The notes under the pieces were generated by a model that was not told the DNA's origin, ran no database searches, and saw only the letters and a list, made by a program, of their open reading frames with translations. This document shows positions 1-64,000 of a DNA stretch of 64,000 nt, in pieces. Position 1 is the first letter of the stretch. Each line of letters starts with the position of its first letter. A program made the translations under genes and the position numbers. This DNA is from Fimbriimonadaceae bacterium (GTDB lineage: Bacteria; Armatimonadota; Fimbriimonadia; Fimbriimonadales; Fimbriimonadaceae), in contig JAMLGR010000005.1 of the NCBI GenBank assembly GCA_023957775.1, forward strand, positions 1-64,000, given 5' to 3'.

Positions 1-9
1 CCCTGTTCC

Positions 10-216
10 CTCCTCCGCGCCTCAGCGCCTCTGCGTGCAAAACCCCCATAGCGTCCTTTGCGTTCTTTGCGTGCAACCCTCCGCGCCCGGGGGCCCTGCA
101 CCACCAGCTCCCTCGAGTTCGCTCGGGATGACCCCTGTTCCCTCCTCCGCGCCTCAGCGCCTCTGCGTGCAAATCCCCCATAGCGTCCTTTGCGTTCTTT
201 GCGTGCAACTACCCTC
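10..216. repeat. Family A intergenic repeats interrupted by half of a family B element
   Basis: Two copies of a module pair, 'cctccgcgcctcagcgcc' plus 'tctgcgtg' followed by 'tttgcgttctttgcgtgc', lie at about 10-85 and 143-216. Between them, about 93-135, is the right half of a family B element ending in 'ctcgggatgac'. The family A modules have an internal period of 8-9 nt. The same modules recur at least six more times in the window, always between genes or at gene ends. No gene is visible here; an open frame starting at 190 is repeat-derived. Confidence 0.9.
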
Positions 217-252
217 CGCGCCTTCCGCGCCCCGCATCCAGTACGCTGGGCC

Positions 253-1014
253 GTGCCCTCTCCGCGCCTCTACGACGATCTGGCCTGGGTCTGGAACTAC
301 CTCAGCCCGCCGTCGCACTACGCGGAGGAGGTCGAGTCCTTCCGCCTCCGGTTCGCGCGCGAGGGCGTCTCTTCGCAAGGCTCCGTGCTGCACTTGGGAA
401 GCGGCGGGGGGAGCATCGATTTCCATCTCAAGCGCGAGTACCGCGTGACGGGCGTGGACCGCAGCGCCGCCATGATCGAGGTCGCGAGGGCGCACAACCC
501 CGAGGTCGAGTACGTCCAAGGCGACTTGCGCGACGTGCGCTTGGGGCGCACGTTCGACGGGGTGCTGCTCCACGACGCCAGCACCTACATGCACACCCCC
601 GAGGAGATGCAGGCCGCGTTCCACACGGCCGCGGCGCACCTCGAACCCAACGGTGTCCTCATCTACCTTCCCGAAGAGCTGCGCTCCCGCTTCGTGCAAC
701 ACAAGACGAAGGTGCGCACGATCGGCGATGCGGACCTCTCGGTCACGACCCTCGAAGTGGATTTCGACCCGGACCCCTCGGACCGCACGTTCGAAACGAC
801 GTTCGTGTTTCTGATTCGGCGCGAGGGGGAGCTGACGGTCGAGCACGACACGCACACGATGGGACTGTGGGAGATCGACGAACTGTTGCCGATGTTGCGC
901 GAAGCGGGATTCGACGCGGAGATCGAGCCGTGGGAGTTGAGCGATTTGGAGCCGGGCGAGGCGTACCCGCTGATCACCGCCGTGTTGGTCCATCCACGCT
1001 TTGCGGGGTCCTGA
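253..1014 (+). CDS. Class I SAM-dependent methyltransferase, substrate unknown
   Basis: A 253-residue cytosolic protein with a Rossmann-fold methyltransferase core. The SAM-binding motif I is 'VLHLGSGGGSIDFHL', followed by the acidic end of strand 2 ('VTGVDRSAAMIEVAR') and a motif near 'YVQGDLRDVRLGRTFDGVLL'. It resembles generic Methyltransf_25-type enzymes; no substrate can be read from the sequence. The frame stays open upstream to 190, but codons 190-252 are family A repeat sequence, so I take the GTG at 253, which opens directly into 'PSPRLYDDLAWVWNYL'. Its promoter would have to lie inside the repeats. The family call is secure; the start is uncertain. Confidence 0.8.
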   Translation: MPSPRLYDDLAWVWNYLSPPSHYAEEVESFRLRFAREGVSSQGSVLHLGSGGGSIDFHLKREYRVTGVDRSAAMIEVARAHNPEVEYVQGDLRDVRLGRTFDGVLLHDASTYMHTPEEMQAAFHTAAAHLEPNGVLIYLPEELRSRFVQHKTKVRTIGDADLSVTTLEVDFDPDPSDRTFETTFVFLIRREGELTVEHDTHTMGLWEIDELLPMLREAGFDAEIEPWELSDLEPGEAYPLITAVLVHPRFAGS

Positions 1015-1048
1015 TAAGGGCGCACGCGCCGCTTTCGGCCCTTTGCTC

Positions 1049-1241
1049 CGGGTGCGTTAAGGCGCCGAATGAGCCCAGGGTCTCGCTGCAGCTCGACCCC
1101 GGGCCAAACGTCTGCGAACTCTTCGAGGTCGTTCTTCAGCGCCCTGCCAGCCAGATCCCTGGGAATAGCGACGCCCCAGAGGCTGTTCCAAAGCCCTGGC
1201 AGCGTGCGGAGACGCTCAGCTCCAACCTCGAAATCACGCCC
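1049..1241 (-). pseudogene. Possible coding remnant in an intergenic region
   Basis: The 359-nt stretch 1015-1373 has no intact gene. Read on the minus strand, about 1241-1049 encodes protein-like sequence (for example 'RTLPGLWNSLWGVAIPRDL' and 'DLEEFADVWPGVELQ'). It has no convincing start and then runs antisense into the end of the methyltransferase gene. A family C palindrome sits at its upstream edge. It may be a decayed gene fragment or a chance open frame in GC-rich DNA. I do not recognise a family. Confidence 0.2.
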
Positions 1242-1263
1242 GCCCAGCGGGCGTCGCACCCGA
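1236..1263. repeat. Family C palindromic repeat
   Basis: The inverted repeat 'acgcccgcccagcgggcgt' (1236-1254) is followed by 'cgcacccg'. It matches the copies near 16.1, 34.2 and 37.4 kb. Confidence 0.75.
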
Positions 1264-1373
1264 TGAGCATTCGGAGACCGTTACCGTCGTCTTGCAGCAT
1301 TTCTCCTTGGGCACTTCCTTTTTCCCATTTCGGTCGAAGAAAAGCCCCTTGAACCCGGTCCTTAGGGTTAGAG

Positions 1374-1874
1374 ATGGAGCACACGCTGCCTTCCCACACC
1401 AGATCGATGGGCGACGCACGTTCCCGAACAGAGGTCGACAGACTCCTCGTCACGCTGCGACCTTGGATGTTTCGGCTGGCGCTCGCGATCCTCGGCTCCC
1501 CGGAGTTGGCCGAGGACGCCGCGCAGGAGGCCCTGGTTCGCGCAGCGCGCAATCGGAACAAGTTGGCCCACGTGGACGACCCGAAGGCCTGGCTGCGTCG
1601 CATCGTGGTGCGTTGTTCGCTCACTCTGCTTGGAGAACGGCGCGGCGATTCGATCGCCGAAGGGGGTTCCCTTCCCGCGTGCGAGACCGAGGTGGCGGTG
1701 CGCGACGCGCTCTCCCGGCTCGACCCGGCCGATCGCGCCCTCCTCGCACTCACCCACTTCGAGGGTTTGGCCTACGCGGAAGTCGCCGAGCTCCTCCACA
1801 TTCCGATGGGAACGGTGGCATCGAGACTGCACCGGGCACGCGAAGCCTTTCGGAAGGAGTGGGGCGATGCGTGA
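1374..1874 (+). CDS. ECF-type RNA polymerase sigma factor
   Basis: A 166-residue sigma-70 family factor with only regions 2 and 4, the typical size of extracytoplasmic-function sigmas. Region 2 spans about residues 23-85 ('SPELAEDAAQEALVRAARN', then 'PKAWLRRIVVR'). Region 4 spans about 108-160 and ends in the helix-turn-helix 'LAYAEVAELLHIPMGTVASR' region. It should direct RNA polymerase to a small stimulus-specific regulon. An alternative ATG at 1407 (MGDARSRTEVDRLL) is equally plausible. Its last codons overlap the next gene by 8 nt, so the downstream single-pass membrane protein is the natural candidate for its anti-sigma factor, although no known anti-sigma motif is visible there. Confidence 0.88.
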   Translation: MEHTLPSHTRSMGDARSRTEVDRLLVTLRPWMFRLALAILGSPELAEDAAQEALVRAARNRNKLAHVDDPKAWLRRIVVRCSLTLLGERRGDSIAEGGSLPACETEVAVRDALSRLDPADRALLALTHFEGLAYAEVAELLHIPMGTVASRLHRAREAFRKEWGDA

Positions 1875-2151
1875 TCCCGAGATGGCTCTCCAGTCTTGGT
1901 TCGATGAATGCGCCTGCGCGTCGGTCCCCGCCTCGATTCGGGTTCCCGCCCGAAGCGATCCCAGGCAATGGGTGGCCGCGACGGCCGTGGGGTTCGTGCT
2001 TGCGTTCTCGGCGGCGACCTGGTCGCCCGCGATCGATTGGGCACAAGCGAGGGATACCGCGCGCTACCTGGCGAGCCGCCAGATGACGGATTCGATGCCC
2101 ATTCCGTCGGTGAGTGCCATCGTTCGGCGGAAGCCGGGGGCTTTCGTATGA
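1867..2151 (+). CDS. Small single-pass membrane protein, candidate anti-sigma factor
   Basis: A 94-residue protein whose ATG lies 8 nt before the sigma-factor stop, indicating translational coupling. It has a short cytosolic N-terminus containing 'WFDECACASV', one transmembrane helix ('WVAATAVGFVLAFSAATW', about residues 34-51) and a short external tail. Position and topology (cytosolic N-terminus, one helix, immediately after an ECF sigma gene) suggest an anti-sigma factor. It lacks the zinc-binding HxxxCxxC motif of ZAS-type anti-sigmas; only a Cys-x-Cys pair is seen. The function is inferred from context only. It overlaps the next gene by ATGA. Confidence 0.6.
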   Translation: MRDPEMALQSWFDECACASVPASIRVPARSDPRQWVAATAVGFVLAFSAATWSPAIDWAQARDTARYLASRQMTDSMPIPSVSAIVRRKPGAFV

Positions 2152-3893
2152 ACCGCCCCTGGATGTGCGCCCTGGCGGTCGCCGCTTTCGTGGCTGGCCT
2201 GTTGGCGCTGCCGAAAACACGGTGGCTGTTGCCCAATCAGCTTGAGTTGCTCTCGGGCGGATGGGAGCTGAAGCCGGATTACTTCCTTGTTCCCGAGGAG
2301 GAGGCCGATCAGATCGCGCTTCCCGCCCACCTCGAACCCACGCCACGGGTTCTCAGCATTGCCGACCCCCGCGACGACCAGGAGCGGATGTTCGCGCTGC
2401 TTCGAGAAGCACCCGACTTCCGTGACGGGGAGGCCTATTGGGGGCGGTTTTCGGCGCTGCAGGCTGTGTGTGACCGCCTTGACACGGCTCCCACCCTGGC
2501 GCAGTTCATCCGCGTCGCATCGAACCCGGCGACCTGGACCGGTGGTCCCGCCAACTTCTCGAACGTGCGGGCGAAGTTGCAGGCGACGGTGCTCGCGGCT
2601 TGCGCAAGGGGCGCGGAACTCGACCCGGACAACGCCTTCTTCTTGCTGATGCGAGGCGCGATCCTCGATGCTCAAGGTCACAGGGACGGGGCCTCCCAAG
2701 CACTGTTCGCCGCCTCGAACCTTCGCCACTACCGCGCTTACGAGTGGACCGAGGTTTCCGTGGGGCGGCGCGCCCTCCAGTCCCGGTACCCGCGGTCGCA
2801 AGCCGAAATCGCGTGGCTGGCAGCATCTGTCGTCTTGCCGCATCTGGCATCCTTCCGAACCGCCACCCGGAACTTCACCTCGGGGGACGAGCCTGCGAAT
2901 CGGGCGGCCGTGGTCCGCATCGGGGGGCTGTTGCTTCGGGATGGCACGTCTCCGATCGATCCGTTTGTTGGCTTTCTCTTGATCTCTCACGCGCTCAAGC
3001 CCAAGGGGGAGCCCAACCTCCTTACACGCTTGAGTCCCGAAGAGGCACGTACCCGCGCGACCGTGCTCGCCGAGGAGACGGACGACCCCCTTCTCGACGA
3101 CCTCGCCCTGGACTACGGGCGATTCTTTCCCGCGATGTCGCATGGCCGCTTCGGCCCCGGCAGCTATATGGAAGACCGCTTGAACACGCTGCGGCCATTG
3201 TTCGGCGCCTGGGTCTTGGCGGCATTTGCAGCGCTTCCCGCCCTTGCGGGGCTTTACCGGCTCCGAACATGGATGACCGATCGCTTCCGCCGTTGCAGCG
3301 CGCCGCTTGTGTGGTTGTTGGCGATCCCTCTGGCGATGGCCGCGATTCCCGGCCGATCTCCGCTACCGGTGGAGTTGAGCCTGCTCGCCATCCTCGCTCC
3401 CTTGGGGTGGGTGTTCAAGAGGCCCGAGACGCTGGGATTCGTCGGCGGCGTGGCTGCGATCGCCACGGTCTCGGCCATCCCGGGGTGCACCGCCGCGTGG
3501 GTACTGGGGGCCGTCGTGATCTTGGCCGCAGCGTTGTCTCCCAAGGCGCAGGTGCCTTGGTGGGTCGCAGGTGTCTCCTTGACCGGAGCCAGCCTTATCG
3601 TCGGTGGGATCGCCGCCTTCTCAGCCCTACTGGGTTCGTGGCTGGGGGCGGTCATGTCGGGGCTTGCCGCTACGGTCGTTCTTGCGGCGGTCCTCCCGTT
3701 GCCTCGGCGCCGCGAACGGCCGCGCGCAGCGGGTCTGGCGTGCGCGACGTTGGGAGCGCTCTACGTCGCGGCAGCCTTCATGGCCATTGGCTACGACGCG
3801 CAGGCGGGGGCGGTTCTCGACACGTTGTTGAACCAGGCGGCCTCGGCTCGGTCGGAACTCGGTGTGGGTTCGACCTCAGCGCTGGAGGGTTGA
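2148..3893 (+). CDS. Large membrane protein with N-terminal extracytoplasmic region, function unknown
   Basis: A 581-residue protein starting at an ATG that overlaps the stop of the preceding gene (ATGA). It has an N-terminal signal or anchor helix ('CALAVAAFVAGLLAL'). A soluble region of about 350 residues follows, with helical content reminiscent of TPR-like repeats ('ARGAELDPDNAFFLLMRGAI'). The C-terminal third (about residues 350-560) carries six or more transmembrane segments, such as 'FGAWVLAAFAALPALAGLY' and 'TVVLAAVLPL'. I do not recognise a family. As third gene of the sigma-factor operon it may be a sensor or an effector of that regulon. Confidence 0.7.
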   Translation: MNRPWMCALAVAAFVAGLLALPKTRWLLPNQLELLSGGWELKPDYFLVPEEEADQIALPAHLEPTPRVLSIADPRDDQERMFALLREAPDFRDGEAYWGRFSALQAVCDRLDTAPTLAQFIRVASNPATWTGGPANFSNVRAKLQATVLAACARGAELDPDNAFFLLMRGAILDAQGHRDGASQALFAASNLRHYRAYEWTEVSVGRRALQSRYPRSQAEIAWLAASVVLPHLASFRTATRNFTSGDEPANRAAVVRIGGLLLRDGTSPIDPFVGFLLISHALKPKGEPNLLTRLSPEEARTRATVLAEETDDPLLDDLALDYGRFFPAMSHGRFGPGSYMEDRLNTLRPLFGAWVLAAFAALPALAGLYRLRTWMTDRFRRCSAPLVWLLAIPLAMAAIPGRSPLPVELSLLAILAPLGWVFKRPETLGFVGGVAAIATVSAIPGCTAAWVLGAVVILAAALSPKAQVPWWVAGVSLTGASLIVGGIAAFSALLGSWLGAVMSGLAATVVLAAVLPLPRRRERPRAAGLACATLGALYVAAAFMAIGYDAQAGAVLDTLLNQAASARSELGVGSTSALEG

Positions 3894-3932
3894 TGCGTTT
3901 GGACCCGCCACCAGAGGGTTTGCTCCGCTCGA

Positions 3933-3995
3933 CTCTTGCGCCCGGGGTCGCCTTCGCTTGATCCTCGCACCCGGGGCATCGCTTCGCTCGGCCCC
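3933..3995 (+). repeat. Degenerate tandem duplication of about 31 bp
   Basis: Two adjacent similar units, 'cttgcgcccggggtcgcc' with 'ttcgctt', and 'cctcgcacccggggcatcg' with 'cttcgct', lie in the 207-nt gap before the aminotransferase. Both can fold into GC-rich hairpins. They are not obviously related to families A-D. Confidence 0.45.
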
Positions 3996-4100
3996 GGGGA
4001 ACCTTCGGTGACCCCTCGGGGGTCGTGGGCGATATCGGGATTTGACGCGCTGGGACCCGACACCTGGGGCAGGGGTGGGGGAGGAGGTGTTCCCTGGGTT

Positions 4101-5252
4101 ATGGTGCGAATCCTCGCGGCGAAACGGGCGGAAGGATGCCCAGGCGGCCCCGCCGAACTGGGTCGTGTGAGGCTCTCCCGCGCGGTCGACGGACTACCCG
4201 CCACGGTGCCGTTCGTCGCTCCCGAAGCCCTCGAGCGGGCCCGCGGGCAGTCCTTCGAGCTGCGGTTGGGTGCCAACGAAAGCGCGTTCGGCGTGGCGCC
4301 GGCGGCGGCCGAGGCGATGGCGGCGGAGGCATCGGCGCCCTGTTGGTACGGCGATCCCGAGTCTTGGGACCTCCGGAAGGAGTTGTCCCGCATCCACCGC
4401 CGGCCCATGGAGGAGATCGTCGTCGGGTCCGGCATCGACGACCTCCTGGGTGTGCTCGTCCGCGCGCTGCTCGATCCGGGCGACGTTGCGGTCGCCTCTC
4501 TGGGCAGCTACCCTACGTTCGCCTACCACGTGGTGGGATTCGGCGGACGCATGGAGACGGTGCCGTACGTCGCGTTCCAGAACGACCTGGGCGCCCTTCT
4601 CGACGCCGTTCGGTTCTTCGAGGCGAAGCTTGTGTACCTGGCGAATCCGGACAATCCGACGGGCACATTCCTTTTCGGCGAAGACGTCGAGCGATTCGCC
4701 AAACGGCTGCCCGGCGATTGCACGCTCATCCTGGACGAGGCCTATGCGGAGTTCTGTCCCAGCGCGCTGCCCGAGGACTCGGCGCCCGAGCGCACGGTCC
4801 GGCTGCGCACCTTCTCGAAGGCCTATGGGATGGCGGGGGCCCGGATCGGCTATGCAATGGGTCCCGGCGAACTGATCCGCGCCCTCGACCGCATCCGCAA
4901 CCACTTCGGCGTGAACCGCATCGCCCAGGCAGGAGCACTGGCGTCTCTGCGCTCACCAGAATTCCTTGCCGGGGCCGTGGAGCAGGTGGCGGCCGCACGG
5001 CACTTGTTCGCATCGGAGGTGGAGGCGCTCGGCCTGACCTCTCTTCCCTCTGCAACGAACTTCGTTTCCGTCCGCACCGGCAGCGAGACCCGCTCGGCCG
5101 CATGGGTCGACGCCCTGGCTCGAGAAGGCACGTTCGTGCGGCGGCCCATCGCTCCTCCGTTGGGCGAACTCGTCCGCGTCACCCTGGGTCCACCCCCACT
5201 CCTCGAATCGTTGCTTGACCGCATGGGCCGGGCTCTCCACTCTCTGAAGTGA
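4101..5252 (+). CDS. PLP-dependent aminotransferase, histidinol-phosphate aminotransferase-like
   Basis: Fold-type I aminotransferase (about 383 residues) in the class I/II HisC-like group. Visible landmarks are the N-terminal 'LRLGANESAFGVAP' segment, the central 'LVYLANPDNPTGT' motif, 'CTLILDEAYAEF' containing the PLP-pyridine Asp and Tyr, and 'LRTFSKAYGMAGARIGYAM', where the Lys of 'FSKAYG' forms the Schiff base. It would transfer an amino group to histidinol phosphate or a related aromatic/amino-acid substrate; no other his genes are nearby, so the substrate is unproven. Starts: ATG 4101 lies behind a 'ggaggagg' stretch; GTG 4167 (VRLSRAVDGLP) also fits family length. The frame is open further upstream through repeat-like sequence that I exclude. 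Confidence 0.82.
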   Translation: MVRILAAKRAEGCPGGPAELGRVRLSRAVDGLPATVPFVAPEALERARGQSFELRLGANESAFGVAPAAAEAMAAEASAPCWYGDPESWDLRKELSRIHRRPMEEIVVGSGIDDLLGVLVRALLDPGDVAVASLGSYPTFAYHVVGFGGRMETVPYVAFQNDLGALLDAVRFFEAKLVYLANPDNPTGTFLFGEDVERFAKRLPGDCTLILDEAYAEFCPSALPEDSAPERTVRLRTFSKAYGMAGARIGYAMGPGELIRALDRIRNHFGVNRIAQAGALASLRSPEFLAGAVEQVAAARHLFASEVEALGLTSLPSATNFVSVRTGSETRSAAWVDALAREGTFVRRPIAPPLGELVRVTLGPPPLLESLLDRMGRALHSLK

Positions 5253-5286
5253 CTTTCGTACCCCTTGCAGGTATGATGCGTTTCTG

Positions 5287-6318
5287 ATGGCCGCCGTCCA
5301 CGTCGAGCATCTCTGCAAGACCTACCTGTCGCACAAGAAGGCGCCGGGTTTGGGTGGCGCGGTGCGCAGCCTGTTCGTCCGCGAGAAGGTCGAGGTGCTC
5401 GCCGTCCGCGACGTGGGCTTCGACGTGGCTCAGGGGGAGTTGGTGGGGTTCCTCGGACCCAATGGCGCGGGCAAGACGACGACGCTCAAGATGCTGACCG
5501 GGATCCTGCAGCCCACATCCGGCGAGGTCGAGGTGCTCGGCCACGTGCCGATGAGGCGCGAGCCTGAGATGCTGCGCCAGATCTCCCTGGTGATGGGGAA
5601 CAAGATGCAGCTCTGGTGGGACCTCCCGGCGTGGGACAGCTTTCGGGTCCTCAAGGAGCTCTACGAGGTCGAGGACGCCGTCTTCGATCGCAGGTTGGCA
5701 TTCCTCGTCGAAGCGCTCGAGATCGGGGACAAACTGCACACCCAGGTGCGGAAACTCAGTTTGGGCGAACGCATGAAGTGCGAGCTGGTCGCGGCCCTGC
5801 TTCACGGCCCGCGCGTGGTGTTTCTCGACGAGCCGACCATCGGGCTCGACGTTGTCAGCCAAAAGCGCATTCGGGACTTCCTCAAACAGCTTCACCGCGA
5901 GGACGGGTCGACAATTCTCCTCACCAGCCACTACATGCAGGACGTGCAGGAGCTGTGTGAGCGCGTGATCGTGATCGATCACGGGAAGCTCGCCTTTGAC
6001 GGCACCCTCGCTTCCCTCACCGCCCGCTTCAGCGACCGCCGGAGGCTCCGCCTTCTGTTCGAGCACGAAGTGGAGGCTTCCGACCTCGACCGCTTCGGAA
6101 AGGTGATCGAACACGAAGGCGCCACTGCGACTCTGGAGGTCTCCCGCAAGGACACGCCGCGGATCACGGCAAGCATCCTGCAGTCCATGCGCGTCGCCGA
6201 CGTGGGGATTGAAGAGGTGGCGATCGAGGACGTCGTGCGACAACTCTTCGCGGAGGGGCGGGTGGGAGGCGGGAATCCGGGGACGGGAGACGGGAATCGG
6301 GAATCCGTCGCGGAGTGA
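5287..6318 (+). CDS. ABC transporter ATP-binding protein (ABC-2 exporter type) without adjacent permease
   Basis: A 343-residue nucleotide-binding subunit: Walker A 'FLGPNGAGKTTTLKML', signature 'KLSLGERMKCEL' (LSLGE, a variant of LSGGQ), Walker B 'RVVFLDEPTIGLD' and H-loop 'LLTSHYMQD'. It has the C-terminal extension of drug/polysaccharide-type ABC-2 ATPases. Such genes are usually followed by one or two ABC-2 permease genes; here a repeat array follows instead. The last 15 or so residues (Gly/Asn-rich, 'GGGNPGTGDGNRES') are encoded by a family D repeat, so the native C-terminus was probably replaced. It may energise a permease encoded elsewhere, or be a transporter remnant. Confidence 0.9.
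   Translation: MAAVHVEHLCKTYLSHKKAPGLGGAVRSLFVREKVEVLAVRDVGFDVAQGELVGFLGPNGAGKTTTLKMLTGILQPTSGEVEVLGHVPMRREPEMLRQISLVMGNKMQLWWDLPAWDSFRVLKELYEVEDAVFDRRLAFLVEALEIGDKLHTQVRKLSLGERMKCELVAALLHGPRVVFLDEPTIGLDVVSQKRIRDFLKQLHREDGSTILLTSHYMQDVQELCERVIVIDHGKLAFDGTLASLTARFSDRRRLRLLFEHEVEASDLDRFGKVIEHEGATATLEVSRKDTPRITASILQSMRVADVGIEEVAIEDVVRQLFAEGRVGGGNPGTGDGNRESVAE
6264..6310 (+). repeat. Family D repeat ('gacgggaatcggga' type) inside the 3' end of a gene
   Basis: Reiterated 'gggaatcc', 'gacggga' and 'cgggaatcgggaatc' units overlap the last codons of the ABC ATPase gene. The same motif is reiterated at 60961-61017. Confidence 0.7.
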
Positions 6319-6411
6319 ACGCCAAGAACGGGCGGTCCGGACCCTCGCTTCGGTCTCCACAGAACCCCAGCAACGCCACTCAACCTGGCAGCCCCAAGCC
6401 ATCCCGAGCGC

Positions 6412-6925
6412 CTTGGCCCCTCCGCGTGAAACCCCTCCAGCGCCCATTGCGTTCTTTGCGTGCAACTCCCCTCGCCTCCTCCGCGCCTCCGCACGAAACC
6501 CCCTAGCGCCCTTTGCGCACTTTGCGTGCAACTCCCCTCCCCTCCTCCGCGCCCCACCGCCTCAGCGTGAAGCCCCAGCGCCCATTGCGCTCCTTGCGTG
6601 AAACCCCTCCGCGCCTCAGAGCCTCTGCGTGAAACCCCCTGGCGACCGTTGCGCACTTTGCGTGAAACCCCAGCGCGCCTCACCGCCTCCGCGTGAAACC
6701 CCTCCAGCGCCCATTGCGTTCTTTGCGTGCAACTCCCCTCGCCTCCTCCGCGCCTCCGCACGAAACCCCTCCAGCTCCCATTGCGTTCTTTGCGTGCAAC
6801 TCCCCTCCCCTCCTCCGCGCCCCACCGCCTCAGCGTGAAGCCCCAGCGCCCATTGCACTCTTTGCGTGAAACCCCTCCGCGCCTCAGAGCCTCTGCGTGA
6901 AACCCCCTGGCGACCGTTGCGTGCG
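6412..6925. repeat. Long family A repeat array with an internal ~267-bp duplication
   Basis: Alternating modules of the types 'gcgcccattgcgttctttg' + 'cgtg' and 'ctcctccgcgcctccgcac' fill the space between the ABC ATPase and valS. About 6419-6650 is repeated at about 6686-6918 with an offset of 267-268 bp and few differences, pointing to a recent segmental duplication. There is no open reading frame with protein-like composition. The array is written in the opposite orientation to the ABC gene before it. Confidence 0.9.
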
Positions 6926-6952
6926 ACTCCCCCGAGCATGCCCGGCCCCCGA

Positions 6953-6968
6953 CGTTTCACGTGAAACA
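6953..6968. other. parS-like centromere site
   Basis: The 16-mer 'cgtttcacgtgaaaca' matches the conserved bacterial parS sequence (TGTTTCACGTGAAACA) at 15 of 16 positions and is a near-perfect palindrome. ParB/Spo0J binds such sites to load onto DNA for chromosome segregation, and parS sites normally cluster within the origin-proximal part of the chromosome. It lies in unique DNA between the repeat array and valS. Caution: the neighbouring family A repeats contain 'gcgtgaaac', similar to half of this palindrome, so chance derivation from a repeat is possible. No parA/parB gene is in the window. Confidence 0.6.
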
Positions 6969-7033
6969 CCAAGCCCCCACCCCAACCAGGTATCCTCGGA
7001 GCTCCTTTCACGACAGGAAAGGAGGCTGACAAC

Positions 7034-9646
7034 ATGAACGAATCCTCTCTCTCCTCGCGCTACGACGCCTCATCGGTCGAGCAACGCTGGTACGAAGCCT
7101 GGGAACAGGCCGGGCTCTTCAGCCCCGACCTCGACCCCACGAAGCCCCGATACACCGTCACCATTCCGCCTCCGAACATCACGGGGTCGCTGCACATGGG
7201 CCACGCCCTCTGCTATCCGCTTCAGGATGTGCTGGGCCGGTACCGTCGGCTGCAGGGAGACAGCGTGCTCATCGTCCCCGGACAAGACCACGCCGGCATC
7301 GCCACGCAGAGCGTCGTCGAGAAGCAGCTCCGCAAGGAGGGCTCGAGCGGTGCCGAAATTGGCCGCGATGCATTCGTCGAGCGCGTCTGGTCGTGGCGGA
7401 AGGAGAGCGGCGATACGATCCTCAACCAGCTTCGCCGCCTTGGGTGCGCCTTCGACTGGTCGCGCCTCCGGTTTACGCTCGACGACGCCTACGCCGAGGC
7501 TGTCCACCGCGTGTTCGTCGATTGGTTCGAGCGGGGGCTCATCTTCCGGGGGAAACGCGTCGTCAACTGGGATCCCGTGCTGAAAACCAGTGTCAGCGAC
7601 ATCGAAACCGAGCGGCGCCTCGTTCGAGGCAAGCTCTACTACATCCGCTACCCGTTCGCCGACGGGTCGGGCCACGTGGTGATCGCAACCACCCGCCCCG
7701 AAACAATGCTCGCCGACGTGGCCGTGGCGGTCCACCCTTCCGACGCGCGTTACAAAGGCCTCGTTGGCAAAACGCTGCTGCTGCCGCTGATGAACCGCGA
7801 GATTCCGTTGATCGCCGATATCTACCCCGATCCCGAGTTCGGATCGGGAGCGGTCAAGATCACTCCGGCCCACGACGCCAACGATTACGCCGTTGGCCAG
7901 CGACACGACCTCCCCATGCCCGTGCTCCTCGACGAACGCGCGCGCATCACCTCCGAGGGCGGCCCCTACGCCGGGCTCGATCGGGTCGAGGCCAGGAAGC
8001 GGATCGTGGCGGACCTCGAGGCGGCGGGGCTCCTCGAGAAGATCGAGGATCACGAGATCGCTTTGACCGTGAGCGAGCGGAGCGGGGAGCCCATCGAGCC
8101 GCTGCTTTCCGAGCAGTGGTTCGTGGACCAGCCCAAGCTTGCAGGACCGGTGCTCGAAGCCATGCGGGCGGGGCGGATCCGCTTCTCCCCCGAACGCTAC
8201 GAGCGGATCTTCGTCGAGTGGCTGGAGAACATCCGGGATTGGAATCTGAGCCGACAGCTCTGGTGGGGTCACCGGATTCCCATCTACTACACGGAGGCCG
8301 GCGAGGCGTTCGCAGGCCTGGATTGGAACGATGCCCAGGCGAAGGCCGGGGACAAGAAGATTGTTCGCCAGGACGACGATGTCCTCGACACGTGGTTCAG
8401 CAGCGGTCTCTGGCCGTTCGCGGTCCTTGGCTGGCCCGAAGCCACGGAGGAGTTCGCAGAACGGTATCCCACGAGCGTTCTGGTTACGGATCGCAACATC
8501 ATCAACCTGTGGGTGGCCCGCATGGCGATGATGAGCCTCGACCTGCTCCACGAGATCCCCTTCCACCACGTCTTCATCTATGCCACCGTGCTCACCGAAG
8601 ACGGCCGCCGCATGAGCAAGAGCCTGGGCACGGGCGTCGATCCCATGGGCGTGATCGAGAGCTTTGGCGCCGACGCCATGCGCTGGACCCTCCTCAGCCA
8701 AACCGGATCGAACCAGGACATCCGCTACAGCGACAAGAAGACCGAGGACGCCCGCAACTTCTGCAACAAGATCTGGAACGCTACCCGCTTCGTGCTGCTC
8801 CACACGCCTGACGGCAAACCCGCCAGTCCCGGTGAACTGGAGCCGGCCGACAAGTGGCTCTTGAGTCGCCTCGTGGCGACCGAGCGTGCCGTCCGGACAG
8901 CCTATGAAAGCTACGACTTGCAGGTTGCAGCGCAGCATTTGTATAAGTTCTGGTGGTCAGAGTTATGTGATTGGTACATCGAAGTCTCCAAGTCGAGGTT
9001 GACCGATTCCGCTTCCGCAACCGCTCCCCAGTGGGTGCTGCTGACCGCGATCGAGGCGTTCGTCACGATGCTCCATCCCCTGATGCCCTTCCTCACCGAA
9101 GAGGTCTACAGCCACCTGCCCCTGCCCGAGAAGGCGCCCTTCCTCATGGCGGCGCGGTGGCCCGAGCTGCCCGAGCACTACGCGGACGGCGCTACCGAAG
9201 CCGATGTCGAGCGGGCGTTCGAAGTCACGCGGGCGCTCCGAGCCCTGCGGGCGGAGGTGGACCTGCCCGCGATGAAGTCCGTGCCGGATGCGTACTACGC
9301 GGGCGACCTTCGCGGCGGCGAGCCGATCGTCCAATCGCAGGCGTGGATCGAGACCCTCCACCCCACACCTCCGCCCGACCCTGAGAAGGCCCTCTCGACC
9401 AGCATCGAGGGGATCGACCTGTGGCTGCCCCTGGCAGGGCTCGTCGATCCCGACAAGGAGTTGGCGCGCCTTGGGAAGGAGAAGGAGAAGCTCGCCGACG
9501 AACTCGCCAAGCTTCAAGCCCGGCTGGCCAATCCCCAGTTCGTCGAGCGCGCGAAGCCGGAGGTCGTGGAGCGCGAGCGCGCAACCGCCGCGGACCTCGA
9601 GGAGCGGATCGCGAAGCTCGAAGCGCGGCAGGCGATGTTCGGGTAG
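7034..9646 (+). CDS. valS: Valine--tRNA ligase
   Basis: An 870-residue class I aminoacyl-tRNA synthetase that charges tRNA-Val and edits mis-activated threonine. The HIGH motif is 'HMGH' at residues 54-57, the KMSKS loop is 'RMSKS' with M527, and the CP1 editing domain lies between them (about 170-370, including 'VVIATTRPETMLADVAVAV'). The anticodon-binding domain has the 'KFWWSELCDWYIE' signature of ValRS, and the protein ends in the ValRS-specific coiled-coil arm (about 805-870, Lys/Glu/Leu-rich). Length fits the family. A strong Shine-Dalgarno 'aggaaaggagg' precedes the ATG. No T-box leader is visible upstream, only repeats and the parS-like site. A family A array begins about 20 nt after the stop. 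Confidence 0.98.
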   Translation: MNESSLSSRYDASSVEQRWYEAWEQAGLFSPDLDPTKPRYTVTIPPPNITGSLHMGHALCYPLQDVLGRYRRLQGDSVLIVPGQDHAGIATQSVVEKQLRKEGSSGAEIGRDAFVERVWSWRKESGDTILNQLRRLGCAFDWSRLRFTLDDAYAEAVHRVFVDWFERGLIFRGKRVVNWDPVLKTSVSDIETERRLVRGKLYYIRYPFADGSGHVVIATTRPETMLADVAVAVHPSDARYKGLVGKTLLLPLMNREIPLIADIYPDPEFGSGAVKITPAHDANDYAVGQRHDLPMPVLLDERARITSEGGPYAGLDRVEARKRIVADLEAAGLLEKIEDHEIALTVSERSGEPIEPLLSEQWFVDQPKLAGPVLEAMRAGRIRFSPERYERIFVEWLENIRDWNLSRQLWWGHRIPIYYTEAGEAFAGLDWNDAQAKAGDKKIVRQDDDVLDTWFSSGLWPFAVLGWPEATEEFAERYPTSVLVTDRNIINLWVARMAMMSLDLLHEIPFHHVFIYATVLTEDGRRMSKSLGTGVDPMGVIESFGADAMRWTLLSQTGSNQDIRYSDKKTEDARNFCNKIWNATRFVLLHTPDGKPASPGELEPADKWLLSRLVATERAVRTAYESYDLQVAAQHLYKFWWSELCDWYIEVSKSRLTDSASATAPQWVLLTAIEAFVTMLHPLMPFLTEEVYSHLPLPEKAPFLMAARWPELPEHYADGATEADVERAFEVTRALRALRAEVDLPAMKSVPDAYYAGDLRGGEPIVQSQAWIETLHPTPPPDPEKALSTSIEGIDLWLPLAGLVDPDKELARLGKEKEKLADELAKLQARLANPQFVERAKPEVVERERATAADLEERIAKLEARQAMFG

Positions 9647-9661
9647 GGAGAGCGCGCGAAG

Positions 9662-9815
9662 GGGGAGTTGCACGCAAAGAACGCAAAGGGCGCTAAGGGG
9701 AGGGTTCACGCAGAGGCGCTGAAGCGCGGAGGGTTGCACGCAAAGGCGCGGAGGGGTGCACGCAAAGGACGCAAAGGGCGCTAAGGGGAGGGTTCACGCG
9801 GAGGCGCTGAAGCGC
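9662..9815 (+). repeat. Family A repeat array downstream of valS
   Basis: Modules 'cacgcaaagaacgcaaagg' and 'cacgcagaggcgctgaagcg' alternate, in the same orientation as valS and starting about 20 nt after its stop. Together with the next two repeat features this accounts for nearly all of the 513-nt gap 9647-10159; no gene is seen in it. Confidence 0.9.
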
Positions 9816-9888
9816 GGAGGGGTTCTGGTTTGGGGTTGTGGCCCTACCCGCATGCATGGGACATCGGGAAGCAACTCACGCCACCCGA

Positions 9889-9999
9889 GTCATCCCAAGC
9901 AACGTTGAGGAACCTGGAGCCGGGAGCGAGCGTGACTCGGCTACTCCCGCAACCTGCGCGCCCTGCACCACCAGTTCCCTCGACTTCGCTCGGGATGAC
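9889..9999. repeat. Full-length family B element (about 110 bp, terminal inverted repeats)
   Basis: Starts 'gtcatcccaagcaacg' + 'ttgaggaa' and ends 'ttccctcgacttcgctcggg' + 'atgac', i.e. imperfect terminal inverted repeats of about 24 nt around a 60-nt centre. The right half, 'gccctgcaccaccag' onward, is nearly identical to 93-135. No coding capacity; MITE-like architecture. Confidence 0.8.
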
Positions 10000-10035
10000 C
10001 CCCATTCGCCCTCCGCGCCCTTCGCCTAGCCCCAT

Positions 10036-10188
10036 AGCGGTCTTTGCGTTCTTTGCGTGAAAACCCTCCGCGCCTCAGCGCCTCTGCGTGAAACCCCTAG
10101 CGATCTTTGCGTTCTTTGCGTGAAAACCCTCCGCGCCTCAGCGCCTCTGCGTGAAACCCCTAGCGATCTTTGCGTTCTTTGCGTGAAA
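10036..10188 (-). repeat. Family A repeat array overlapping the end of the ComEC-type hydrolase gene
   Basis: Nearly identical units 'ctccgcgcctcagcgcctct' + 'gcgtgaaaac' and 'ctagcgatctttgcgttctt' + 'tgcgtg'. Read on the minus strand they follow, and partly encode, the 3' end of the metallo-beta-lactamase-fold gene. Confidence 0.9.
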
Positions 10189-11032
10189 CTGGCGCGAGAA
10201 GGTGGACCCCTTCGGCCCCGAACGTGAAGCGGATCGTCCCGTCGCGGTCCGTGCGCAGCACCTTCGCGTCCGCCGCCTCGTAGCGCGCCAGCACCGAGCC
10301 GCTCGGATGCCCGTACCGGTTGTCGCGCCCGCAGCTCGCGACCGCGTAGCGCGGATGCACCGAGGCCAACCACCGCGGACCCGAGGACGTCGCGCTGCCG
10401 TGGTGGCCCGCCATGATGACCTCCGCACGCCAATCCTCGCCGCGCGCCAAGACCGCCGCCTCCGTGTCCACCCCCGCGTCGCCACTCAACGTGGCGCTCG
10501 CTTGACCATTCGTTAGGTGAACAAACAACGATCCTTGGTTGTCCTCGGCCCCGCGGGCCAGGGGAGGGGCGACGATCCGCGCCTCGAGCGCGCCGATCGA
10601 GACGTGCGCCTCCGCGTCGATCCAGAGTATCCGGTCCTCGCCGATGCCCGCGCGACGCAACGCCCGGCGCAGGTCCTTGTGGTCGTGGAACGCGCGCGAC
10701 GCCGCCACCCGGCCGATGGGAAACGCGCGCGCCAAGGAGGGAAGACCCCCGATGTGGTCCGCGTCCGGGTGGGTCAGCAACACGAGATCGAGCGTCTCCA
10801 CGCCCAACTCGTGCAACGCGGGCGCCGCCAAACGAAGCCCCGCGTCGAACCGGTCCGTCGCGGGCGCCGCGTCCACCAACACCGTGCAACCCGCATGCTG
10901 AAGCACCACGCAGTCGCCTTGGCCCACCGCGAGGAACGACAGAGCGCTCGCGGGAAAGGGCTCGCTCCAACCCCACATGCCCCCCAGCGCCGCCGGAACC
11001 AGCGCCCCGGCGATCCAGCGCAAGGCCCTCAC
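10160..11032 (-). CDS. ComEC-type metallo-beta-lactamase-fold hydrolase, separate C-terminal half of ComEC
   Basis: A 290-residue protein equivalent to the extracellular C-terminal domain of ComEC/Rec2, proposed to process DNA during uptake. After a membrane segment ('IAGALVPAALGGMWGW') it reads 'SFLAVGQGDCVVLQHAG', then the metal motif 'LLTHPDADHIGGL', 'ATLSGDAGVD' and 'VIMAGHHGSATSSG', all typical of ComEC. It begins at GTG 11032, whose last bases form the TGA of the upstream channel gene (GTGA overlap). The two halves are therefore translationally coupled rather than fused. The final residues 'SRKERKDR' and the TAG stop come from a family A repeat. An alternative reading is that a frameshift split an ancestral fused gene. 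Confidence 0.85.
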   Translation of the reverse strand: MRALRWIAGALVPAALGGMWGWSEPFPASALSFLAVGQGDCVVLQHAGCTVLVDAAPATDRFDAGLRLAAPALHELGVETLDLVLLTHPDADHIGGLPSLARAFPIGRVAASRAFHDHKDLRRALRRAGIGEDRILWIDAEAHVSIGALEARIVAPPLARGAEDNQGSLFVHLTNGQASATLSGDAGVDTEAAVLARGEDWRAEVIMAGHHGSATSSGPRWLASVHPRYAVASCGRDNRYGHPSGSVLARYEAADAKVLRTDRDGTIRFTFGAEGVHLLAPVSRKERKDR

Positions 11033-12423
11033 CGCGGCACCGGCTCCGAAACCGGTCTCGGGACCCGGCGCCAGAACGCCAGCCACACGAAGTAGTACGC
11101 GGCGATCCAATACGGGTGGAAGGGCGGAATCTCCACCGCGGCCCACGGCTGGCTCCCAAACAGCGACACCACCCACAACACCCAACCCGCCAACGGCTGA
11201 ACCACCCAGCCCATGGCGCCGGCCGCCGCCGAAGGCAACAGCCAAGACGCGGCCAACGCCGCGAGCGCCGTCGTCATCATCGGCGGCAGCACGAAGGCCA
11301 CCATCACGTTCGCGGGAACCGAAGCCAGCGACACCATCCCGAAGTGGTAGGCGACCAGCGGGCCCGAGGCGAGCGTCGCCGCCAAACTCGTGCGCGCCAC
11401 GTCGACCAGCCCCCGGCCCAAACGGCCAAGCCCGCCCCGCGCCGGCCGCCGGGCGCGAAGAAACAATGCCAAGCCGAAGACCGTCGCAAACGAGAGCTGG
11501 AAACCCGCGTCCTGAAGCGAGCGAGGCGAGAACACCAGGTACGCCAACCCCGCCAACGCGAGCGCGGACAACGCGTCCGGCTCCCGTCGGAACAAGTACG
11601 CCGCCGCATACACAGCCGCCATGATCACCGCACGAACGACCGGCGGCCGAAACCCGGTCGCGGCCGCGTACAACACCAGCACGCCCAACAACAACAGCAG
11701 TTGGGCCCAACGAGGGATCGGCAGCGACACCAGCGCCATCTGAAGGGCGAACGCGAAGATCAGCACGTGGAGCCCGGAGGCCGACACGATGTGCGTCGTC
11801 CCCGAGCGCTGCAGCTCGGTGCGCGTCTCCGTATCCAACTCCCCGCTGACGTTGAAACACACGGCGTCCACCACGCGCGCCGCCTCGGGAACCATCGTCG
11901 CGCCGCAAAAGCGGACGAACGCCGCGCGCCACCGCACCCCCCACGCCAACACGCCGCCCGAACCCGCAAGACGCACCAGCGACGCCGGCTGGAGGCGCGC
12001 CGACACGCCCCGCGCGTGCCAGTAGGCGTCCGACCCGTCCGGCAGCGGGCGCAACACCCCCTTCACGCGCACCACGTCCCCCAACGCGAGCATGCGATCC
12101 CCGTCCACCCACATGCTGAACCGCCCCGTCGGGCCCTCCACCTCGCACGTCGAACCGTCGGGATACAAACGCGGCACCGTCGCCACCGAGACCGTGCCCT
12201 CGAAGTAGCTCCTCTCCCGCAGCGGCGTCATCGCCCCGCGAGGCGCCAGCGCCAACCCCAGCAGCGCCATCCAGCACGCCAGACGCTTCAGCTCCCACGA
12301 GCGAACCAGCAGCAACAGAACGATCAGCAGCGGAAACGCGGCGACGTCCAACGGCGAAGCCAACCCCACGGCCAACCCCGCGACGGCGACGAGGAGCGGA
12401 CGCGCCTCAAGCTCCGCCCTCAT
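11029..12423 (-). CDS. comEC: ComEC/Rec2 DNA-uptake channel, membrane half
   Basis: A 464-residue polytopic inner-membrane protein corresponding to the N-terminal (DUF4131) and Competence domains of ComEC. About residues 1-60 are hydrophobic, followed by a soluble OB-like region ('GTVSVATVPRLYPDGS'). The Competence domain begins near 'VCFNVSGELDTETRTELQRS' and contains the hallmark 'GTTHIVSASGLHVLI', with many helices such as 'WAQLLLLLGVLVLYAAATGF'. It would conduct single-stranded DNA across the inner membrane during transformation. The protein stops before the beta-lactamase-like domain, which is encoded by the next, overlapping gene. Its ATG overlaps the end of the DUF721 gene by 17 nt, so the three genes form an operon. 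Confidence 0.88.
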   Translation of the reverse strand: MRAELEARPLLVAVAGLAVGLASPLDVAAFPLLIVLLLLVRSWELKRLACWMALLGLALAPRGAMTPLRERSYFEGTVSVATVPRLYPDGSTCEVEGPTGRFSMWVDGDRMLALGDVVRVKGVLRPLPDGSDAYWHARGVSARLQPASLVRLAGSGGVLAWGVRWRAAFVRFCGATMVPEAARVVDAVCFNVSGELDTETRTELQRSGTTHIVSASGLHVLIFAFALQMALVSLPIPRWAQLLLLLGVLVLYAAATGFRPPVVRAVIMAAVYAAAYLFRREPDALSALALAGLAYLVFSPRSLQDAGFQLSFATVFGLALFLRARRPARGGLGRLGRGLVDVARTSLAATLASGPLVAYHFGMVSLASVPANVMVAFVLPPMMTTALAALAASWLLPSAAAGAMGWVVQPLAGWVLWVVSLFGSQPWAAVEIPPFHPYWIAAYYFVWLAFWRRVPRPVSEPVPR

Positions 12424-12826
12424 CCTCCCACTGCCTCAACCGCCGCTCGGCAATCTCCCGGATCGAAAGGCCCGAGACATCCGATCGTTTGGGTTCCGAA
12501 GGTTCTTCGGGGGGCTCCGCCGGCTCCAGGCCCTCGCGCACGGTCCGGTCCCCGAACCGAACGTCTTCGAACAGGCCCCGCTCGCCCGCAAGCTCGTCCA
12601 ACCCCTTGAGGATCCGCTCCTTCATCAGGCGCAGCTCGCTGGCCCAAGCCGAACCCTTCACGGCGACCCACACCGTGCCGCGCTCGTACCGGTCGGGCCA
12701 CGACCGCTTCGCCAGCTCTTCGCCCACCACCTCGTTCCAGCGACGCAGCACGCGTTGCGCGCGCGCGGCGCGGAGCACCTCCGCCCGCTCGATCGCCCCT
12801 CCCATCACGTCGCGAATCTGTCTCAT
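12407..12826 (-). CDS. DciA-like (DUF721) protein, putative replicative-helicase operator
   Basis: A 139-residue protein with the DUF721 core: 'LRRWNEVVGEELAKRSWPDR' then 'GTVWVAVKGSAWASELRLMK' and a trailing helix. In bacteria lacking DnaC/DnaI, DciA proteins assist loading of the DnaB helicase, and they often sit near recF/dnaA. The C-terminal 50 residues are Pro/Glu-rich and probably disordered. The start is taken at the ATG at 12826 (MRQIRDVMGG); the upstream open frame has no DUF721-like sequence. First gene of the operon with the two comEC halves and divergent from the tricorn-like protease, 116 nt away. Confidence 0.75.
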   Translation of the reverse strand: MRQIRDVMGGAIERAEVLRAARAQRVLRRWNEVVGEELAKRSWPDRYERGTVWVAVKGSAWASELRLMKERILKGLDELAGERGLFEDVRFGDRTVREGLEPAEPPEEPSEPKRSDVSGLSIREIAERRLRQWEDEGGA

Positions 12827-12942
12827 CGCACTGCATCCTACCGGTCCCCACCCTGAAAGAAACCCGTGGAGAACGGCACGACCTAGGTCCTCTTCGCCAT
12901 CGCTTTCCATCGTCCTTCCCACGCGTGCGCTATGCTCGAAAA

Positions 12943-15900
12943 ATGCTGTGCGCTCTGCTGCTTCCGCTCTTCGTCGAGGACGCCCCCTTCCTCCGCACGC
13001 CCGACGTCCACGGCGACAAGGTCGTTTTCACGTGCGAAGGAGATCTCTGGCTCGGCTCGATCTCCAAGCTCGAGGCCGTGCGCCTCACGCGCCACGAGGG
13101 CACCGAGATGGATGCCCGGTTCTCGCCCGACGGCTCCAAGATCGCGTTCACAGCCGAGTACGACGGCGTGCGGGAGGCCTACGTGATGCCCACCGCCGGC
13201 GGCGTTCCCAAGCGGATCACGTACCGCCACGACTACGCCTTCGTGCAGGACTGGACCCCCGATGGCAAGTCGGTCCTGCTTCGCGCGCGCAGCCTGCCGC
13301 GCAGCTTCGGCCTCTACCAGGTCCCGGCCGACGGCGGCCCCGAGTCCAAACTGCCGATCGAATTCGCATCGCACGCGGCGTACGCGCCGAACGGCCAACT
13401 CGTCTTCACGCGCTTCTACCGCGCCTCCGACGCGTGGTTCCACTACAAGGGCGGCATGCAGAACCAGATCTGGACCGCCGACCTCGGCGCCAAGCGCTTC
13501 AAGCAGATCACCAACGTCGACGGCACGAACGAGTACCCCGTCGCGGCCGCAGGCCACGCCGTGTTCGCCAACGAACGCGACGGGACCTTCCGGCTCCTGG
13601 CGGTGCCTCTGGCGGGAGGGGCTCCCAAACCCCTCGGCTCGGCCAGCGACGTCGAGATCCGCGAACTCGCGGGCGACGACGCGCACGTCGTCTACGAACG
13701 CGGACGCGGCATCGAGATGGCGGACCCCGCCACCGGCAAGATCACGCCCCTCCCGTTCCGACTCGTCAGCGACCGGATGCACATGGTGCCGTTCCACACC
13801 GATCCCGAACCGATCGGCGCCTACGCGATCAGTCCCACGGGCAAACGCGTCTACGCCGAAGCACGGGGCCAAATCCTCGACCTGCCGGTCGGCGATGGCG
13901 AGAGCAGGGTGTGGAAGCGTCAGGATGGCGCTCGGCTCCGCCTGCCCAAGCCCAGCCCCGACGGCAAAAGCCTGGCCTACACCAGCGACGCCAGCGGGGA
14001 ACAGCAGCTCGTCGTCGCGAACATCGACGGCAGCGGCGAACACGCCCTCACCACCGACGCGAAGCGCCAACTCGTGGACTTCCGATGGAGCCCCGACTCG
14101 AAGTGGATCCTGCTCTACGACAGCGAGATGCGCCTTCGGCTCGTCGACGCCGCCACCGGCCAAGACCGCGTGATCCACCAGGAGATCCTGAGCTGGGGAC
14201 CGACGCCCACCTCGTTCTCACCGGACTCCAAATGGATCGCGCTCACCCAGACCGATCCGATTTCGAACCAGACCAACCTCGCGCTCTACGAGATCGCGAC
14301 GGCGAAAACCACCGTGCTCGGGCACCCCCTGGCCTACGACACCGCGCCGGCCTTCAGCTCCGACGGCAAGTACCTCGCGTTCCTCTCGAGACGCACCTTC
14401 TCGGCGGTCGACGACGCCATCCTCAACCAGTTGAACACGGAGCCCGCCACGCAGATCATGCTGATGCTGCTCTCCGCCAAGGAGAAGAACCCGCTCGCCC
14501 TCAAAGACCCCGTCGAAGGGGCGGAAAAGCCCGAAGAGAAGTCCGATAAGGCCAAGGAGGTCGAGGTCGCGATCGATTTCGACGGCCTGTACGAGCGCTC
14601 GATCGCGCTTCCCCTCAAGCCGGGCAAGTACACGCAGGTCGCCATGGTGGGATCGAAGGTGATCTTCGCCGACGACGAGGCGGTCGCCTCCTACGACTTG
14701 GGCGCCAAGGCCCCCGCCACGATCACGCCGGGCACGACCTTCGAGCTGAGCGCCGATGGCAAGAAGCTCCTGGTCCGCAACCGCGTCGTGGATGTCGCAG
14801 GAAAGGACCTGCCCCCGACGGCCGGCGCGCTCAAGACCAACGGCCTCACGTTGTTGATCGACCCGGCCTCCGAGTGGAAGCAGATGTACTGGGACGCGTG
14901 GCGCCTGCTGCGCGACTACTTCTACGTCCCCAACATGAACGGGGTGGATTGGCCGGCGATCGGCAAGAAATACGCCACGTACCTCGATTCGGTGCGCAGC
15001 CGGGACGAGCTCGACATCCTCATCCGCTGGATGCAGTCGGAGTTGGGATCGTCCCACGAGTATCTGCAGCCCGGCGACGAGCGCGAACTGCTCAAGCCGG
15101 TCGCCGGCGGGTTCCTCGGCATCGATACCGAGCCGGACCCCTCCGGGAAGCTCCGCCTCACGAAGGTGATCCGCGGCGACGGCCTCCGGGAGGACGAGCG
15201 TTCGCCGCTCGCCGTCGCCGGCATCGACGCCAAGGAGGGCGAGTTCCTCCTCGCCGTGGCGGGCCAACCGCTCGACGCCCGCTCCGATTACCGGGCCGCG
15301 CTTGTGGGCCGGGCCGGTCAGATCGTCTCCGTCGTGCTGAACGACAAGCCGACGCTCGAAGGGGCGCGCACCGTGTTCGTCAAGCCGATCGGCAACGAGA
15401 CGCGCATGCGCCGGCTCGAGTGGGTGGAACAGAACCGGCGCTACGTCGAGAAGGCGTCGGGAGGGAAGGTCGGCTACCTCTACCTCGCCGCGATGTCCGG
15501 GCCCGACGTGGAGGACTTCATCCGCCAGTTCTATCCGCAGCGCAACAAGGAGGCGCTCATCGTGGACACGCGCTTCAACAACGGCGGCTACACGCAGAAC
15601 ACCATCAACAAGATCCTGTCGGAGAAGCTGACCGGGTTCTTCAACATGCGGGCGAGCTCGGCATCTTGGACGCGGAACGGCGACTACTTCCTCGGGCCCA
15701 AGGTCTGCATCACCAACGAGTTCAACGTGTCCTGCGGCGAGGAGTTTCCCCACCGGTTCCGCGACCTCGGCCTTGGGCCGATCATCGGCCGCAGAACGTA
15801 TGGCGGCGAGGTCGGCTCGTCGCCCGGCTGGCCCCTCGCCGACGGCGGCGTCGTGTCCGTTCCCAACTACGGGATGTGGACGCCGAAGGACGGGTGGGTG

Positions 15901-16083
15901 ATCGAGGGTCCCGGGGTCTCCCCCGACATCGACGTTCCCAGCGATCCCAACGCGTTCGCCATCGGGAAGGACCCCCAACTCGACAAGTCGGTCGAGTGGC
16001 TGCTCGACGATCTGAAGCGGCACCCGGTGGTGCAGCCGAAACAACCCGCCGATCCGATCCGCATCCGCCGCGGCGGCGGGTAG
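12943..16083 (+). CDS. Tricorn-type protease (beta-propeller plus PDZ plus S41 peptidase)
   Basis: A 1046-residue protein with the tricorn protease layout. N-terminal WD40/TolB-like propeller repeats contain many 'FSPDGSKIAF'-type motifs (about residues 20-510). A helical domain follows ('YWDAWRLLRDYFYVPNMNGVDW'), then a PDZ region (about 720-810) and an S41-type catalytic core. Tricorn cuts peptides released by other proteases. By analogy the catalytic His is H705 ('LGSSHEYLQ') and the nucleophile S930 ('NEFNVSCGEEFP'), followed by 'LGLGPIIGRRTYGGEVGSS'. Archaeal tricorn has Ser-Asp-Gly here; this protein has Ser-Cys-Gly. The start could also be GTG 12925. A short hydrophobic N-terminus makes export possible. 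It faces recF convergently. Confidence 0.87.
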   Translation: MLCALLLPLFVEDAPFLRTPDVHGDKVVFTCEGDLWLGSISKLEAVRLTRHEGTEMDARFSPDGSKIAFTAEYDGVREAYVMPTAGGVPKRITYRHDYAFVQDWTPDGKSVLLRARSLPRSFGLYQVPADGGPESKLPIEFASHAAYAPNGQLVFTRFYRASDAWFHYKGGMQNQIWTADLGAKRFKQITNVDGTNEYPVAAAGHAVFANERDGTFRLLAVPLAGGAPKPLGSASDVEIRELAGDDAHVVYERGRGIEMADPATGKITPLPFRLVSDRMHMVPFHTDPEPIGAYAISPTGKRVYAEARGQILDLPVGDGESRVWKRQDGARLRLPKPSPDGKSLAYTSDASGEQQLVVANIDGSGEHALTTDAKRQLVDFRWSPDSKWILLYDSEMRLRLVDAATGQDRVIHQEILSWGPTPTSFSPDSKWIALTQTDPISNQTNLALYEIATAKTTVLGHPLAYDTAPAFSSDGKYLAFLSRRTFSAVDDAILNQLNTEPATQIMLMLLSAKEKNPLALKDPVEGAEKPEEKSDKAKEVEVAIDFDGLYERSIALPLKPGKYTQVAMVGSKVIFADDEAVASYDLGAKAPATITPGTTFELSADGKKLLVRNRVVDVAGKDLPPTAGALKTNGLTLLIDPASEWKQMYWDAWRLLRDYFYVPNMNGVDWPAIGKKYATYLDSVRSRDELDILIRWMQSELGSSHEYLQPGDERELLKPVAGGFLGIDTEPDPSGKLRLTKVIRGDGLREDERSPLAVAGIDAKEGEFLLAVAGQPLDARSDYRAALVGRAGQIVSVVLNDKPTLEGARTVFVKPIGNETRMRRLEWVEQNRRYVEKASGGKVGYLYLAAMSGPDVEDFIRQFYPQRNKEALIVDTRFNNGGYTQNTINKILSEKLTGFFNMRASSASWTRNGDYFLGPKVCITNEFNVSCGEEFPHRFRDLGLGPIIGRRTYGGEVGSSPGWPLADGGVVSVPNYGMWTPKDGWVIEGPGVSPDIDVPSDPNAFAIGKDPQLDKSVEWLLDDLKRHPVVQPKQPADPIRIRRGGG

Positions 16084-16097
16084 GCCCGGGTCCCGGG

Positions 16098-16195
16098 AAC
16101 TCACGCCCGTCGAGCGGGCGTGGCACCCGTTTTGGGCTCGCGTGTTCGACACGCCCGTCGAGCGGGCGTGGCACCCCGTTTTGGGCACCCTTGGC
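16098..16195. repeat. Family C palindromic repeats between convergent genes
   Basis: Two copies of 'acgcccgtcgagcgggcgt' (16103-16121 and 16151-16169), each followed by 'ggcaccc' and 'gttttgggc', plus a decayed third unit. They fill the gap between the tricorn-like gene and recF and could act as a bidirectional hairpin at both transcript ends. Confidence 0.85.
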
Positions 16196-16200
16196 ACCCG

Positions 16201-17328
16201 TTACGCCGGGCCTATCGTGCCGGCGCGCACGTTGAACACGCGCGCCTTCTCCAAGATTTCCGGACCCGCGGACGATGCTTCTGTGCACGTTAACACCGCC
16301 TGCCCTGCACATTCCAGCGTCCGCTCGACCAGCATCGCCCTGCGTGTCTCGTCGAGGTCCGACAACATGTCGTCGAGCAGCAGCAACGGCGGGGCGCCCA
16401 GCTCTTCGCGCGCCACCTCCAGGGTCGCCATCTTCAGCGCGATCACGGCCGTGCGCTGCTGGCCCTGCGACCCGAACAGCCGGGCCTCGCGATCCTCGAT
16501 CGCGATGGCAAAGTCGTCGCGGTGCGGACCCACGCTCGTGCCTCCACGCGCCTGGTCGGCCGCACGCGTCGCCCCAAGGGCGTCCGCCAGTTCCGAAGCG
16601 CCCGTCGCCTCGTCGCGCGGCGTGTAGGCCAGGCGGAGGCCTTCGCCGCCCCCCATCGAAGCGTGCACCTCCTCCGCGTGGGGAACCAGGCGCTCGAGAA
16701 AGGCGCTGCGCATGGTCCGAAGCGCCGCTCCGTGTTCGGCCATCGGGCTCTCCCAAGGCTCGAACTCCGAAGGGGAGACGAAGCGCTCCCGACTGGCCCG
16801 CACCAGCGCGTTCCGCTGCTCGAGCGCCCGCTTGTACAGACTGAGGTGCCTCAGATACGCCGGATAGAGCTGGCTCAGCTCGACGTCGAGGAACATTCTT
16901 CGCTCGGCCGGATCGTTGCGCACGATTGGCAGGTCGAGCGTTGTCAGGCTCACGCACGGCATCCGCCCCAACAAGTCAGCGGCGCGCGGCAGACCGACCC
17001 CGTTCAGCGTGGCTCGCTTGCGCGCCCCCCGCACCAACCGCATCCCCAACTGCGTGTTCGAGGAAAGCAGCTCGACGAGCACCTCGGCCGCGTCGGCTCC
17101 GTCCTGGATCGCTTCGGCGTCGCGCATGCCTCGCAGCAGACGCGTGGTGGAGACCCAGTGCAAGGCCTCGAGGAAGTTCGTCTTTCCCTGGGCGTTCGGG
17201 CCCGCCAGAACGTTGAACCCCTCGCTCAGCTCGAGATCCAACTCCTCGAAGTTCCGAAACCGGCGCAGCGAGACCATCCGCGCCCCGAACCGGATTTCCC
17301 CCGGTGAGATCCCTCCGGAAGAGCTCAA
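16201..17328 (-). CDS. recF: DNA replication and repair protein RecF
   Basis: A 375-residue SMC-like ATPase that loads RecA at single-strand gaps with RecO and RecR. Walker A 'VLAGPNAQGKTNFLEAL', the RecF signature 'VGPHRDDFAIAI' and 'GSQGQQRTAVIALKMA', and Walker B 'PLLLLDDMLSDLD' are all present in order. The outermost start is a TTG at 17328 preceded by 'aggag' 6 nt upstream. An ATG at 17277 (MVSLRRFRNFEEL) would match the usual RecF N-terminus and is a real alternative. recF usually follows dnaN; here its upstream neighbour is an RDD gene beyond a 231-nt gap. The C-terminus abuts family C repeats. Confidence 0.95.
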   Translation of the reverse strand: MSSSGGISPGEIRFGARMVSLRRFRNFEELDLELSEGFNVLAGPNAQGKTNFLEALHWVSTTRLLRGMRDAEAIQDGADAAEVLVELLSSNTQLGMRLVRGARKRATLNGVGLPRAADLLGRMPCVSLTTLDLPIVRNDPAERRMFLDVELSQLYPAYLRHLSLYKRALEQRNALVRASRERFVSPSEFEPWESPMAEHGAALRTMRSAFLERLVPHAEEVHASMGGGEGLRLAYTPRDEATGASELADALGATRAADQARGGTSVGPHRDDFAIAIEDREARLFGSQGQQRTAVIALKMATLEVAREELGAPPLLLLDDMLSDLDETRRAMLVERTLECAGQAVLTCTEASSAGPEILEKARVFNVRAGTIGPA

Positions 17329-17559
17329 GGGAGTCTCCTCTTGTTGTTCTTAAGGAGACCGGAAACTGTGGAAAACGAGGGCGTCCGAATCTGAAAGTCT
17401 AGCTTTGGTGTCTGGTTTTGAATCTGAAACCGTTGCCGGGTACTTTCGCGAAAGCGTGGAAAAGCGTGGGGAAAAGGAAGCGATGTGTCTAAGTTTGAGC
17501 CCGGCGTTTTTCCATCGAACGGAGGGCGCTGGGTTTTCCGGGAGCTATCCCGAGGGGAC
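17329..17559. other. Intergenic region upstream of recF with weak origin-like features
   Basis: These 231 nt are lower in GC than their surroundings and lie between recF and the RDD gene. Seen: 'tgtggaaaa' (17367-17375, one mismatch to the DnaA box complement TGTGGATAA), 'cgtggaaaa' (17455-17463, two mismatches) followed by 'gcgtggggaaaa', a direct repeat of 'aatctgaaa' (17388-17396, 17421-17429), and the perfect palindrome 'ctttcgcgaaag' (17443-17454). This could be a recF promoter region or part of a replication origin. dnaA and dnaN are not in the window, and the DnaA-box matches are few. Confidence 0.3.
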
Positions 17560-18303
17560 TTACAGGAGTCCATGGATTCGGCCGTAGCGCATGACGACCG
17601 CCTCCGCAAGAAAGATCGGGTGGACGTTGGGGGCCTCGGGGACCGAGCGGCGCTGCGCGAAGGGCAGCCACACTTCGCGGACCACGCGCTCCTGGACCCC
17701 CGCGGGCAGTTCTGGAAAGCGGTCGCAAAGCCGCTTGAGCGCCACGTACTCCTCTTGGGTCATGCCGCGCAGATCGCCCACGGCGCTTTCCAAGGGGTGG
17801 ATGCCGACCTGGTGGGGCGCCGTGTGGAACTGGGGGGGATCGGTGCGCTCGTGAACGACGACCGTGCCGGCCACGAGGTCTCCGAGCCGCTGCGATCGGG
17901 GATTGGTGAACACGGCGAGGAGCCCGACGAAGTACGAGCCGGGGAACAGATCCGCGGGGCGCATGAGGTTGCGTCCCAACGCCGCGCCGAACGTCACGGG
18001 CGTTCCGTCGGCCATGCGGACCCGGATCCCGACGGCCTTCTTGCCGAGGCTCTGCCCGTTCCACAAGCCCTCCAATAGGATGAAGTAGGCGAACGGTCCG
18101 AGCAACGCGGTCAGGGAGAGCACGGCCGTGGCAAGCCCAGGCTCCACGATGGACAGGAGTCCGAAGACGAACTGGATGCCCACGAGGGCGACGCCTATCA
18201 GCATCACATCCAGAAGGTGCGCCATAACGCGGCTGCCCAAGCGCGCGAGCGGGTAGGTCAAGATGGTTTTTTCGGGGCTGAGAATGGCAAACTCGTGCGT
18301 CAT
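17560..18303 (-). CDS. RDD family membrane protein
   Basis: A 247-residue protein with an RDD domain in its first 150 residues: 'YPLARLGSRVMAHLLDVMLIG' carries the R...D pattern, followed by two transmembrane helices and 'GQSLGKKAVGIRVRMADG', the conserved cytosolic loop of the family. A soluble tail of about 100 residues follows ('MTQEEYVALKRLCDRFPELP'). RDD proteins are proposed transporters or ion antiporters, but roles are mostly unproven. RDD genes commonly neighbour DUF58 genes, as here: the DUF58 gene is divergent with only 35 nt between start codons, so they probably share a compact promoter region. Confidence 0.8.
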   Translation of the reverse strand: MTHEFAILSPEKTILTYPLARLGSRVMAHLLDVMLIGVALVGIQFVFGLLSIVEPGLATAVLSLTALLGPFAYFILLEGLWNGQSLGKKAVGIRVRMADGTPVTFGAALGRNLMRPADLFPGSYFVGLLAVFTNPRSQRLGDLVAGTVVVHERTDPPQFHTAPHQVGIHPLESAVGDLRGMTQEEYVALKRLCDRFPELPAGVQERVVREVWLPFAQRRSVPEAPNVHPIFLAEAVVMRYGRIHGLL

Positions 18304-18338
18304 CGCGTCAAACGCGATGCTACCTTCGAGACCTCGCC

Positions 18339-19646
18339 ATGATTCCGACGAAGCGGTGTTGGCTCCTGATCGCGCTGGGCATTCCGGTCGTCGCGGCCTG
18401 CGCCGCCGCGGGAGCCCCCTGGCTCGGGCTCCTCTACGACGCCGTCGTGTTGGGGGCGGCGCTGGTTTCCGGGCTGCAGGCCGCCGATGCGGGGAAGCTC
18501 CGCGTTCGCAGGAAGTTCGATCCCGTGCTCTCCGTCAACGTGGCGAACCGCATCGACGTGACGGTCGAGAACGAGGGGGCCGAGCCGTTGCGCGGGGTGC
18601 TGCGGGACGAACCTCCGCCGGACTTCGAGGCGACGACGCGCGAGTTTCCGCTCCGCGTGGCGCCGGGCGACGTCGCCGAGTTCCACTACTGGATCACTCC
18701 CCGCGAACGCGGCAGCGATTTCTTCCGCGGCACGTTCGTTCGGGTCCCGGGCCCCCTGGGGCTTGTGGAGCGCATCTGGCGCCTGCCGAGCGAGCAGCCG
18801 GTGCGCGTCTATCCCAACGTGCTGGCCCTGCGCGAGTTCGACCTGCTCCGCCAGCGCGGCCACCTGCGCCAGATGGGCATCCGCCGTTCGCGCATGCGCG
18901 GGCTGGGGATGGAGTTCGAGTCGCTGCGCGAGTACACCGAAGGGGACGATTTCCGCAAGATCGATTGGAAAGCCACCGCGCGCCGAGGCAAGCTCGTCGT
19001 GCGCAACTTCGAACAGGAGCGCAACCAATCGGTCGTCCTCGGCATCGACGTCGGCCGGCTCATGCTGGCGGAGGTCGACGGCGTTCGCAAGCTCGACCAC
19101 GTCCTCGACGCGGTCCTTATGCTCGCCCACGCGGCCGCGCGCGCGGGCGACTGTGTGGGCATCCTGGTCTACGCGGACACCGTGCGCCGCTCCATCCTGC
19201 CGCGCAAGGGCCGCAACACGCTCGGTGCGATCATCGAGGCGGTCCACGACCTCGAGGCGGAGCCGGTCGAGAGCGATCCCGCGCGGGCCTTCGCGTACTT
19301 CGCGTCCCGGTGGAACCGGCGTTCCCTGCTCATCTGCTTCTCGGACGTCGAGGACGAGGAGCAGGCGCGCTCGATGGCCGCCGCGCTGGGTCCGCTCTCC
19401 AAGCGGCACCTCACGCTCCTCGCCCGGGTCGCCGATCCGCGCCTGTTCGCTCTGGCGCACGCGGGCGTCGAGTCGAGGCAGGATCTGTACCGGAGGGCGG
19501 CGGCCCAGCAGTTGGAGACGGAGCGCGCCCGGGCGGGCTCGATGTTGGGAGGCCGCGGCATCCACACCCTCGACGCCGAGCCGCAGGAGCTGGCGACGGC
19601 CCTCGTCTCCTTCTACTTCGGCGTGAAGGAGCGCGGCGCACTCTAG
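18339..19646 (+). CDS. DUF58 domain-containing protein with vWA-like region
   Basis: A 435-residue protein with two N-terminal transmembrane helices (about residues 7-45), a beta-rich external domain and the DUF58 signature 'LREYTEGDDFRKIDWKATAR'. A von Willebrand A-like fold follows ('NQSVVLGIDVGRLM', 'LLICFSDVEDEEQARSM'). DUF58 proteins usually operate with a MoxR AAA+ ATPase in envelope or stress systems; no MoxR gene is within reach here. Divergent from the RDD gene and convergent with the DCC-family gene, 40 nt downstream. Confidence 0.85.
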   Translation: MIPTKRCWLLIALGIPVVAACAAAGAPWLGLLYDAVVLGAALVSGLQAADAGKLRVRRKFDPVLSVNVANRIDVTVENEGAEPLRGVLRDEPPPDFEATTREFPLRVAPGDVAEFHYWITPRERGSDFFRGTFVRVPGPLGLVERIWRLPSEQPVRVYPNVLALREFDLLRQRGHLRQMGIRRSRMRGLGMEFESLREYTEGDDFRKIDWKATARRGKLVVRNFEQERNQSVVLGIDVGRLMLAEVDGVRKLDHVLDAVLMLAHAAARAGDCVGILVYADTVRRSILPRKGRNTLGAIIEAVHDLEAEPVESDPARAFAYFASRWNRRSLLICFSDVEDEEQARSMAAALGPLSKRHLTLLARVADPRLFALAHAGVESRQDLYRRAAAQQLETERARAGSMLGGRGIHTLDAEPQELATALVSFYFGVKERGAL

Positions 19647-19686
19647 GGATCGTTGATCGCTTTTCGTTTGTCGTTTGTCGGGGGCT

Positions 19687-20100
19687 TCAGGAGAAGCGGT
19701 CGCGGTGTTCGGGGGGTGGCAGGGGACACGCGTCGAACTGGCCAAACACGCGGTAGCGGTTGCGGGCGACGAGGTTGTAGCCCCAGTCCAACAGAGGCGT
19801 CGGCAGCCACGCGGCCGCGCGCATCAGCGAAAGGAGGCCCCTCATCTCGCCGAGCACGCGCACGCCGGCTCGCCCGCGAACGAGCACACGCTCCCGATCC
19901 GTGTCGGGGTCGAGGACGAGCACGAACGTGTCCATCGCATCGGGATCGACGCCGTGGCGCTGCAGATAAGGCAGGGCCGCGGGCGACTGGAGCGAGGCGA
20001 ATCGGTAACGGCGCGCCCGGTCCCGCCGGAGCACGAAGGCGACCACGCGGTTGCAGAGCGCGCATACCCCGTCGTACAGCAGGAGACGGTCGGCCGACAT
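19687..20100 (-). CDS. DCC-family (DUF393) thiol-disulfide oxidoreductase-like protein
   Basis: A 137-residue protein with the family-defining motif 'LLLYDGVCALCNRVVAFVLR' (DxxCxxC) close to the N-terminus. The family continuation 'YRFASLQSPAALPYL', 'FVLVLDPDTD' and a terminal 'YNLVARNRYRVFG' follows. The two cysteines suggest a thioredoxin-like redox function; physiological partners are unknown for the family. The ATG at 20100 places the motif 10 residues in, as is usual. Divergent from the acyl-CoA synthetase gene. Confidence 0.85.
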   Translation of the reverse strand: MSADRLLLYDGVCALCNRVVAFVLRRDRARRYRFASLQSPAALPYLQRHGVDPDAMDTFVLVLDPDTDRERVLVRGRAGVRVLGEMRGLLSLMRAAAWLPTPLLDWGYNLVARNRYRVFGQFDACPLPPPEHRDRFS

Positions 20101-20162
20101 CGGTCCCGACTGTACCGCGGTGCGATCGTTTACAATGATCGGAACCGGACGGGAGGAACTGC

Positions 20163-21884
20163 GTGGCGGCGAACAACCTGGGCGAATTGTTGCGGGCATC
20201 CTGCTCGAAGTGGGGCGACGAGCCCGCGTTCCTCGTGCGTTCCAAGCACGGTTTCGAACCCGTTTCGTACGCGACCCTGTGGCAGCGGGCGACCGCCTAC
20301 GCCGCCGCCCTCCGCGCCCTGGGCGTCGCGCGCGGGGACCGCGTGGCGATCCAAAGCGAGAACTGCCCCGAGTGGGCGCAGGCCGACTGGGCGTGCCAAC
20401 TGCTGGGCGCCATCCTCGTTCCCATCTACCCCACGCTGCCGCCCGACCAGTCGCAGTACATCGTCGCGGACTCGGAGGCGAAGCTCCTCCTCGCCGGTTC
20501 GGACGAGCAGACGGCGAAGCACGCCGCAGGACGTCCGGCCGAGATCCTGCAGTTGCTCGAAGGCGAGGACTCGCTCGACGCCCGAGCGCAACAATTGTTA
20601 GGGTCCCTAACGGATGCGGACGTTGAGGAGGCGATTCGGGGCACGTTGCCCGGCGACCCCGCCACGATCATCTACACGAGCGGGACCACGGGCGCGCCCA
20701 AGGGGGCCATCCTCGCACACGAGGGGTTCACGAGCCTCATGGAGGCTATCGTGGGCAGCTTGCCGATCGACCACAACGACCGGTTCCTCAGCTTCCTGCC
20801 GATGAGCCACGTCTACGAACGCGTGGCGGGGCAGATTCTGCCGATCTCGTGCGGGGCGACGATCGGGTTCGCCGGCAGCCTGCGTTCGCTGCCCTCGGAT
20901 ATGAAGGCCGTGCAACCCACGGTGATGCTCTGCGTCCCCCGGTTCCTCGAGTCGATCCGCGACAAGGTCGTGGACAAGGCGTCGAAGGCGCCGCTCGTGC
21001 GCCGCAAACTCTTCAACCTGGCCAAGGACCAACTGGTCAAGCGCTACCGCGGGAAGCCGGCCCCGCTCGCCGGGCTGATGGACGTTCTCGTTGGGGCGAA
21101 GGTGCGCGAGCTCACCGGCGGCAAGCTGCGGTTCTTCGTATCGGGCGGCGCCGCCCTTCCCACCCACGTGAGCGAGTTCTTCATGGCGTTCGGCATGCCC
21201 ATGCTCCAGGGCTACGGGCTCACCGAAACCACCGCGGCCACATGCATCAACCACCCCGACGACAACCACCCGGACACCGTGGGTCCGCCAATCGCGGGGG
21301 TCGAGGTGCGGATCGCGGACGACGGCGAGATCCTCGTGCGCGGGAAGAGCCGCATGATCGGGTACTGGAACCTCCCCGAGGAGACCGCCCAGGCGATCGA
21401 CTCCGACGGGTGGTTCCACACCGGCGACATCGGCGTGTTCGAGGGGCCGTATCTCAAGATCACCGACCGGAAGAAGGACATCCTCGTGCTGGGCAACGGC
21501 AAGAACGTCGCGCCCCAGCCCATCGAGAACAAGCTGAAGGAGAGCCCACTGATCGCGGAGGCCGTGTTGTTCGGCGACGGCATGGACTGCGTCTGCGCGC
21601 TGATCGTGCCCGATTTCGACGCGTTGACGCAGGCGGCGGCGGAGCACGGCCTCGCCCCCGCGCCGCCCGAGCAGCTCATCGAGCTCGACGCGGTGAAGCA
21701 ACTGATCAAGCGGGAAATCGACGCAGTCAACAAGACGCTCGCGAACTTCGAGCTGGTGAAGAAGCACCGTCTGCTTTCGGCGACCTTCTCCATCGAGGGC
21801 GGGGAGCTGACCCCGACGTTGAAGGTGCGGCGCAAGGTCGTGAAAGAGAAGTACGCCGACGTCCTTGCCGACCTGCTGGGCTAG
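20163..21884 (+). CDS. Long-chain acyl-CoA synthetase (AMP-forming)
   Basis: A 573-residue ANL-superfamily adenylating enzyme that activates fatty acids to acyl-CoA via acyl-AMP. Motifs: the P-loop 'IIYTSGTTGAPKGAILAHEG', 'QGYGLTETTAATCIN' (motif II), 'GWFHTGDIGVFEG' and 'LKITDRKKDILVLGNGKNVA' with the hinge and catalytic Lys near the C-terminus. It is most like the FAA1/FadD15 branch ('SENCPEWAQADWACQLLGAI'). The start is GTG 20163 behind 'gggaggaac'. The dipeptide-epimerase-like gene begins 15 nt after its stop, so they may share a transcript. Chain-length preference cannot be read. Confidence 0.92.
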   Translation: MAANNLGELLRASCSKWGDEPAFLVRSKHGFEPVSYATLWQRATAYAAALRALGVARGDRVAIQSENCPEWAQADWACQLLGAILVPIYPTLPPDQSQYIVADSEAKLLLAGSDEQTAKHAAGRPAEILQLLEGEDSLDARAQQLLGSLTDADVEEAIRGTLPGDPATIIYTSGTTGAPKGAILAHEGFTSLMEAIVGSLPIDHNDRFLSFLPMSHVYERVAGQILPISCGATIGFAGSLRSLPSDMKAVQPTVMLCVPRFLESIRDKVVDKASKAPLVRRKLFNLAKDQLVKRYRGKPAPLAGLMDVLVGAKVRELTGGKLRFFVSGGAALPTHVSEFFMAFGMPMLQGYGLTETTAATCINHPDDNHPDTVGPPIAGVEVRIADDGEILVRGKSRMIGYWNLPEETAQAIDSDGWFHTGDIGVFEGPYLKITDRKKDILVLGNGKNVAPQPIENKLKESPLIAEAVLFGDGMDCVCALIVPDFDALTQAAAEHGLAPAPPEQLIELDAVKQLIKREIDAVNKTLANFELVKKHRLLSATFSIEGGELTPTLKVRRKVVKEKYADVLADLLG

Positions 21885-21899
21885 CGGTACGCTTGGGAT

Positions 21900-22943
21900 G
21901 TGAAGGTCTCCTTTCAGCGCATCGAACTCCAGAAGCTCTTTCCCCTCGCCATCAGCCGCGGCACGATGGCCTCGTCCGAAAACCTCTTCGTCGAAGTCCA
22001 CGGCCCGACCGGCCAAGTCGGTCTTGGCGAGCTCTCGCCGGCAACGGGCTCGGCTTGGACGGCGGAGCGGGGCCAAGCCCAGCTTGAGAAGTTCATCGCG
22101 GCCGGACGCCACGACGGGTCGATCCACGAGGTGTGGGACCGGATGCGCGAGGACGCCATCGACCCGCCCGCGATGGCGGCGATGGACGTCGCGCTGTGGG
22201 ACCTGTGGGCCAAGCGGTGCGAACAGCCGCTGCACCGGCTGTTGGGGCTCCCCCTGCCTTCGGTTCCCACCTCGGTCACGATCGGCATCAATCCGCCGGA
22301 GGTCATGCGAGAGCGGGTGCCCAAGATCCTCGACCTCACCCGGGCTCGGTGCTTGAAGATCAAGCTGGGCTCCCCGGACGGCATCGAGGCCGACCAGCGG
22401 AATTTCGAAGCCGCCGCCGCGGCCGCGAAGCCGTATGCGGTGAAACTCAGGGTCGATGCGAACGGCGGATGGAGTCTGGCCGACGCCAAGACGATGACGC
22501 GCTGGCTCGCCGAGCGCGGTGTGGACTACGTGGAACAGCCTCTGGTCGAGGGCGCTGAGGACCAGTTGCCCGAGCTGTTTGAAAGTCGAGCCCTCCCGAT
22601 TTTCGTGGACGAGTCGTGCCGGTTCGCGAGCGACGTCCCGAAGGTCGCCCACGCTGTGGACGGGGTGAATCTCAAGTTGATGAAGTGCGGAGGACTCACG
22701 GAGGCGGTGCGGATCGTGGCGGCCGCGCGCGCCCACGGCCTGAAGACCATGATCGGCTGCATGAGCGAGTCGTCGGTCGCCATCGCGGCGGGTGCCTCGA
22801 TCGGCGCCTTCTTCGACCACATCGACCTCGATTCGCACCTGAACCTCGACCCGGATCCGGCGGGGGGTCTGCTCTTCGTGGAAGGCGTGGTGACCCCGCG
22901 CGACGTGCCCGGTCATGGGGCCTACCTCCACGATGCTTCGTAA
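21900..22943 (+). CDS. Enolase-superfamily racemase/epimerase, dipeptide epimerase or DgcA-like
   Basis: A 347-residue member of the muconate-lactonizing/dipeptide-epimerase subgroup. The catalytic framework is present: Lys pair in 'LKIKLGS', metal ligands in 'LRVDANGGW' (Asp), 'DYVEQPL' (Glu) and 'IFVDES' (Asp), and the opposite-face Lys in 'VNLKLMKCGG'. Classic members epimerise L-Ala-D/L-Glu in peptidoglycan recycling. Here the gene overlaps a DUF1611 gene, the pairing described for DgcA (N-acetyl-glutamate racemase) and DgcN in D-glutamate catabolism, so either role is possible. The start is GTG 21900, 15 nt after the acyl-CoA synthetase stop. Confidence 0.85.
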   Translation: MKVSFQRIELQKLFPLAISRGTMASSENLFVEVHGPTGQVGLGELSPATGSAWTAERGQAQLEKFIAAGRHDGSIHEVWDRMREDAIDPPAMAAMDVALWDLWAKRCEQPLHRLLGLPLPSVPTSVTIGINPPEVMRERVPKILDLTRARCLKIKLGSPDGIEADQRNFEAAAAAAKPYAVKLRVDANGGWSLADAKTMTRWLAERGVDYVEQPLVEGAEDQLPELFESRALPIFVDESCRFASDVPKVAHAVDGVNLKLMKCGGLTEAVRIVAAARAHGLKTMIGCMSESSVAIAAGASIGAFFDHIDLDSHLNLDPDPAGGLLFVEGVVTPRDVPGHGAYLHDAS

Positions 22944-23970
22944 GGAGCAGCGCCTCGCGCTGTATATGGAGGGGAACCTCACGACCGACCCGGGGAAGAT
23001 GGGGTTCGGCATCCTGCGCTACTCCGAGAACCCGATCGCGTGCGTGATCGACTCCCAGCACGCGGGCCGGCGGGTCGAGGAGGTGATCCAGACGCCGGGC
23101 TCGGCCCCGGTGGTCGCCACGGTCGAGGAGGCAGCCGCTGCGGGAGCCGAGGTGTTCGTGTTGGGCATCGCCCCTCCGGGCGGGCTCGTGCCTCCCGCGT
23201 GGTGGCCGGTCATCGACCGGGCCGTGGAGCTGGGCCTGAGCGTGGTGAACGGACTGCACGACCTGCTCGGTCCGCGCTATCCGACGCTCCAGGCGGGGCA
23301 GTGGGTGTGGGACGTGCGCCTCGAGCCCGAGGGGCTGGGCGTGGCGACGGGCAAGGCCGCCGCGCTCGCCAACCGCCGCGTCCTGATGATCGGCACCGAT
23401 ATGGCCGTGGGGAAGATGACGGCGGGGCTCGAGTTGTGGAGAGAGGCCAAACGGCGCGGCCTGCGCGCCTCGTTCGTCGCCACGGGTCAGATCGGCATCG
23501 TGCTGACCGGATCGGGCGTCCCCTTGGACGCCGTGCGGGTGGACTTCGCCGGCGGAGCGATCGAGCGCGAGGTGCTGGCCCGGGCGGGAGACGAACTGGT
23601 GATCGTCGAAGGCCAAGGCGCGTTGTGCCACCCGGGCAGCACTTCGACGCTGCCCCTGCTCCGAGGCGCCTGTCCCACACACCTCGTGCTGTGCCACCGG
23701 GCGGGGCAGACGCACCTGCGCCGCCTCAAGGAGATCGCCATCCCTCCGCTCAAGCCCTACATGCGGCTCTACGAAGAACTCGCGTCCACGTGCGGGACCT
23801 TTCCAACCCCGATCACCGTGGGCGTCGCGCTCAACACGTCCCACCTCGGCGAAGACGAGGCCAGGGATGCCGTGGAGCAAGTGGAACGGGAGACCGGCCT
23901 ACCCACCACGGACCCGGTCCGCAACGGTGTGGAATCCCTCCTCGGCGCCATCACGACCAACGACGCCTAG
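22933..23970 (+). CDS. DUF1611 family protein, DgcN-like
   Basis: A 345-residue protein with two recognisable parts. The N-terminal Rossmann-like DUF1611_N region contains 'GILRYSENPIACVIDSQHAG' and 'VFVLGIAPPGG'. The C-terminal P-loop domain contains 'VLMIGTDMAVGKMTAGLEL', 'FVATGQIGIVLTG' and 'LVIVEGQGALCHPG'. DUF1611 proteins next to enolase-family racemases include DgcN, reported to N-acetylate D-glutamate before racemisation. That assignment is by family and neighbourhood, not by a specific residue. The ATG at 22933 overlaps the upstream gene by 11 nt. Its stop overlaps the stop of the convergent NlpC gene at CTAG (23967-23970). Confidence 0.82.
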   Translation: MLRKEQRLALYMEGNLTTDPGKMGFGILRYSENPIACVIDSQHAGRRVEEVIQTPGSAPVVATVEEAAAAGAEVFVLGIAPPGGLVPPAWWPVIDRAVELGLSVVNGLHDLLGPRYPTLQAGQWVWDVRLEPEGLGVATGKAAALANRRVLMIGTDMAVGKMTAGLELWREAKRRGLRASFVATGQIGIVLTGSGVPLDAVRVDFAGGAIEREVLARAGDELVIVEGQGALCHPGSTSTLPLLRGACPTHLVLCHRAGQTHLRRLKEIAIPPLKPYMRLYEELASTCGTFPTPITVGVALNTSHLGEDEARDAVEQVERETGLPTTDPVRNGVESLLGAITTNDA

Positions 23971-24653
23971 CGTCGAGCCGCGACGAGGATCTTCAGCCAC
24001 TTGGCGGCGCCGAGATAGTCGGTGCTCACTTGGCCTTTCCCCGAACTCGCGTGCGAGAAGTAGCCGTTGCCCAGGTAGATGCCCGTGTGGCCCACCTTGC
24101 CGCGCTTCGCGTCCCAGAAGTACAGCCGGTCGCCCGCCTGCAGATCTTCGAGCTTGGTGATCGGCTTGCCGTAGTTCACCTGCTCGGCGGCCGTTCGCGG
24201 AAGGTCGACGCCGATCTGCCCGAACAACTGCTTCACAAAGCCGGAACAGTCGATGCCGTTCTGCAAGTTGTTGCCTCCCCACTTGTAGGGCGTGCCCATG
24301 TAGCGGAGCGACTGGCTCGCGACCGTCGATCCGGCGCCGGCCCGCGACGACAGCGCGGCGCCGCGCGTGCTGGCGTCCAAGGTCACCTCGTAGGGAAGCT
24401 CCGCAACGAGGTCGCTCGGCACGTAGCCGAACTTGCCGTTCTGCAGGAGCACCTTGCGCCACTGCGGGAATTTGAAGTCTTGGACGACCAGGTACTCGTA
24501 CTGCTTGGCGCGGTAGTAGACACGCGCGCCCTTGTCCGCGTTGGAGTAGATCGGCGTGGCTTCGAGCGCCTGCCCGAGCTTGCCCAAAACACGTACGTCC
24601 GCTCCCGCAAGAGCGGCAACGGCGAGGAGAAAAAGGAGTACGAATGCCCGCAT
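23967..24653 (-). CDS. Secreted NlpC/P60 peptidoglycan hydrolase with SH3-like domain
   Basis: A 228-residue exported endopeptidase. A signal peptide ('MRAFVLLFLLAVAALAGA') is followed by an SH3b-like wall-binding region (about 30-85, 'WRKVLLQNGKFGYVPSDLV'). The NlpC/P60 domain shows the catalytic Cys in 'NGIDCSGFVKQLF', His in 'KVGHTGIYLGNGYFSHASSG' and the substrate-shaping 'MGTPYKWGG'. The family cleaves D-Glu/meso-DAP-type bonds in stem peptides. ATG 24653 is chosen over the upstream TTG 24665. It lies beside the dipeptide-epimerase/DUF1611 pair, which could use glutamate-containing products of wall turnover. Confidence 0.9.
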   Translation of the reverse strand: MRAFVLLFLLAVAALAGADVRVLGKLGQALEATPIYSNADKGARVYYRAKQYEYLVVQDFKFPQWRKVLLQNGKFGYVPSDLVAELPYEVTLDASTRGAALSSRAGAGSTVASQSLRYMGTPYKWGGNNLQNGIDCSGFVKQLFGQIGVDLPRTAAEQVNYGKPITKLEDLQAGDRLYFWDAKRGKVGHTGIYLGNGYFSHASSGKGQVSTDYLGAAKWLKILVAARR

Positions 24654-24726
24654 TGGTCGAATCAAAGGTCCTTCAAGTGTAACATAACGGCGACGTCTCC
24701 ATTATCGGCTTGAGTTCGCGAGGCTC

Positions 24727-25416
24727 TCACCCCCCGACGCCGACGGCGGCAAAAGCCCGAAGGATCGCCAGCCCATCCGTCGATCCCAGACGCGCCTTCG
24801 TCGCGCGCTCGGGATGCGGCATCAACCCTAATACGTTGCCTCGGGCGTTGAGAACTCCCGCGATCGCATCGACGCTGCCGTTGGGGTTGTGTTCCCGACC
24901 GGATTCGCCGCGGGGTCCCACGTAGCGGAACGCGATGCGATCCTCGTCTTGGAGCCGTTTCAAGGTCGCTTCATCGCACACGTACCGGCCCTCGCCGTGC
25001 GCCACGGGAATCCCGAGGACGCGATCGACCCCGGCGGTCCAGAGGCTGGTGCGGTTGACCGCGGCCAGATGCACGCGGCGGCACACGAACTTCTCGCTCT
25101 GGTTCAGAAGGAGCGCGCCGGGCAGCAGCCCCGTCTCGCAAAGCACTTGAAATCCGTTGCAGACGCCCAGCACCGGGCGGCCCTCCGAGGCGAAGCGCGC
25201 CACCTCGTCCATGATCGGCGACCGCCCCGCCATGGCGCCGCACCGCAGGTAGTCCCCGAACGAGAATCCGCCGGGAATGAACACGGCGTCGAATCCGGCC
25301 AAGGAGTGATCGTCGTGCCAGACGTAGTCGGCGGCGACCCCCACGTCCTCGCGCAGCGCCCACAGGGCGTCCTGGTCGCAGTTCGAACCGGGAAAGCGGG
25401 GAATGGCGACCCTCAA
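24727..25416 (-). CDS. purQ: Phosphoribosylformylglycinamidine synthase subunit PurQ (glutaminase)
   Basis: A 229-residue class I glutamine amidotransferase that supplies ammonia to PurL in step 4 of purine synthesis. Motifs: 'VAIPRFPGSNCDQDALWAL', 'VFIPGGFSFGDYLRCGAMA', nucleophile elbow 'PVLGVCNGFQVLCE', and the catalytic His-Glu at 'LGLMPHPERA'. The start is a TTG at 25416 overlapping the TGA of purS (TTGA); no better in-frame start gives the conserved N-terminus. purS lies directly upstream; purL is not in the window. Confidence 0.95.
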   Translation of the reverse strand: MRVAIPRFPGSNCDQDALWALREDVGVAADYVWHDDHSLAGFDAVFIPGGFSFGDYLRCGAMAGRSPIMDEVARFASEGRPVLGVCNGFQVLCETGLLPGALLLNQSEKFVCRRVHLAAVNRTSLWTAGVDRVLGIPVAHGEGRYVCDEATLKRLQDEDRIAFRYVGPRGESGREHNPNGSVDAIAGVLNARGNVLGLMPHPERATKARLGSTDGLAILRAFAAVGVGG

Positions 25417-25646
25417 GGCACGACCTCGAACCGGTAATCCTCGATCACGGGGTTCGCGAGCAGCTTGTCGCACATCTCCTTGACCCGGGCCTCCGAGTAA
25501 TGCGACAACTGCAGCTCGATCAGCTTGCCGATCCGCGCCTCCTCCAACTCGTCGTAGCCGAGCTTGCGCAGGGAGCCGGCCACGGTGCGCCCCGCGGAGT
25601 CGAGAAGCGAAGGCTTGAGCGTCACAAAGACGCGCACGGTCGTCAT
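25413..25646 (-). CDS. purS: Phosphoribosylformylglycinamidine synthase subunit PurS
   Basis: A 77-residue protein bridging PurQ and the small-type PurL in the three-subunit FGAM synthase. It shows the family pattern 'VRVFVTLKPSLLDSAGRTV', 'LRKLGYDELEEARIGKLIEL' and 'CDKLLANPVIEDYRFEV'. It is translationally coupled to purQ by a TTGA overlap. This arrangement predicts a separate small purL elsewhere in the genome. Confidence 0.95.
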   Translation of the reverse strand: MTTVRVFVTLKPSLLDSAGRTVAGSLRKLGYDELEEARIGKLIELQLSHYSEARVKEMCDKLLANPVIEDYRFEVVP

Positions 25647-25674
25647 GCCGCTAGTTTGGCATGCCCCGGAGGCC

Positions 25675-27387
25675 CTAGGCAGCCTTCCGATTGCCGAAGT
25701 CCCAAGCGACCTCGACCTGCTGTTTCGGCTCGAGGCTGAAGGTGATGGCGTGGAACGCCGTCCCGTAGCGCTCGACGGGGGTCGCCATCGCCTCCCGGCC
25801 GCGGACCATCGCGTTCCCCGAAGGACCCGAGACCAGCAGCGTCAGCTCCTCGACGCCCACGTCGGACGAGAAGTGGAGGAACCCCTCGTTGCGCGTCTCG
25901 TTCGCCGTCATCCTCATGGTTCGGCGCGCCTTCTCGAACTGAAACGCGGTTTCGGGCAGGATGAACTCCAAGCGATGCTGCTTGCAGAGCGAAAGCAGAC
26001 GGCGGATGGCGTTGAATTTCGTTTGGTCGTCGAACGATTCCGGCGTCGAGGCGATGTGGAGGCACCCGTGCCGAGCCAAGACCTGCTCGAGCAGCGCGTC
26101 GCACACCGCGTCCGGGGCCGTGTCGCCCGGTTCGCTCAGCACCACGGGCATCTCCGCGACGTAGAACGACGAGCCGTCGGGACGCACGGGGAAGAAGGGG
26201 TGGCACGTGCCGAACAGGAATCCCTGCGTTCCCGGTTGCCGCCCGCCGCGGCCGCAGTAGACGCGCGCGCCGGACGCTTCGGCCAGCTCGTACGGCTTGG
26301 TGTACCCGCGCCATCGGCCGCCGCCGGCCCGCATCGACAGGATCGAGGGGCGCGCGGAGGCGCGGCGCATGCCGGTGAGCTGGATCTTCACGCGCTCCTC
26401 GTGCCAGCCCGGGCCGTCGTCGGTCTCGAACAAGAGGCCGACCTCGTGATCCCAGGAGCGCAGGGCGCGGAACACGTTGAGCGAGAAGCCGGGCATCCGC
26501 ACCATCCACGCCGCGGGACACCCGAACATGGCGAGCGAGCGGTACACGCGGAACACGCGGTCTGTCTCGAACTGCTCGCACTCCAGAGAGAGCATCGCCG
26601 TTCCCGCGGCGTTGTGCGGCCAGTGCCAGAGGAGGGGCACCGCCACGCCGGCCAGGTCCGCAGCGTTGAGCACGGCGCGAATCCAGATCTCGCGCACCGC
26701 GTCGGCGTGGGGCTGGCCGAAGAACGGGGCGGAACCGTCCACGCGGGTCCGGTCGTGCTCGTAACTGAGCTGGGTGCCGTCCTCGTCGCGCAGGTGCCCG
26801 TCGTCCAGCGTCGCCGAACCGTCGGAAGGGCCCACGGCGTCGCACTCGACGCTGCGTCCCATCTGCATGAGCTGCATCGTTTGGCCGACGTGGGGACCCA
26901 TGTAGAGCGCATGGCCCCGGCGCACCGAGGCTCGCGTGAGGGCATCGAGCCCTTGCGCCTTGGCGATCGGCTTGCCTCGGACGCAGGTGCCCAGGGTGCC
27001 TCCAAAGAAGCGCACCTGGCGACATCCCGCAGGCCAAAGACGATCGTTGCCGCAGGGCTCTGCCAGACCGTTGGAAACCCAGGTGCCCCGGGGGTCGAGG
27101 CCGAGGGTTTCGTGGAGGCCCCACATCCCGCCGCCGCACACGAGAACCCCGCCGGTCTGAACCCAATCCTCCACGGCGGCTTGGCCGGCGTCTGAAAGCG
27201 ACCCGCGCCCGCACAGCAGGAGGACGTCCAGCCGCTCCAACCACGCGGGGGCGCACTCTTCGATCCACTCCACGCGCAGCCCCGCATGCTCGAGGGCCTC
27301 CCTGTACATCGAAGCGTACGGGTCGTCCTGAGCCAGGAACGCGCCGAGGCGTGCCCATCGAACGGGGGCGTCTTCGGGTTTCAACAC
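25675..27387 (-). CDS. Unrecognised 570-residue protein with N-terminal amidotransferase-like fold
   Basis: The N-terminal 130 residues resemble class I glutamine amidotransferase/ThuA-like folds: 'LDVLLLCGRGSLSDAGQAAV' and 'GGVLVCGGGMWGLHETLGL'. No catalytic Cys is evident in the usual elbow. The middle (about 230-420) has a beta/alpha character with 'GTAMLSLECEQFETDRVFRV' and 'HEVGLLFETDDG', reminiscent of polysaccharide-deacetylase-like barrels, and the C-terminus is beta-rich. There is no signal peptide or membrane segment. It lies 28 nt upstream of purS on the same strand and may share its transcript, but a purine role is not suggested by sequence. Domain calls are tentative. Confidence 0.6.
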   Translation of the reverse strand: MLKPEDAPVRWARLGAFLAQDDPYASMYREALEHAGLRVEWIEECAPAWLERLDVLLLCGRGSLSDAGQAAVEDWVQTGGVLVCGGGMWGLHETLGLDPRGTWVSNGLAEPCGNDRLWPAGCRQVRFFGGTLGTCVRGKPIAKAQGLDALTRASVRRGHALYMGPHVGQTMQLMQMGRSVECDAVGPSDGSATLDDGHLRDEDGTQLSYEHDRTRVDGSAPFFGQPHADAVREIWIRAVLNAADLAGVAVPLLWHWPHNAAGTAMLSLECEQFETDRVFRVYRSLAMFGCPAAWMVRMPGFSLNVFRALRSWDHEVGLLFETDDGPGWHEERVKIQLTGMRRASARPSILSMRAGGGRWRGYTKPYELAEASGARVYCGRGGRQPGTQGFLFGTCHPFFPVRPDGSSFYVAEMPVVLSEPGDTAPDAVCDALLEQVLARHGCLHIASTPESFDDQTKFNAIRRLLSLCKQHRLEFILPETAFQFEKARRTMRMTANETRNEGFLHFSSDVGVEELTLLVSGPSGNAMVRGREAMATPVERYGTAFHAITFSLEPKQQVEVAWDFGNRKAA

Positions 27388-27497
27388 CCTAAACTATCGG
27401 TCGTCCGGCGGGCATCCTCAAGCGTCGGCGGGTGGCTTCAAACGGAATCTCCGCGCCCATGCAGGGAATCGGCGCCCCGCTCGCAAACTCTTGTTCC

Positions 27498-28478
27498 ATG
27501 GAACGTGTGCGCGTGGGATTGATCGGTTGTGGCGGCATCGCGCGATGGCACCTGGGCCTGCTCGCCGGGATCCCCGAAGCCAAGGTCGTCGCCCTGTGCG
27601 ATCCCGATCCCAAGCAGATCGGCTTGTGCCGGGAGCAGTTTCCGGCGCTCGGCGAGGTGCCCGCATTCGAGGACCACGGCGCCATGATCGCCGCTGGCGG
27701 CCTCGACGCCGTGGAAATCAGCACCCCGCACACACAGCATCTTGAACAAATGCAGAGCGCGTTTGCGGCGGGTCTCCACGTGCTGTGCGAAAAGCCGTTG
27801 GCCACCAACACGGCGGACGCGCGCGCCGCCATCGCCGCGCGGGACCGCGCGGGACGGGTCGGCGTGCTCGGCTACCAGCGGCATTTCCAGCCCGAGTTCC
27901 GCCTGATCCGGGAGCGCGTGCTCTCGGGAGTGGCGGGCCCGGTCCAGTTCGTGAGCGCGCTCCAGTGCCAGGAGTGGAAGCGGTTGACGGTGGGAACTTG
28001 GCGGCAGGACCCCGCTCTTTCGGGGGGAGGCCAGCTCAACGACTCCGGGAGCCACCTGCTGGACGTGCTTCTTTGGGCGACGGGACTCGAGGCCGAGAGC
28101 GTCTGTGCGTTCGACGATTCGCGGCAAACGCCGGTGGACATCAACTCGACGCTGAGCGTGCGTTTCAAGGGGGGAGCGCTGGGCAGCGTCACGGTGGTCG
28201 GGGACGCCCACGCGTGGCACGAGGATTTCACCGTGTGGTGCGGGCGCGAGTCGTACTTCCTGCGGGAAGGTGCGCTGACGATCGTCTCCGAGGACGGATC
28301 GCGACGGGAGGTGCCGCCTTCGAACACGACGGGAAATCCCGACGCGAACTTCGTGGATGCGATTCTCGGGCGCGCCGAGGTGGAGTCGCCCTTCGAGTGC
28401 GGCCTTGCGGTGATCGGCTTGACCGAAGCCGCCTGGCGATCGGCCGCCCAGGGCGGGGTTCCCGTTTCGGTGGCCTGA
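27498..28478 (+). CDS. Gfo/Idh/MocA family oxidoreductase
   Basis: A 326-residue NAD(P)-dependent sugar or inositol-type dehydrogenase. The Rossmann motif is 'VRVGLIGCGGIARWHLGLL'; 'FAAGLHVLCEKPLATNTADA' carries the family EKP motif with the catalytic Lys; the C-terminal alpha/beta domain includes 'GGGQLNDSGSHLLDVLLW', with the usual His. No sugar operon is nearby, so the substrate is unknown. The ATG at 27498 is used because the preceding residues do not belong to the fold. Divergent from the 570-residue protein gene. Confidence 0.9.
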   Translation: MERVRVGLIGCGGIARWHLGLLAGIPEAKVVALCDPDPKQIGLCREQFPALGEVPAFEDHGAMIAAGGLDAVEISTPHTQHLEQMQSAFAAGLHVLCEKPLATNTADARAAIAARDRAGRVGVLGYQRHFQPEFRLIRERVLSGVAGPVQFVSALQCQEWKRLTVGTWRQDPALSGGGQLNDSGSHLLDVLLWATGLEAESVCAFDDSRQTPVDINSTLSVRFKGGALGSVTVVGDAHAWHEDFTVWCGRESYFLREGALTIVSEDGSRREVPPSNTTGNPDANFVDAILGRAEVESPFECGLAVIGLTEAAWRSAAQGGVPVSVA

Positions 28479-28484
28479 GGGCGC

Positions 28485-28499
28485 TGGCACGGTTATTGC
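28485..28499 (+). promoter_or_regulatory. Sigma-54 (RpoN) -24/-12 promoter of a PEP-CTERM gene
   Basis: The sequence 'tggcacggttattgc' matches the sigma-54 consensus TGGCACG-N4-TTGC exactly, with the invariant GG and GC dinucleotides 10 nt apart. It lies 43 nt before the ATG of the first PEP-CTERM protein, leaving a leader of about 30 nt with 'aggaga' as ribosome-binding site. PEP-CTERM genes in other bacteria are known to be under sigma-54 with the PrsK/PrsR system. No RpoN or enhancer-binding protein is in the window. Confidence 0.75.
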
Positions 28500-28542
28500 C
28501 TCCTGTCGGTCGGAGCCGGTCTGCCCGGCCAGGAGACAATCC

Positions 28543-29190
28543 ATGCGCACTATTAGAACATTCGCGATTCTCGCAGGAGTCGTCGCGGCGTCGGTGGCCC
28601 CCGCCAGCGAGCTGTTGACGGTTCATTCACTGACCGCCGGCAAGAACGCCAACGTCAGCCTCAACTATTTCGGCAGCACGCTGAACGTCGTTTCGGGTCC
28701 GCAGCTTGCGAGCCTCGACGGGGGAGCCATGTTCGACGCCTACTGCGTCGATCTCACGCACTGGAACACGATTCCTTCCTCCTATCCGGTGAACTCGCTC
28801 TCGACCGATCTGCTCAGCAACGGGCAGCGCATCGCGTACCTGTACAACACGTATGCGGCGACCGTCGCGAGCTCGACCCAAGGCGCGGCCCTCCAGCTTG
28901 CGATTTGGGACGTCCTCGTGGACAACGGCGACGGGCTTTCCAGCGGCAACCTCAAATCCTCGGTGGGCGGCGGCATCCTCACCCAGGCCAACGCGTACCT
29001 GGCGGCTTCCGTCGGGCAGTCGGCCCAGGCGAACTACCTGAAGGCGACGGGACACGGCACCGGTGGCAACTACTACCAGGACCTCGTGGGTCCCTGCGGC
29101 CCCGGACCGACGGTTCCCGGCCCTGCGGCTGCGCTGCCGTTCCTGACCTCGGCCTTCGCCATGCGGCGGCGCGCCAAGCGCGGAAAATAG
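28543..29190 (+). CDS. Secreted PEP-CTERM-type surface protein
   Basis: A 215-residue exported protein with a signal peptide ('TFAILAGVVAASVAPA'), a low-charge Ser/Asn/Gly-rich body ('FDAYCVDLTHWN', 'GAALQLAIWDVLVDNGDGLS') and a sorting tail 'TVPGPAAALPFLTSAFAMRRRAKRGK' split as PGP motif, hydrophobic helix and Arg/Lys-rich end. Such tails are recognised by exosortase and removed on export to the exopolysaccharide-rich surface. The body resembles PEP-CTERM proteins containing an aquaporin/thioester-like 'YCVDL...AIWD' pattern. Transcription is probably from the sigma-54 promoter just upstream. A hairpin terminator follows. Confidence 0.8.
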   Translation: MRTIRTFAILAGVVAASVAPASELLTVHSLTAGKNANVSLNYFGSTLNVVSGPQLASLDGGAMFDAYCVDLTHWNTIPSSYPVNSLSTDLLSNGQRIAYLYNTYAATVASSTQGAALQLAIWDVLVDNGDGLSSGNLKSSVGGGILTQANAYLAASVGQSAQANYLKATGHGTGGNYYQDLVGPCGPGPTVPGPAAALPFLTSAFAMRRRAKRGK

Positions 29191-29215
29191 CATCCGCTCG
29201 GGCCGTCCGCTCCAG

Positions 29216-29240
29216 CCCTCGAGCCCTTGCGGCTCGGGGG
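29216..29240. terminator. Hairpin between convergent PEP-CTERM and HAD genes
   Basis: A 10-bp stem 'ccctcgagcc' / 'ggctcggggg' (one G-T pair) closes a 5-nt loop. It fills the 52-nt gap between the two convergent stop codons. No T-run follows, so a bidirectional transcript end or 3' stabiliser is likely rather than a classical terminator. Confidence 0.6.
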
Positions 29241-29242
29241 CA

Positions 29243-29887
29243 TTACGTGCTTTGGCTCGGGTCCAGAACGCCCAGGGCTGTGAGGTGGCGGCGCATCTGG
29301 GAGGCGGGGTCGGCGTGGGGGTCGATGAGATACCCGCGCCACCCGCTCCGAAGCGCCCCCTCGACGTTCTCGGGGCCGTCCTCGAAGTAGACGATCCGCT
29401 CGGGCTCGGCCGACACTGCTTGCTGAAGGGCGCGGTAGATGCGCGGGTCGGGCTTGGCGAGCTTCAGCGCCTGGGACGCGAATTTGTGATGGAGCGCGGC
29501 GATGGCGGGGAACTCGTCGCTCAGCGCCATCCGCCGCCAGTGGATGGAGTTGGTGTTGGACAGGCAAGCCGTGCGCACTCCGAGCGCGTGCAACCGGGCC
29601 ACCAGAGGCTCGGTTTCGGGATACGCCTCGGCGAGGATGCTCTCGTGCACGCGCAGCGCTTCGGACGCATGGGCGAGCCCCAGATGGGCCCGCAGCGCCT
29701 CAAGGTAGGCGTCCTCCTCCAGCTCTCCCGCCTGGAACGCCTCGAACGCGTCGAATCCGCCGAGCGCGGCCAATCGATCGGCCTCGCACCGAGGTTCGAC
29801 GCCGGCATGGTCGGCCGCCGCCCTCCATGTGGAGTTGATGCGCACGAGCACGCCTCCGAGATCGAAACACACGAGCCAATCGCGCAT
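29243..29887 (-). CDS. HAD-superfamily hydrolase (YihX-like phosphatase)
   Basis: A 214-residue haloacid-dehalogenase-like phosphatase. Motif I is 'WLVCFDLGGVLVRI', where the second Asp of DxD is Gly, as in the alpha-glucose-1-phosphatase/epoxide-hydrolase-N subgroup. Motif II is 'TACLSNTNSIHW', motif III the Lys in 'LKLAKPDPRIYRAL', and motif IV 'IVYFEDGPENVEGA'. A helical cap lies between motifs I and II. The substrate is unknown. The ATG at 29887 is preferred over 29905 because it places motif I near the N-terminus as usual. Confidence 0.87.
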   Translation of the reverse strand: MRDWLVCFDLGGVLVRINSTWRAAADHAGVEPRCEADRLAALGGFDAFEAFQAGELEEDAYLEALRAHLGLAHASEALRVHESILAEAYPETEPLVARLHALGVRTACLSNTNSIHWRRMALSDEFPAIAALHHKFASQALKLAKPDPRIYRALQQAVSAEPERIVYFEDGPENVEGALRSGWRGYLIDPHADPASQMRRHLTALGVLDPSQST

Positions 29888-29992
29888 CGCCCCAAAGTGT
29901 TGCATTTTCGACCGTGCGTCCCGCCCCTAAATTCGCGCTCTCCGCCTTCCGAAGATGGGAGGGGGGTCCCCGAGACTCCGCGAGGAGCGAAG

Positions 29993-30631
29993 ATGTTAGG
30001 TCCGACAATCGTGATGGCGGCGGTGGTCGGGATGCCCGTGACGGGGTCCCGCTTGCTCCCCGACCTGTTCACCCACCTCGAGCGCGCGCGGTCCGAGTTC
30101 CGTTTGGGGCACGTCCGGGCGGCGTCCGCCCACGCCGAGCTGATCGCGCTGCCCGAGGGGGTCCGGTTGATCCTCGAGCCGTCCTCGAGCCGCTACGACC
30201 GAGTGGTGCGCGACGCGGCCGCCCTTTGGGAGGACGCCCTTGGCCGCCCGGATCTGTTCGACGCGGTCGATGCCAGGGCGCCCCAGGTTCGGATTCGAAT
30301 CGCCTCGCGCGTCCAGTCGAACGGCCGCAACGTCGGCGGGCTCGCCACGTGGAAGCGCCGGGTGACGACGTGCGGCGACCAGGTGATCGAGCAGACGTTC
30401 CAAGCGGATATCGAGATCCGGAAGATGAGCGGTCCCGCCATGCTCCAAGCGATCGCCCACGAGCTCGGCCACGTGCTCGGCCTCGGCGACAGCGACCGGG
30501 TGGGCGAGGTCATGGGGCCCATCGATTTGCGGCGTCCCGCCACCGAGCTGTCCGAGGGGGACCGCGATGCGCTGCGCATGATGATGAGCCGCGCGATGAG
30601 CTACTGCGAGCCCGTTCGCCCGACTCCTTGA
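29993..30631 (+). CDS. Metzincin-like (matrixin/snapalysin-type) zinc protease
   Basis: A 212-residue protein with the zinc site 'AIAHELGHVLGLGDSDRVG': H156, E157, H160 and Asp166 as third ligand. The pattern HExxHxxGxxD is the snapalysin variant of the metzincin motif, where most members have His last. The Met-turn is probably 'EVMGPIDLR'. The N-terminus is mildly hydrophobic ('TIVMAAVVGMPV') and may be a weak signal sequence. Ribosome-binding 'aggag' precedes ATG 29993. Divergent from the HAD gene, and 26 nt before the HMT-MTHFR gene. Confidence 0.8.
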   Translation: MLGPTIVMAAVVGMPVTGSRLLPDLFTHLERARSEFRLGHVRAASAHAELIALPEGVRLILEPSSSRYDRVVRDAAALWEDALGRPDLFDAVDARAPQVRIRIASRVQSNGRNVGGLATWKRRVTTCGDQVIEQTFQADIEIRKMSGPAMLQAIAHELGHVLGLGDSDRVGEVMGPIDLRRPATELSEGDRDALRMMMSRAMSYCEPVRPTP

Positions 30632-30657
30632 ACCCGGGCGACGGGTATAACCTACCC

Positions 30658-32469
30658 GTGCGTTTCCTCGAGGCCCTGAAGCGGCCGGTGCTCATTGGAG
30701 ACGGCGCCAACGGCACGTGCCTCGCCGAACGTGGATTTACGCGCCGCCCCTACGATCTCGCCAACGTCTTCGCCCCCGATCTGGTGCGCGAGGTCCACGC
30801 GGAGTACTTTCTGGCGGGCGCCGACTTCGTGGAAACGAACACGTTCGAAGCGAACCGCATCCGGCTCGAACCCACAAACGTCGACGCCCTCGAGGTGAAC
30901 CTCGCCGGAGCCCGGCTCGCCCGCGAGGCGGCGGGGCCGGACCGGCTGGTTCTCGGCGCGATGGGCCCGATCGGCAAGCCGATGGCCCCGATCGGCTCGG
31001 TCACCGAGGAGCAGGTGTTCGAGGCCATGGCCGAGCAGGCGCGGGCCCTGGAGGAGGGCGGCGTCGACGCGTTCATCCTCGAAACGTACATCGACATGGA
31101 GGAGCTGCGCGTGGCCGCCCACGCGATCCGCTCGGTGTCCAAGCTCCCCGTGATCGTCTCCAAGGCGTACATCGAAGACGGGGAGATGCTGGCCGAAGGG
31201 CATCCCGCGCGGTGCGCGCGCGAGATGGCGTCGTGGGGCGTTTCGGCGGTGGGCGCCAACTGCGTCGTGGGGCCGCAGCGCATGCTCGATCTGGTGCGCA
31301 TGATCGTCGAAGAGGTCGATCTGCCCGTGCTCGCGTTTCCCACGCCCGGCATGCCCCAGCTCGTGAAGGGCGCCGTGACCTACGACACGTCGCCGCAGTA
31401 TTTCGCGAAGGCCGCCGCACGGCTGGTCGAAGAGGGCGCCCGCATCGTGGGCGGGTGTTGCGGCACCACCCCTGAGCACATTCGGATGCTCCGCGCGTAC
31501 CTCGATTCGGCGGGGATCAAAGCCCAGCCGCGGCCGCGGGCGGCCATCCACGTCGCCGAGCGCAAACCGCTTCCCGATACCGAGCCGACGGAGTTGGCGG
31601 AGAAGCTCGGCAAGAAGTTCATCGTCACCGTGGAGATGGACCTTCCGCGCGGACTCAACGTGGACAAGGTGGTGGCAGGGGCGCGCTCGCTCAAGATCCG
31701 GGGCGCCGACCTCATCGACATCTCCGACGGCGCCCGGGCGCGTCTACGCATGAATCCGATGTCCGTGTGCTCGATCATCCAGAACCAGGTTGGAATCGAG
31801 ACGATGATGCACTTCTCGTGCCGGGACCGCAACCTCCTGGCCGTGCAGGCGGACCTTTTGGGAAGCCACGCGATGGGCGTGCGCAACATCCTCGCCGTGA
31901 CCGGCGATCCGGCGAACATCGGTGATTATCCAAGCGCCACGAGCGTGTTCGACATCGACGCGATCGGCTTGGTGCGGATCCTCTCCCGGCTCAACGAAGG
32001 GATCGACCTCGCGGGGTACAGCGTGGGCCGCAAGTGCGCGTTCACCATCGCGGCGGCATACAACCCGCTTGCGCTCGATCCCGAGGTGGAGCTGGACCGC
32101 CTCCACCGCAAAGCCGATGCGGGCGCGCACATCGTGTACACGCAGCCCGTGTTCGAGGAGGCCGACGTGGAACGGGCGCTCGAGCAGTGCTCCGGGCTGG
32201 GCTTGCCGTGCTTCGTGGGGGTGCTCCCGCTGCGAAGCCAGCGCCACTGCGAGTTCATGCACAACGAGGTGCCGGGCATCCGCATCCCGGACTGGCTGCG
32301 CCAGCGCATGGCGGACGTCGCGGACGATGCGGAGGCCCTCGAGGTCGGCATCGCCGAGGCGCAGCGGCTCTCCTCGACGCTGAAGAGCGGCGGCGCCCAG
32401 GGGCTTTATCTGATGCCGCCGTTCGGCAGTCCCCAAATCGCCGAGCGCGTCATGGAGGCCGTGATCTAG
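30658..32469 (+). CDS. Bifunctional homocysteine S-methyltransferase / 5,10-methylenetetrahydrofolate reductase
   Basis: A 603-residue fusion. Residues 1-290 form a Pfam S-methyl_trans barrel with 'PVLIGDGANGTCLAERG', 'FVETNTFEANRIRL' and the zinc ligands in 'VGANCVVG' and 'IVGGCCGTTPEHIRML'. Residues 315-603 form an MTHFR-like barrel ('FIVTVEMDLPRGLNVDKV', 'NILAVTGDPANIGDYPSATS', 'FTIAAAYNPLA', 'AGAHIVYTQPVFEEADVERA'). One polypeptide would reduce methylene-THF and transfer the methyl group to homocysteine, giving methionine without a cobalamin domain. Known homologues include YitJ-type proteins. The start is GTG 30658. Confidence 0.93.
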   Translation: MRFLEALKRPVLIGDGANGTCLAERGFTRRPYDLANVFAPDLVREVHAEYFLAGADFVETNTFEANRIRLEPTNVDALEVNLAGARLAREAAGPDRLVLGAMGPIGKPMAPIGSVTEEQVFEAMAEQARALEEGGVDAFILETYIDMEELRVAAHAIRSVSKLPVIVSKAYIEDGEMLAEGHPARCAREMASWGVSAVGANCVVGPQRMLDLVRMIVEEVDLPVLAFPTPGMPQLVKGAVTYDTSPQYFAKAAARLVEEGARIVGGCCGTTPEHIRMLRAYLDSAGIKAQPRPRAAIHVAERKPLPDTEPTELAEKLGKKFIVTVEMDLPRGLNVDKVVAGARSLKIRGADLIDISDGARARLRMNPMSVCSIIQNQVGIETMMHFSCRDRNLLAVQADLLGSHAMGVRNILAVTGDPANIGDYPSATSVFDIDAIGLVRILSRLNEGIDLAGYSVGRKCAFTIAAAYNPLALDPEVELDRLHRKADAGAHIVYTQPVFEEADVERALEQCSGLGLPCFVGVLPLRSQRHCEFMHNEVPGIRIPDWLRQRMADVADDAEALEVGIAEAQRLSSTLKSGGAQGLYLMPPFGSPQIAERVMEAVI

Positions 32470-32470
32470 C

Positions 32471-33301
32471 GTGAAGGACACCCGACCGCTGGTTTCTCGG
32501 CGCGCTCTGTTGCGCGCGGCGCTGCTCGGCGTCGGCGGCTCCTCCGCGTTCATGGCTTACGCCGACCGTTCCTCCTACCGGTTGCAGGTGGAACGGCACA
32601 CGCTTCGTCTCCCGCGTTGGGACGCCGACGGCTTCCGCGTCGTGCTGCTGTCCGACACCCACGTGAACTCGGACACGGCGATGCGGCGGGGGCGGCGCGC
32701 CGCGGAGATCGCCGTCGAGGAGAAGCCGGACCTCATCGTGTTTGCCGGCGACGCGATCAACACGAGCCAAGCGTACGGGCTGGAGCACATCGCACGGAGC
32801 TTCGAGCCGCTGCGGGAGGCCAAGTGCCCGTGCGTGGGGGTGCTCGGCAACCACGACTACTGGGTGCAGCAGCCGGCCAAAGTCGTCGAGGCCGTGCGGA
32901 ACTCGCCCGTGCGGCTGCTGCAGAACGAGATCTTCGAGTGCGACGGGGTGACCGTGGCGGGCGTGGACGACGCGCTGGTGGGGCGCATGCGCCCCGCGTT
33001 CCTTCGGGAGCGGCCGCGCTCCAAGTCGACCCTCGTCCTGTTGCACGAGCCCGACTTCGTGCGCGAGCTGCCGTTGGACGCTTCGCTGCAACTGAGCGGA
33101 CACAGCCACGGGGGCCAGATGTGCCTTCCCATGGGGGTCGCGGTGCACACCCCGGTCGGGGCGCGCGACTACATCGCGGGCTTCTACCCGTCCGCTCCGG
33201 TGCCGTTGTACGTGAGCCGCGGGGTGGGGACGATCGGGCCGGATCTGCGCACATTCTGTCCGCCCGAGGTGAGCGTGCTGACTCTGAGGTCGGCCTCGTG
33301 A
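32471..33301 (+). CDS. Tat-signal metallophosphoesterase, YaeI-like (first of tandem pair)
   Basis: A 276-residue calcineurin-like phosphoesterase. The N-terminus 'LVSRRALLRAALLGVGGSSA' resembles a twin-arginine signal. Metal motifs: 'VVLLSDTHVNSD' (DxH), 'DLIVFAGDAIN' (GD), 'CVGVLGNHDYW' (GNHD), 'LVLLHEPDF' (H) and 'LQLSGHSHGGQMCLP' (GHSHGGQ). Related enzymes hydrolyse UDP-diacylglucosamine or phosphodiesters at the envelope. GTG 32471 starts one base after the preceding stop. The gene ends in a GTGA overlap with its paralogue. Confidence 0.88.
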   Translation: MKDTRPLVSRRALLRAALLGVGGSSAFMAYADRSSYRLQVERHTLRLPRWDADGFRVVLLSDTHVNSDTAMRRGRRAAEIAVEEKPDLIVFAGDAINTSQAYGLEHIARSFEPLREAKCPCVGVLGNHDYWVQQPAKVVEAVRNSPVRLLQNEIFECDGVTVAGVDDALVGRMRPAFLRERPRSKSTLVLLHEPDFVRELPLDASLQLSGHSHGGQMCLPMGVAVHTPVGARDYIAGFYPSAPVPLYVSRGVGTIGPDLRTFCPPEVSVLTLRSAS

Positions 33302-34113
33302 AGCTGCGGCACCTTTTGTGGGGCTTGGCCGGCGCGAGCGCCGCGACCCTCGCCTACGGCACGCTGGTCGAGGCGCGCCGGCTCGTGCTGGAGCGGCGCA
33401 CCTTGCGTTTGCCTCGCTGGCCGTCGCGTTTGAGCGGCACCCGCATCGCCTTGCTGGCGGACTTCCACCTGCGCGACGAGCGTTCGGTGGAGCTGGCCGA
33501 ACGCGCGGTGGCGATGGCGCTGGACGAGGCGCCCGACATGGTCGTGATCGCGGGCGATCTGATCGCGCACTGGAAGCCGGATGTCGTGGCGATGCTTGGG
33601 CGCGTGCTCGAGCCGATGCTCTTGATGCACGGGTCGGTGGTGGCCGTGCCTGGGAACCACGAGTATTTCGGCGGGACGCCCACGCTGTTGCAGCCGGTGT
33701 TCGACGAGCTGGGCATCCGCCTGTTGCGCAACGAGGCGTGGACCCACGGGGGGATCCACTGGGTCGGGGTCGATTCGGCCAACGCCGGGAAGGCCGACCC
33801 GTTCTCCCCGATGGCCGAGGCGTTCGCCGATCCCGGCAAGCCCGCGGTCGTGGTTTGGCATGAGCCGGACATGGTCGAGTGGCTGCCGCATGGGGCCGCC
33901 CTCATGCTGGCGGGGCACAGCCACGGGGGCCAGTTCACTTTTCCATGGGGATGGACGCCGATGCACACGCGCCACGGCGAGCGGTACGTGCGCGGGTTCT
34001 TCCCCGAGGCGCCGACGCCGCTCTACGTCACGCGGGGCGTGGGGACGACGTTCTTCCCCTCCCGGTTGGGCTGCGCCCCCGAGGTCGCTCTGTTGACCTT
34101 GGTCGAGACGTAG
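33298..34113 (+). CDS. Metallophosphoesterase, paralogue of the preceding gene
   Basis: A 271-residue protein with the same motif series: 'RIALLADFHLRDERS', 'DMVVIAGDLIAHW', 'VVAVPGNHEYFG' (GNHE instead of GNHD), 'VVVWHEPDM' and 'LMLAGHSHGGQFTFPWGW'. The N-terminus is a plain membrane anchor ('LLWGLAGASAATLAYG') rather than a Tat-like signal. It is clearly a tandem duplicate, with conserved 'LRLPRW', 'PLYV(S/T)RGVGT' and 'PEV' endings. GTG 33298 overlaps the previous stop. A family A repeat begins about 8 nt after its stop in the same orientation. Confidence 0.88.
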   Translation: MKLRHLLWGLAGASAATLAYGTLVEARRLVLERRTLRLPRWPSRLSGTRIALLADFHLRDERSVELAERAVAMALDEAPDMVVIAGDLIAHWKPDVVAMLGRVLEPMLLMHGSVVAVPGNHEYFGGTPTLLQPVFDELGIRLLRNEAWTHGGIHWVGVDSANAGKADPFSPMAEAFADPGKPAVVVWHEPDMVEWLPHGAALMLAGHSHGGQFTFPWGWTPMHTRHGERYVRGFFPEAPTPLYVTRGVGTTFFPSRLGCAPEVALLTLVET

Positions 34114-34118
34114 GGGGA

Positions 34119-34193
34119 GTTGCACGCAAAGGGCGCAAGGGGCGCTGGGGGGCGCGCGCAAAGGGGTGGGTGCCACGCCCGCCCGACGGGCGT
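34119..34193 (+). repeat. Family A repeats followed by a family C palindrome
   Basis: 'gcacgcaaagggcgcaagg' and a degenerate second unit run to about 34165. The palindrome 'acgcccgcccgacgggcgt' (34175-34193) follows, preceded by 'gggtgggtgcc'. This explains most of the 181-nt gap before the metal-uptake genes. Confidence 0.85.
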
Positions 34194-34213
34194 GCCAAGT
34201 GGCAGAAGGGCTC

Positions 34214-34223
34214 TATTGCAATA
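34214..34223. promoter_or_regulatory. Possible operator upstream of the metal-uptake cluster
   Basis: The perfect palindrome 'tattgcaata' lies in a short AT-rich stretch 71 nt before the first gene. It is the kind of site a Zur/Mur-type repressor could use, but it does not match a specific consensus I can verify. Confidence 0.25.
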
Positions 34224-34294
34224 ACTTAACACATGCAGGAGGGTGAAGGAGTCGTCTGCATACTGTTCTCCGTTCGAAGTTCGGAGGTTCCTTC

Positions 34295-35308
34295 ATGCCT
34301 ATTCCATCTCTGACCCCATTCGTTGCGGCGCTTGCGATGACGGGCGCCCCCGTCCAGAATCCCAACGCGTTCAATCCGAAGATCTCGCTGGTCGGCGACT
34401 TTGCGTTTCGGCTCAAGGACGACGACAAGGACGCGGAGCACGCGGATTTTCGCGAAGTCGAGCTCGGCTTCGCCGCGGACGTCGACCCGTTCCTCAAGGC
34501 GGAGGCTTACCTCGCCATCGAGAAGGAGGACGGGGAGTCCCACATCAACGTCGAAGAGGCGTTCGGCCAGTACAACCAGTTGGGAAGGGGGCTCTCGGGC
34601 AAGTTCGGGAGGATCGCGGCGGCGATCGGCCGCACAAATCGCAACCACCGCGACCAACTCTCGTTCATGGACTATCCGCTCGTGATCACCGATCTGCTTG
34701 GGGACGAGGGGTTGCGTGCCGGAGGTGCTTCGATCAGCTATCTCATGCCCGGGGACCGCTACCTCGACTTCACGCTCGAGGGGGTCGATGCCGAGGACGG
34801 TCCGCTGTTCTCCGGCTCGCGCGCTCCGAGCCCGGTGTGGGTCGGTCACGCCCGCACTTTCTTCGACTTCTCGGAAGACCTTTCGGCGCAGTTCGGTGTC
34901 AGCGCGGCCAACGGCCCGTCGATGGACGGCCGGTCGAACCTGGTGGGGACGGACTTCACGATGAAGTGGCAGCCCGGCAAGCAGGGGCGCTCGCTGCTGT
35001 TCGAGGTCGAAGCGTACTGGGCGGACAGCGCGGCTCCGGGGACTCCGAAGACGTTCGGCATGTTTGCGGACATGGAGTACCAGGTTTCGCGCAACTGGTT
35101 TGCCGGCGTCCGGTACGACTCCAGCGAGATTCCCGGCACCGCGGACACGCACATCGCATGGACGGCGAACGTGACGCGCAAGGTCACGGAGTTTGAGCAC
35201 TGGCGGCTCGAATTCAAGCAGATCGCCAGCAACTACGAGTCGCTGCGCTCCACTCTGACCCTCCAGTTCCAGTGGTTGATCGGCACCCACCCGGCCCACA
35301 AGTATTGA
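34295..35308 (+). CDS. Outer-membrane porin-like protein of a metal-uptake cluster
   Basis: A 337-residue protein with a signal peptide ('LTPFVAALAMTGAPV') and a body of alternating beta strands ('KISLVGDFAFRLKDD', 'FREVELGFAADVDPFLKAEA', 'WFAGVRYDSSEI'), ending in a strand typical of outer-membrane barrels. It resembles putative zinc-regulated outer-membrane proteins found beside ZnuA-type genes. It would let zinc or manganese cross the outer membrane. Strong 'ggagg' 7 nt before ATG. The binding-protein gene begins 16 nt after its stop. Confidence 0.7.
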   Translation: MPIPSLTPFVAALAMTGAPVQNPNAFNPKISLVGDFAFRLKDDDKDAEHADFREVELGFAADVDPFLKAEAYLAIEKEDGESHINVEEAFGQYNQLGRGLSGKFGRIAAAIGRTNRNHRDQLSFMDYPLVITDLLGDEGLRAGGASISYLMPGDRYLDFTLEGVDAEDGPLFSGSRAPSPVWVGHARTFFDFSEDLSAQFGVSAANGPSMDGRSNLVGTDFTMKWQPGKQGRSLLFEVEAYWADSAAPGTPKTFGMFADMEYQVSRNWFAGVRYDSSEIPGTADTHIAWTANVTRKVTEFEHWRLEFKQIASNYESLRSTLTLQFQWLIGTHPAHKY

Positions 35309-35324
35309 TCCAGGAATCGAAACG

Positions 35325-36338
35325 ATGAAACACCTACTCTTCCTCTCCGCAATCCTCCTTGCCGCCGCCGCGCCCGCCCAGAGCCCGCTCAAGGTCGTCA
35401 CGACCACCCAGGACCTGGCGTCGATCGCGGCATCCGTCGGCGGCAACCTCGCCAGCGTGAGCTCGCTGATCGTGGGGGCACGGGACCCCCACCACATCGA
35501 GGCCAAGCCCAGCTACATGAGCCGGGTGGCCGGTGCCGATCTGTTCATTGCCGTCGGCCTCGAGTTGGAGGTCGGTTACGAGCAGTCGATCCTGTCCGGG
35601 AGCCGCAACGGGCGAGTCCAGATCGGCCAGCTCGGGCATCTGTACGCGTCGGACGACGTGCCGCTGGTGGGCAAACCCACCGGGCCGGTGACGCGGGCCG
35701 AGGGCGATATCCATCCCTACGGCAATCCGCACTACTGGCTCGACCCGTACAACGCGCGCATCATCGCGGACCACATCGCGGCGCGCATGGGGGCCTTGCG
35801 TCCCGCGGGCGCGAAGACGTTCGACGCGAATGCCGAGGCGTTCAAGAGGAGTGTGGACGTCGCGATGTTCGGGGCGCAGCTCGTTTCGAAGTTCGGCGGC
35901 GACAAGCTTTGGCAATGGGAAGTGGGCGGGCAGCTTGCCAGCCAGCTCGCCGCGAACGGCGCGGCGAACCTCGTCGGCGGTTGGGAGAAGAAGATGGCGC
36001 CGCTGAACGGCAAGGCGATCATCACGTACCACCGGAGTTGGAGCTACTTCGTCAACCGGTTCGGGATCAAGATCGTGGGCGAGCTGGAGCCCAAGCCTGG
36101 CCTCGATCCCACGCCCGGACACGTGGCCTCGCTGTTGAAGATCGCTTCCGCCAACGGGGTGAAGGTCATTCTCCAGGAGCCTTTCTATCACGACACCGAG
36201 GCGAAGTTCGTGGCGTCGCGGACCGGGGCGAAGGTCGTGGTCGCTCCCGGCAGCGTGGGCCAGGACCCTGCGGCCCGCGATTACGTCTCCCTGATCAACA
36301 CGATCGTCGATCGTCTGGCCTCGGTGTACGGAGGCTGA
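35325..36338 (+). CDS. Metal ABC transporter substrate-binding protein (ZnuA/MntA family)
   Basis: A 337-residue cluster A-I binding protein with a signal peptide ('LLFLSAILLAAAAPAQ'). Metal-binding residues are visible in 'GARDPHHIEAKPS', 'YGNPHYWLDPYNA', 'IITYHRSWSYFV' and the terminal 'VAPGSVGQDP' region. The His-rich loop of many zinc-specific ZnuA proteins is absent ('GDIHPYG' only), so zinc versus manganese cannot be decided. It would hand metal to the permease encoded 1 nt downstream. Confidence 0.9.
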   Translation: MKHLLFLSAILLAAAAPAQSPLKVVTTTQDLASIAASVGGNLASVSSLIVGARDPHHIEAKPSYMSRVAGADLFIAVGLELEVGYEQSILSGSRNGRVQIGQLGHLYASDDVPLVGKPTGPVTRAEGDIHPYGNPHYWLDPYNARIIADHIAARMGALRPAGAKTFDANAEAFKRSVDVAMFGAQLVSKFGGDKLWQWEVGGQLASQLAANGAANLVGGWEKKMAPLNGKAIITYHRSWSYFVNRFGIKIVGELEPKPGLDPTPGHVASLLKIASANGVKVILQEPFYHDTEAKFVASRTGAKVVVAPGSVGQDPAARDYVSLINTIVDRLASVYGG

Positions 36339-36339
36339 C

Positions 36340-37206
36340 ATGCGCGACTACTGGCTGCTGATGGGTCCGGCGTCGCTGGCGTCGATGGTGATGTCGCCCG
36401 TGCACTGCCTCTTCGGGCTGCACATCGTGCGGCGAGGCGTGATCTTCATCGACCTCGCGGTCGCGCAGATCGCGGCGCTCGGCATGGTGGTGGCGATCCG
36501 CCAAGGCCACGATGCGCACTCCCCCCAGGCGTACTGGTGGTCGCTCGGCTTCGCGCTCGCCGGGGCCTTGGCGATCGCGCTCACGAAGTACCGCTTGGGG
36601 CGGGTGCCGCACGAGGCGATGATCGGGATCTTCTTCGTGGTGGCTTCCGCAGGCGGGATCATCGCGCTCGAGAACACGCCGCACGGGTTGGAGGAGTTGA
36701 AGGACCTGTTGGCGGGGAGCATTCTCTTCGTGGACAATGCCCACGTGGCCAACACGGCCGTGATCTACGGGACGATCCTTGCCGTGATGATCTTGTTCTG
36801 GAAGGCGACGACGCGCATCTCCTTGCAGACGCCCGACGCGCCGACGGGTTTGAAGGCGGCCTTGTACGACTTCCTCTTTTACTCGCTGCTCGCGTTCGTG
36901 GTCGCGTCGTCGGTGAAGATCGCGGGCGTGCTGGTCGTCTTCACGTGGCTGGTCATGCCGGCGGTGATGGCGTTCCTGTGGGTGTCGTCGATGCGGGCCG
37001 CGGTGTTGGTCTCGCTGCCTCTGGCCGTGCTGGTTTCGTTGGGGGGTCTGTGGGCCTCCTACAGGTGGGACTGGCCGACGGGTGCGGCGATGGTCGTCGT
37101 CTTCGGCGCGGTGGTGGCGCTGTTCTACGTCGTAGGGCTCTTTGTCCCGAACCGCGCGGCGATGAACCCGGAGGATGGCGAGCTCGCAGGGACCCAGGCG
37201 GGCTGA
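36340..37206 (+). CDS. Metal ABC transporter permease (ABC-3 family)
   Basis: A 288-residue inner-membrane protein with eight or so helices and the ABC-3 pattern 'HIVRRGVIFIDLAVAQIAAL', 'LLAGSILFVDNAHV' and 'FVVASSVKIAGVLVVFTWLV'. It transports zinc or manganese with the upstream binding protein. The ATPase subunit normally encoded in the same operon is missing: repeats follow the stop. The C-terminal tail 'MNPEDGELAGTQAG' is soluble. Confidence 0.9.
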   Translation: MRDYWLLMGPASLASMVMSPVHCLFGLHIVRRGVIFIDLAVAQIAALGMVVAIRQGHDAHSPQAYWWSLGFALAGALAIALTKYRLGRVPHEAMIGIFFVVASAGGIIALENTPHGLEELKDLLAGSILFVDNAHVANTAVIYGTILAVMILFWKATTRISLQTPDAPTGLKAALYDFLFYSLLAFVVASSVKIAGVLVVFTWLVMPAVMAFLWVSSMRAAVLVSLPLAVLVSLGGLWASYRWDWPTGAAMVVVFGAVVALFYVVGLFVPNRAAMNPEDGELAGTQAG

Positions 37207-37518
37207 GGGGCGCGTAAAGGGCGCCGGAGGTTTCACGCGGAGGCGCGGAGGCGCTCGGGGTTTCACGCGGAGGCGCAGAGGCGCGGAGGAGTTTCACGCA
37301 AAGGGCGCAAAGGGCGCAAAGGGGGGAAGGGGCTCGGGGTTTCACGCAAAGGGCGCTAAGGGCGCTGGGGGCACGCGAAAGGGTGGGTGCCACGCCCGCC
37401 CGACGGGCGTGCAGGGGCGCGGAGGGGCGAGCCCCGGTCATCCGAGCGTTCCGGTCATCCCGAGCGTTCCGGTCATCCCGAGCCTCTCCCGGTCATCCCG
37501 AGCGAAGTCGAGGGATCT
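37207..37518 (+). repeat. Composite repeat block: families A, C and partial B
   Basis: Family A modules ('tttcacgcggaggcgcgga', 'tttcacgcaaagggcgc') run from just after the permease stop to about 37371, in the orientation of that gene. A family C palindrome (37392-37410) follows, then four short tandem 'ggtcatcccgagc' units and half of a family B element ('gcgaagtcgagggatct') ending near 37518. These account for the whole 340-nt gap; no gene is present. Confidence 0.9.
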
Positions 37519-37546
37519 GTCGCCCGTGGGGCGCGCAAAGGGGTTC

Positions 37547-39322
37547 CTACGCGGACTTCGAGAGCGGGGAACCGCACTCGATGCGGTTCCGGCCGTTGTG
37601 TTTGGCCAGGTAGAGCGCCCGGTCGGCGGCCTCGACGAGTTGGCCGGGCGAGATGATCCCGGGGATCTCCGTCCCCGCGACGCCGATGCTCAGGGTGATC
37701 CCGCGTTTCTGCCACGCGTGGGACTCGATTTCGACGCGGAACCGTTCGGCGACGAGCAGCGCGTCTTCGAGCTTCGTTCCGGGCAGGATGACGGCAAACT
37801 CTTCGCCCCCGTAGCGGGCGACTTCGTCCAGAGGGCGAGCCGAGCCCGTGAGGATCGCGGCGACCATGCGCAGCACTTCGTCGCCCTCGGGGTGGCCGAA
37901 CGCGTCGTTGTAGGCTTTGAAGTGGTCGATGTCCGCCAGGAGGAACGAGATCGGCTTGCCGTCGCGTTCCCGGCACGCGAATTCGCGCCTTAGCCGGTCG
38001 TGGAGGGTGCGGTGGTTGGGAATGCCGGTCAATCCGTCGTTCGACGCGAGGCTCTGAAGGCGACGGTTGGCGTCTTGGAGCTCGGCGCTCTTGGTCTCCA
38101 GTTGGAGGCTGTACTCGGTGAGCGCCTGCATCTGCTGGCGCATCTGCAGTTCGAAGCCTCGGCGGTCGGTGACGTCGCTCGCGAAGCAGTAGTGGCCGTC
38201 GAAGTCGCCGTCGGGGGTTCGGGTCGCGGTCATCACGACGCGTTTGAAGTAGATGGTGCCGTCGGGACGCTGTCCTCGGCATTCGGCTTCGACGCGTCCG
38301 GTTTTGAGCATCTCCTGGTAGCGCTGCACCATGTCGCCCCGGTCGACGGGGTGCACCAGGTCGCTCCATGCGCGCCCGATCAGCTCCTCGATCTTCAGGC
38401 CGCACAGCTCGGCATACGCGGGATTGGCGTAGATGTAGCGTCCCGACGTGTCGAGTTTGGACATGCCTTCGAGCGCGTTCTCCATGACGCGGCGCATCTC
38501 GCGCTCCTCGGCATCGGCCCGTTTGCGGGCGGTGACGTCGTGCGCCGTGTTGAGGATCAGGCACGGCTCGCCTTCGGGGTTGCGTTTGAAGACGGTGGTG
38601 CGGATGTTGAGCCATCGCCACGCGCCGTCGGCGCGTCGGATGCGGAGTTCGCTTTCGAGCACTTCGCCGTCGGGCAAGACGGAGACGAGATCGACGCGGT
38701 CCCGCAGCACGTGCGCGTCGTCGGGATGGACGATCGTCTCCATGTAATCCAGGCTGAGTTCGGCTTCGCTGTCCGGTGCGATGCCGAGCATCTCGCCGAA
38801 CTGGTGGTTGGCGTAGGTGAGGCGGCGCGAGGGCAACTCGAGGATGTAGAGCAGATCGAGGGTGGAATCGGCAACGTCGCGGACCAGCTTCTGGCTCTCC
38901 ATCAGCTCGTTTTGGGTTCGCTTGATCTCCGAGATGTCGCGAAGGATCGTGGAGTAGCCCAGCAACTGGCCGTCGGGGCCCCGGTGCGCCAGGACGACCT
39001 GGGACATCGGCACCTCGCCTCCCTGGGGGTCGAGGACGGCGCTTTCCCCCTTCCAATAGCCGTTTTCACGGGCCGTGGGGAGGGCGACGTCGAGCATGAG
39101 GTCCGCCGCCCACCGCGGGTAGCGGCTTCGGATCATCGGCTCGAACGGCAGATCTTCGATGGATCCAAAGAACTCCCGACCCGCTTGGTTCACGAACAGG
39201 ACGCGTCCGTCGAGGTCGCGCGTGATAACGATGTCGGGCGTGGCGTTGCAAATGGCGAGCAGCGAGTCCGTCGACCCGTCTCCCGATTCCATCCTCTGTC
39301 CGTCGCGCATCACGTTGGGCAC
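37547..39322 (-). CDS. PAS-domain diguanylate cyclase (GGDEF)
   Basis: A 591-residue cytosolic protein with three PAS domains (about residues 20-140, 145-270 and 275-400; PAC-like 'GYSTILRDISEIKRTQ', 'CLILNTAHDVTARKRA', 'HYCFASDVTDRRGF'), a coiled-coil linker (about 400-430) and a C-terminal GGDEF domain. The active site is 'VARYGGEEFAVILPG'. An RxxD inhibitory site ('RPLD') lies five residues before it, so product inhibition by c-di-GMP is expected. It makes c-di-GMP in response to a ligand or redox signal sensed by PAS. No transmembrane segment is seen. Confidence 0.93.
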   Translation of the reverse strand: MPNVMRDGQRMESGDGSTDSLLAICNATPDIVITRDLDGRVLFVNQAGREFFGSIEDLPFEPMIRSRYPRWAADLMLDVALPTARENGYWKGESAVLDPQGGEVPMSQVVLAHRGPDGQLLGYSTILRDISEIKRTQNELMESQKLVRDVADSTLDLLYILELPSRRLTYANHQFGEMLGIAPDSEAELSLDYMETIVHPDDAHVLRDRVDLVSVLPDGEVLESELRIRRADGAWRWLNIRTTVFKRNPEGEPCLILNTAHDVTARKRADAEEREMRRVMENALEGMSKLDTSGRYIYANPAYAELCGLKIEELIGRAWSDLVHPVDRGDMVQRYQEMLKTGRVEAECRGQRPDGTIYFKRVVMTATRTPDGDFDGHYCFASDVTDRRGFELQMRQQMQALTEYSLQLETKSAELQDANRRLQSLASNDGLTGIPNHRTLHDRLRREFACRERDGKPISFLLADIDHFKAYNDAFGHPEGDEVLRMVAAILTGSARPLDEVARYGGEEFAVILPGTKLEDALLVAERFRVEIESHAWQKRGITLSIGVAGTEIPGIISPGQLVEAADRALYLAKHNGRNRIECGSPLSKSA

Positions 39323-39443
39323 ACCCTAAGGATGTATTGGACGAAGCGCGGGGTTTGACGAGGGTCAGGGGTGCGAGGAATTCGAAAAGTCTCGTCGGGC
39401 GCTTGCGAGCACGCGAACGGTCGTAGTAGAGGGTGGAGGCACG

Positions 39444-40118
39444 ATGGCATCGAGGCAGACGTCGACGGAGGCGGTGTGCGCGCGGCGGGAGGCGATGGTC
39501 GACCGTCAGATCTGGGCTCGCGGCATACGCGGAGCGGCGTTGTTGCGTGCGTTCCGGGAGGTCCCCCGGGAGGCGTTCGTGCCGGAGGAGTTCGCCGCCG
39601 AGGCTTATGCGGACGCGCCGTTGCCGATCGGGGAGGGCCAGACGATTTCGCAGCCCTACATCGTGGCGCTCATGATCGAGGCTCTGGAGTTGCATTCCGG
39701 GGCGCGGGTCTTGGAGATCGGCACGGGTTCGGGTTACGCGGCGGCCATTCTGAGCCATCTGGCCGCGGAGGTCTACACCGTGGAGCGGCACGGGAGTCTC
39801 GCCACGGATGCGGCGGCGTTGTTCGAGGAGCTGGGGTACGGCAACGTCCACGTCCTTCACGGCGACGGGACGCTCGGTTGGCCCGAGCACGCTCCGTTCG
39901 ACGCGATCCTGGTGTCCGCAGGCGGTCCCGAAGTGCCGCCCGCGCCGCTTCTCGAGCAGTTGGCGGAAGGGGGGCGGTTGGTGGTGCCGGTGGGTTCCAC
40001 GCGCACGCAAGAGCTGATCCGGTTGCGGCGTTGCGGCGGCCGCTTCTCGCGCGAGCCGTTGGGTGCGGTCCGGTTTGTGCCGTTGATCGGGGCGGAAGGT
40101 TGGCCCGAGCCGCCGTAG
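39444..40118 (+). CDS. pcm: Protein-L-isoaspartate O-methyltransferase
   Basis: A 224-residue SAM-dependent repair enzyme that methylates isoaspartyl residues in damaged proteins. Family motifs: 'MVDRQIWARGIRG', 'REAFVPEEFAAEAYADAPLP', 'GEGQTISQPYIVALM', 'VLEIGTGSGYAAAILSHLA' (motif I) and 'FDAILVSAGGPEVPP'. Length is normal for bacterial PIMT. A tRNA gene follows 58 nt downstream. Confidence 0.93.
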   Translation: MASRQTSTEAVCARREAMVDRQIWARGIRGAALLRAFREVPREAFVPEEFAAEAYADAPLPIGEGQTISQPYIVALMIEALELHSGARVLEIGTGSGYAAAILSHLAAEVYTVERHGSLATDAAALFEELGYGNVHVLHGDGTLGWPEHAPFDAILVSAGGPEVPPAPLLEQLAEGGRLVVPVGSTRTQELIRLRRCGGRFSREPLGAVRFVPLIGAEGWPEPP

Positions 40119-40176
40119 CGGGGCGAGGGCTCTTGTTTTGCGGGCGCGAGCCCAACGAGTATCCTTGGTGCGCCAA

Positions 40177-40249
<73 letters not shown>

Positions 40250-40371
40250 CTTGAACTGGGTTTGTCCATCCAGTCCGATTGCGCTCGCACCGCGCAAAAT
40301 TACTGGGTTTGCCAAGTAGGCCGGGGCGGGGACTTGCGGGACTGTTGTTCCTGTGGTACGTTGGTAGGATC

Positions 40372-40938
40372 ATGAAAGGAAGGTTCGGAGTTGCGTGCCT
40401 TGCAGGGGCCGTGCTGGCGGGTCAGGCGTCCGCGACCATCGTCAACATCAGCACGCATCTGGGTGCGAATCCCGTCGAGGTGACGGTCGGCTCGATCAAG
40501 CACGTCGGGGTGACCCTCTCGCTCGGGCCCGGGACCCACACCGTGACCCCGATCGACACCTCCGGCGGGGGCGCTTACACGGCAGCAAACCGGTTCAGCC
40601 AAGTCAACCTCCCCTTCAAGGGCTGGGAGTGGAACGTGTTCGTCTCTACCGACGGCGGGCTGACAGGAGTCAAGCACGGGTATGGAGGCGGGTCGCCCTC
40701 GAACGATGACCCGTACCAGGCGACCGCCGCCGCCGCGTTTGCGGCGGCTCCGGCCCCGTTTCTGTTGACCTACGGTTCAGCGACGGACGTCACGTTCTTC
40801 TGGCTGGACGACAACTTCGGGGACAACACGGGAGGCATCTCAATCGATGTCAGCAGCCCCGTCCCAGAGCCCTTCACGCTGAGCCTTGTCGGGCTCGCGC
40901 TGGCAACCGCCGTGCGCCGTCGGCGCAAGCTGGCCTGA
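40372..40938 (+). CDS. Secreted PEP-CTERM protein
   Basis: A 188-residue exported protein with a signal peptide ('FGVACLAGAVLAGQASA'), a beta-rich body and a canonical sorting tail: 'SSPVPEPFTLSLVGLALATA' followed by 'VRRRRKLA'. VPEP is the defining motif cut by exosortase. The body has no recognised catalytic motif ('NRFSQVNLPFKGWEWNVFVS'). Unlike the PEP-CTERM gene at 28.5 kb, no sigma-54 promoter is seen upstream. No exosortase gene is in the window. Confidence 0.88.
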   Translation: MKGRFGVACLAGAVLAGQASATIVNISTHLGANPVEVTVGSIKHVGVTLSLGPGTHTVTPIDTSGGGAYTAANRFSQVNLPFKGWEWNVFVSTDGGLTGVKHGYGGGSPSNDDPYQATAAAAFAAAPAPFLLTYGSATDVTFFWLDDNFGDNTGGISIDVSSPVPEPFTLSLVGLALATAVRRRRKLA

Positions 40939-41004
40939 TCGCTGCTTCAGTTGCAGGGCTTTGCTTCAGATGCGCTGTCGCTGCTTTTCGGTGTGGTGGC
41001 AATG

Positions 41005-41955
41005 CTAACCGTCGGCAAGGTTGTGCGCGGCAATCGTGGGGATTGAATCCCTAGATCCAGCACCTCTTGCCGGGCGTCGTCGACGATCATCCGCCCATCG
41101 AAGTGCTGCGCTCCACTCCAACGGCCTGTGCGCGCGCGTCGAAAGGCACGGCCGAAGCCGCCAGGCCTGGAGCTTCTCCATGCGCTTCCCAAGAAAAGGG
41201 TCTTGTAGCGAGCGCCTCCATTCCGCCAGGAGCCGCTCTTCCGACGTCCCCAGCTTCTCCAGGGCCCGCTGGTTGGTGGTTGCGGACAACATCTCGATCA
41301 CCCGACGCCGGCCATGGTGCTCGACGACGAAACGAACGAGGGAACCCGAGAGCCCGTACCGGGCCTTTCCTGACCATACGTCCTCGAGCCGCGATGGAAA
41401 GGTCCCGGCCTCCAAGGCGCGCGCCGCATCGTCGCGATGCCGGGCGTCCAACTGCCCCGAGACCAGCGTGGCCAGCCCTTCGACGAACCAGGCCATGGGC
41501 TCGAGCCCGTCCAGATCGTGCGACGGGTTGTGCTGCGCGTGGTACGAGTGGGTCAACTCGTGGGCGACCAGCATCCGAATGGCGTCGACGTCCTCCGAAT
41601 CGTGCTCTTGCGCCTCGGTCTTCCACACCCTGGGCGTGAGGAAGAACGCATGCGCCGATCCGGCCGCCCCGACCATCCAGGGTTCGCTCTTCGGCATGCC
41701 CCACTCCTTGGCCAGCGCATCGTCGAACTCGGCCCGCGATCCGCACAGACGGAGCTCGACGGGCTTTTCGAATCCCGATCCGAAGAACGCAGCGATCCGA
41801 GCCTCGGCGCCCGCCGCGTGGCGACGGAACGCCGCGCCCTGCTCCGCGTCGCGCGCTCCGAAGACGACGGTGATCCGACCGGACCGAATGGGAAGGCGGT
41901 GTGGAACGCCGGCGGCCGGCATCAGCAGGAGGACAACCGCGGGGAGGAGCTTCAT
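41005..41955 (-). CDS. Secreted gluzincin-like zinc metallopeptidase
   Basis: A 316-residue exported protein: signal peptide ('MKLLPAVVLLLMPAAG'), then a peptidase-MA-like fold with the zinc motif 'MLVAHELTHSYHAQHN' (HExxH) and a downstream Glu in 'MAWFVEGLATLVSGQLDA' as probable third ligand. The arrangement resembles basic-secretory/peptidase MA families. The C-terminal 60 residues are Arg-rich ('WADDRRRRPARG') and may be a basic tail. The start is set at ATG 41955 because upstream in-frame sequence lacks protein character and the signal peptide begins here. Confidence 0.8.
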   Translation of the reverse strand: MKLLPAVVLLLMPAAGVPHRLPIRSGRITVVFGARDAEQGAAFRRHAAGAEARIAAFFGSGFEKPVELRLCGSRAEFDDALAKEWGMPKSEPWMVGAAGSAHAFFLTPRVWKTEAQEHDSEDVDAIRMLVAHELTHSYHAQHNPSHDLDGLEPMAWFVEGLATLVSGQLDARHRDDAARALEAGTFPSRLEDVWSGKARYGLSGSLVRFVVEHHGRRRVIEMLSATTNQRALEKLGTSEERLLAEWRRSLQDPFLGKRMEKLQAWRLRPCLSTRAHRPLEWSAALRWADDRRRRPARGAGSRDSIPTIAAHNLADG

Positions 41956-42106
41956 CAACAAGCATTGTCCGCCCGTCCGCGTTGCGCGTGGACCGCGACC
42001 GGCCCAAAGTCCCGAGAACGGCCAGGTGCGGCCCCTGCGTGGACGGCCTACGCAGAAGTCGCACGTTGCGAAAGGAATCTCCCCGGCGCGCGCCGAAAAG
42101 AGCACC

Positions 42107-43411
42107 ATGGCCGAGAACCCCTCCCGTCGCGATATCCTCCGCGCCTCCGCCGCAGGAGCCTTCACGTTTGCTTTGCCCGTCTTCGGAGCGACCCACAAGC
42201 CGCCCAAATCGCCGCAGAAGGTCCGGTTCGGATGCATCGGCGTGAGCGGCAAGGGCGACAGCGATACCGCCGACGCGAACCGCCTGGGCGTCGTGGTCGC
42301 GATCTGCGACGCCGACCGCAACCGGCTGGCGGACGCGATGAAGAAGTATCCGGACGCCCGGCCGTTCACCGACTACCGGTACATGTACCGCCACATGGGC
42401 GACAGCATCGACGCCGTCACCGTCAGCACGCCCGACCACAACCACGGGCTCGCCACGGCGATGGCGCTCATGATGGGCAAGCACGCCTTCTGCCAAAAGC
42501 CGCTCACGCGCACGGTCTGGGAAACGCGCCGCCTGGGCGAGCTCGCGCGCAAGAACCGACTCGCCACCCAGATGGGCAACCAGGGCACCGCGAACGACGA
42601 ACTTCGCCGCGCGGCCATGGCCGTCAAAGGCGGCGCCATCGGCGTCGTGAAAGAGGTCCACGTCTGGACCGACCGCGCCGAAGGCTGGTGGCCGCAAGGC
42701 GTCGGACACCCGATGCCCGACGTGAAGCCCGCCTCGGTGGACTGGGACTCCTGGCTCGGGCCCGCGCCGATTCGCCACTTCTCCAACGCGTATCACCCGT
42801 TCAAGTGGCGCGGCTGGTGGGACTTCGGCGCCGGTGCCCTCGGCGACATGGGCTGCCACGTCATGAACCTGCCGTTCATGGCGCTGGATCTGCGCGACCC
42901 CATCGCCATCCGAGCCGAGGTGTCCGACCACAACGACGAGACCTTCCCGCGCTGGTCGATCATCCACTACGAGTTCGGCGAGCGCAACGGACGCGCCCCC
43001 TTGAACTTGACCTGGTACGACGGCGGCAAGAAGCCGTCGCAGGACTACGTGCCCGGCGTGCAGTACACCGGCGGCGGCGTGATCATCGTGGGATCGACCG
43101 GAACGCTCTACGTTCCCGGCGAACACGGAGGCGGCGCGACGATCGTCGGCAAAGGCACCCCCCAGGCGGAGTTCGAGAAGTCGCCCGGACACTTCGAGGA
43201 GTTCATCAACGCGATCCAGGGCGGCAAGCCCGCGATGTCGAACTTTCCCGACTACGCCTGCCCGCTGACCGAGACGGTCGTGCTCGGCAACCTCGCGGTG
43301 TGGGCGCCCGGAGAGAGGCTCGAGTGGGACGCCGCGAACATGCGCGTCAAGGGCCGCCCGGACCTGGACTCGAAACTGAAGCCGACGTATCGGGAGAACT
43401 GGGACTTCTAA
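42107..43411 (+). CDS. Tat-exported Gfo/Idh/MocA oxidoreductase
   Basis: A 434-residue protein with a twin-arginine signal 'SRRDILRASAAGAFTFAL'. A Rossmann domain ('VRFGCIGVSGKGDSDTADAN', 'VVAICDADRNRLADAM') and the family 'GKHAFCQKPLTRTVWETRRL' motif follow, with QKP in place of EKP, the usual variant in exported members. The C-terminal domain includes 'WWDFGAGALGDMGCHVMNLP'. Such periplasmic oxidoreductases act on sugars or glycosides during polysaccharide use. The cofactor is presumably loaded before Tat export. Divergent from the metallopeptidase gene. Confidence 0.9.
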   Translation: MAENPSRRDILRASAAGAFTFALPVFGATHKPPKSPQKVRFGCIGVSGKGDSDTADANRLGVVVAICDADRNRLADAMKKYPDARPFTDYRYMYRHMGDSIDAVTVSTPDHNHGLATAMALMMGKHAFCQKPLTRTVWETRRLGELARKNRLATQMGNQGTANDELRRAAMAVKGGAIGVVKEVHVWTDRAEGWWPQGVGHPMPDVKPASVDWDSWLGPAPIRHFSNAYHPFKWRGWWDFGAGALGDMGCHVMNLPFMALDLRDPIAIRAEVSDHNDETFPRWSIIHYEFGERNGRAPLNLTWYDGGKKPSQDYVPGVQYTGGGVIIVGSTGTLYVPGEHGGGATIVGKGTPQAEFEKSPGHFEEFINAIQGGKPAMSNFPDYACPLTETVVLGNLAVWAPGERLEWDAANMRVKGRPDLDSKLKPTYRENWDF

Positions 43412-43414
43412 GCC

Positions 43415-43438
43415 GGACCCCGGGGTCCCCCCGTTTTT
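43415..43438 (+). terminator. Rho-independent-like terminator after the oxidoreductase gene
   Basis: The perfect palindrome 'ggaccccggggtcc' (43415-43428) is followed by 'ccccccgttttt'. It sits 3 nt after the oxidoreductase stop and before the caspase-like gene. Confidence 0.55.
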
Positions 43439-43478
43439 GCAACAGGGGAACGCGCAAGTACCGGATAATGGAAGGGTC

Positions 43479-44960
43479 ATGGCACGCGCACTGCTCTTCC
43501 TCGCGGCCCTGGTCGTGGCGCTTCCTTGCGCCCGCGCCGACGTTTCGCGGCGCCACGTCTTGGTCATCGTCGTGGACAACGTCGGGGGTGACTCCAAACT
43601 CCCGCAAGCCGTCGAGAACGGCATCGAACTCAAAAACACACTCGCCAAGCTGGACGGGGTGACCGTCAAGGGGACGTCCTTCAACGAAGGGCGCGAGGCC
43701 ATCGCCCGCGCGGTGCAGAACCTGGCGGCGGGAGCCGGCTCCGACGACGGCCTCACGCTCTACTACCTCGGACACGGGTTCAAGAGCGGAGGTTCGAGCT
43801 ACTGGGCCACCGTGGACACCCGCGCCGACGCCGGCCGCCCCACCTCGACCGAAGGCAGCATTTCGACCGAGGACCTCTACAACTGGCTCAAGGGCACTAA
43901 GGCGAGCGAGATCGTGGTGTTCAACGACGCGTGCCGCAACCTCGCCGCAGGCGCCGTCAGCGGCGATGGATGGAACGGATTCGCCAGCCGACTCGCCGCG
44001 GCCGTCCCCCCGGGAGCGGACAAGCGGCGCGTGCTCGTCGTGCATGCGACCCGCGACAACGAAGTGGGACTGTCCCACCCGGACGCGGGCGGCAGCCTTC
44101 TTTGCCGGTTCGTGATCGAGGCAGCCCAAGGACGAGCGGGGAAGTTCGCCGACTTGGACCGCGAAGGCTCGGAAGTGCGCACGCCGCGCCTTCAGGAGTA
44201 CGTGTCCGAGCGGTACAAGTCGTTCCGGACGAAGTTCCGGAACGCACGCGTCGAACCGGAATTCGAAGCCGCGAACCTGCCGGGGGACGGGCTCCACTTC
44301 TGCGGAACGCCCGAACGGCCCGAGGAGTTTGTGCGCCCGGGAACCTTCGACCGGGACAAATTCTGGAAGTCCCTCAACGCCTTTTACGGAGATGCGGCTT
44401 CGAAATTCCGGACCCTCGCGGGTGCCGAACTGCAGGAGCTGAACGTCCTCCGCCGCGGTCGCCCGAAACTCGTCGAATCCAAACGGGGCTTTCCAGGTGC
44501 CGAAGCGACTTGGCTCGTGGACAACCGCTCCGGTTACACGTTCTATGCCGTGCTTGGCCTTTATCCCACGGAAAACGACGCTTACGGGGTGGCAACGAAG
44601 TTCTGCGAAACCCTCCGGTTCAAAGAGGCCCAAGGCACCGAGCAGGTGGGGATTCTGGGCGGCCTTCCCGACCTGTCGAAGATCGATCTGGGCGACGTGA
44701 TCGACATCCTCGGAGGCAAGTCGAGACGGCCGACCAATGCGAACCCCAATGCCCCCAAGTGGATGTGGACCAAGGAGCGGTTTCCCCAGGTGGTGACCCT
44801 GCGGCGGCGCGATCAGAACGGGGCGTCCGTGTACGTCAAGATCGGCATGGTGGAACCCACACCGGAGTACCTTCTTGTCACCCAGCGCATCGCCAACCTC
44901 CAGGAAGCTCAGCAGTACCAGGACCAGCGAATTCTGCTCGTCACCATTCAGGCCTTCTGA
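43479..44960 (+). CDS. Secreted caspase-like (peptidase C14) protein
   Basis: A 493-residue exported protein: signal peptide 'MARALLFLAALVVALPCARA', then a caspase-haemoglobinase fold (about residues 25-240). The catalytic dyad is His99 in 'LTLYYLGHGFKSGG' and Cys152 in 'IVVFNDACRNLAAG', the DACRN form common in bacterial metacaspase-like proteins. The C-terminal 250 residues are unrecognised and contain a SPOR-like alpha/beta segment ('GYTFYAVLGLYPTENDAYGV'). A secreted caspase fold is unusual, as most are cytosolic. Its stop overlaps the 3' end of a convergent FecR-like gene by 13 nt. Confidence 0.85.
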   Translation: MARALLFLAALVVALPCARADVSRRHVLVIVVDNVGGDSKLPQAVENGIELKNTLAKLDGVTVKGTSFNEGREAIARAVQNLAAGAGSDDGLTLYYLGHGFKSGGSSYWATVDTRADAGRPTSTEGSISTEDLYNWLKGTKASEIVVFNDACRNLAAGAVSGDGWNGFASRLAAAVPPGADKRRVLVVHATRDNEVGLSHPDAGGSLLCRFVIEAAQGRAGKFADLDREGSEVRTPRLQEYVSERYKSFRTKFRNARVEPEFEAANLPGDGLHFCGTPERPEEFVRPGTFDRDKFWKSLNAFYGDAASKFRTLAGAELQELNVLRRGRPKLVESKRGFPGAEATWLVDNRSGYTFYAVLGLYPTENDAYGVATKFCETLRFKEAQGTEQVGILGGLPDLSKIDLGDVIDILGGKSRRPTNANPNAPKWMWTKERFPQVVTLRRRDQNGASVYVKIGMVEPTPEYLLVTQRIANLQEAQQYQDQRILLVTIQAF

Positions 44961-45856
44961 GGCAGCAGCGCGTCGAGAGCGGCATCCGAGACACCGACCG
45001 AGTCGGCGAGATCGTGCGCCCGGGTGCGCCAAAACTCGTTCTTGGGCTCTAGCCACGCGCACCGGATCAGGAGGTCGAGCATCTCGGACAATCGCCCCCC
45101 TTCATAGAGAGCCCCGAGCACCTCCAGCAAGTCTGCGCCGGCCTCGAGGTTCGTAGTGGCCCGGAGAAGTGCACGCAGCTCCGCCTCGTCCGTCGGAACG
45201 GCTTCGCCGCCGACCCACTCGACGCGCCGCCTGAGGAGCTCCCCAGCGGCGCCAAGAATGCTCACCACGAGCTCGGAACCAGGTTGGACCCGAGGCACTC
45301 GGAGTCGATGCCCGCCGCGGCCGGCCATCGCCTTCCTGGCCTCGTGGGAGAGCACTTCCGTCGCGACGACGGCGCCGGTGGCCGGATCGAGGACCCGGAT
45401 CGATTGCCAATCGGCGGGCACCGTCGAGGTACGAAACACCAACCCGTCGCCTTGAACGGGGGTGCGATCGAGCGGCAGGATCCAACCGCTGCCTCCTCCC
45501 ATCGATGCGCCAAAGGTCTTTCCGATACCGGCCAAGCGCCGCCGCGCTCGTTCGGGTAGCCGCGACGCGTCCCCTGTCAGGATCATTGTCTTGCCGGCAT
45601 CGACCTTGACGCGTTGACCCGCGGGGGGCACTCGCCCGTCGAACACGATCGCCTGCCCGGTGCTTCCGCAACGCACGCGGTCGCCCCGGAACAGCAGGAC
45701 CCACGAGTACTTGTCGGAACCATCGAACGACCGAACGGGCGTGGTCTTGCCGGCGCGGGTCAACTGCACCGCGCCCTTCGCGTAGACGATGACCGCGAGG
45801 GGTTCCGGGGGCGGCTGCTGCGCGAGCAAGGTCAGCCCCAGCATCAGCTTGAGCAT
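44948..45856 (-). CDS. Exported FecR-like protein
   Basis: A 302-residue protein with an N-terminal signal helix ('MLKLMLGLTLLAQQ') and a FecR-like beta domain ('LAVIVYAKGAVQLTRAGK', 'WVLLFRGDRVRCGSTGQAIV', 'GQRVKVDAGKTMIL'). The middle is beta-rich ('VLDPATGAVVATEVLSHEAR'), and the C-terminus is helical and TPR-like ('EAGADLLEVLGALYEGGRLS'). Probably periplasmic. It follows the CHASE2 gene with a TTGA-type junction (an upstream TTG start at 45862 is possible), so the two are co-translated. Function unknown; FecR-like domains often act in sensing or scaffold assemblies. Confidence 0.65.
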   Translation of the reverse strand: MLKLMLGLTLLAQQPPPEPLAVIVYAKGAVQLTRAGKTTPVRSFDGSDKYSWVLLFRGDRVRCGSTGQAIVFDGRVPPAGQRVKVDAGKTMILTGDASRLPERARRRLAGIGKTFGASMGGGSGWILPLDRTPVQGDGLVFRTSTVPADWQSIRVLDPATGAVVATEVLSHEARKAMAGRGGHRLRVPRVQPGSELVVSILGAAGELLRRRVEWVGGEAVPTDEAELRALLRATTNLEAGADLLEVLGALYEGGRLSEMLDLLIRCAWLEPKNEFWRTRAHDLADSVGVSDAALDALLPQKA

Positions 45857-45858
45857 GA

Positions 45859-47130
45859 TCAATGGGCCTCCGTCCGACTCCAGCCTTCGATGAACGGGGC
45901 CAAGAGCGGCTCGAATAGAAGATAGACCCAGGCTCCCAGGAAGTCAAGCCACAGAACCCGCATTTGGTGCGCCAGGAGGTAGGCCAGACCCAGGGGCACC
46001 AGAGCCACAGCAAGGCGGACGAGGACCCCGCCGTAGTGCCACGCCAACGTCTTCGGACGGCGGAGATCGAGGTGCGTCTGCCACGGCCAAAACAGGGCGA
46101 GGGCGAGCCCCAAAAGACCGATGAACGCGTCCAAAGCGATGCTCTCCGCATGGTGCAGCTGCTGGATCGGAGCCTGCGCCATTGTGTAGGCCGCGCACGC
46201 GTGGGCGTAGATGCCGCGCATGATGTCCCCGCCCGCCGGCTGCCGATGCTCGTCGTACGCGAAGTAGTCCTGGTCGCGGAGGGGATCGGCCTTTCCGACC
46301 AGCACGATCTTGCCCTCCAGCATCGAGCGCGAGAGGGAATCCAGGAGGGCACCTCCCTCGGGTGGACCTGTGAAGGCGGTGATCTCCTCAGCGTGCTTGA
46401 GGAGCGAGTAGTCGACGAGGAACCTCGGCGCGCGAAGTTCGGGGGGGAATCGGGGGTCGCTCTCGATCCAGTGCCTTGGCTGAAAGACGTCCCGTTGACC
46501 AAACGCTTCGGGACGGATCTTAGCGCGGCCAAGGACCGCGCCCATGGCGGGTAGGCGGTCGCCAGTCCGGGTGTCCTCGTAGAAGAGCGGCTGGGCCGTC
46601 AAGTCGGTCGGGAGGAAGATCGCCGCCGCGAGGTGCCGCGCGTCCTTGGGCAGCCAGTGTTCCGGACCCACCAACAACCCGCGTCCCACTCCCACGTAGG
46701 TGGGGACCCCCGTGTCGGCCGTGTAGTGCTTCATTTGGGCGATCAAGGCTTCGTGCTCGGAGCGCATGATCCCGTCGGTGCCGGGAGATACGTCGATGTC
46801 GAAGCCGATGGCCAGCGGCGGCGGGTCGAGCGCTCGCAATTCCGCGAAGAACCGTTCCCACCGCTCGGAACCGATGGGACGCACGATCTGGTTGCCCTCC
46901 AAATCGTAGAGTGAGCTGACATCGCAAACGGCCACGGGGACACTTGCGGGATCCAGCCGATCCGGCCGAAGCCACTCTCGCAGGTTGGTGAGTGCCAGAG
47001 ACTCGACGCGCTCGCTCACCCGGGGCTCGACGACGAACGCGCCTGTGGGGAACAGGACGAGGAACACGAGGATGTGCAGCACTGTGTGCCGGCTCCACCG
47101 AACTCTCGCACCTTCCCTCCGCTTCCTCAC
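45859..47130 (-). CDS. CHASE2-domain membrane sensor protein without output domain
   Basis: A 423-residue protein: one N-terminal helix ('HTVLHILVFLVLFPTGAFVV'), a long extracytoplasmic CHASE2 domain (about residues 45-310; 'PVAVCDVSSLYDLEGNQIV', 'LAIGFDIDVSPGTDGIMRSE', 'MLEGKIVLVGKADPLRDQDY', 'GDIMRGIYAHACAAYTMA') and three closing C-terminal helices ('DAFIGLLGLALALFWPW', 'LVRLAVALVPLGLAYLLA'). CHASE2 proteins usually carry a kinase, cyclase or protease module after the helices; here the chain ends at the membrane. The start is GTG 47130, as upstream sequence is Arg-rich non-protein. Divergent from the M1 peptidase. Confidence 0.85.
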   Translation of the reverse strand: MRKRREGARVRWSRHTVLHILVFLVLFPTGAFVVEPRVSERVESLALTNLREWLRPDRLDPASVPVAVCDVSSLYDLEGNQIVRPIGSERWERFFAELRALDPPPLAIGFDIDVSPGTDGIMRSEHEALIAQMKHYTADTGVPTYVGVGRGLLVGPEHWLPKDARHLAAAIFLPTDLTAQPLFYEDTRTGDRLPAMGAVLGRAKIRPEAFGQRDVFQPRHWIESDPRFPPELRAPRFLVDYSLLKHAEEITAFTGPPEGGALLDSLSRSMLEGKIVLVGKADPLRDQDYFAYDEHRQPAGGDIMRGIYAHACAAYTMAQAPIQQLHHAESIALDAFIGLLGLALALFWPWQTHLDLRRPKTLAWHYGGVLVRLAVALVPLGLAYLLAHQMRVLWLDFLGAWVYLLFEPLLAPFIEGWSRTEAH

Positions 47131-47234
47131 CTGCCGAATTGTAAGGCGATTTCGAGCGGCGAGGCAACGTGCCGCCGCGCAACCTCGGCGTATCATGGAC
47201 AGGGGAGACATTGAAATTGGAAGGGAGACCTCGC

Positions 47235-49298
47235 ATGAGACGCACGATTCGTACCGCCTTGTTCTCGATCCTTGCCGCCGCGATGGCGGCCACCGCCGCT
47301 CCCGCCGCCCGGAACGGCGCCGCGACCCACGAGGTCTGCGGCCACCTGCTGGCCGCACAACGCCAGCAGATCGGCAAGCGCCCCATCCGCCGGCTGGAGG
47401 CGGAACAGGACACCGACGTCCTCAGCTACAGCCTCGCAATCCAGCCCAACTTCGGGAATGAGCACATCGCCGGCACCAACCGGATGCGCGTCGAACCCAA
47501 AACCAACGGTCTCACGCAGTTCACGTTTCGCCTCGGCGACTCGTTCACGATCGGCAACCTCACGCTCGACGGGCGACCGATCACGTACACCCGGCTCGAC
47601 TTCGCCACCGTGCGCGCGAACTTCGACCGGCCCTACGCCATGGGCGAAGTGTTCCAACTCGACATCGCCTACGAGGGCTCCACCGCGCAGGGCCAGGGGT
47701 TCGGCTCGATCAACTTCCGGACTCGCTCGACCGGAGCGGCCGAGGCGTGGAGCCTGAGCGAACCGTGGTATGCCTACACGTGGTGGCCCGCCAAGGATGT
47801 GAGCGGCGACAAGGCCCTCATCGACATGGCCGTCGTCGTGCCCTCGGGCATGGTCGTCGCCTCCAACGGCCTGCTCCAAGGCGTCGACGCCCTGGGCGGC
47901 GGAGCCCTGCGGTACCGGTGGAGCAGCCAGTACCCGATCGCGCCCTATCTGGTGAGTTTCAACGCCACAAACTTCAACACTTGGTCCCAGACCTACTCCA
48001 TCGGCTCCGGCTCGATGCCCGTCCAGTTCTTCGTCTACCCCGAGCACGACACCCCTTCGAACCGGGCGGGTTGGAACCAGTCGGTCCAGATGATCCAGAC
48101 GTTTGCGACGCGCTTTGGCGAGTACCCCTTCGTGGGCGAGAAGTACGGGATCGTCGAATTCGGGTTCGGCGGGGGCATGGAGCACCAGACCATCACGGGC
48201 CAGGGCGGCTTCAGCGAGAGCCTCACCGCCCACGAACTGGCGCACCAGTGGTGGGGCGACATGGTGACGTGCCGCTATTGGGAGGACATCTGGCTCAACG
48301 AGGGGTTTGCCACCTACGCCGAAGCCCTGTGGCTCGAATTGAAGCCCGGCAGCAGCGGACTGCCGGCCCTGAGCGCCGCCATGCAGGCGCGGAAACCCTC
48401 AAGCGTCAACGGCTCGGTGTACTGCTACGACGCGACCAGCGTCGGGAGCATCTTCAACTCCAACTTCTCGTACCGGAAGGGCAGTTGGGTGCTGCACCAG
48501 CTCAGGCACGTCGTCGGGGACTCGACGTTCTTCGCGATTCTCGCCGAGTGGCGAAACCGCTACCAGTACTCCGCGGCCACCACGGAGGATTTCATCCACA
48601 CCGCGGAAGATGTCTACGGAGCACCCCTGCGTTGGTTCTTCGATCCCTGGGTGTACGACCGGGGAGCGCTGGCGTACCGATGGGGCAGCCAAGAAACCAC
48701 CGTGAACGGGCGCCGCTACCTGATGGTCCACCTGCGGCAGACCCAAAACTCCGCGTACCCCCGGTTCACCATGCCGGTCGACTTCCGTTACTCGGTCGCC
48801 GGCCAGACCGTCACGCGCTCGCTCTGGAATTTCGCCGACGTCCAGAACTACGTGATCCCCCTGACCGGACCGGCATCGTCGGCCTCCGTCGATCCCGACG
48901 GTTGGCTGCTGACCACCTCGGTCAGCACCGAGGCGTACCGGCCGGGCCCTCCCAAGATCGTGTCGGTGTTCCCCCCGCCGGGCCCGGGTTCGGACAACTC
49001 GCTGGGCAAGATCAAGGTGACCTTTCACACGCCCGTCCTCGCGACGGCGGCGGACTTCCAGCTCCGGGCCGCCGGACGACCGCTCTCCTTCGCTTTCGCC
49101 TACGACGCGGCGACCCGCACCGCGACCTTGACTCCGGCCGCCGACGTCGTGCCGAGTTCGGTGGAACTGACCGTCCGCGACACCATCCGCGCGGTGGACT
49201 CGGGAATGAGCCTGGACGGCGAGGTGGGGCCCGGCTACCAGCTTCCCTCGGGCGACGGCGTGGCGGGAGGGGCGGCGGTGTTTCGTTTCGCGGGGTGA
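47235..49298 (+). CDS. Secreted M1-family aminopeptidase
   Basis: A 687-residue exported zinc peptidase. Signal peptide 'MRRTIRTALFSILAAAMAATAA', N-terminal beta-saddle, then the catalytic domain with 'GGGMEHQTI' (exopeptidase motif; GxMEN has become GGMEH), the zinc motif 'LTAHELAHQWWGDM' (H333, E334, H337) and third ligand Glu356 in 'DIWLNEGFATYAEAL'. A C-terminal Ig-like domain (about 590-687, 'PKIVSVFPPPGPGSDNSLGK') follows. The Asn-to-His change may affect N-terminal recognition. ATG 47235 follows 'gaaggga'. Confidence 0.92.
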   Translation: MRRTIRTALFSILAAAMAATAAPAARNGAATHEVCGHLLAAQRQQIGKRPIRRLEAEQDTDVLSYSLAIQPNFGNEHIAGTNRMRVEPKTNGLTQFTFRLGDSFTIGNLTLDGRPITYTRLDFATVRANFDRPYAMGEVFQLDIAYEGSTAQGQGFGSINFRTRSTGAAEAWSLSEPWYAYTWWPAKDVSGDKALIDMAVVVPSGMVVASNGLLQGVDALGGGALRYRWSSQYPIAPYLVSFNATNFNTWSQTYSIGSGSMPVQFFVYPEHDTPSNRAGWNQSVQMIQTFATRFGEYPFVGEKYGIVEFGFGGGMEHQTITGQGGFSESLTAHELAHQWWGDMVTCRYWEDIWLNEGFATYAEALWLELKPGSSGLPALSAAMQARKPSSVNGSVYCYDATSVGSIFNSNFSYRKGSWVLHQLRHVVGDSTFFAILAEWRNRYQYSAATTEDFIHTAEDVYGAPLRWFFDPWVYDRGALAYRWGSQETTVNGRRYLMVHLRQTQNSAYPRFTMPVDFRYSVAGQTVTRSLWNFADVQNYVIPLTGPASSASVDPDGWLLTTSVSTEAYRPGPPKIVSVFPPPGPGSDNSLGKIKVTFHTPVLATAADFQLRAAGRPLSFAFAYDAATRTATLTPAADVVPSSVELTVRDTIRAVDSGMSLDGEVGPGYQLPSGDGVAGGAAVFRFAG

Positions 49299-49442
49299 AT
49301 GGAGCCGGGATCGGTGCGCGGAAATTGCGCTGAAAACCGCAACGTCGGGCCGTTCATGAAGGGAGATCGTCGGCGACAATGAACACGCAAACGATTGGGT
49401 CGTGTGCGGCTTTTTCTCCCCTTTGCCGCCGCGGCCCATTTT

Positions 49443-50864
49443 TTATCTCGGTGGGGGTCGCTTCCCGCCGATCGGTCCTTGAAGCGGAGGGGGCTGCCCG
49501 CCCGTTTTCGGGACCTCGTCCTCGTCGGGATAGAGCACGCCCTTCAGACCAAGCGCCTGCCAGTCGTCCTCGTTCTCTTTGGTCGAGATGTCGAACCACT
49601 GCGCGGTCACATCGTCGCCGAGCGAGGTCTTGACCCGCAGGTCGTCCTTGCCCTCCGAAGCGAGCATGCGGAGCCGTTCCTTCTCCCCGTCGTAGAGCGC
49701 GCTGTCGGCCCACACGTAGCGCCAGCGCTTCGCGTCGATCTGCTGCATCGCCTGCGGCGAGCCCGTCACCACGGCGTGGCGGTTGCCTTCGCCGTACCAG
49801 TACTCGATGCGGGCCGCGGTGATCGAGACGGGGTAGCGCCGGGCGCTCGACGAGGCGCGCACCTCGTCGTCCATCTGCTTCTCCGCCTCGGACTTCTGAA
49901 CAGCGGGCGGGGAGGGACGGTCCTTCGCCACCTCGTCCGGCACCATCGGCCTAAAGGGAGGGATCTCCTCCTCGACCAACTTCTGCTGGTCTTTGGGCTT
50001 GACCAGCATGTCCACGTTGCCGGTGAGGACCGCGCGCTTCTCTTTGCGGTACACGACGGCCTTGTCGCACACGAGATTGGCCTTGGCGCTGTAGTAGTGC
50101 ACCTTGCCCGTGGCGATCACCACGTCGGTCTTCACGTTCCGCTCGAGCTTCTCGGCCTTCACGATGACTTCGCCGTCGGTCGCCTGGGCGTCGAGCATGG
50201 TCTGCACCTCGCCTTTGTGGCTGGTGACGCCCTTGGTATCGAATTTCCAGTTCGTGGGCTTGCTTTCCCCTTGGATCTCGTCGAGCGGCGAGTGGGTCTT
50301 GCCCTCCCACACCGCCGGGCCCGTCGTGTACGACTCCTCTTCCATCGCGTACACGAGGCCGTCAGCCTCGACGTCGCCCTCGTACAGGCGTCCCTTGATC
50401 GCACCGGGAACCGTGAGTTTGGCGGTCTTCTCGTCGTACGTAAAGCTTGCGGCGCGCAGGTTCATCTTGTCGTTCATCACGTGCACGCCCCGGTCCACCT
50501 CGAGCTGGTGGGTGATCGAGTTCCACGTGGCGTGGGGGGCGTCGAACGCGAACGTTCCCTCTTTGGCGCGGTAACGGCTGTCCCGCACCCCGAGGAACTC
50601 GAAGAACTGGCGGTCGTCGCGCACGTTGACCCGGTCGACGCTTCCGTTGGCCGTCAGCTCGCCCCCCTGATAGTTCCAAAACTGGACGTCGTCGAGGACG
50701 ACCGCCGTGTGGAGTCCCATCATTTCGGGCGTCCGCCGGTAGCCGGCGAACGGGTCCAGCCGGGCCAGTTCGCGCAGCCACGCGATGCCCACAAAGATCG
50801 CGACCACCCCTCCCAGCGCCAGGAGCGCGTTGCGTGCGAGTCGTCGGGGAGGTCGGGTGCTCAT
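49443..50864 (-). CDS. LptC/OstA-like LPS-transport family protein
   Basis: A 473-residue protein anchored by one N-terminal helix ('NALLALGGVVAIFVGIAW'). Repeated beta-jellyroll segments of the LptC/LptA (OstA) type follow: 'LDDVQFWNYQGGELTANGSV', 'FAFDAPHATWNSITHQLEVD', 'DVVIATGKVHYYSAKANLVC' and 'VTGSPQAMQQIDAKRWRYVW'. LptC and LptA form the periplasmic bridge carrying LPS to the outer membrane. The length suggests an LptC-like start fused to OstA-like repeats, with a linker rich in Lys/Glu/Pro (about 290-350). Last gene of the four-gene envelope operon opposite fabZ-lpxA-lpxB, which fits an LPS role. Confidence 0.7.
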   Translation of the reverse strand: MSTRPPRRLARNALLALGGVVAIFVGIAWLRELARLDPFAGYRRTPEMMGLHTAVVLDDVQFWNYQGGELTANGSVDRVNVRDDRQFFEFLGVRDSRYRAKEGTFAFDAPHATWNSITHQLEVDRGVHVMNDKMNLRAASFTYDEKTAKLTVPGAIKGRLYEGDVEADGLVYAMEEESYTTGPAVWEGKTHSPLDEIQGESKPTNWKFDTKGVTSHKGEVQTMLDAQATDGEVIVKAEKLERNVKTDVVIATGKVHYYSAKANLVCDKAVVYRKEKRAVLTGNVDMLVKPKDQQKLVEEEIPPFRPMVPDEVAKDRPSPPAVQKSEAEKQMDDEVRASSSARRYPVSITAARIEYWYGEGNRHAVVTGSPQAMQQIDAKRWRYVWADSALYDGEKERLRMLASEGKDDLRVKTSLGDDVTAQWFDISTKENEDDWQALGLKGVLYPDEDEVPKTGGQPPPLQGPIGGKRPPPR

Positions 50865-50868
50865 CGTT

Positions 50869-51735
50869 CTAATGCAAGACCACGTCGCGCTGGACGACCT
50901 GGTTCGGTTGGGTCAGCGTCACGGTCTCATCGGGAGCGGTCAAGCCGCCGTTCACATACGTGATCACGTAGGTGCCCGGGCTGAGCCAGAGTTTGTACGT
51001 GCCGTCCGACCCCACGTTGAAGATACGCACGGGAGTGCCGGAGAGTTTTGCCGTCACGACGGTGCCGGGTGCGCTCGCGCTGGGCGAGATGCGCCCCCAC
51101 ACGTTGTACGGCGGACCGGGGGGGATCGTGTTGCTGGTCGGCGTGATCAGGATGTCGTTGACGGTCACCACGCCCGCGACGGCCGTATTCGGCTGGGCGC
51201 TGAAGTCGGTCTTGAAGAATCCGGTTGCTCGGACCGAGCCCGTGATGCCCCAGAAGGCCGTTTGGGTCGCGCTCGAGTACGCCACGTCGACGAGGTCGAA
51301 GAGGCCTGCCGCGTCCGTGGTTCCGAGGCGTCCCGCGAAGCTGACGGTCGCGCCGGGCACCGGCAGGTTGTTCGTGGAGTTCAGCACCTTGCCTTGCACG
51401 CGCACGCGCTCGGGGCCGATCCAAAGGTCGCCGATGTCGACCGTTCCCGAGGCGGAGGGGAACACGAAGGTCCAGGTGCCCGAGCCGTTCAGCGGGTCCA
51501 CGAGGAGCGAGGTAGTGCCGTTCGGCACCGAGATCTGGAACGACCCGTCCGCCGCGGAGGTGAGCACGCTCGTGCCCCCCTGCTGCACCGAAGCGCGCGG
51601 GTTCGGCGGACCGCCGGTCGCCACCTGGAGAACGCGACCGAGGATCACGGCGGTGCCTCCGCCGCCCCCGCCCCCTCCACCGCACCCCGCGGCGAGAAGG
51701 GCGAAGACCAAGAGCGCAAGGGTCCACGCCCTCAT
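50869..51735 (-). CDS. Lipoprotein with carboxypeptidase-regulatory-like domains
   Basis: A 288-residue lipoprotein: signal and lipobox 'LLVFALLAAGCGGG' followed by a poly-Gly linker. Beta-sandwich modules follow ('VILGRVLQVATGGPPNPRAS', 'VRVQGKVLNSTNNLPVPGAT', 'VTAKLSGTPVRIFNVGSDGT') of the CarboxypepD_reg/transthyretin-like kind. No catalytic motif. Its ATG overlaps the stop of the 925-residue protein gene by ATGA, and the LptC/OstA-like gene starts 4 nt after its stop. Confidence 0.8.
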   Translation of the reverse strand: MRAWTLALLVFALLAAGCGGGGGGGGGTAVILGRVLQVATGGPPNPRASVQQGGTSVLTSAADGSFQISVPNGTTSLLVDPLNGSGTWTFVFPSASGTVDIGDLWIGPERVRVQGKVLNSTNNLPVPGATVSFAGRLGTTDAAGLFDLVDVAYSSATQTAFWGITGSVRATGFFKTDFSAQPNTAVAGVVTVNDILITPTSNTIPPGPPYNVWGRISPSASAPGTVVTAKLSGTPVRIFNVGSDGTYKLWLSPGTYVITYVNGGLTAPDETVTLTQPNQVVQRDVVLH

Positions 51736-54509
51736 CGGATGCCTCGTCGCGTGATGCGGACGTCGATCCAACTTTGCGACTGCTGGGGAGTGAACTGGAA
51801 TCCGCCGTCGGGTTCCAGCTCCTTCCAACGCCGCAACACGGGATCGTAGACGTCGAACTCGCGCAGGTCGCCTTCGAGCATCTCGAAGGAGAGGCGGATG
51901 ACCTTCCGCACCCGCAGGCCCTCGAGCTGCACGCGGTAGACGGTGGGTTCGACCGGCCGCACGTCGCGGTAGAGCCGGCTGCCGCCGTCGACCCACGCCT
52001 GGAAGCCCCCGATGCCCGGCGGGATGGCGCCGTCCTCCCTCCAATCCACGCCTCGGGATGCCCCTTGGCGCTGGCCGAGGATCACGCTTGCGCGCTGGAG
52101 TCGGTCGTCGAAGGTCAGCTTCATGCTCCACGTTTCCGGGTGCGGAATGGGGTTGGCCGAGGCCGTTCGCCCGGGTGATCCCGGACCCAGGGGTGTTTGC
52201 GGAGTGAACAACAACGTCGCGCCCTCGGCCGCGAGGACCCGCACGAAGTACCCCTTGCCCGGTTCGAACTGTGTGGCGGCGACGAGCGTGCCGGTTTCCG
52301 GCGCCCCCGAAGCGGCGTCCGGCGGGCCGGGTTGGAACGTGAAGAAGTCCGTGCCGATCTCCACCCCGGCGGCCTCGCCATAGGTGCGTGGGAAGTCCGC
52401 GGCGCGCACGACCCTCACCCGGCTGGTCGGCACGGTCTCCAGGAGCGGATCGGCGATCATGTTCCAGCCCGGTCTCAGGGCCACCGCGATCGGGGTGCCG
52501 GGGCTCGTTCGGCCTTGAAGGGTGAAGCCGGGCTGCGCGGCGGGCAGGCGGACGAAGAACGAGTGGCCCTGTCGGAACGGGCCGAGGGTCGGAAACAGGT
52601 CGTAGCTCGCGTGCGCCTGGTTGTAGCGCCCGGCGAGGATCTGGTTCTCCGGCACCCCGAGCACCGTGGCCAGGTCGCTGCTGTACGGGTCGATCGCGAT
52701 TCCCACCAGGGACATGCCCTTGGGCAGCCCTCCGGGGAGGGCGTAGCTGCCGTCGCCCTCGACTCGGAGGTCGAGGGCAAGGGGGCCGGGACCCTTGTTG
52801 ACGCGGCGCGAGAGCACGACGGTGTCGAGGCCGCCCCGGGTCCGAACGACCTCGACGAGCAGGCGTTGGTTGCCCAGGTAGGCGCCCGTTGCGATGCGGG
52901 TCCCGAAGGCCCCGTTCTGGATCGGGATGGTGTCGATGGTGGTGGCGCCGAAGCTAAGTCGCACGCGGCCGGTGTCGCCGGTGGCGAGCCCGAGCCCCAC
53001 GACCGTTCCGTAGAAGTCGTTCGGCGTGGGGTTGGAGGCGGTCGCCACCGCGCCCGCGGGCACGTAGGCCCGGGCGATCAGGTCTTGGACCGGGAGGTCG
53101 ATCGCCACGCGGTAGGGAGCGCCGGCGTTCAGGTCCGGGAAGTTGGGTGCCACGGATCCGAACGCGCCGGCGATGTCCATGCGGTCTTCCTGGGCGCTGG
53201 GGAAGACGCGGTTGAAGTCGCTCTCCCAGAAGATCGGGAACGAGACGCCGCTCAGCAGGGTCTCGTTGGCGTTGGAGTCGGTGTCGAAGTAGGTGGCCTG
53301 GACGTCGAATACGCCGAAGTCGTTGCCTCCCAAGCCCGTCGCGATGGGAACGGGCTGCACGAGCAGCTTCGGCCCGTACGTGAGCTTGGTTTCAAGGATG
53401 TGCTGGCGGCGGAACCACTCGGCGAAGGGGAGTCCCTCGAGCGTCGAGCCGGCGCCGCCGAACGAATCGATGACCTGCTGGCCGAGGGCGACCAGGCCGG
53501 GCACGTCGCTGGCAAGGCCGGGCATGGCGTAGAACGCCTGGTTGAACGAGGCCGCGAACGCGGGGTACTCGACGAGCGCCTTCTGCCACGCGCTCCCGGC
53601 CATCTGGTAGCGGAGGAGGTAGATGCCTCCCAAGCTCCCTCCCGCGGGCAACGGCACATCGAAGAGGTTGGGCGCGATGAACCGCGGTCCTCCTAGGGCG
53701 CGCTGGTTGTACCAGTCGTAGAACGTGCCGACGTCGTAGGTGTTTTCCAGCACCTGGTCGATCTGGGCTGAGCTGAGCCCGGCGGGCATGGCTCCGGGGG
53801 TGCGGGCGATGCGCATGGCGGACGCGCGCACGAGGCCCTCTTGGAAGGCGTCGAACCCGTACGCGGACGGCCCGAGATAGGCGAGCAGCAACGTGTGAAG
53901 GAAGTTGACGGCCGCGGCCTCGCTGTTGGTGTACACGGGGAAGCGGATCTCCGCCTCACCGAACCCGTTGTCGGGAAGGAACACGCCTCCCGCGACCGCG
54001 TCGCGGTCGCCGATGTCCGCGTCGTAGTTCCTCACGTGGACGACGCCGCCCACCGAGGGGTTTCCAAACACGATCCCGATCGTGGGGGCCGCGGAGCTCA
54101 GGACGCTTGCAAGCAGGTCCCGATACGCCGTGGGAAAGACGCGGGTGCCGGTGTTGTCGAACACGAGGGTGATCGGGCTGGGCCCCCGGCCCAGGAAGGT
54201 CGGCCTCGCCGGACCGTAGACGGGTGCGCGGCCCTGGTAGCGCAGGCGGGCTACGGTGGGCATGCTGAACGGGATCGCCTCGTCGTAGAGCCCCGCCTTG
54301 GCGCGCGCGGCGCGCGCGGCTTCGGTCAGCTTGGCCAGGTTTCGGGCGAAGGCCCGAGCCGAAGCGTCCACGCGTTGTCCGACCTGTTCGGCCGTGCGGC
54401 ATCCGGAGACCTCCACGGCGAGGCCGGGATCTTGTGCGGAGGCGACCGTGCAAACGGCCACGAGGGCGGACGCCCCGAGGAGACGAAGGATTCTCGACAC
54501 GTTGTTCAT
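51732..54509 (-). CDS. Large secreted surface protein, function unknown
   Basis: A 925-residue exported protein with signal peptide 'LRLLGASALVAVCTVASAQ'. The N-terminal half is rich in Ala/Gly/Phe and contains 'FHTSF'-free helical and beta segments with no recognised catalytic site ('AAVNFLHTLLLAYLGPSAYG', 'FAEWFRRQHILETKLTYG'). About residues 700-800 carry a module with 'LRPGWNMIADPLLETV' and 'FEPGKGYFVRVLAAEGA', the 'GWN(M/L)I...P' pattern of several bacterial surface proteins. The C-terminus is beta-rich. It could be an outer-surface or cell-envelope scaffold. It lies 37 nt after the Fn3 lipoprotein gene. Confidence 0.6.
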   Translation of the reverse strand: MNNVSRILRLLGASALVAVCTVASAQDPGLAVEVSGCRTAEQVGQRVDASARAFARNLAKLTEAARAARAKAGLYDEAIPFSMPTVARLRYQGRAPVYGPARPTFLGRGPSPITLVFDNTGTRVFPTAYRDLLASVLSSAAPTIGIVFGNPSVGGVVHVRNYDADIGDRDAVAGGVFLPDNGFGEAEIRFPVYTNSEAAAVNFLHTLLLAYLGPSAYGFDAFQEGLVRASAMRIARTPGAMPAGLSSAQIDQVLENTYDVGTFYDWYNQRALGGPRFIAPNLFDVPLPAGGSLGGIYLLRYQMAGSAWQKALVEYPAFAASFNQAFYAMPGLASDVPGLVALGQQVIDSFGGAGSTLEGLPFAEWFRRQHILETKLTYGPKLLVQPVPIATGLGGNDFGVFDVQATYFDTDSNANETLLSGVSFPIFWESDFNRVFPSAQEDRMDIAGAFGSVAPNFPDLNAGAPYRVAIDLPVQDLIARAYVPAGAVATASNPTPNDFYGTVVGLGLATGDTGRVRLSFGATTIDTIPIQNGAFGTRIATGAYLGNQRLLVEVVRTRGGLDTVVLSRRVNKGPGPLALDLRVEGDGSYALPGGLPKGMSLVGIAIDPYSSDLATVLGVPENQILAGRYNQAHASYDLFPTLGPFRQGHSFFVRLPAAQPGFTLQGRTSPGTPIAVALRPGWNMIADPLLETVPTSRVRVVRAADFPRTYGEAAGVEIGTDFFTFQPGPPDAASGAPETGTLVAATQFEPGKGYFVRVLAAEGATLLFTPQTPLGPGSPGRTASANPIPHPETWSMKLTFDDRLQRASVILGQRQGASRGVDWREDGAIPPGIGGFQAWVDGGSRLYRDVRPVEPTVYRVQLEGLRVRKVIRLSFEMLEGDLREFDVYDPVLRRWKELEPDGGFQFTPQQSQSWIDVRITRRGIR

Positions 54510-54546
54510 GAAAGAGGTGTGGCGGAAGACCACTCCGGGCTGGGGA

Positions 54547-55845
54547 TTAGTTCGCGACGAACTCCCCGATCTCGCTGATCGTGCGGCTGTCGTCGTCGTT
54601 GGCCAGACCGAGGACCACGTAATAGTACCGCCGCCCCGACTGGAGACCCGGTCCGGTGTAGTCCGCATAGTTGTTGGTCGTCCGCGTGCTCTCGTTGTTC
54701 CAGATCGAGTCCACGTCGAGGCCCGGATACCGATCGAACAGGTACACGACGTAGGAGGTCGCGTGGTTCGCCGGCTGCCACTGGAACCGGGGTCCGGCCC
54801 CGACGGACAGGAGCCTCAGATCGCCGAGCGGGGTGACGCCGTACCGGTTGCTGGGCGCGCTTTCGCTCCCCGCCACGTCCGGGTAGAGGGTGCCGAGCGC
54901 GGTGATCTCGTAGTAGTAGGCGATCCCTTCCTGGAGGCGGTCGTCCGAGTCCGCGAAGAAGTACGTCAGGGGGTCGCGCAGGAAGTCGATCGCGGCCACG
55001 GGGCCGAACGCGCTGGTTCCCCGGTAGATGCCGTACCCGAGGAGGGAGTCGCTCACCACGGGGTCCCAGTAGAGGTCCGTCTCGATGGGCGAGCCGCCGA
55101 CCGAATCGCGGGTGTGGACCGCACGCGGGTGGCGGGGATCGAACAGCCGCTTGATCGCTTCGACGGCCTCTCGGCTCGTGGCTCCGCGCGTCATTTCGAA
55201 CGGCGAGGTCCAGATCACGGCCTCGAGGTTCTGGGGCGGGCCGAAGCCCGGATTGGTGCCGTCGTCGAGGGTGAAGTTCAGGGTCCGCTGCTCGTTGGCG
55301 GCGAGGTTCGCGTAGAGCGTGTCGCTGTTGTAGCCCCTTGCGCTCCCCGCGATCTCGTAGTCCAGCCCCGCTTGGAGCCCGTCGAGCGAGTAGTAGCCGC
55401 TCGAGTCGGTGATGGCGACCGCGCTGCTGAGCGCGTTGCCGAAGGCGAACACGCGCGCGTTGACGAGGCCGCGCCCCTGGCGGTCGTACACGTGGCCGCG
55501 GACGCTGCCGCGCTGGCTCTCGTTCACGACGACGATGTTCACGCTCTTGGAGCGCTCGCTGCGGTAGATCGTCGCGACGTTCTGGCCCACGTAACGGATG
55601 CCGTCCTGCACGATCTCCGCGCGGACGGTCTGCTCGCCTTCCTCGATGCCGTCGAGGATGTACGCGCCGCTCGAGTTCGAATTCGTGGTCTTCGACCCGA
55701 TCCACACGCGCGCGCCGCGCACCACGCCGCCGTTGATGTCGGTGATCACGCCGGCCAACTGGCCCAGGGCCGAGGTGCCGCCACCTCCGCATCCCGCCAT
55801 CGTTCCACAGACCAACCCAACACAAAGCAAGTAAACGGATCTCAC
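54547..55845 (-). CDS. Fibronectin-III / carboxypeptidase-regulatory lipoprotein
   Basis: A 432-residue lipoprotein starting at GTG 55845: signal and lipobox 'LLCVGLVCGTMAGCGGGG'. Two carboxypeptidase-regulatory-like repeats follow (about 25-200; 'LAGVITDINGGVVRGARVWI', 'VRGHVYDRQGRGLVNARVFA'). Fibronectin type III-like modules (about 205-430) carry 'YYYEITALGTLYPD' and 'YYYVVLGLANDDDS'. Probably an adhesive or structural surface protein. First gene of the four-gene envelope operon, divergent from fabZ with about 100 nt between them. Confidence 0.8.
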   Translation of the reverse strand: MRSVYLLCVGLVCGTMAGCGGGGTSALGQLAGVITDINGGVVRGARVWIGSKTTNSNSSGAYILDGIEEGEQTVRAEIVQDGIRYVGQNVATIYRSERSKSVNIVVVNESQRGSVRGHVYDRQGRGLVNARVFAFGNALSSAVAITDSSGYYSLDGLQAGLDYEIAGSARGYNSDTLYANLAANEQRTLNFTLDDGTNPGFGPPQNLEAVIWTSPFEMTRGATSREAVEAIKRLFDPRHPRAVHTRDSVGGSPIETDLYWDPVVSDSLLGYGIYRGTSAFGPVAAIDFLRDPLTYFFADSDDRLQEGIAYYYEITALGTLYPDVAGSESAPSNRYGVTPLGDLRLLSVGAGPRFQWQPANHATSYVVYLFDRYPGLDVDSIWNNESTRTTNNYADYTGPGLQSGRRYYYVVLGLANDDDSRTISEIGEFVAN

Positions 55846-55944
55846 ATCTAGATCAACGTCTGTTCGACGGGTTGGGTTACGGAAGCCGGAGCCAGGGCGT
55901 CCCGGTACACTGCGAAAAGCCCGTTTGGGGGGGAAGTGACACTT

Positions 55945-56379
55945 GTGCTGACAGTCGAACAGATCATGGAGCTGATGCCGCATCGGTACCCAATGCTGCT
56001 CGTGGACCGGATCGTCTCGATGGAGCCCGGCAAACGCTGCCGGGGCCTGAAGAACGTGACGATCAACGAGGCGTTCTTCCAGGGCCATTACCCTGGCCGG
56101 CCGATCATGCCCGGGGTGCTCATCGTCGAGGCCATCGCGCAGGCCGGCGCGGTGGTGTTGCTCTGCGAGGAGGCCAATTTGGGGACGATTCCCCTGATCG
56201 GAGCGATCGACGACGTGCGCTTCAAGCGTCCGGTCGTGCCGGGGGACCAGCTCATTTCCGACGTCGAGCTCCTCTGGTTCCGCCACGGGGTCGGCCGCAT
56301 GCGCGGGGTGGCCACGGTGGACGGCGAGGTCGCCGCAACGATGGAACTGACCTTCAAACTCGCACCCAAGGATCTGTAG
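55945..56379 (+). CDS. fabZ: 3-hydroxyacyl-[acyl-carrier-protein] dehydratase FabZ
   Basis: A 144-residue hot-dog-fold dehydratase of fatty-acid elongation, often coupled to lipid A synthesis. Hallmarks: 'IMELMPHRYPMLLVDRIV', catalytic His in 'FFQGHYPGRPIMPGVLIVEA' with the Glu of 'VEAIAQAG', and 'FKRPVVPGDQLISDVEL'. GTG 55945 has a poly-G/'gaag' ribosome-binding site at good distance; GTG 55936 touches that site and is less likely. The TAG stop overlaps the GTG of lpxA (TAGTG). Confidence 0.95.
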   Translation: MLTVEQIMELMPHRYPMLLVDRIVSMEPGKRCRGLKNVTINEAFFQGHYPGRPIMPGVLIVEAIAQAGAVVLLCEEANLGTIPLIGAIDDVRFKRPVVPGDQLISDVELLWFRHGVGRMRGVATVDGEVAATMELTFKLAPKDL

Positions 56380-57161
56380 TGCCCAAGATTCACCCGCTTT
56401 CGGTGGTCGATCCCAAAAGCGAACTCGACGCGGACGTCGAGGTCGGACCCTTCTGCATGGTGGAAGCGGGCGCCCGCATCGGCGCGGGAACGGTCCTCGA
56501 GTCGCACGTGGTGGTGAAGGGCGGGACGACGCTGGGCAAAGAGAACTTCGTCGCGCAGGGAAGCGTGCTGGGCGGGGACCCTCAGGACCGCAAGTACGGC
56601 GGCGAGCCGACGTTCCTCGAGATCGGGGACCACAACGTGTTCCGCGAGTACGTGACGATCCACCGGGCCACGGGCGAGGGGCGCTCCACCGTGGTTGGAA
56701 ACAACTGCTTCCTGATGGCGTACTGCCACCTCGGGCACAACGTGACGATCCACGACCAGGTGACCATGGCGAACTCGTGCGGCGTGTCGGGTCATGTGAC
56801 GATCGAAGAGATGGTGACGATCGGGGGCATGTGCGGCATCCACCAGTTCGTACGGGTCGGGAAGCTCGCGATGGTCGGCGGTTTTTCGAAGATCGTGCGC
56901 GACGTCCCGCCTTACACCCTGGTCGACGGAGGGGAGGTGCGGGACATCAACGCCGTGGGTCTGCGCCGGATCGGTGTGACGTCCCAGTCGCGGCTGGCCT
57001 TGCACAAGGCCGTGAAGCTGTTGTTCAAGTCGCAGCTCGGCCTCACGAACGCGCTCGAGACGGTGCGGCGCGAAGTGCCCTCCACCGAGGAGGTGGAGTA
57101 CATGCTCGCCTTCCAGGAACGGGTGTTTCGCGGCAAGAACGGCCGCGGCGACCAGCCGTGA
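56379..57161 (+). CDS. lpxA: Acyl-ACP--UDP-N-acetylglucosamine O-acyltransferase LpxA
   Basis: A 260-residue left-handed beta-helix acyltransferase catalysing the first step of lipid A synthesis. Hexapeptide repeats cover about residues 5-190 ('IGAGTVLESHVVVKGGTTLG', 'NVFREYVTIHRATGEG', 'NNCFLMAYCHLGHNVTIHDQ'). The helical C-terminal domain contains 'AVGLRRIGVTSQSRLALHKA', specific to LpxA rather than LpxD. The 'GGDPQDRKYGGEPTFLEIGD' insertion is typical. GTG start overlapping fabZ; it ends in a GTGA overlap with lpxB. Together these show a lipid A pathway. Confidence 0.96.
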   Translation: MPKIHPLSVVDPKSELDADVEVGPFCMVEAGARIGAGTVLESHVVVKGGTTLGKENFVAQGSVLGGDPQDRKYGGEPTFLEIGDHNVFREYVTIHRATGEGRSTVVGNNCFLMAYCHLGHNVTIHDQVTMANSCGVSGHVTIEEMVTIGGMCGIHQFVRVGKLAMVGGFSKIVRDVPPYTLVDGGEVRDINAVGLRRIGVTSQSRLALHKAVKLLFKSQLGLTNALETVRREVPSTEEVEYMLAFQERVFRGKNGRGDQP

Positions 57162-58249
57162 GGCTCTTCGTCTCCGCCGGCGAGGCTTCCGGAGACGCCT
57201 ACGGCGCGGCGTTGCTGAACGCGCTGGGGCCGCTTCCGAACGTGGCGGTCGAAGCGGTTGGCGGACCGAAGCTCCGCGCGGCGGGCGCGCGCCTCGTGGC
57301 GGACTCGACGCGCTGGGGCGCCATCGGGATCGCCCAGGCCCTGCGGGTCGTGCCGCGGATGCTGGGGTCCTACTACCGGGCCAAGCGGGCGGTGGGCCGC
57401 GGAGAACCCGGGGTGCTGGTCCCGATCGATTTCGGCTACATGAACCTGCGTCTGGCGCGGCACGCGAAGAACCACGGATGGCGGGTGCTCTACTTCATTC
57501 CGCCCGGTTCGTGGAGGCGCGACCGTCAAGGCGGCGACCTCCCGGCGCTGACGGACGCAATCGTGACGCCCTTCCCATGGTCGGCGGAGCATCTGTGCGC
57601 CATGGGCGCGAACGCGCACTTCTTCGGGCACCCGCTCAAGCAGATGGTTGCGCGCGGGGGCGTCGCGGAGGGCGTCCGCGAGACGATCGCGGTGCTACCC
57701 GGGAGCCGGGACGACGAGGTCGCCCGGAACTTGCCCGTAATTGCGGAGGCCTTGGCTGCGCGTCCGGAGCGCGCCGAGTTCGCCGTCGCCAGCTCGATCG
57801 GCGCCGCTCGACTCGAGTCCGCTTGGCGCAGGCTGGCTCCGGGCCGCACGGGCGACGCGTTCACGGAGGGCGACACCTACGGCGTGCTGAAGCGCGCGCG
57901 GGCCGGCATCGTGTGTTCGGGCACGGCGACGTTGGAGGCGGCGCTGTGCGGCTGTCCGATGGTCGTGGTCTACCGCGTGGGCCCGCTGGCGGTGCTCGAA
58001 GCCAAACTCGTCCGCCTCAAGTTCGATTTCATTAGCCAACCTAACATTTTGTTGGGACGCCGCGTCGTGCCGGAGTTGATCCAGGACGCGGCGACCGCCG
58101 CGAACGTGCGCGCCATGTTGGAACCATTGCTGGGCAAGACGCCCGAGCGCGCGGCCCAGCTGGAGGCGTTCAAGGAGTTGGACGCGCTCCTGGGCCCCGC
58201 GGACGCCATCGACCGCACCGCGGAGTTGCTGCGGGCGATGGGGGGTTAG
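57158..58249 (+). CDS. lpxB: Lipid-A-disaccharide synthase LpxB
   Basis: A 363-residue GT19 glycosyltransferase condensing UDP-diacylglucosamine with lipid X. Signatures: N-terminal 'LFVSAGEASGDAYGAALLNA', 'VEAVGGPKLRAAGARLV', 'FFGHPLKQMVARG', 'IAVLPGSRDDEVARNLPVI' and the C-terminal 'AGIVCSGTATLEAALCGCPM' with 'FISQPNILLGRRVVPELIQD'. The usual 'PSxWAW' loop is represented by 'IPPGSWRRDRQGG', slightly divergent. GTG 57158 overlaps the lpxA stop. LpxC/LpxD are not in this window. Confidence 0.94.
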   Translation: MRLFVSAGEASGDAYGAALLNALGPLPNVAVEAVGGPKLRAAGARLVADSTRWGAIGIAQALRVVPRMLGSYYRAKRAVGRGEPGVLVPIDFGYMNLRLARHAKNHGWRVLYFIPPGSWRRDRQGGDLPALTDAIVTPFPWSAEHLCAMGANAHFFGHPLKQMVARGGVAEGVRETIAVLPGSRDDEVARNLPVIAEALAARPERAEFAVASSIGAARLESAWRRLAPGRTGDAFTEGDTYGVLKRARAGIVCSGTATLEAALCGCPMVVVYRVGPLAVLEAKLVRLKFDFISQPNILLGRRVVPELIQDAATAANVRAMLEPLLGKTPERAAQLEAFKELDALLGPADAIDRTAELLRAMGG

Positions 58250-58294
58250 TCCTTGGTCCTTCGTCCTTGGGCCTTGGGCGGCACGCCGCCCCCC

Positions 58295-58400
58295 GGTCAT
58301 CCCGAGCGCGGTCGAGGGATCCGCTTGCACGGGACACCCGTGTCCGAGCGCGGGTACGAGCCGACCGGAGCCAGATCCCTCGACGTTGCTCGGGATGACC
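58295..58400. repeat. Full-length family B element
   Basis: Begins 'ggtcatcccgagcgcggtcg' + 'agggatc' and ends 'gatccctcgacgttgctcgg' + 'gatgacc', giving terminal inverted repeats of about 25 nt. Two short 'ggatgaccgaggaggcccc' tandem units trail it. Just before it, 58252-58279, is a short 'gtccttggtccttcgtcctt' reiteration. Confidence 0.85.
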
Positions 58401-58441
58401 GAGGAGGCCCCGGATGACCGAGGGGGCCCCGGATGACCGAG

Positions 58442-58640
58442 GAGCTACCCCCCTCCGCGCCTCCGCGCCTCTGCGTGAACCATCCCTTGCGCTCCTTGCG
58501 TTCCTTGCGTGAAACTCCCCCCCGCCTCAGCGTGTGCGTGAACCATCCCTTGCGCCCTTTGCGTTCCTTGCGTGAAACTCCCCCGCGCCTCAGCGTGCGC
58601 GTGAAACTCCCCCCCCCCCCCGCGCCTCAGCGTGCGCGGG
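58442..58640 (-). repeat. Family A repeat array downstream of the beta-helix protein gene
   Basis: Modules 'gcgcctctgcgtgaaccatc' + 'ccttgcgctccttgcgttcc' and 'cgcgcctcagcgtgcgcgtg' recur three times, with a 13-nt C run near 58608-58620. On the minus strand they follow the beta-helix gene in its own orientation. With the family B element this fills the 399-nt gap 58250-58648; no gene is seen. Confidence 0.88.
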
Positions 58641-58648
58641 GAGAGCCC

Positions 58649-60949
58649 CTACGCATCGGGCTTCAATTCGACCTTCAGCGTGGAGTAGCCGTCGATCTCG
58701 AAGTGCTCCACTCGGATCCGGTGCGCTCCGCCCAACTTCAGCTTCGCCGTGTCCAATGTCGGGCCGTGGTACGTCCAGTTGTCGATCACCACCTTCCCAT
58801 CGACCCAAACGCGCACGCCGTCGTCGCTCGTGACGTTCAGCGTGTACTCGCCGGCAGGGACCTCGAACTTGCCTTCGGCGAGCGTGGCGAAGTAGTTGTC
58901 GGGGACGCCGGCGCCGGGGGAGCCGCCCCAGGCGTAGTTGATCGTGTCGGTCTTCTCGGTCTTGAGCGGCGTGCCTTCGAGCAGCTTGTGGAAGGCATCG
59001 AGCATCGTGCGCGGTTCTTGGGTGGCCTTGTCGTAGGCGAACCACTTCACCGTCCAGTCGATCGGCGTGAAGAACTTCCGGTACTCGAACCGAACGGCCT
59101 TGCCCGCGGGAATCCGTTGCCCAAAGGGCGTGACGACCGCCGCGCCCCGGTACTCGAAATCGAGGAGCAGGTCCGTGGCCTTGCCCGGCGCGACGCGGAC
59201 GTCCACCCAGCCGGGAACGTCGCCGCTCGACGCCGAGAGGGTGGCCCCGCGAAACGTCGTGGCGTTCCATTTGCCCTTGGGCCCGAGGATCTGGAAGCGG
59301 AGCGACCCATCGGCGTTCTTGCCTCGCGGCCAGAGCTTTGGCGATTTGAAGTCGTACGGGCCCCACTCGTCCACGAGGATGTACATGCGGCCACGCAGGG
59401 TGCCCGGGCGAAGGAAGGGGTTGCGGCCTCCGGGCAGCGGCTTCGGGGCGAGCGTGCGAATCTCGCTTTCCAGCGCGCGCGTCGAGGTCTCTCCCAACAG
59501 GCGCCGAGGGCCTTCGGGGGCGGTCCACGGCGAATAGGGTTCCCACCCTGTTGCGAATCGCTGCAGATACGTCGGCGACTGTTCGGCGGCAACGGGGACG
59601 AGCAATCCGCTGCCCTGCATCACGGCAGGCGAAGGGCTCGCGCCGGTCTCGGAGTTGTTCTCAAACGCGGATGCTTTGGTTGGCGAGTTCGGAGCGTAGA
59701 GCTGCGCGACGCGATCGAACACGTTGTCGCGCACGACGAATCCCGCCGAATTGCGCAACCGGAACGCGGCCCCGGCGATGTCCTCGAACACGTTCCCCTC
59801 GACCAGCGTGTCCCGGCTGCGGGTGTCGCGGTTCTTCGGGTAGGCCCAGTTCGGGTCCTGCGTATCGTTCTGCCAGAACGCCAAGGCGGTGAGGTCGCGC
59901 CGAAACACGTTGCCGCGCACGGCGATGTCCTGGCCGTGCTCCAGCGCGATCCCCTCGGCGTTGAGGCCGAAGACGTTGCCCAACACCTTCGTGTCGTACG
60001 AGTAGCCGCCCCAGATGCCGTGCCAGCACTCGAGGATCAAGTTGTTGGCGAACGTGTTTCGGCTGAAGGTCGCCTCGATGCCGTTCGTCGGCGCGTGGCT
60101 GAAGTCGTTGGCGTAGAGCAGGTTGTCGTTGCACCCGCCGCGACCCGTGTCCATCGTCGTCTGTCCCGCCCAGAGGAAGAACCCGTCGCCCCCGTGCGTC
60201 ACCGAGTTGTAGGCGAACGTGTTGAAGTTGCTCTGCTCGTAGACCAGAATCCCCGCGGAGTCCTGCCCGCGGTTGTAGACGCCCTCGCTGTGGCCCCGAA
60301 CGCACCAGTCGATGTTGTTGTGCATCACCACGTTGCGGCTGGAACGGTACATCCCGAGACCCAGGGCGCTCAAAAACGAGAAGTTGTTGTTCCAAATCTT
60401 GCCGTTATCACACTCAGTGAGCATCAGGCCCGATTGGCCGCCGACCACGGTGCACCCCCGGACTTCGAACCCCCCGCAGCCCCGCAGGTAAATCCCCTCG
60501 CCGTAGCGAAGCCACTCGTCCTTCTCGTTCTGGTGGAAGGACATCCAGTCCGCACCGTCCTCCCGCTCGAGGGTCGAGAGCAGGTGTTGCTTCCAGTTGT
60601 AGGAGAAGTCGGAGTCGAGAATCTTGAGTCCGGGCACGTTTCGGGCGATCAAGCCGTGGCGGTAACCCCGCACCACAAGGTTCTTGATCGTCACGTTCTT
60701 GCCCTTGACGATCACCCCCGTACCGGCGCGCTGGTCCGGGGCGGTGTCCGGAGGCGTGCCCTCGAGGACCGCGCCGTGGAAGTCCACCGTGATCCCATCG
60801 CCCTCGACCACGATCGCCGCGCTCGAGCCGTCGTCCGAGGCGTTGGGCAAGGCGTAGACCCCCTTGGCGACCGTCGCACTCTTCGAGAGAACCAGGCCGG
60901 GAGTCAGGCGGACCTGTTGGAAGGAAAGGGCAAGAAGCACGGGCAGCAT
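58649..60949 (-). CDS. Secreted right-handed beta-helix protein with C-terminal PA14-like domain
   Basis: A 766-residue exported protein with a short signal helix ('MLPVLLALSFQQV'). About residues 30-400 are parallel beta-helix (NosD/PbH1-type) repeats such as 'GVIVKGKNVTIKNLVVRGYR', 'NGIEATFSRNTFANNLIL' and 'DIAVRGNVFRRDLTALAFWQ', typical of polysaccharide-binding or lyase-like proteins. The C-terminal 100 residues look like PA14: 'YTLNVTSDDGVRVWVDGKVV' and 'HRIRVEHFEIDGYSTLKVEL'. The middle has no recognised motif. Probably binds or cleaves carbohydrate outside the cell. The open frame continues far upstream, antisense to the efflux gene; I start at ATG 60949 where the signal peptide begins. 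Confidence 0.82.
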   Translation of the reverse strand: MLPVLLALSFQQVRLTPGLVLSKSATVAKGVYALPNASDDGSSAAIVVEGDGITVDFHGAVLEGTPPDTAPDQRAGTGVIVKGKNVTIKNLVVRGYRHGLIARNVPGLKILDSDFSYNWKQHLLSTLEREDGADWMSFHQNEKDEWLRYGEGIYLRGCGGFEVRGCTVVGGQSGLMLTECDNGKIWNNNFSFLSALGLGMYRSSRNVVMHNNIDWCVRGHSEGVYNRGQDSAGILVYEQSNFNTFAYNSVTHGGDGFFLWAGQTTMDTGRGGCNDNLLYANDFSHAPTNGIEATFSRNTFANNLILECWHGIWGGYSYDTKVLGNVFGLNAEGIALEHGQDIAVRGNVFRRDLTALAFWQNDTQDPNWAYPKNRDTRSRDTLVEGNVFEDIAGAAFRLRNSAGFVVRDNVFDRVAQLYAPNSPTKASAFENNSETGASPSPAVMQGSGLLVPVAAEQSPTYLQRFATGWEPYSPWTAPEGPRRLLGETSTRALESEIRTLAPKPLPGGRNPFLRPGTLRGRMYILVDEWGPYDFKSPKLWPRGKNADGSLRFQILGPKGKWNATTFRGATLSASSGDVPGWVDVRVAPGKATDLLLDFEYRGAAVVTPFGQRIPAGKAVRFEYRKFFTPIDWTVKWFAYDKATQEPRTMLDAFHKLLEGTPLKTEKTDTINYAWGGSPGAGVPDNYFATLAEGKFEVPAGEYTLNVTSDDGVRVWVDGKVVIDNWTYHGPTLDTAKLKLGGAHRIRVEHFEIDGYSTLKVELKPDA

Positions 60950-60960
60950 GTTCGCATTAT

Positions 60961-61142
60961 GGGACGGAGACGGGAATCGGGAGACGGGAGACGGGAATCG
61001 GGAATCGGGAATCGGGAGCGCCTCCCAGTCATCCCGAGCGAAGTCGAGGGAACTGCCTCCGCAGGACTCACGGGATCGCGACAGCCGCCCCAGTCGCGCT
61101 CGGCTTCGACCTCCAGATCCCTCGACTTCGCTCGTGATGACT
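60961..61142. repeat. Family D reiteration followed by a full family B element
   Basis: Reiterated 'gacgggaatcgggagacggg' and 'aatcgggaatcggga' (60961-61017) lead into a family B element (61028-61142) with ends 'gtcatcccgagcgaagtcg' and 'cgacttcgctcgtgatgac'. These fill most of the 264-nt gap between the beta-helix gene and the divergent efflux gene. Confidence 0.85.
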
Positions 61143-61213
61143 GGGGAGCGCTCTTTGCGCCCTCCGCGCGCCCGGAACGACGCCCGGTTCGGCGCGCGTA
61201 AAATAGAGCGTTC

Positions 61214-62863
61214 ATGTCGCGATTCAAAAAGACGCTGTGGATCGGGGCGCCGATCGTCATCCTTGCTGCCCTGGTCGGTTGGCGGTTTGCCAACAAGCGC
61301 GCAACGGAGGGCGAACAGACCCAGCAGATGCAGGCCCGCCAAGGGGGCGCACCACCCGTGGAACTGGCGGTCGCGGGCCCTCGGACGATCGTCGAGGGCA
61401 CGAACGCGGTGGGCACGGCCGAAGCGGTGCAGCAGGCGGCCCTCGCGCCCAAGGTGAGCGGTCGGATCGAGTTCCTGCAGGTGCGCGAAGGCGATTCGGT
61501 GAAAGTCGGCCAGGTCCTCGTGCGCATCGACCCCAGCGAGATTCAGGCGCAGGTGCTCCAAAACGAAGCCAACGTGGCGCAAGCCCGGGCTCGCCTCGCA
61601 CAGGCGCAGCTCAACCAGAACCCCACCGAAGTCGGCGTCCAAGGGCAGATCCGAACCCAAACCGCAGGCCTCACCAGCGCCCGCGCGGACTTTGAGCAGG
61701 TCAAGAGCAACCTCGAATCGCAGATCGCGTCCGCCGATGCGCTCGTCGCCCAAGCCGAGGCGCGGCTGCAGTCGGCCAAGGCGCAAGCCGGCAACGCGCA
61801 AGCCGTGCTCGACCGGGAGCTGGCGAGCCTTGCGAACGCCCAGACGCGCCTCACCCGCACCGAGAACCTCTACAAGCAAGGGTTCATCGCCGCACAGGAG
61901 GTGGACGACGCCCGCACCGCCGTCGAGGTCCAAAAGCAAACCGTGGAGGTCTCGCGCGGCCAGCTCAAAGCAGCGACTTCGGCCGTCGCCAGCGCACAGT
62001 CGGACCTGAAGGTCGCCACCAACCAAGCCTCCATCGTTCGCCGCAAGGGCACGTCCGACATCGCCGCCGCGCAGGCCAAGGTGGACCAGGCGTCCGCGGG
62101 CCTCGACGTCGCCAGCGCCAACAAGGCGCAGGACCCGGCGTACCGCCAGAACCTCGCCGCCCTGAAGGCCAGCGTCGAGGCGGCGGAGGCCCAGCTTCGG
62201 CAAGTGCGCGCCCAGTTGGCGCAAACCGTGCTCGCCTCCCCGATCGACGGCTCGGTGACCCAGCGCAACGGCGACCCCGGTTCGCTGGCCACGCCCTCCC
62301 AGCCCGTGCTCGTCGTCGAGAGCATCGACACGCTCTTCGTCGTCGCGTCGCTGCCGCTCGAGCAGAGCGGGAACGTGCGCGTGGGGCAAGGGGTCGAGAT
62401 CACGTTCGACGCCATGCCGGGGCGCAAGGTCGAGGGCACCCTGTCCAACATCAATCCCTCGGCGGACCTGCAGAGCCGCCAGTTCGGCATCCGCATCCGT
62501 GTGCCGAACCCGGACCATGCGATCAGGCCCGGCATGTACGGGCGCGCGACGATCGTGAGCAAACGCGTCGAAGCCGCCGTCGCCGTGCCTCGCGAAGCCG
62601 TGCGGAAGACGCCCGCCGGCGAGCGGATGGTCACGGTGGTGGACGCGGAAAGCGTCGCCCACGACCGCAAGGTGACGGTCGGGGCGGAGGACGCCAGCCA
62701 TGTGGAGATCACGAGCGGACTGAAACCGGGAGAGAAAGTGGTGACCCTCGCCTACCGCCCGGCGCGCGACGGCCAAAAGGTGAGCACGGGCGAAGAGAAG
62801 CCTCGCGGCGGACCGGGAGCCCCAGGGGGCCAGGGCGGACGTCCCCAGGGGCAACGGCCTTGA
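61214..62863 (+). CDS. RND efflux membrane-fusion (periplasmic adaptor) protein
   Basis: A 549-residue adaptor linking an RND pump to an outer-membrane channel. N-terminal anchor helix ('KTLWIGAPIVILAALVGWRF'), biotinyl-lipoyl half-motifs ('AALAPKVSGRIEFLQVREGD' and 'TVLASPIDGSVTQRNGDPGS'), then a long alpha-helical hairpin (about residues 110-340, rich in Ala/Gln/Glu), beta-barrel ('VGQGVEITFDAMPGRKVEGT') and membrane-proximal domain. The hairpin is about twice the usual length, suggesting a long reach. The Gly/Pro-rich C-terminus ('GGPGAPGGQGGRPQG') is disordered. The stop overlaps the start of the pump gene (TTGA). Confidence 0.92.
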   Translation: MSRFKKTLWIGAPIVILAALVGWRFANKRATEGEQTQQMQARQGGAPPVELAVAGPRTIVEGTNAVGTAEAVQQAALAPKVSGRIEFLQVREGDSVKVGQVLVRIDPSEIQAQVLQNEANVAQARARLAQAQLNQNPTEVGVQGQIRTQTAGLTSARADFEQVKSNLESQIASADALVAQAEARLQSAKAQAGNAQAVLDRELASLANAQTRLTRTENLYKQGFIAAQEVDDARTAVEVQKQTVEVSRGQLKAATSAVASAQSDLKVATNQASIVRRKGTSDIAAAQAKVDQASAGLDVASANKAQDPAYRQNLAALKASVEAAEAQLRQVRAQLAQTVLASPIDGSVTQRNGDPGSLATPSQPVLVVESIDTLFVVASLPLEQSGNVRVGQGVEITFDAMPGRKVEGTLSNINPSADLQSRQFGIRIRVPNPDHAIRPGMYGRATIVSKRVEAAVAVPREAVRKTPAGERMVTVVDAESVAHDRKVTVGAEDASHVEITSGLKPGEKVVTLAYRPARDGQKVSTGEEKPRGGPGAPGGQGGRPQGQRP

Positions 62864-64000
62864 ACATCGCGAAGTTCTCCGTTTCGCGTCCCGTCGCGGT
62901 CACGATGCGGATCGCTGCGTTGGTGCTTTTGGGCCTCGTCTGCTTCACCAGACTTCCGATCGATCTGCTGCCGCGCGTCCAGATTCCTACCGTGGCCGTC
63001 TCGGTGGGCTGGCCCAACACTTCGCCCGAGGAGATGGAGACCCAGGTCGCCCGCCCCATCGAACAGGCCGTTTCCACCGTGCCCGGCCTCGACATGGTCA
63101 GCTCGAACTCCTCGCTCGGAAGCGCCTTCGTGCGCGTTCAGTTCGATTACGGAGTGGACATCGACGCGGCGGCGATCGACGTGATGCAGGCCGTGCAGCG
63201 CGCCAAACGCGCGTTCCCCAACGATCCCACGCTCAGCGAACCCACGGTCTTCAAATTCGACCCGTCGACGCTCCCGATCCTCATGTACGGGGTTTCGGGC
63301 GAACCCGACCTCGTGAAGCTGCGCGACATGATGAACACCGAGGTCAGCCCGATCTTGGAGTCCGCAGGCGGCGTCGCCCAGGTCAACGTCGGTGGGGGTC
63401 AAGATCGGGCGATTCTGGTGGACGTCGATCCCGCGAAGCTACAGGCGTTCCGCCTCTCGATCGCCGACGTGTCGCGCCGCCTGAGGGAGGAGAACATCAG
63501 CCTTCCGGCGGGCATCACCCGCGAAGGGAACACCGAGTACGGCATCCGCGCGATCGGCTACTTCCAGTCGATCGACGACCTGAAGAACGTCCCGCTGGGG
63601 AACCGCGACGGCCGGCTCATCACGTTGAGCCAGGTGGCCGACGTGCGCGATGCGAGCCAGGAGGCGCGTTCGTTCACCAGCATGGACGGCGAGCCCGCGC
63701 TGGTCGTCACGATCACCAAGCAGAGCGACGCGAACACGGTCAGCACCGCCGAGAACGTCAAGGAGAAGGTCGCCGAGCTTCAACAGCGCTATCCGAATCT
63801 GAAGTTCAAGGCCGCGTACGACCAGTCGCGCTTCATCGAGAGCTCCATCTCGGATCTGGAGGAGACCGCGATCATCGGCGCGGTGCTGGCGATCCTCATC
63901 ATCACGTTCTTCTTGCGCAATTTGCGCAGCACGTTCGTGGTGGCCCTTTCGATCCCGACCTCCATCATCTCGACCTTCGCGCTGCTCTACTTCTGCGGCT
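62860..64000 (+). CDS. RND-family efflux transporter permease (AcrB/MdtB type), 3' truncated by window edge
   Basis: The first 380 residues of an inner-membrane RND pump starting at TTG 62860, overlapping the adaptor stop. Characteristic N-terminus 'FSVSRPVAVTMRIAALVLLG', porter-domain sequence 'VSVGWPNTSPEEMETQVARP' and 'VDVDPAKLQAFRLSIADVSR', and the start of the transmembrane core 'ETAIIGAVLAILIITFFLRN' with 'STFVVALSIPTSIISTFALL'. It resembles the multidrug HAE1/MdtB branch. Drug or metabolite export is expected; the substrate is unknown. The gene runs off the right end. Confidence 0.93.
   Translation, partial: MNIAKFSVSRPVAVTMRIAALVLLGLVCFTRLPIDLLPRVQIPTVAVSVGWPNTSPEEMETQVARPIEQAVSTVPGLDMVSSNSSLGSAFVRVQFDYGVDIDAAAIDVMQAVQRAKRAFPNDPTLSEPTVFKFDPSTLPILMYGVSGEPDLVKLRDMMNTEVSPILESAGGVAQVNVGGGQDRAILVDVDPAKLQAFRLSIADVSRRLREENISLPAGITREGNTEYGIRAIGYFQSIDDLKNVPLGNRDGRLITLSQVADVRDASQEARSFTSMDGEPALVVTITKQSDANTVSTAENVKEKVAELQQRYPNLKFKAAYDQSRFIESSISDLEETAIIGAVLAILIITFFLRNLRSTFVVALSIPTSIISTFALLYFCG

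Follow-up and report, generated by a model that had tools for sequence, protein, structure and literature searches.

A conserved gene module pairing CHASE2 membrane proteins with exported caspase-fold proteins, a candidate sensor-protease system of the bacterial envelope

Three adjoining genes encode a CHASE2 membrane protein that lacks a cytosolic output domain, a predicted exported C14 (caspase-fold) protein and a third protein, also predicted to be exported, in the window analysed here, the whole 64,000-nt stretch of DNA from a Fimbriimonadaceae bacterium. The CHASE2/exported C14 module is conserved and well supported, and its recurrence in distantly related bacteria suggests that it probably is a genuine sensor-protease module of the envelope. 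We consider it somewhat probable that the three proteins act together in the envelope, with the exported caspase-fold protease as the output. The extracytoplasmic role of bacterial caspases is almost unstudied, and a small module of three genes makes it testable, including what the protease cuts and what turns it on. By tying the caspase to a CHASE2 sensor that lacks an inner output, the module likewise opens the question of the CHASE2 stimulus to testing.

Organization of the locus

An ORF check within the window found the three genes at the coordinates and on the strands given by the first-pass annotation. The C14 gene (43479-44960, plus strand, 493 residues) converges on the gene of the middle protein (44948-45856, minus strand, 302 residues), behind which lies the CHASE2 gene (45859-47130, minus strand, 423 residues, GTG start). 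The convergent overlap of 13 nt (44948-44960, unstranded) was confirmed, and so was the coupling of the other two genes: the CHASE2 stop at 45859 and the start of the middle gene at 45856 leave a gap of only 2 nt, so the pair looks co-transcribed, and the convergent layout puts the protease gene outside the sensor's operon in the window. Directly 5' of the GTG, a promoter-like TTGCCT-18-TACAAT (47138-47167, minus strand), which is a consensus match only, occupies a position compatible with a leaderless start of the CHASE2 gene. The neighbours of the module in the window are oxidoreductase, M1 peptidase and Lpt-like genes. The G+C content is 64-68% throughout, and the composition scan detected no foreign island; the M1-peptidase flank, compared in six relatives, showed no common gene order.

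The exported caspase-fold protein

The C14 protein comprises a signal-peptide-like segment (residues 1-21), a caspase domain (about 21-275, with the core best modelled to 220) and a C-terminal region of about 220 residues (276-493) without a family match. The signal peptide claimed at first reading was borne out by hydropathy, from which alone the signal peptides of the module proteins were assessed and their export is predicted; the N-terminus is hydrophobic and carries an Ala-x-Ala type site (MARALLFLAALVVALPCARAD). The catalytic His99 in the GHG motif (codon 43773-43775, plus strand) and Cys152 (codon 43932-43934, plus strand) in the D-x-C motif D150-A151-C152 (43926-43934, plus strand) form the dyad described earlier as intact, and both residues, as well as D150, are invariant in ten family members, the others among them being 12-20% identical to the window protein. 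In the predicted structure, H99 follows the strand E91-98 and C152 follows the strand E144-151, in keeping with the caspase fold, where strand 3 leads into the catalytic His and strand 4 into the Cys. The pLDDT of the caspase domain is about 80-94 over most of residues 21-150, and VIA-align superposed model residues 17-275 on MALT1 with a Z of 18.8 and an rmsd of 3.6 over 204 residues, and the model on metacaspase-4 with a Z of 17.8. A profile search with the family also linked it strongly to metacaspases of solved structure, with metacaspase-4 matched at E 2.8e-16. The domain model thus has the caspase/haemoglobinase fold, and the active site, on which the first-pass annotation had let its proposal depend, appears competent in this model.

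A direct Pfam scan of the window protein with PF00656 (Peptidase_C14) gave no match above the cut-off; the tested C14 partners in relatives, which align with the window protein, pass it. Weak matches were obtained to the EACC1-associated caspase of NCBIfam (33 bits, cut-off 140) and to a caspase in PADLOC, and a plasmid search with the C14 protein as the query returned one weak match. The genome encodes four further caspase-like proteins, none of them paired with CHASE2.

The CHASE2 membrane protein and the exported middle protein

The CHASE2 protein consists of one N-terminal helix, the CHASE2 loop and three C-terminal helices, with hydropathy peaks at residues 16-34, 330-348 and 369-387 and a fourth helix near 396-413 recognized by inspection. 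An extracytoplasmic domain preceded by a single membrane helix and followed by several is the CHASE2 pattern. As previously noted, the protein ends after its helices, about 10 residues past the last one, so that about 15 and about 10 residues lie inside, and no cytosolic output domain (kinase, cyclase, GGDEF or the like) was found in it. The window protein scored below the cut-off of Pfam PF05226 (E 6.5e-4, 19.8 bits, cut-off 26.3); its assignment to CHASE2 holds because most relatives (L019, L020, L021, L055 and L065) pass the cut-off. In one relative, L066, the cytosolic N-terminus of the CHASE2 protein bears an EAD5 adaptor domain.

The middle protein has a hydrophobic but short N-terminus, and its low-confidence model (pLDDT 55.7) suggests a beta-rich N-terminal part, an Ig-like middle and a TPR-like helical C-terminus. 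The label 'FecR-like' that it had been given finds no support in family tests: there was no Pfam match to the FecR family (PF04773) at E<=1 and no alignment with the FecR-type neighbours of cyclase-bearing CHASE2 genes. Single-sequence hhalign comparisons among the middle proteins gave almost nothing. With grouped profiles, the middle proteins of the Armatimonadota loci, that of the window included, are homologous to those of the Acidobacteriota loci (E 1.4e-6); the same comparison between C14 loci and CHAT loci within Acidobacteriota gave no such match.

Conservation of the module

The CHASE2 protein or its alignment was the sole bait for the neighbourhood survey, and the distant CHASE2 search was run with a three-sequence alignment. 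A conserved neighbourhood had been set beforehand as a check on the proposed locus, and the linkage is kept across two phyla. We found an adjacent exported C14 gene at seven other CHASE2-only loci of Armatimonadota (L018, L019, L020, L021, L047, L049 and L050) and at two of Acidobacteriota (L055 and L065), that is, in 9/10 complete CHASE2-only loci when CHAT-bearing loci are excluded; the CHASE2-only locus L092 has neither a caspase nor a CHAT neighbour. The convergent layout of the window is repeated at L018, L020, L055 and L065, in both phyla, and the C14 and middle genes overlap by 45 nt at L018, 4 nt at L020 and 7 nt at L055. At L019, the caspase and the middle protein are fused in one chain, the caspases of L021 and L065 bear WD40 repeats, and genome G126 holds a second copy of the module (L074). 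At some CHASE2-only loci, TPR-CHAT proteins replace C14: L090 is a three-gene operon with a CHAT protein in the caspase's place (CHAT E 5.8e-51), and CHAT proteins lie near the CHASE2-middle pairs of L066 and L072. The first-pass annotation held caspase and CHASE2 to be usually fused; the survey did not bear this out, as all caspase-CHASE2 pairs found in it are two genes.

CHASE2 proteins with extra cytosolic domains had a caspase or CHAT neighbour in 0/10 complete loci. With the window and L074 counted, C14 is present in 11/12 CHASE2-only loci versus 0/10 with an output domain (Fisher p 3.4e-5, uncorrected for relatedness), and the presence or absence of such a domain clearly separates the two kinds, so that it can serve to predict the CHASE2 genes that belong to protease modules. 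Caspase genes are few per genome (1-8 in the module-bearing Armatimonadota genomes; 4 in G291 and 16 in G366), which makes their adjacency to CHASE2 by chance unlikely. The CHASE2 protein was found in 1/41 relatives and, by alignment, in 13/291 genomes of the phylum. Between L020 and L021, the CHASE2 proteins are 46% identical and the caspases 23%. The loci lie at large distances from one another. After near-duplicates were dropped, their CHASE2 and caspase distances did not co-vary (r 0.16, p 0.19), which looks more like exchange of caspases than like strict co-inheritance. The mirror-tree correlation, strong with near-duplicates and gone for CHASE2 versus caspase without them, was not taken as support.

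Proposed mechanism and alternatives

In the three-part module that we favour, the four-helix CHASE2 protein would sit in the inner membrane with its sensory domain facing the periplasm, and the small exported adaptor (beta-rich/Ig/TPR) from the same operon would bind that domain. The output would be a separate caspase-fold cysteine protease, exported to the same side of the membrane, where the CHASE2-adaptor pair would keep it inactive or in position. An envelope stimulus may then release or activate the protease, which would cleave proteins of the periplasm or the outer membrane. Cleavage would probably follow Arg or Lys, a basic P1 preference suggested by the Asp of the D-x-C motif (D150), which metacaspases and orthocaspases share. 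The complex, its activation, the stimulus and the substrate are all inferred. What stands of the periplasmic sensing and proteolysis system suggested at first reading is a linked module on the periplasmic side, to which the recurrence and the active-site model point; its sensing and proteolysis remain conjectural. As a more tentative generalization, CHASE2 receptors without cytosolic output may control a swappable exported caspase-fold protease, with C14-TPR, C14-WD40, C14 without repeats or TPR-CHAT as partners, so that both sensing and output take place outside the inner membrane.

An ordinary CHASE2-adaptor pair that happens to lie beside an unrelated secreted caspase would agree with the lack of co-variation at depth and with the four unpaired caspase-like genes of the genome. 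This reading is largely refuted and very improbable, because C14 is adjacent at nine loci in two phyla with CHASE2 as the sole bait, the same convergent layout occurs at four of the nine in both phyla, one version is fused, and a C14 neighbour is absent from all ten loci whose CHASE2 gene encodes an output domain. The tight linkage of the partners, at some loci overlapping or fused (L019), would also be expected if the exported caspase were a transducer in a regulated-proteolysis relay, cutting the CHASE2 protein or the adaptor. The EAD5 domain of L066 implies that communication with partners in the cytosol is open to the CHASE2 proteins of this clade, but the window protein has only its two short inner segments, and the other module loci showed no conserved neighbour gene for a cytosolic protein. 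We regard such a relay, in which the CHASE2 helices or short tails would pass the change on to a cytosolic partner that is not linked to the module, as unlikely.

Bacterial conflict systems typically contain effector-associated domains and effectors of the caspase and CHAT kinds (PMC7159879, PMC8195603), and the protease could instead be an effector of cell death or anti-parasite defence that, once triggered, destroys the cell's own envelope proteins in an abortive response or attacks neighbours. The joining of EAD5 to CHASE2 in L066, the patchy distribution of CHASE2 and the swapped effectors of L020 and L021 all fit this reading. However, the window shows neither an NTPase switch nor a partner of nuclease or toxin type, the neighbours are not those of a defence island, and the multi-gene caspase conflict systems of PMC7159879 are NTP-dependent, which suits the cytoplasm better than the periplasm. 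We therefore hold an effector of this kind to be improbable, and the envelope module with a protease output remains our preferred reading.

Comparison with known systems

The C14 protein shares with orthocaspases and bacterial metacaspases (Peptidase C14) the caspase fold, the His-Cys dyad and the Asp two residues before the Cys, but it has diverged too far to be matched directly by Pfam, begins with a signal-peptide-like segment and ends in 220 residues without a family. EACC1-type and CATRA systems (PMC7159879, PMC8195603) likewise combine a caspase effector with variable partners in a multi-gene module; these are NTP-dependent, whereas neither an EACC1 nor an NTPase gene is among the neighbours in the window. 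A Nostoc cluster of WD40, CHASE2 and DUF928 genes (PMC5587647) resembles the module in that CHASE2 is clustered with WD40 genes and the caspases of L021 and L065 carry WD40 repeats, but it belongs to a different phylum and no caspase was reported there. No paper among those covered by our literature search brings CHASE2, caspase and FecR together. In BiofilmReg of Burkholderia (PMC5192318), a FecR-LysM gene lies beside a CHASE2 histidine kinase gene, so that in both cases the gene of an exported protein, there of FecR type, directly adjoins that of a CHASE2 membrane sensor. The BiofilmReg CHASE2 protein runs on into a cytosolic PAS-kinase and works with a response regulator; in contrast, the window protein stops at the membrane and is linked to a caspase-fold protease instead of a kinase or regulator. 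The one caspase-CHASE2 fusion that the literature gave is a metacaspase-CHASE2 protein of Trichodesmium erythraeum whose caspase part is predicted to be cytoplasmic (PMC3501461, PMC2853523). A C14 caspase domain and a CHASE2 sensor are combined in both systems, but the genes in the window are separate and the caspase is apparently exported, so that it lies on the same side of the membrane as the sensor. Pairs of FecR and CHASE2 genes and a single fusion of caspase and CHASE2 are already known, and the module in the window is a variant on these.

Gene layout and protein features

The gene of the caspase-fold (C14) protein (43479-44960, plus strand, 493 aa) converges on the middle gene (44948-45856, minus strand, 302 aa), and the two reading frames overlap at their ends by 13 nt (44948-44960), in agreement with the overlap length reported in the first-pass annotation. 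The CHASE2 gene (45859-47130, minus strand, 423 aa) starts with GTG and is separated by 2 nt from the middle gene on the same strand. The stretch 47130-47167 holds a promoter-like -10 element whose end lies 8 nt upstream of this GTG, a position compatible with a leaderless CHASE2 transcript.

In the CHASE2 protein, a strongly basic N-terminus precedes helices at residues 16-34, 330-348, 369-387 and about 396-413 (the last by inspection), and about 10 residues are left inside after the final helix, as expected from the claim that the protein ends after its transmembrane helices. It scores under the Pfam CHASE2 cut-off; its assignment to CHASE2 holds through homologues that align along its length and pass that cut-off. 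The middle protein, labelled FecR-like in the first-pass annotation, showed no FecR match in a profile test, so that "FecR-like" is unsupported as a family name and should be dropped or kept as a description only. When this protein and its closest relatives were combined into a profile, 182 columns aligned (E 1.4e-6) with the middle proteins encoded at the Acidobacteriota loci.

At the start of the C14 protein lies a hydrophobic segment whose last residues are CARAD. Both residues of the proposed His99/Cys152 dyad are present (codons 43773-43775 and 43932-43934, plus strand), and in an alignment with nine partners from other loci the only invariant columns are H99, D150, C152 and G158. A direct Pfam scan gave no match of the window protein to the C14 family, and its matches to the NCBIfam EACC1-type caspase (3.3e-8, far under the cut-off) and the PADLOC caspase (1e-10) were weak. 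The profile of the ten-sequence alignment matches metacaspase-4 (E 2.8e-16), as well as metacaspase-9, metacaspase-1 and MALT1. The structural model, with a pLDDT of about 80-94 over most of residues 21-150, moderate up to about 220 and poor after, aligns with MALT1 (Z 18.8) and metacaspase-4 (Z 17.8). Because D150 lies two residues ahead of C152, as in metacaspases, and C14 members other than animal caspases cleave after Arg/Lys (PMC5756287), we infer that the protein would prefer a basic P1 residue.

Two more large caspase-domain proteins of about 1000 aa each, without a CHASE2 partner, are encoded in the window genome (L075, 6926-9922; L076, 5032-8181), at least the former with a signal-peptide-like start. 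Elsewhere in the window, a predicted exported protein of 219 aa (40279-40938) has a PEP-CTERM-like sorting signal, VPEPFTLSLVGLALATAVRRRRKLA, at its C-terminus. Short related units of the TGCGTGAAA / CGCCTCAGCGC type form arrays at 6419-6921, 10031-10189, 37220-37323 and 58472-58613, and the short tandem repeats at 37434-37504 and 58393-58444, which contain GGTCATCC or the reverse complement of it (GGATGACC), are possibly a dispersed intergenic repeat family.

Conservation of the neighbourhood

Among 41 relatives, the only genome in which the CHASE2 protein was found was that of the window. A single-sequence search among 291 genomes of the phylum, Armatimonadota, gave five others, including a probably spurious match in genome G204 (E 7.5e-4), and the CHASE2 alignment as query found 13 genomes. 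The claimed linkage withstood a conserved-neighbourhood check, as C14 genes stand beside CHASE2-only genes (without a cytosolic output domain) in both Armatimonadota and Acidobacteriota. The C14 gene carries TPRs and is convergent at L018 (with the middle gene, 45-nt overlap) and L020 (4-nt overlap); L021 has CHASE2, middle and WD40-C14 genes in one direction, and at L019 CHASE2 lies behind a single chain fusing a middle-type N-terminal region to a caspase. The orders are CHASE2, C14-TPR, middle gene at L047; middle gene, CHASE2, C14 at L049; and C14, CsgG-like protein, CHASE2 at L050. Pfam Peptidase_C14 was above the cut-off in every C14 partner of these seven loci. An Acidobacteriaceae record from a contig collection (L055) has CHASE2, the middle gene and a convergent C14 gene with a 7-nt overlap, and genome G126 holds a second module, L074.

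The survey of 396 Acidobacteriota genomes yielded L065 and L066. At L065 (G366:C51), the middle gene faces a WD40-caspase with Pro in place of the catalytic Cys, and nearby are two more caspases, both of which retain the dyad; predicted exported caspase-domain proteins are densely clustered around this one CHASE2-middle pair, and G366 has 16 caspase-profile matches. L066 encodes a middle protein, a predicted exported TPR-CHAT protein 3 kb off, and a CHASE2 protein (7075-8757) that carries an EAD5 effector-associated domain at its N-terminus. An adjoining trypsin-like protein begins with a similar-looking region; L066 may tie CHASE2-middle pairs to cytosolic conflict-system adaptors. L090, from the taxonomic order that includes the L065 genome, is an operon of three genes, for a small predicted exported protein, a CHASE2-only protein and a predicted exported TPR-CHAT protein, and a Caballeronia plasmid (L072) has CHASE2-only and short predicted exported protein genes, then an IS66-like insertion, then a TPR-CHAT gene.

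Convergent overlaps of protease and middle genes recur in two phyla (window, 44948-44960, 13 nt; L018, 3587-3631, 45 nt; L020, 7002-7005, 4 nt; L055, 10087-10093, 7 nt), and this recurrence with different lengths may reflect antisense coupling of the two transcripts.

CHASE2 proteins with and without additional domains

No C14 or CHAT gene was found within the 8-15 kb examined at ten loci whose CHASE2 proteins have additional domains (L046, L051, L052, L053, L067-L071 and L093); visual inspection identified the extra domain as a cyclase at L046 and L051-L053 and as cyclase-like at L067, and for the other five it was deduced from length (686-892 aa). At L046 (3203-5242), the cyclase-like region is N-terminal, not C-terminal, and a middle-type gene adjoins. 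C14 occurs at 11 of 12 CHASE2-only loci versus 0 of 10 with extra domains (Fisher p 3.4e-5, the loci not being independent); the former count takes in the window as well as L074, a locus reached via its caspase, and becomes 9 of 10 once both are left out. Chance adjacency of a caspase to CHASE2 is improbable, since module-bearing Armatimonadota genomes have only 1-8 caspase-profile regions each (5 in the window genome).

Proposed mechanism and comparison with known systems

In receptors, CHASE2 is the sensor domain on the periplasmic side, and the signal is normally relayed inwards. Since CHASE2-only proteins lack any internal part that could take up this signal, the most likely place of the output is outside the membrane, in the form of the predicted exported caspase-fold protease. 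The middle protein would be the natural adaptor of the CHASE2 protein, because predicted exported proteins adjoin both kinds of CHASE2 gene and one is encoded beside a CHASE2 kinase in Burkholderia (PMC5192318). Between L020 and L021, identities are 46% for CHASE2, 34% for the middle protein and 23% for the caspase, with TPR versus WD40 additions; this swap of the protease under more alike CHASE2 and middle proteins fits a sensor pair that stays constant while its effector can be exchanged.

None of the papers searched links a CHASE2 protein that lacks an output domain to a caspase or CHAT protein that is exported. FecR-CHASE2 pairs are already known, as are a WD40-CHASE2-DUF928 cluster (PMC5587647), the occurrence of caspases in conflict systems (PMC7159879) and one caspase-CHASE2 fusion, the caspase of which is cytosolic (PMC3501461).
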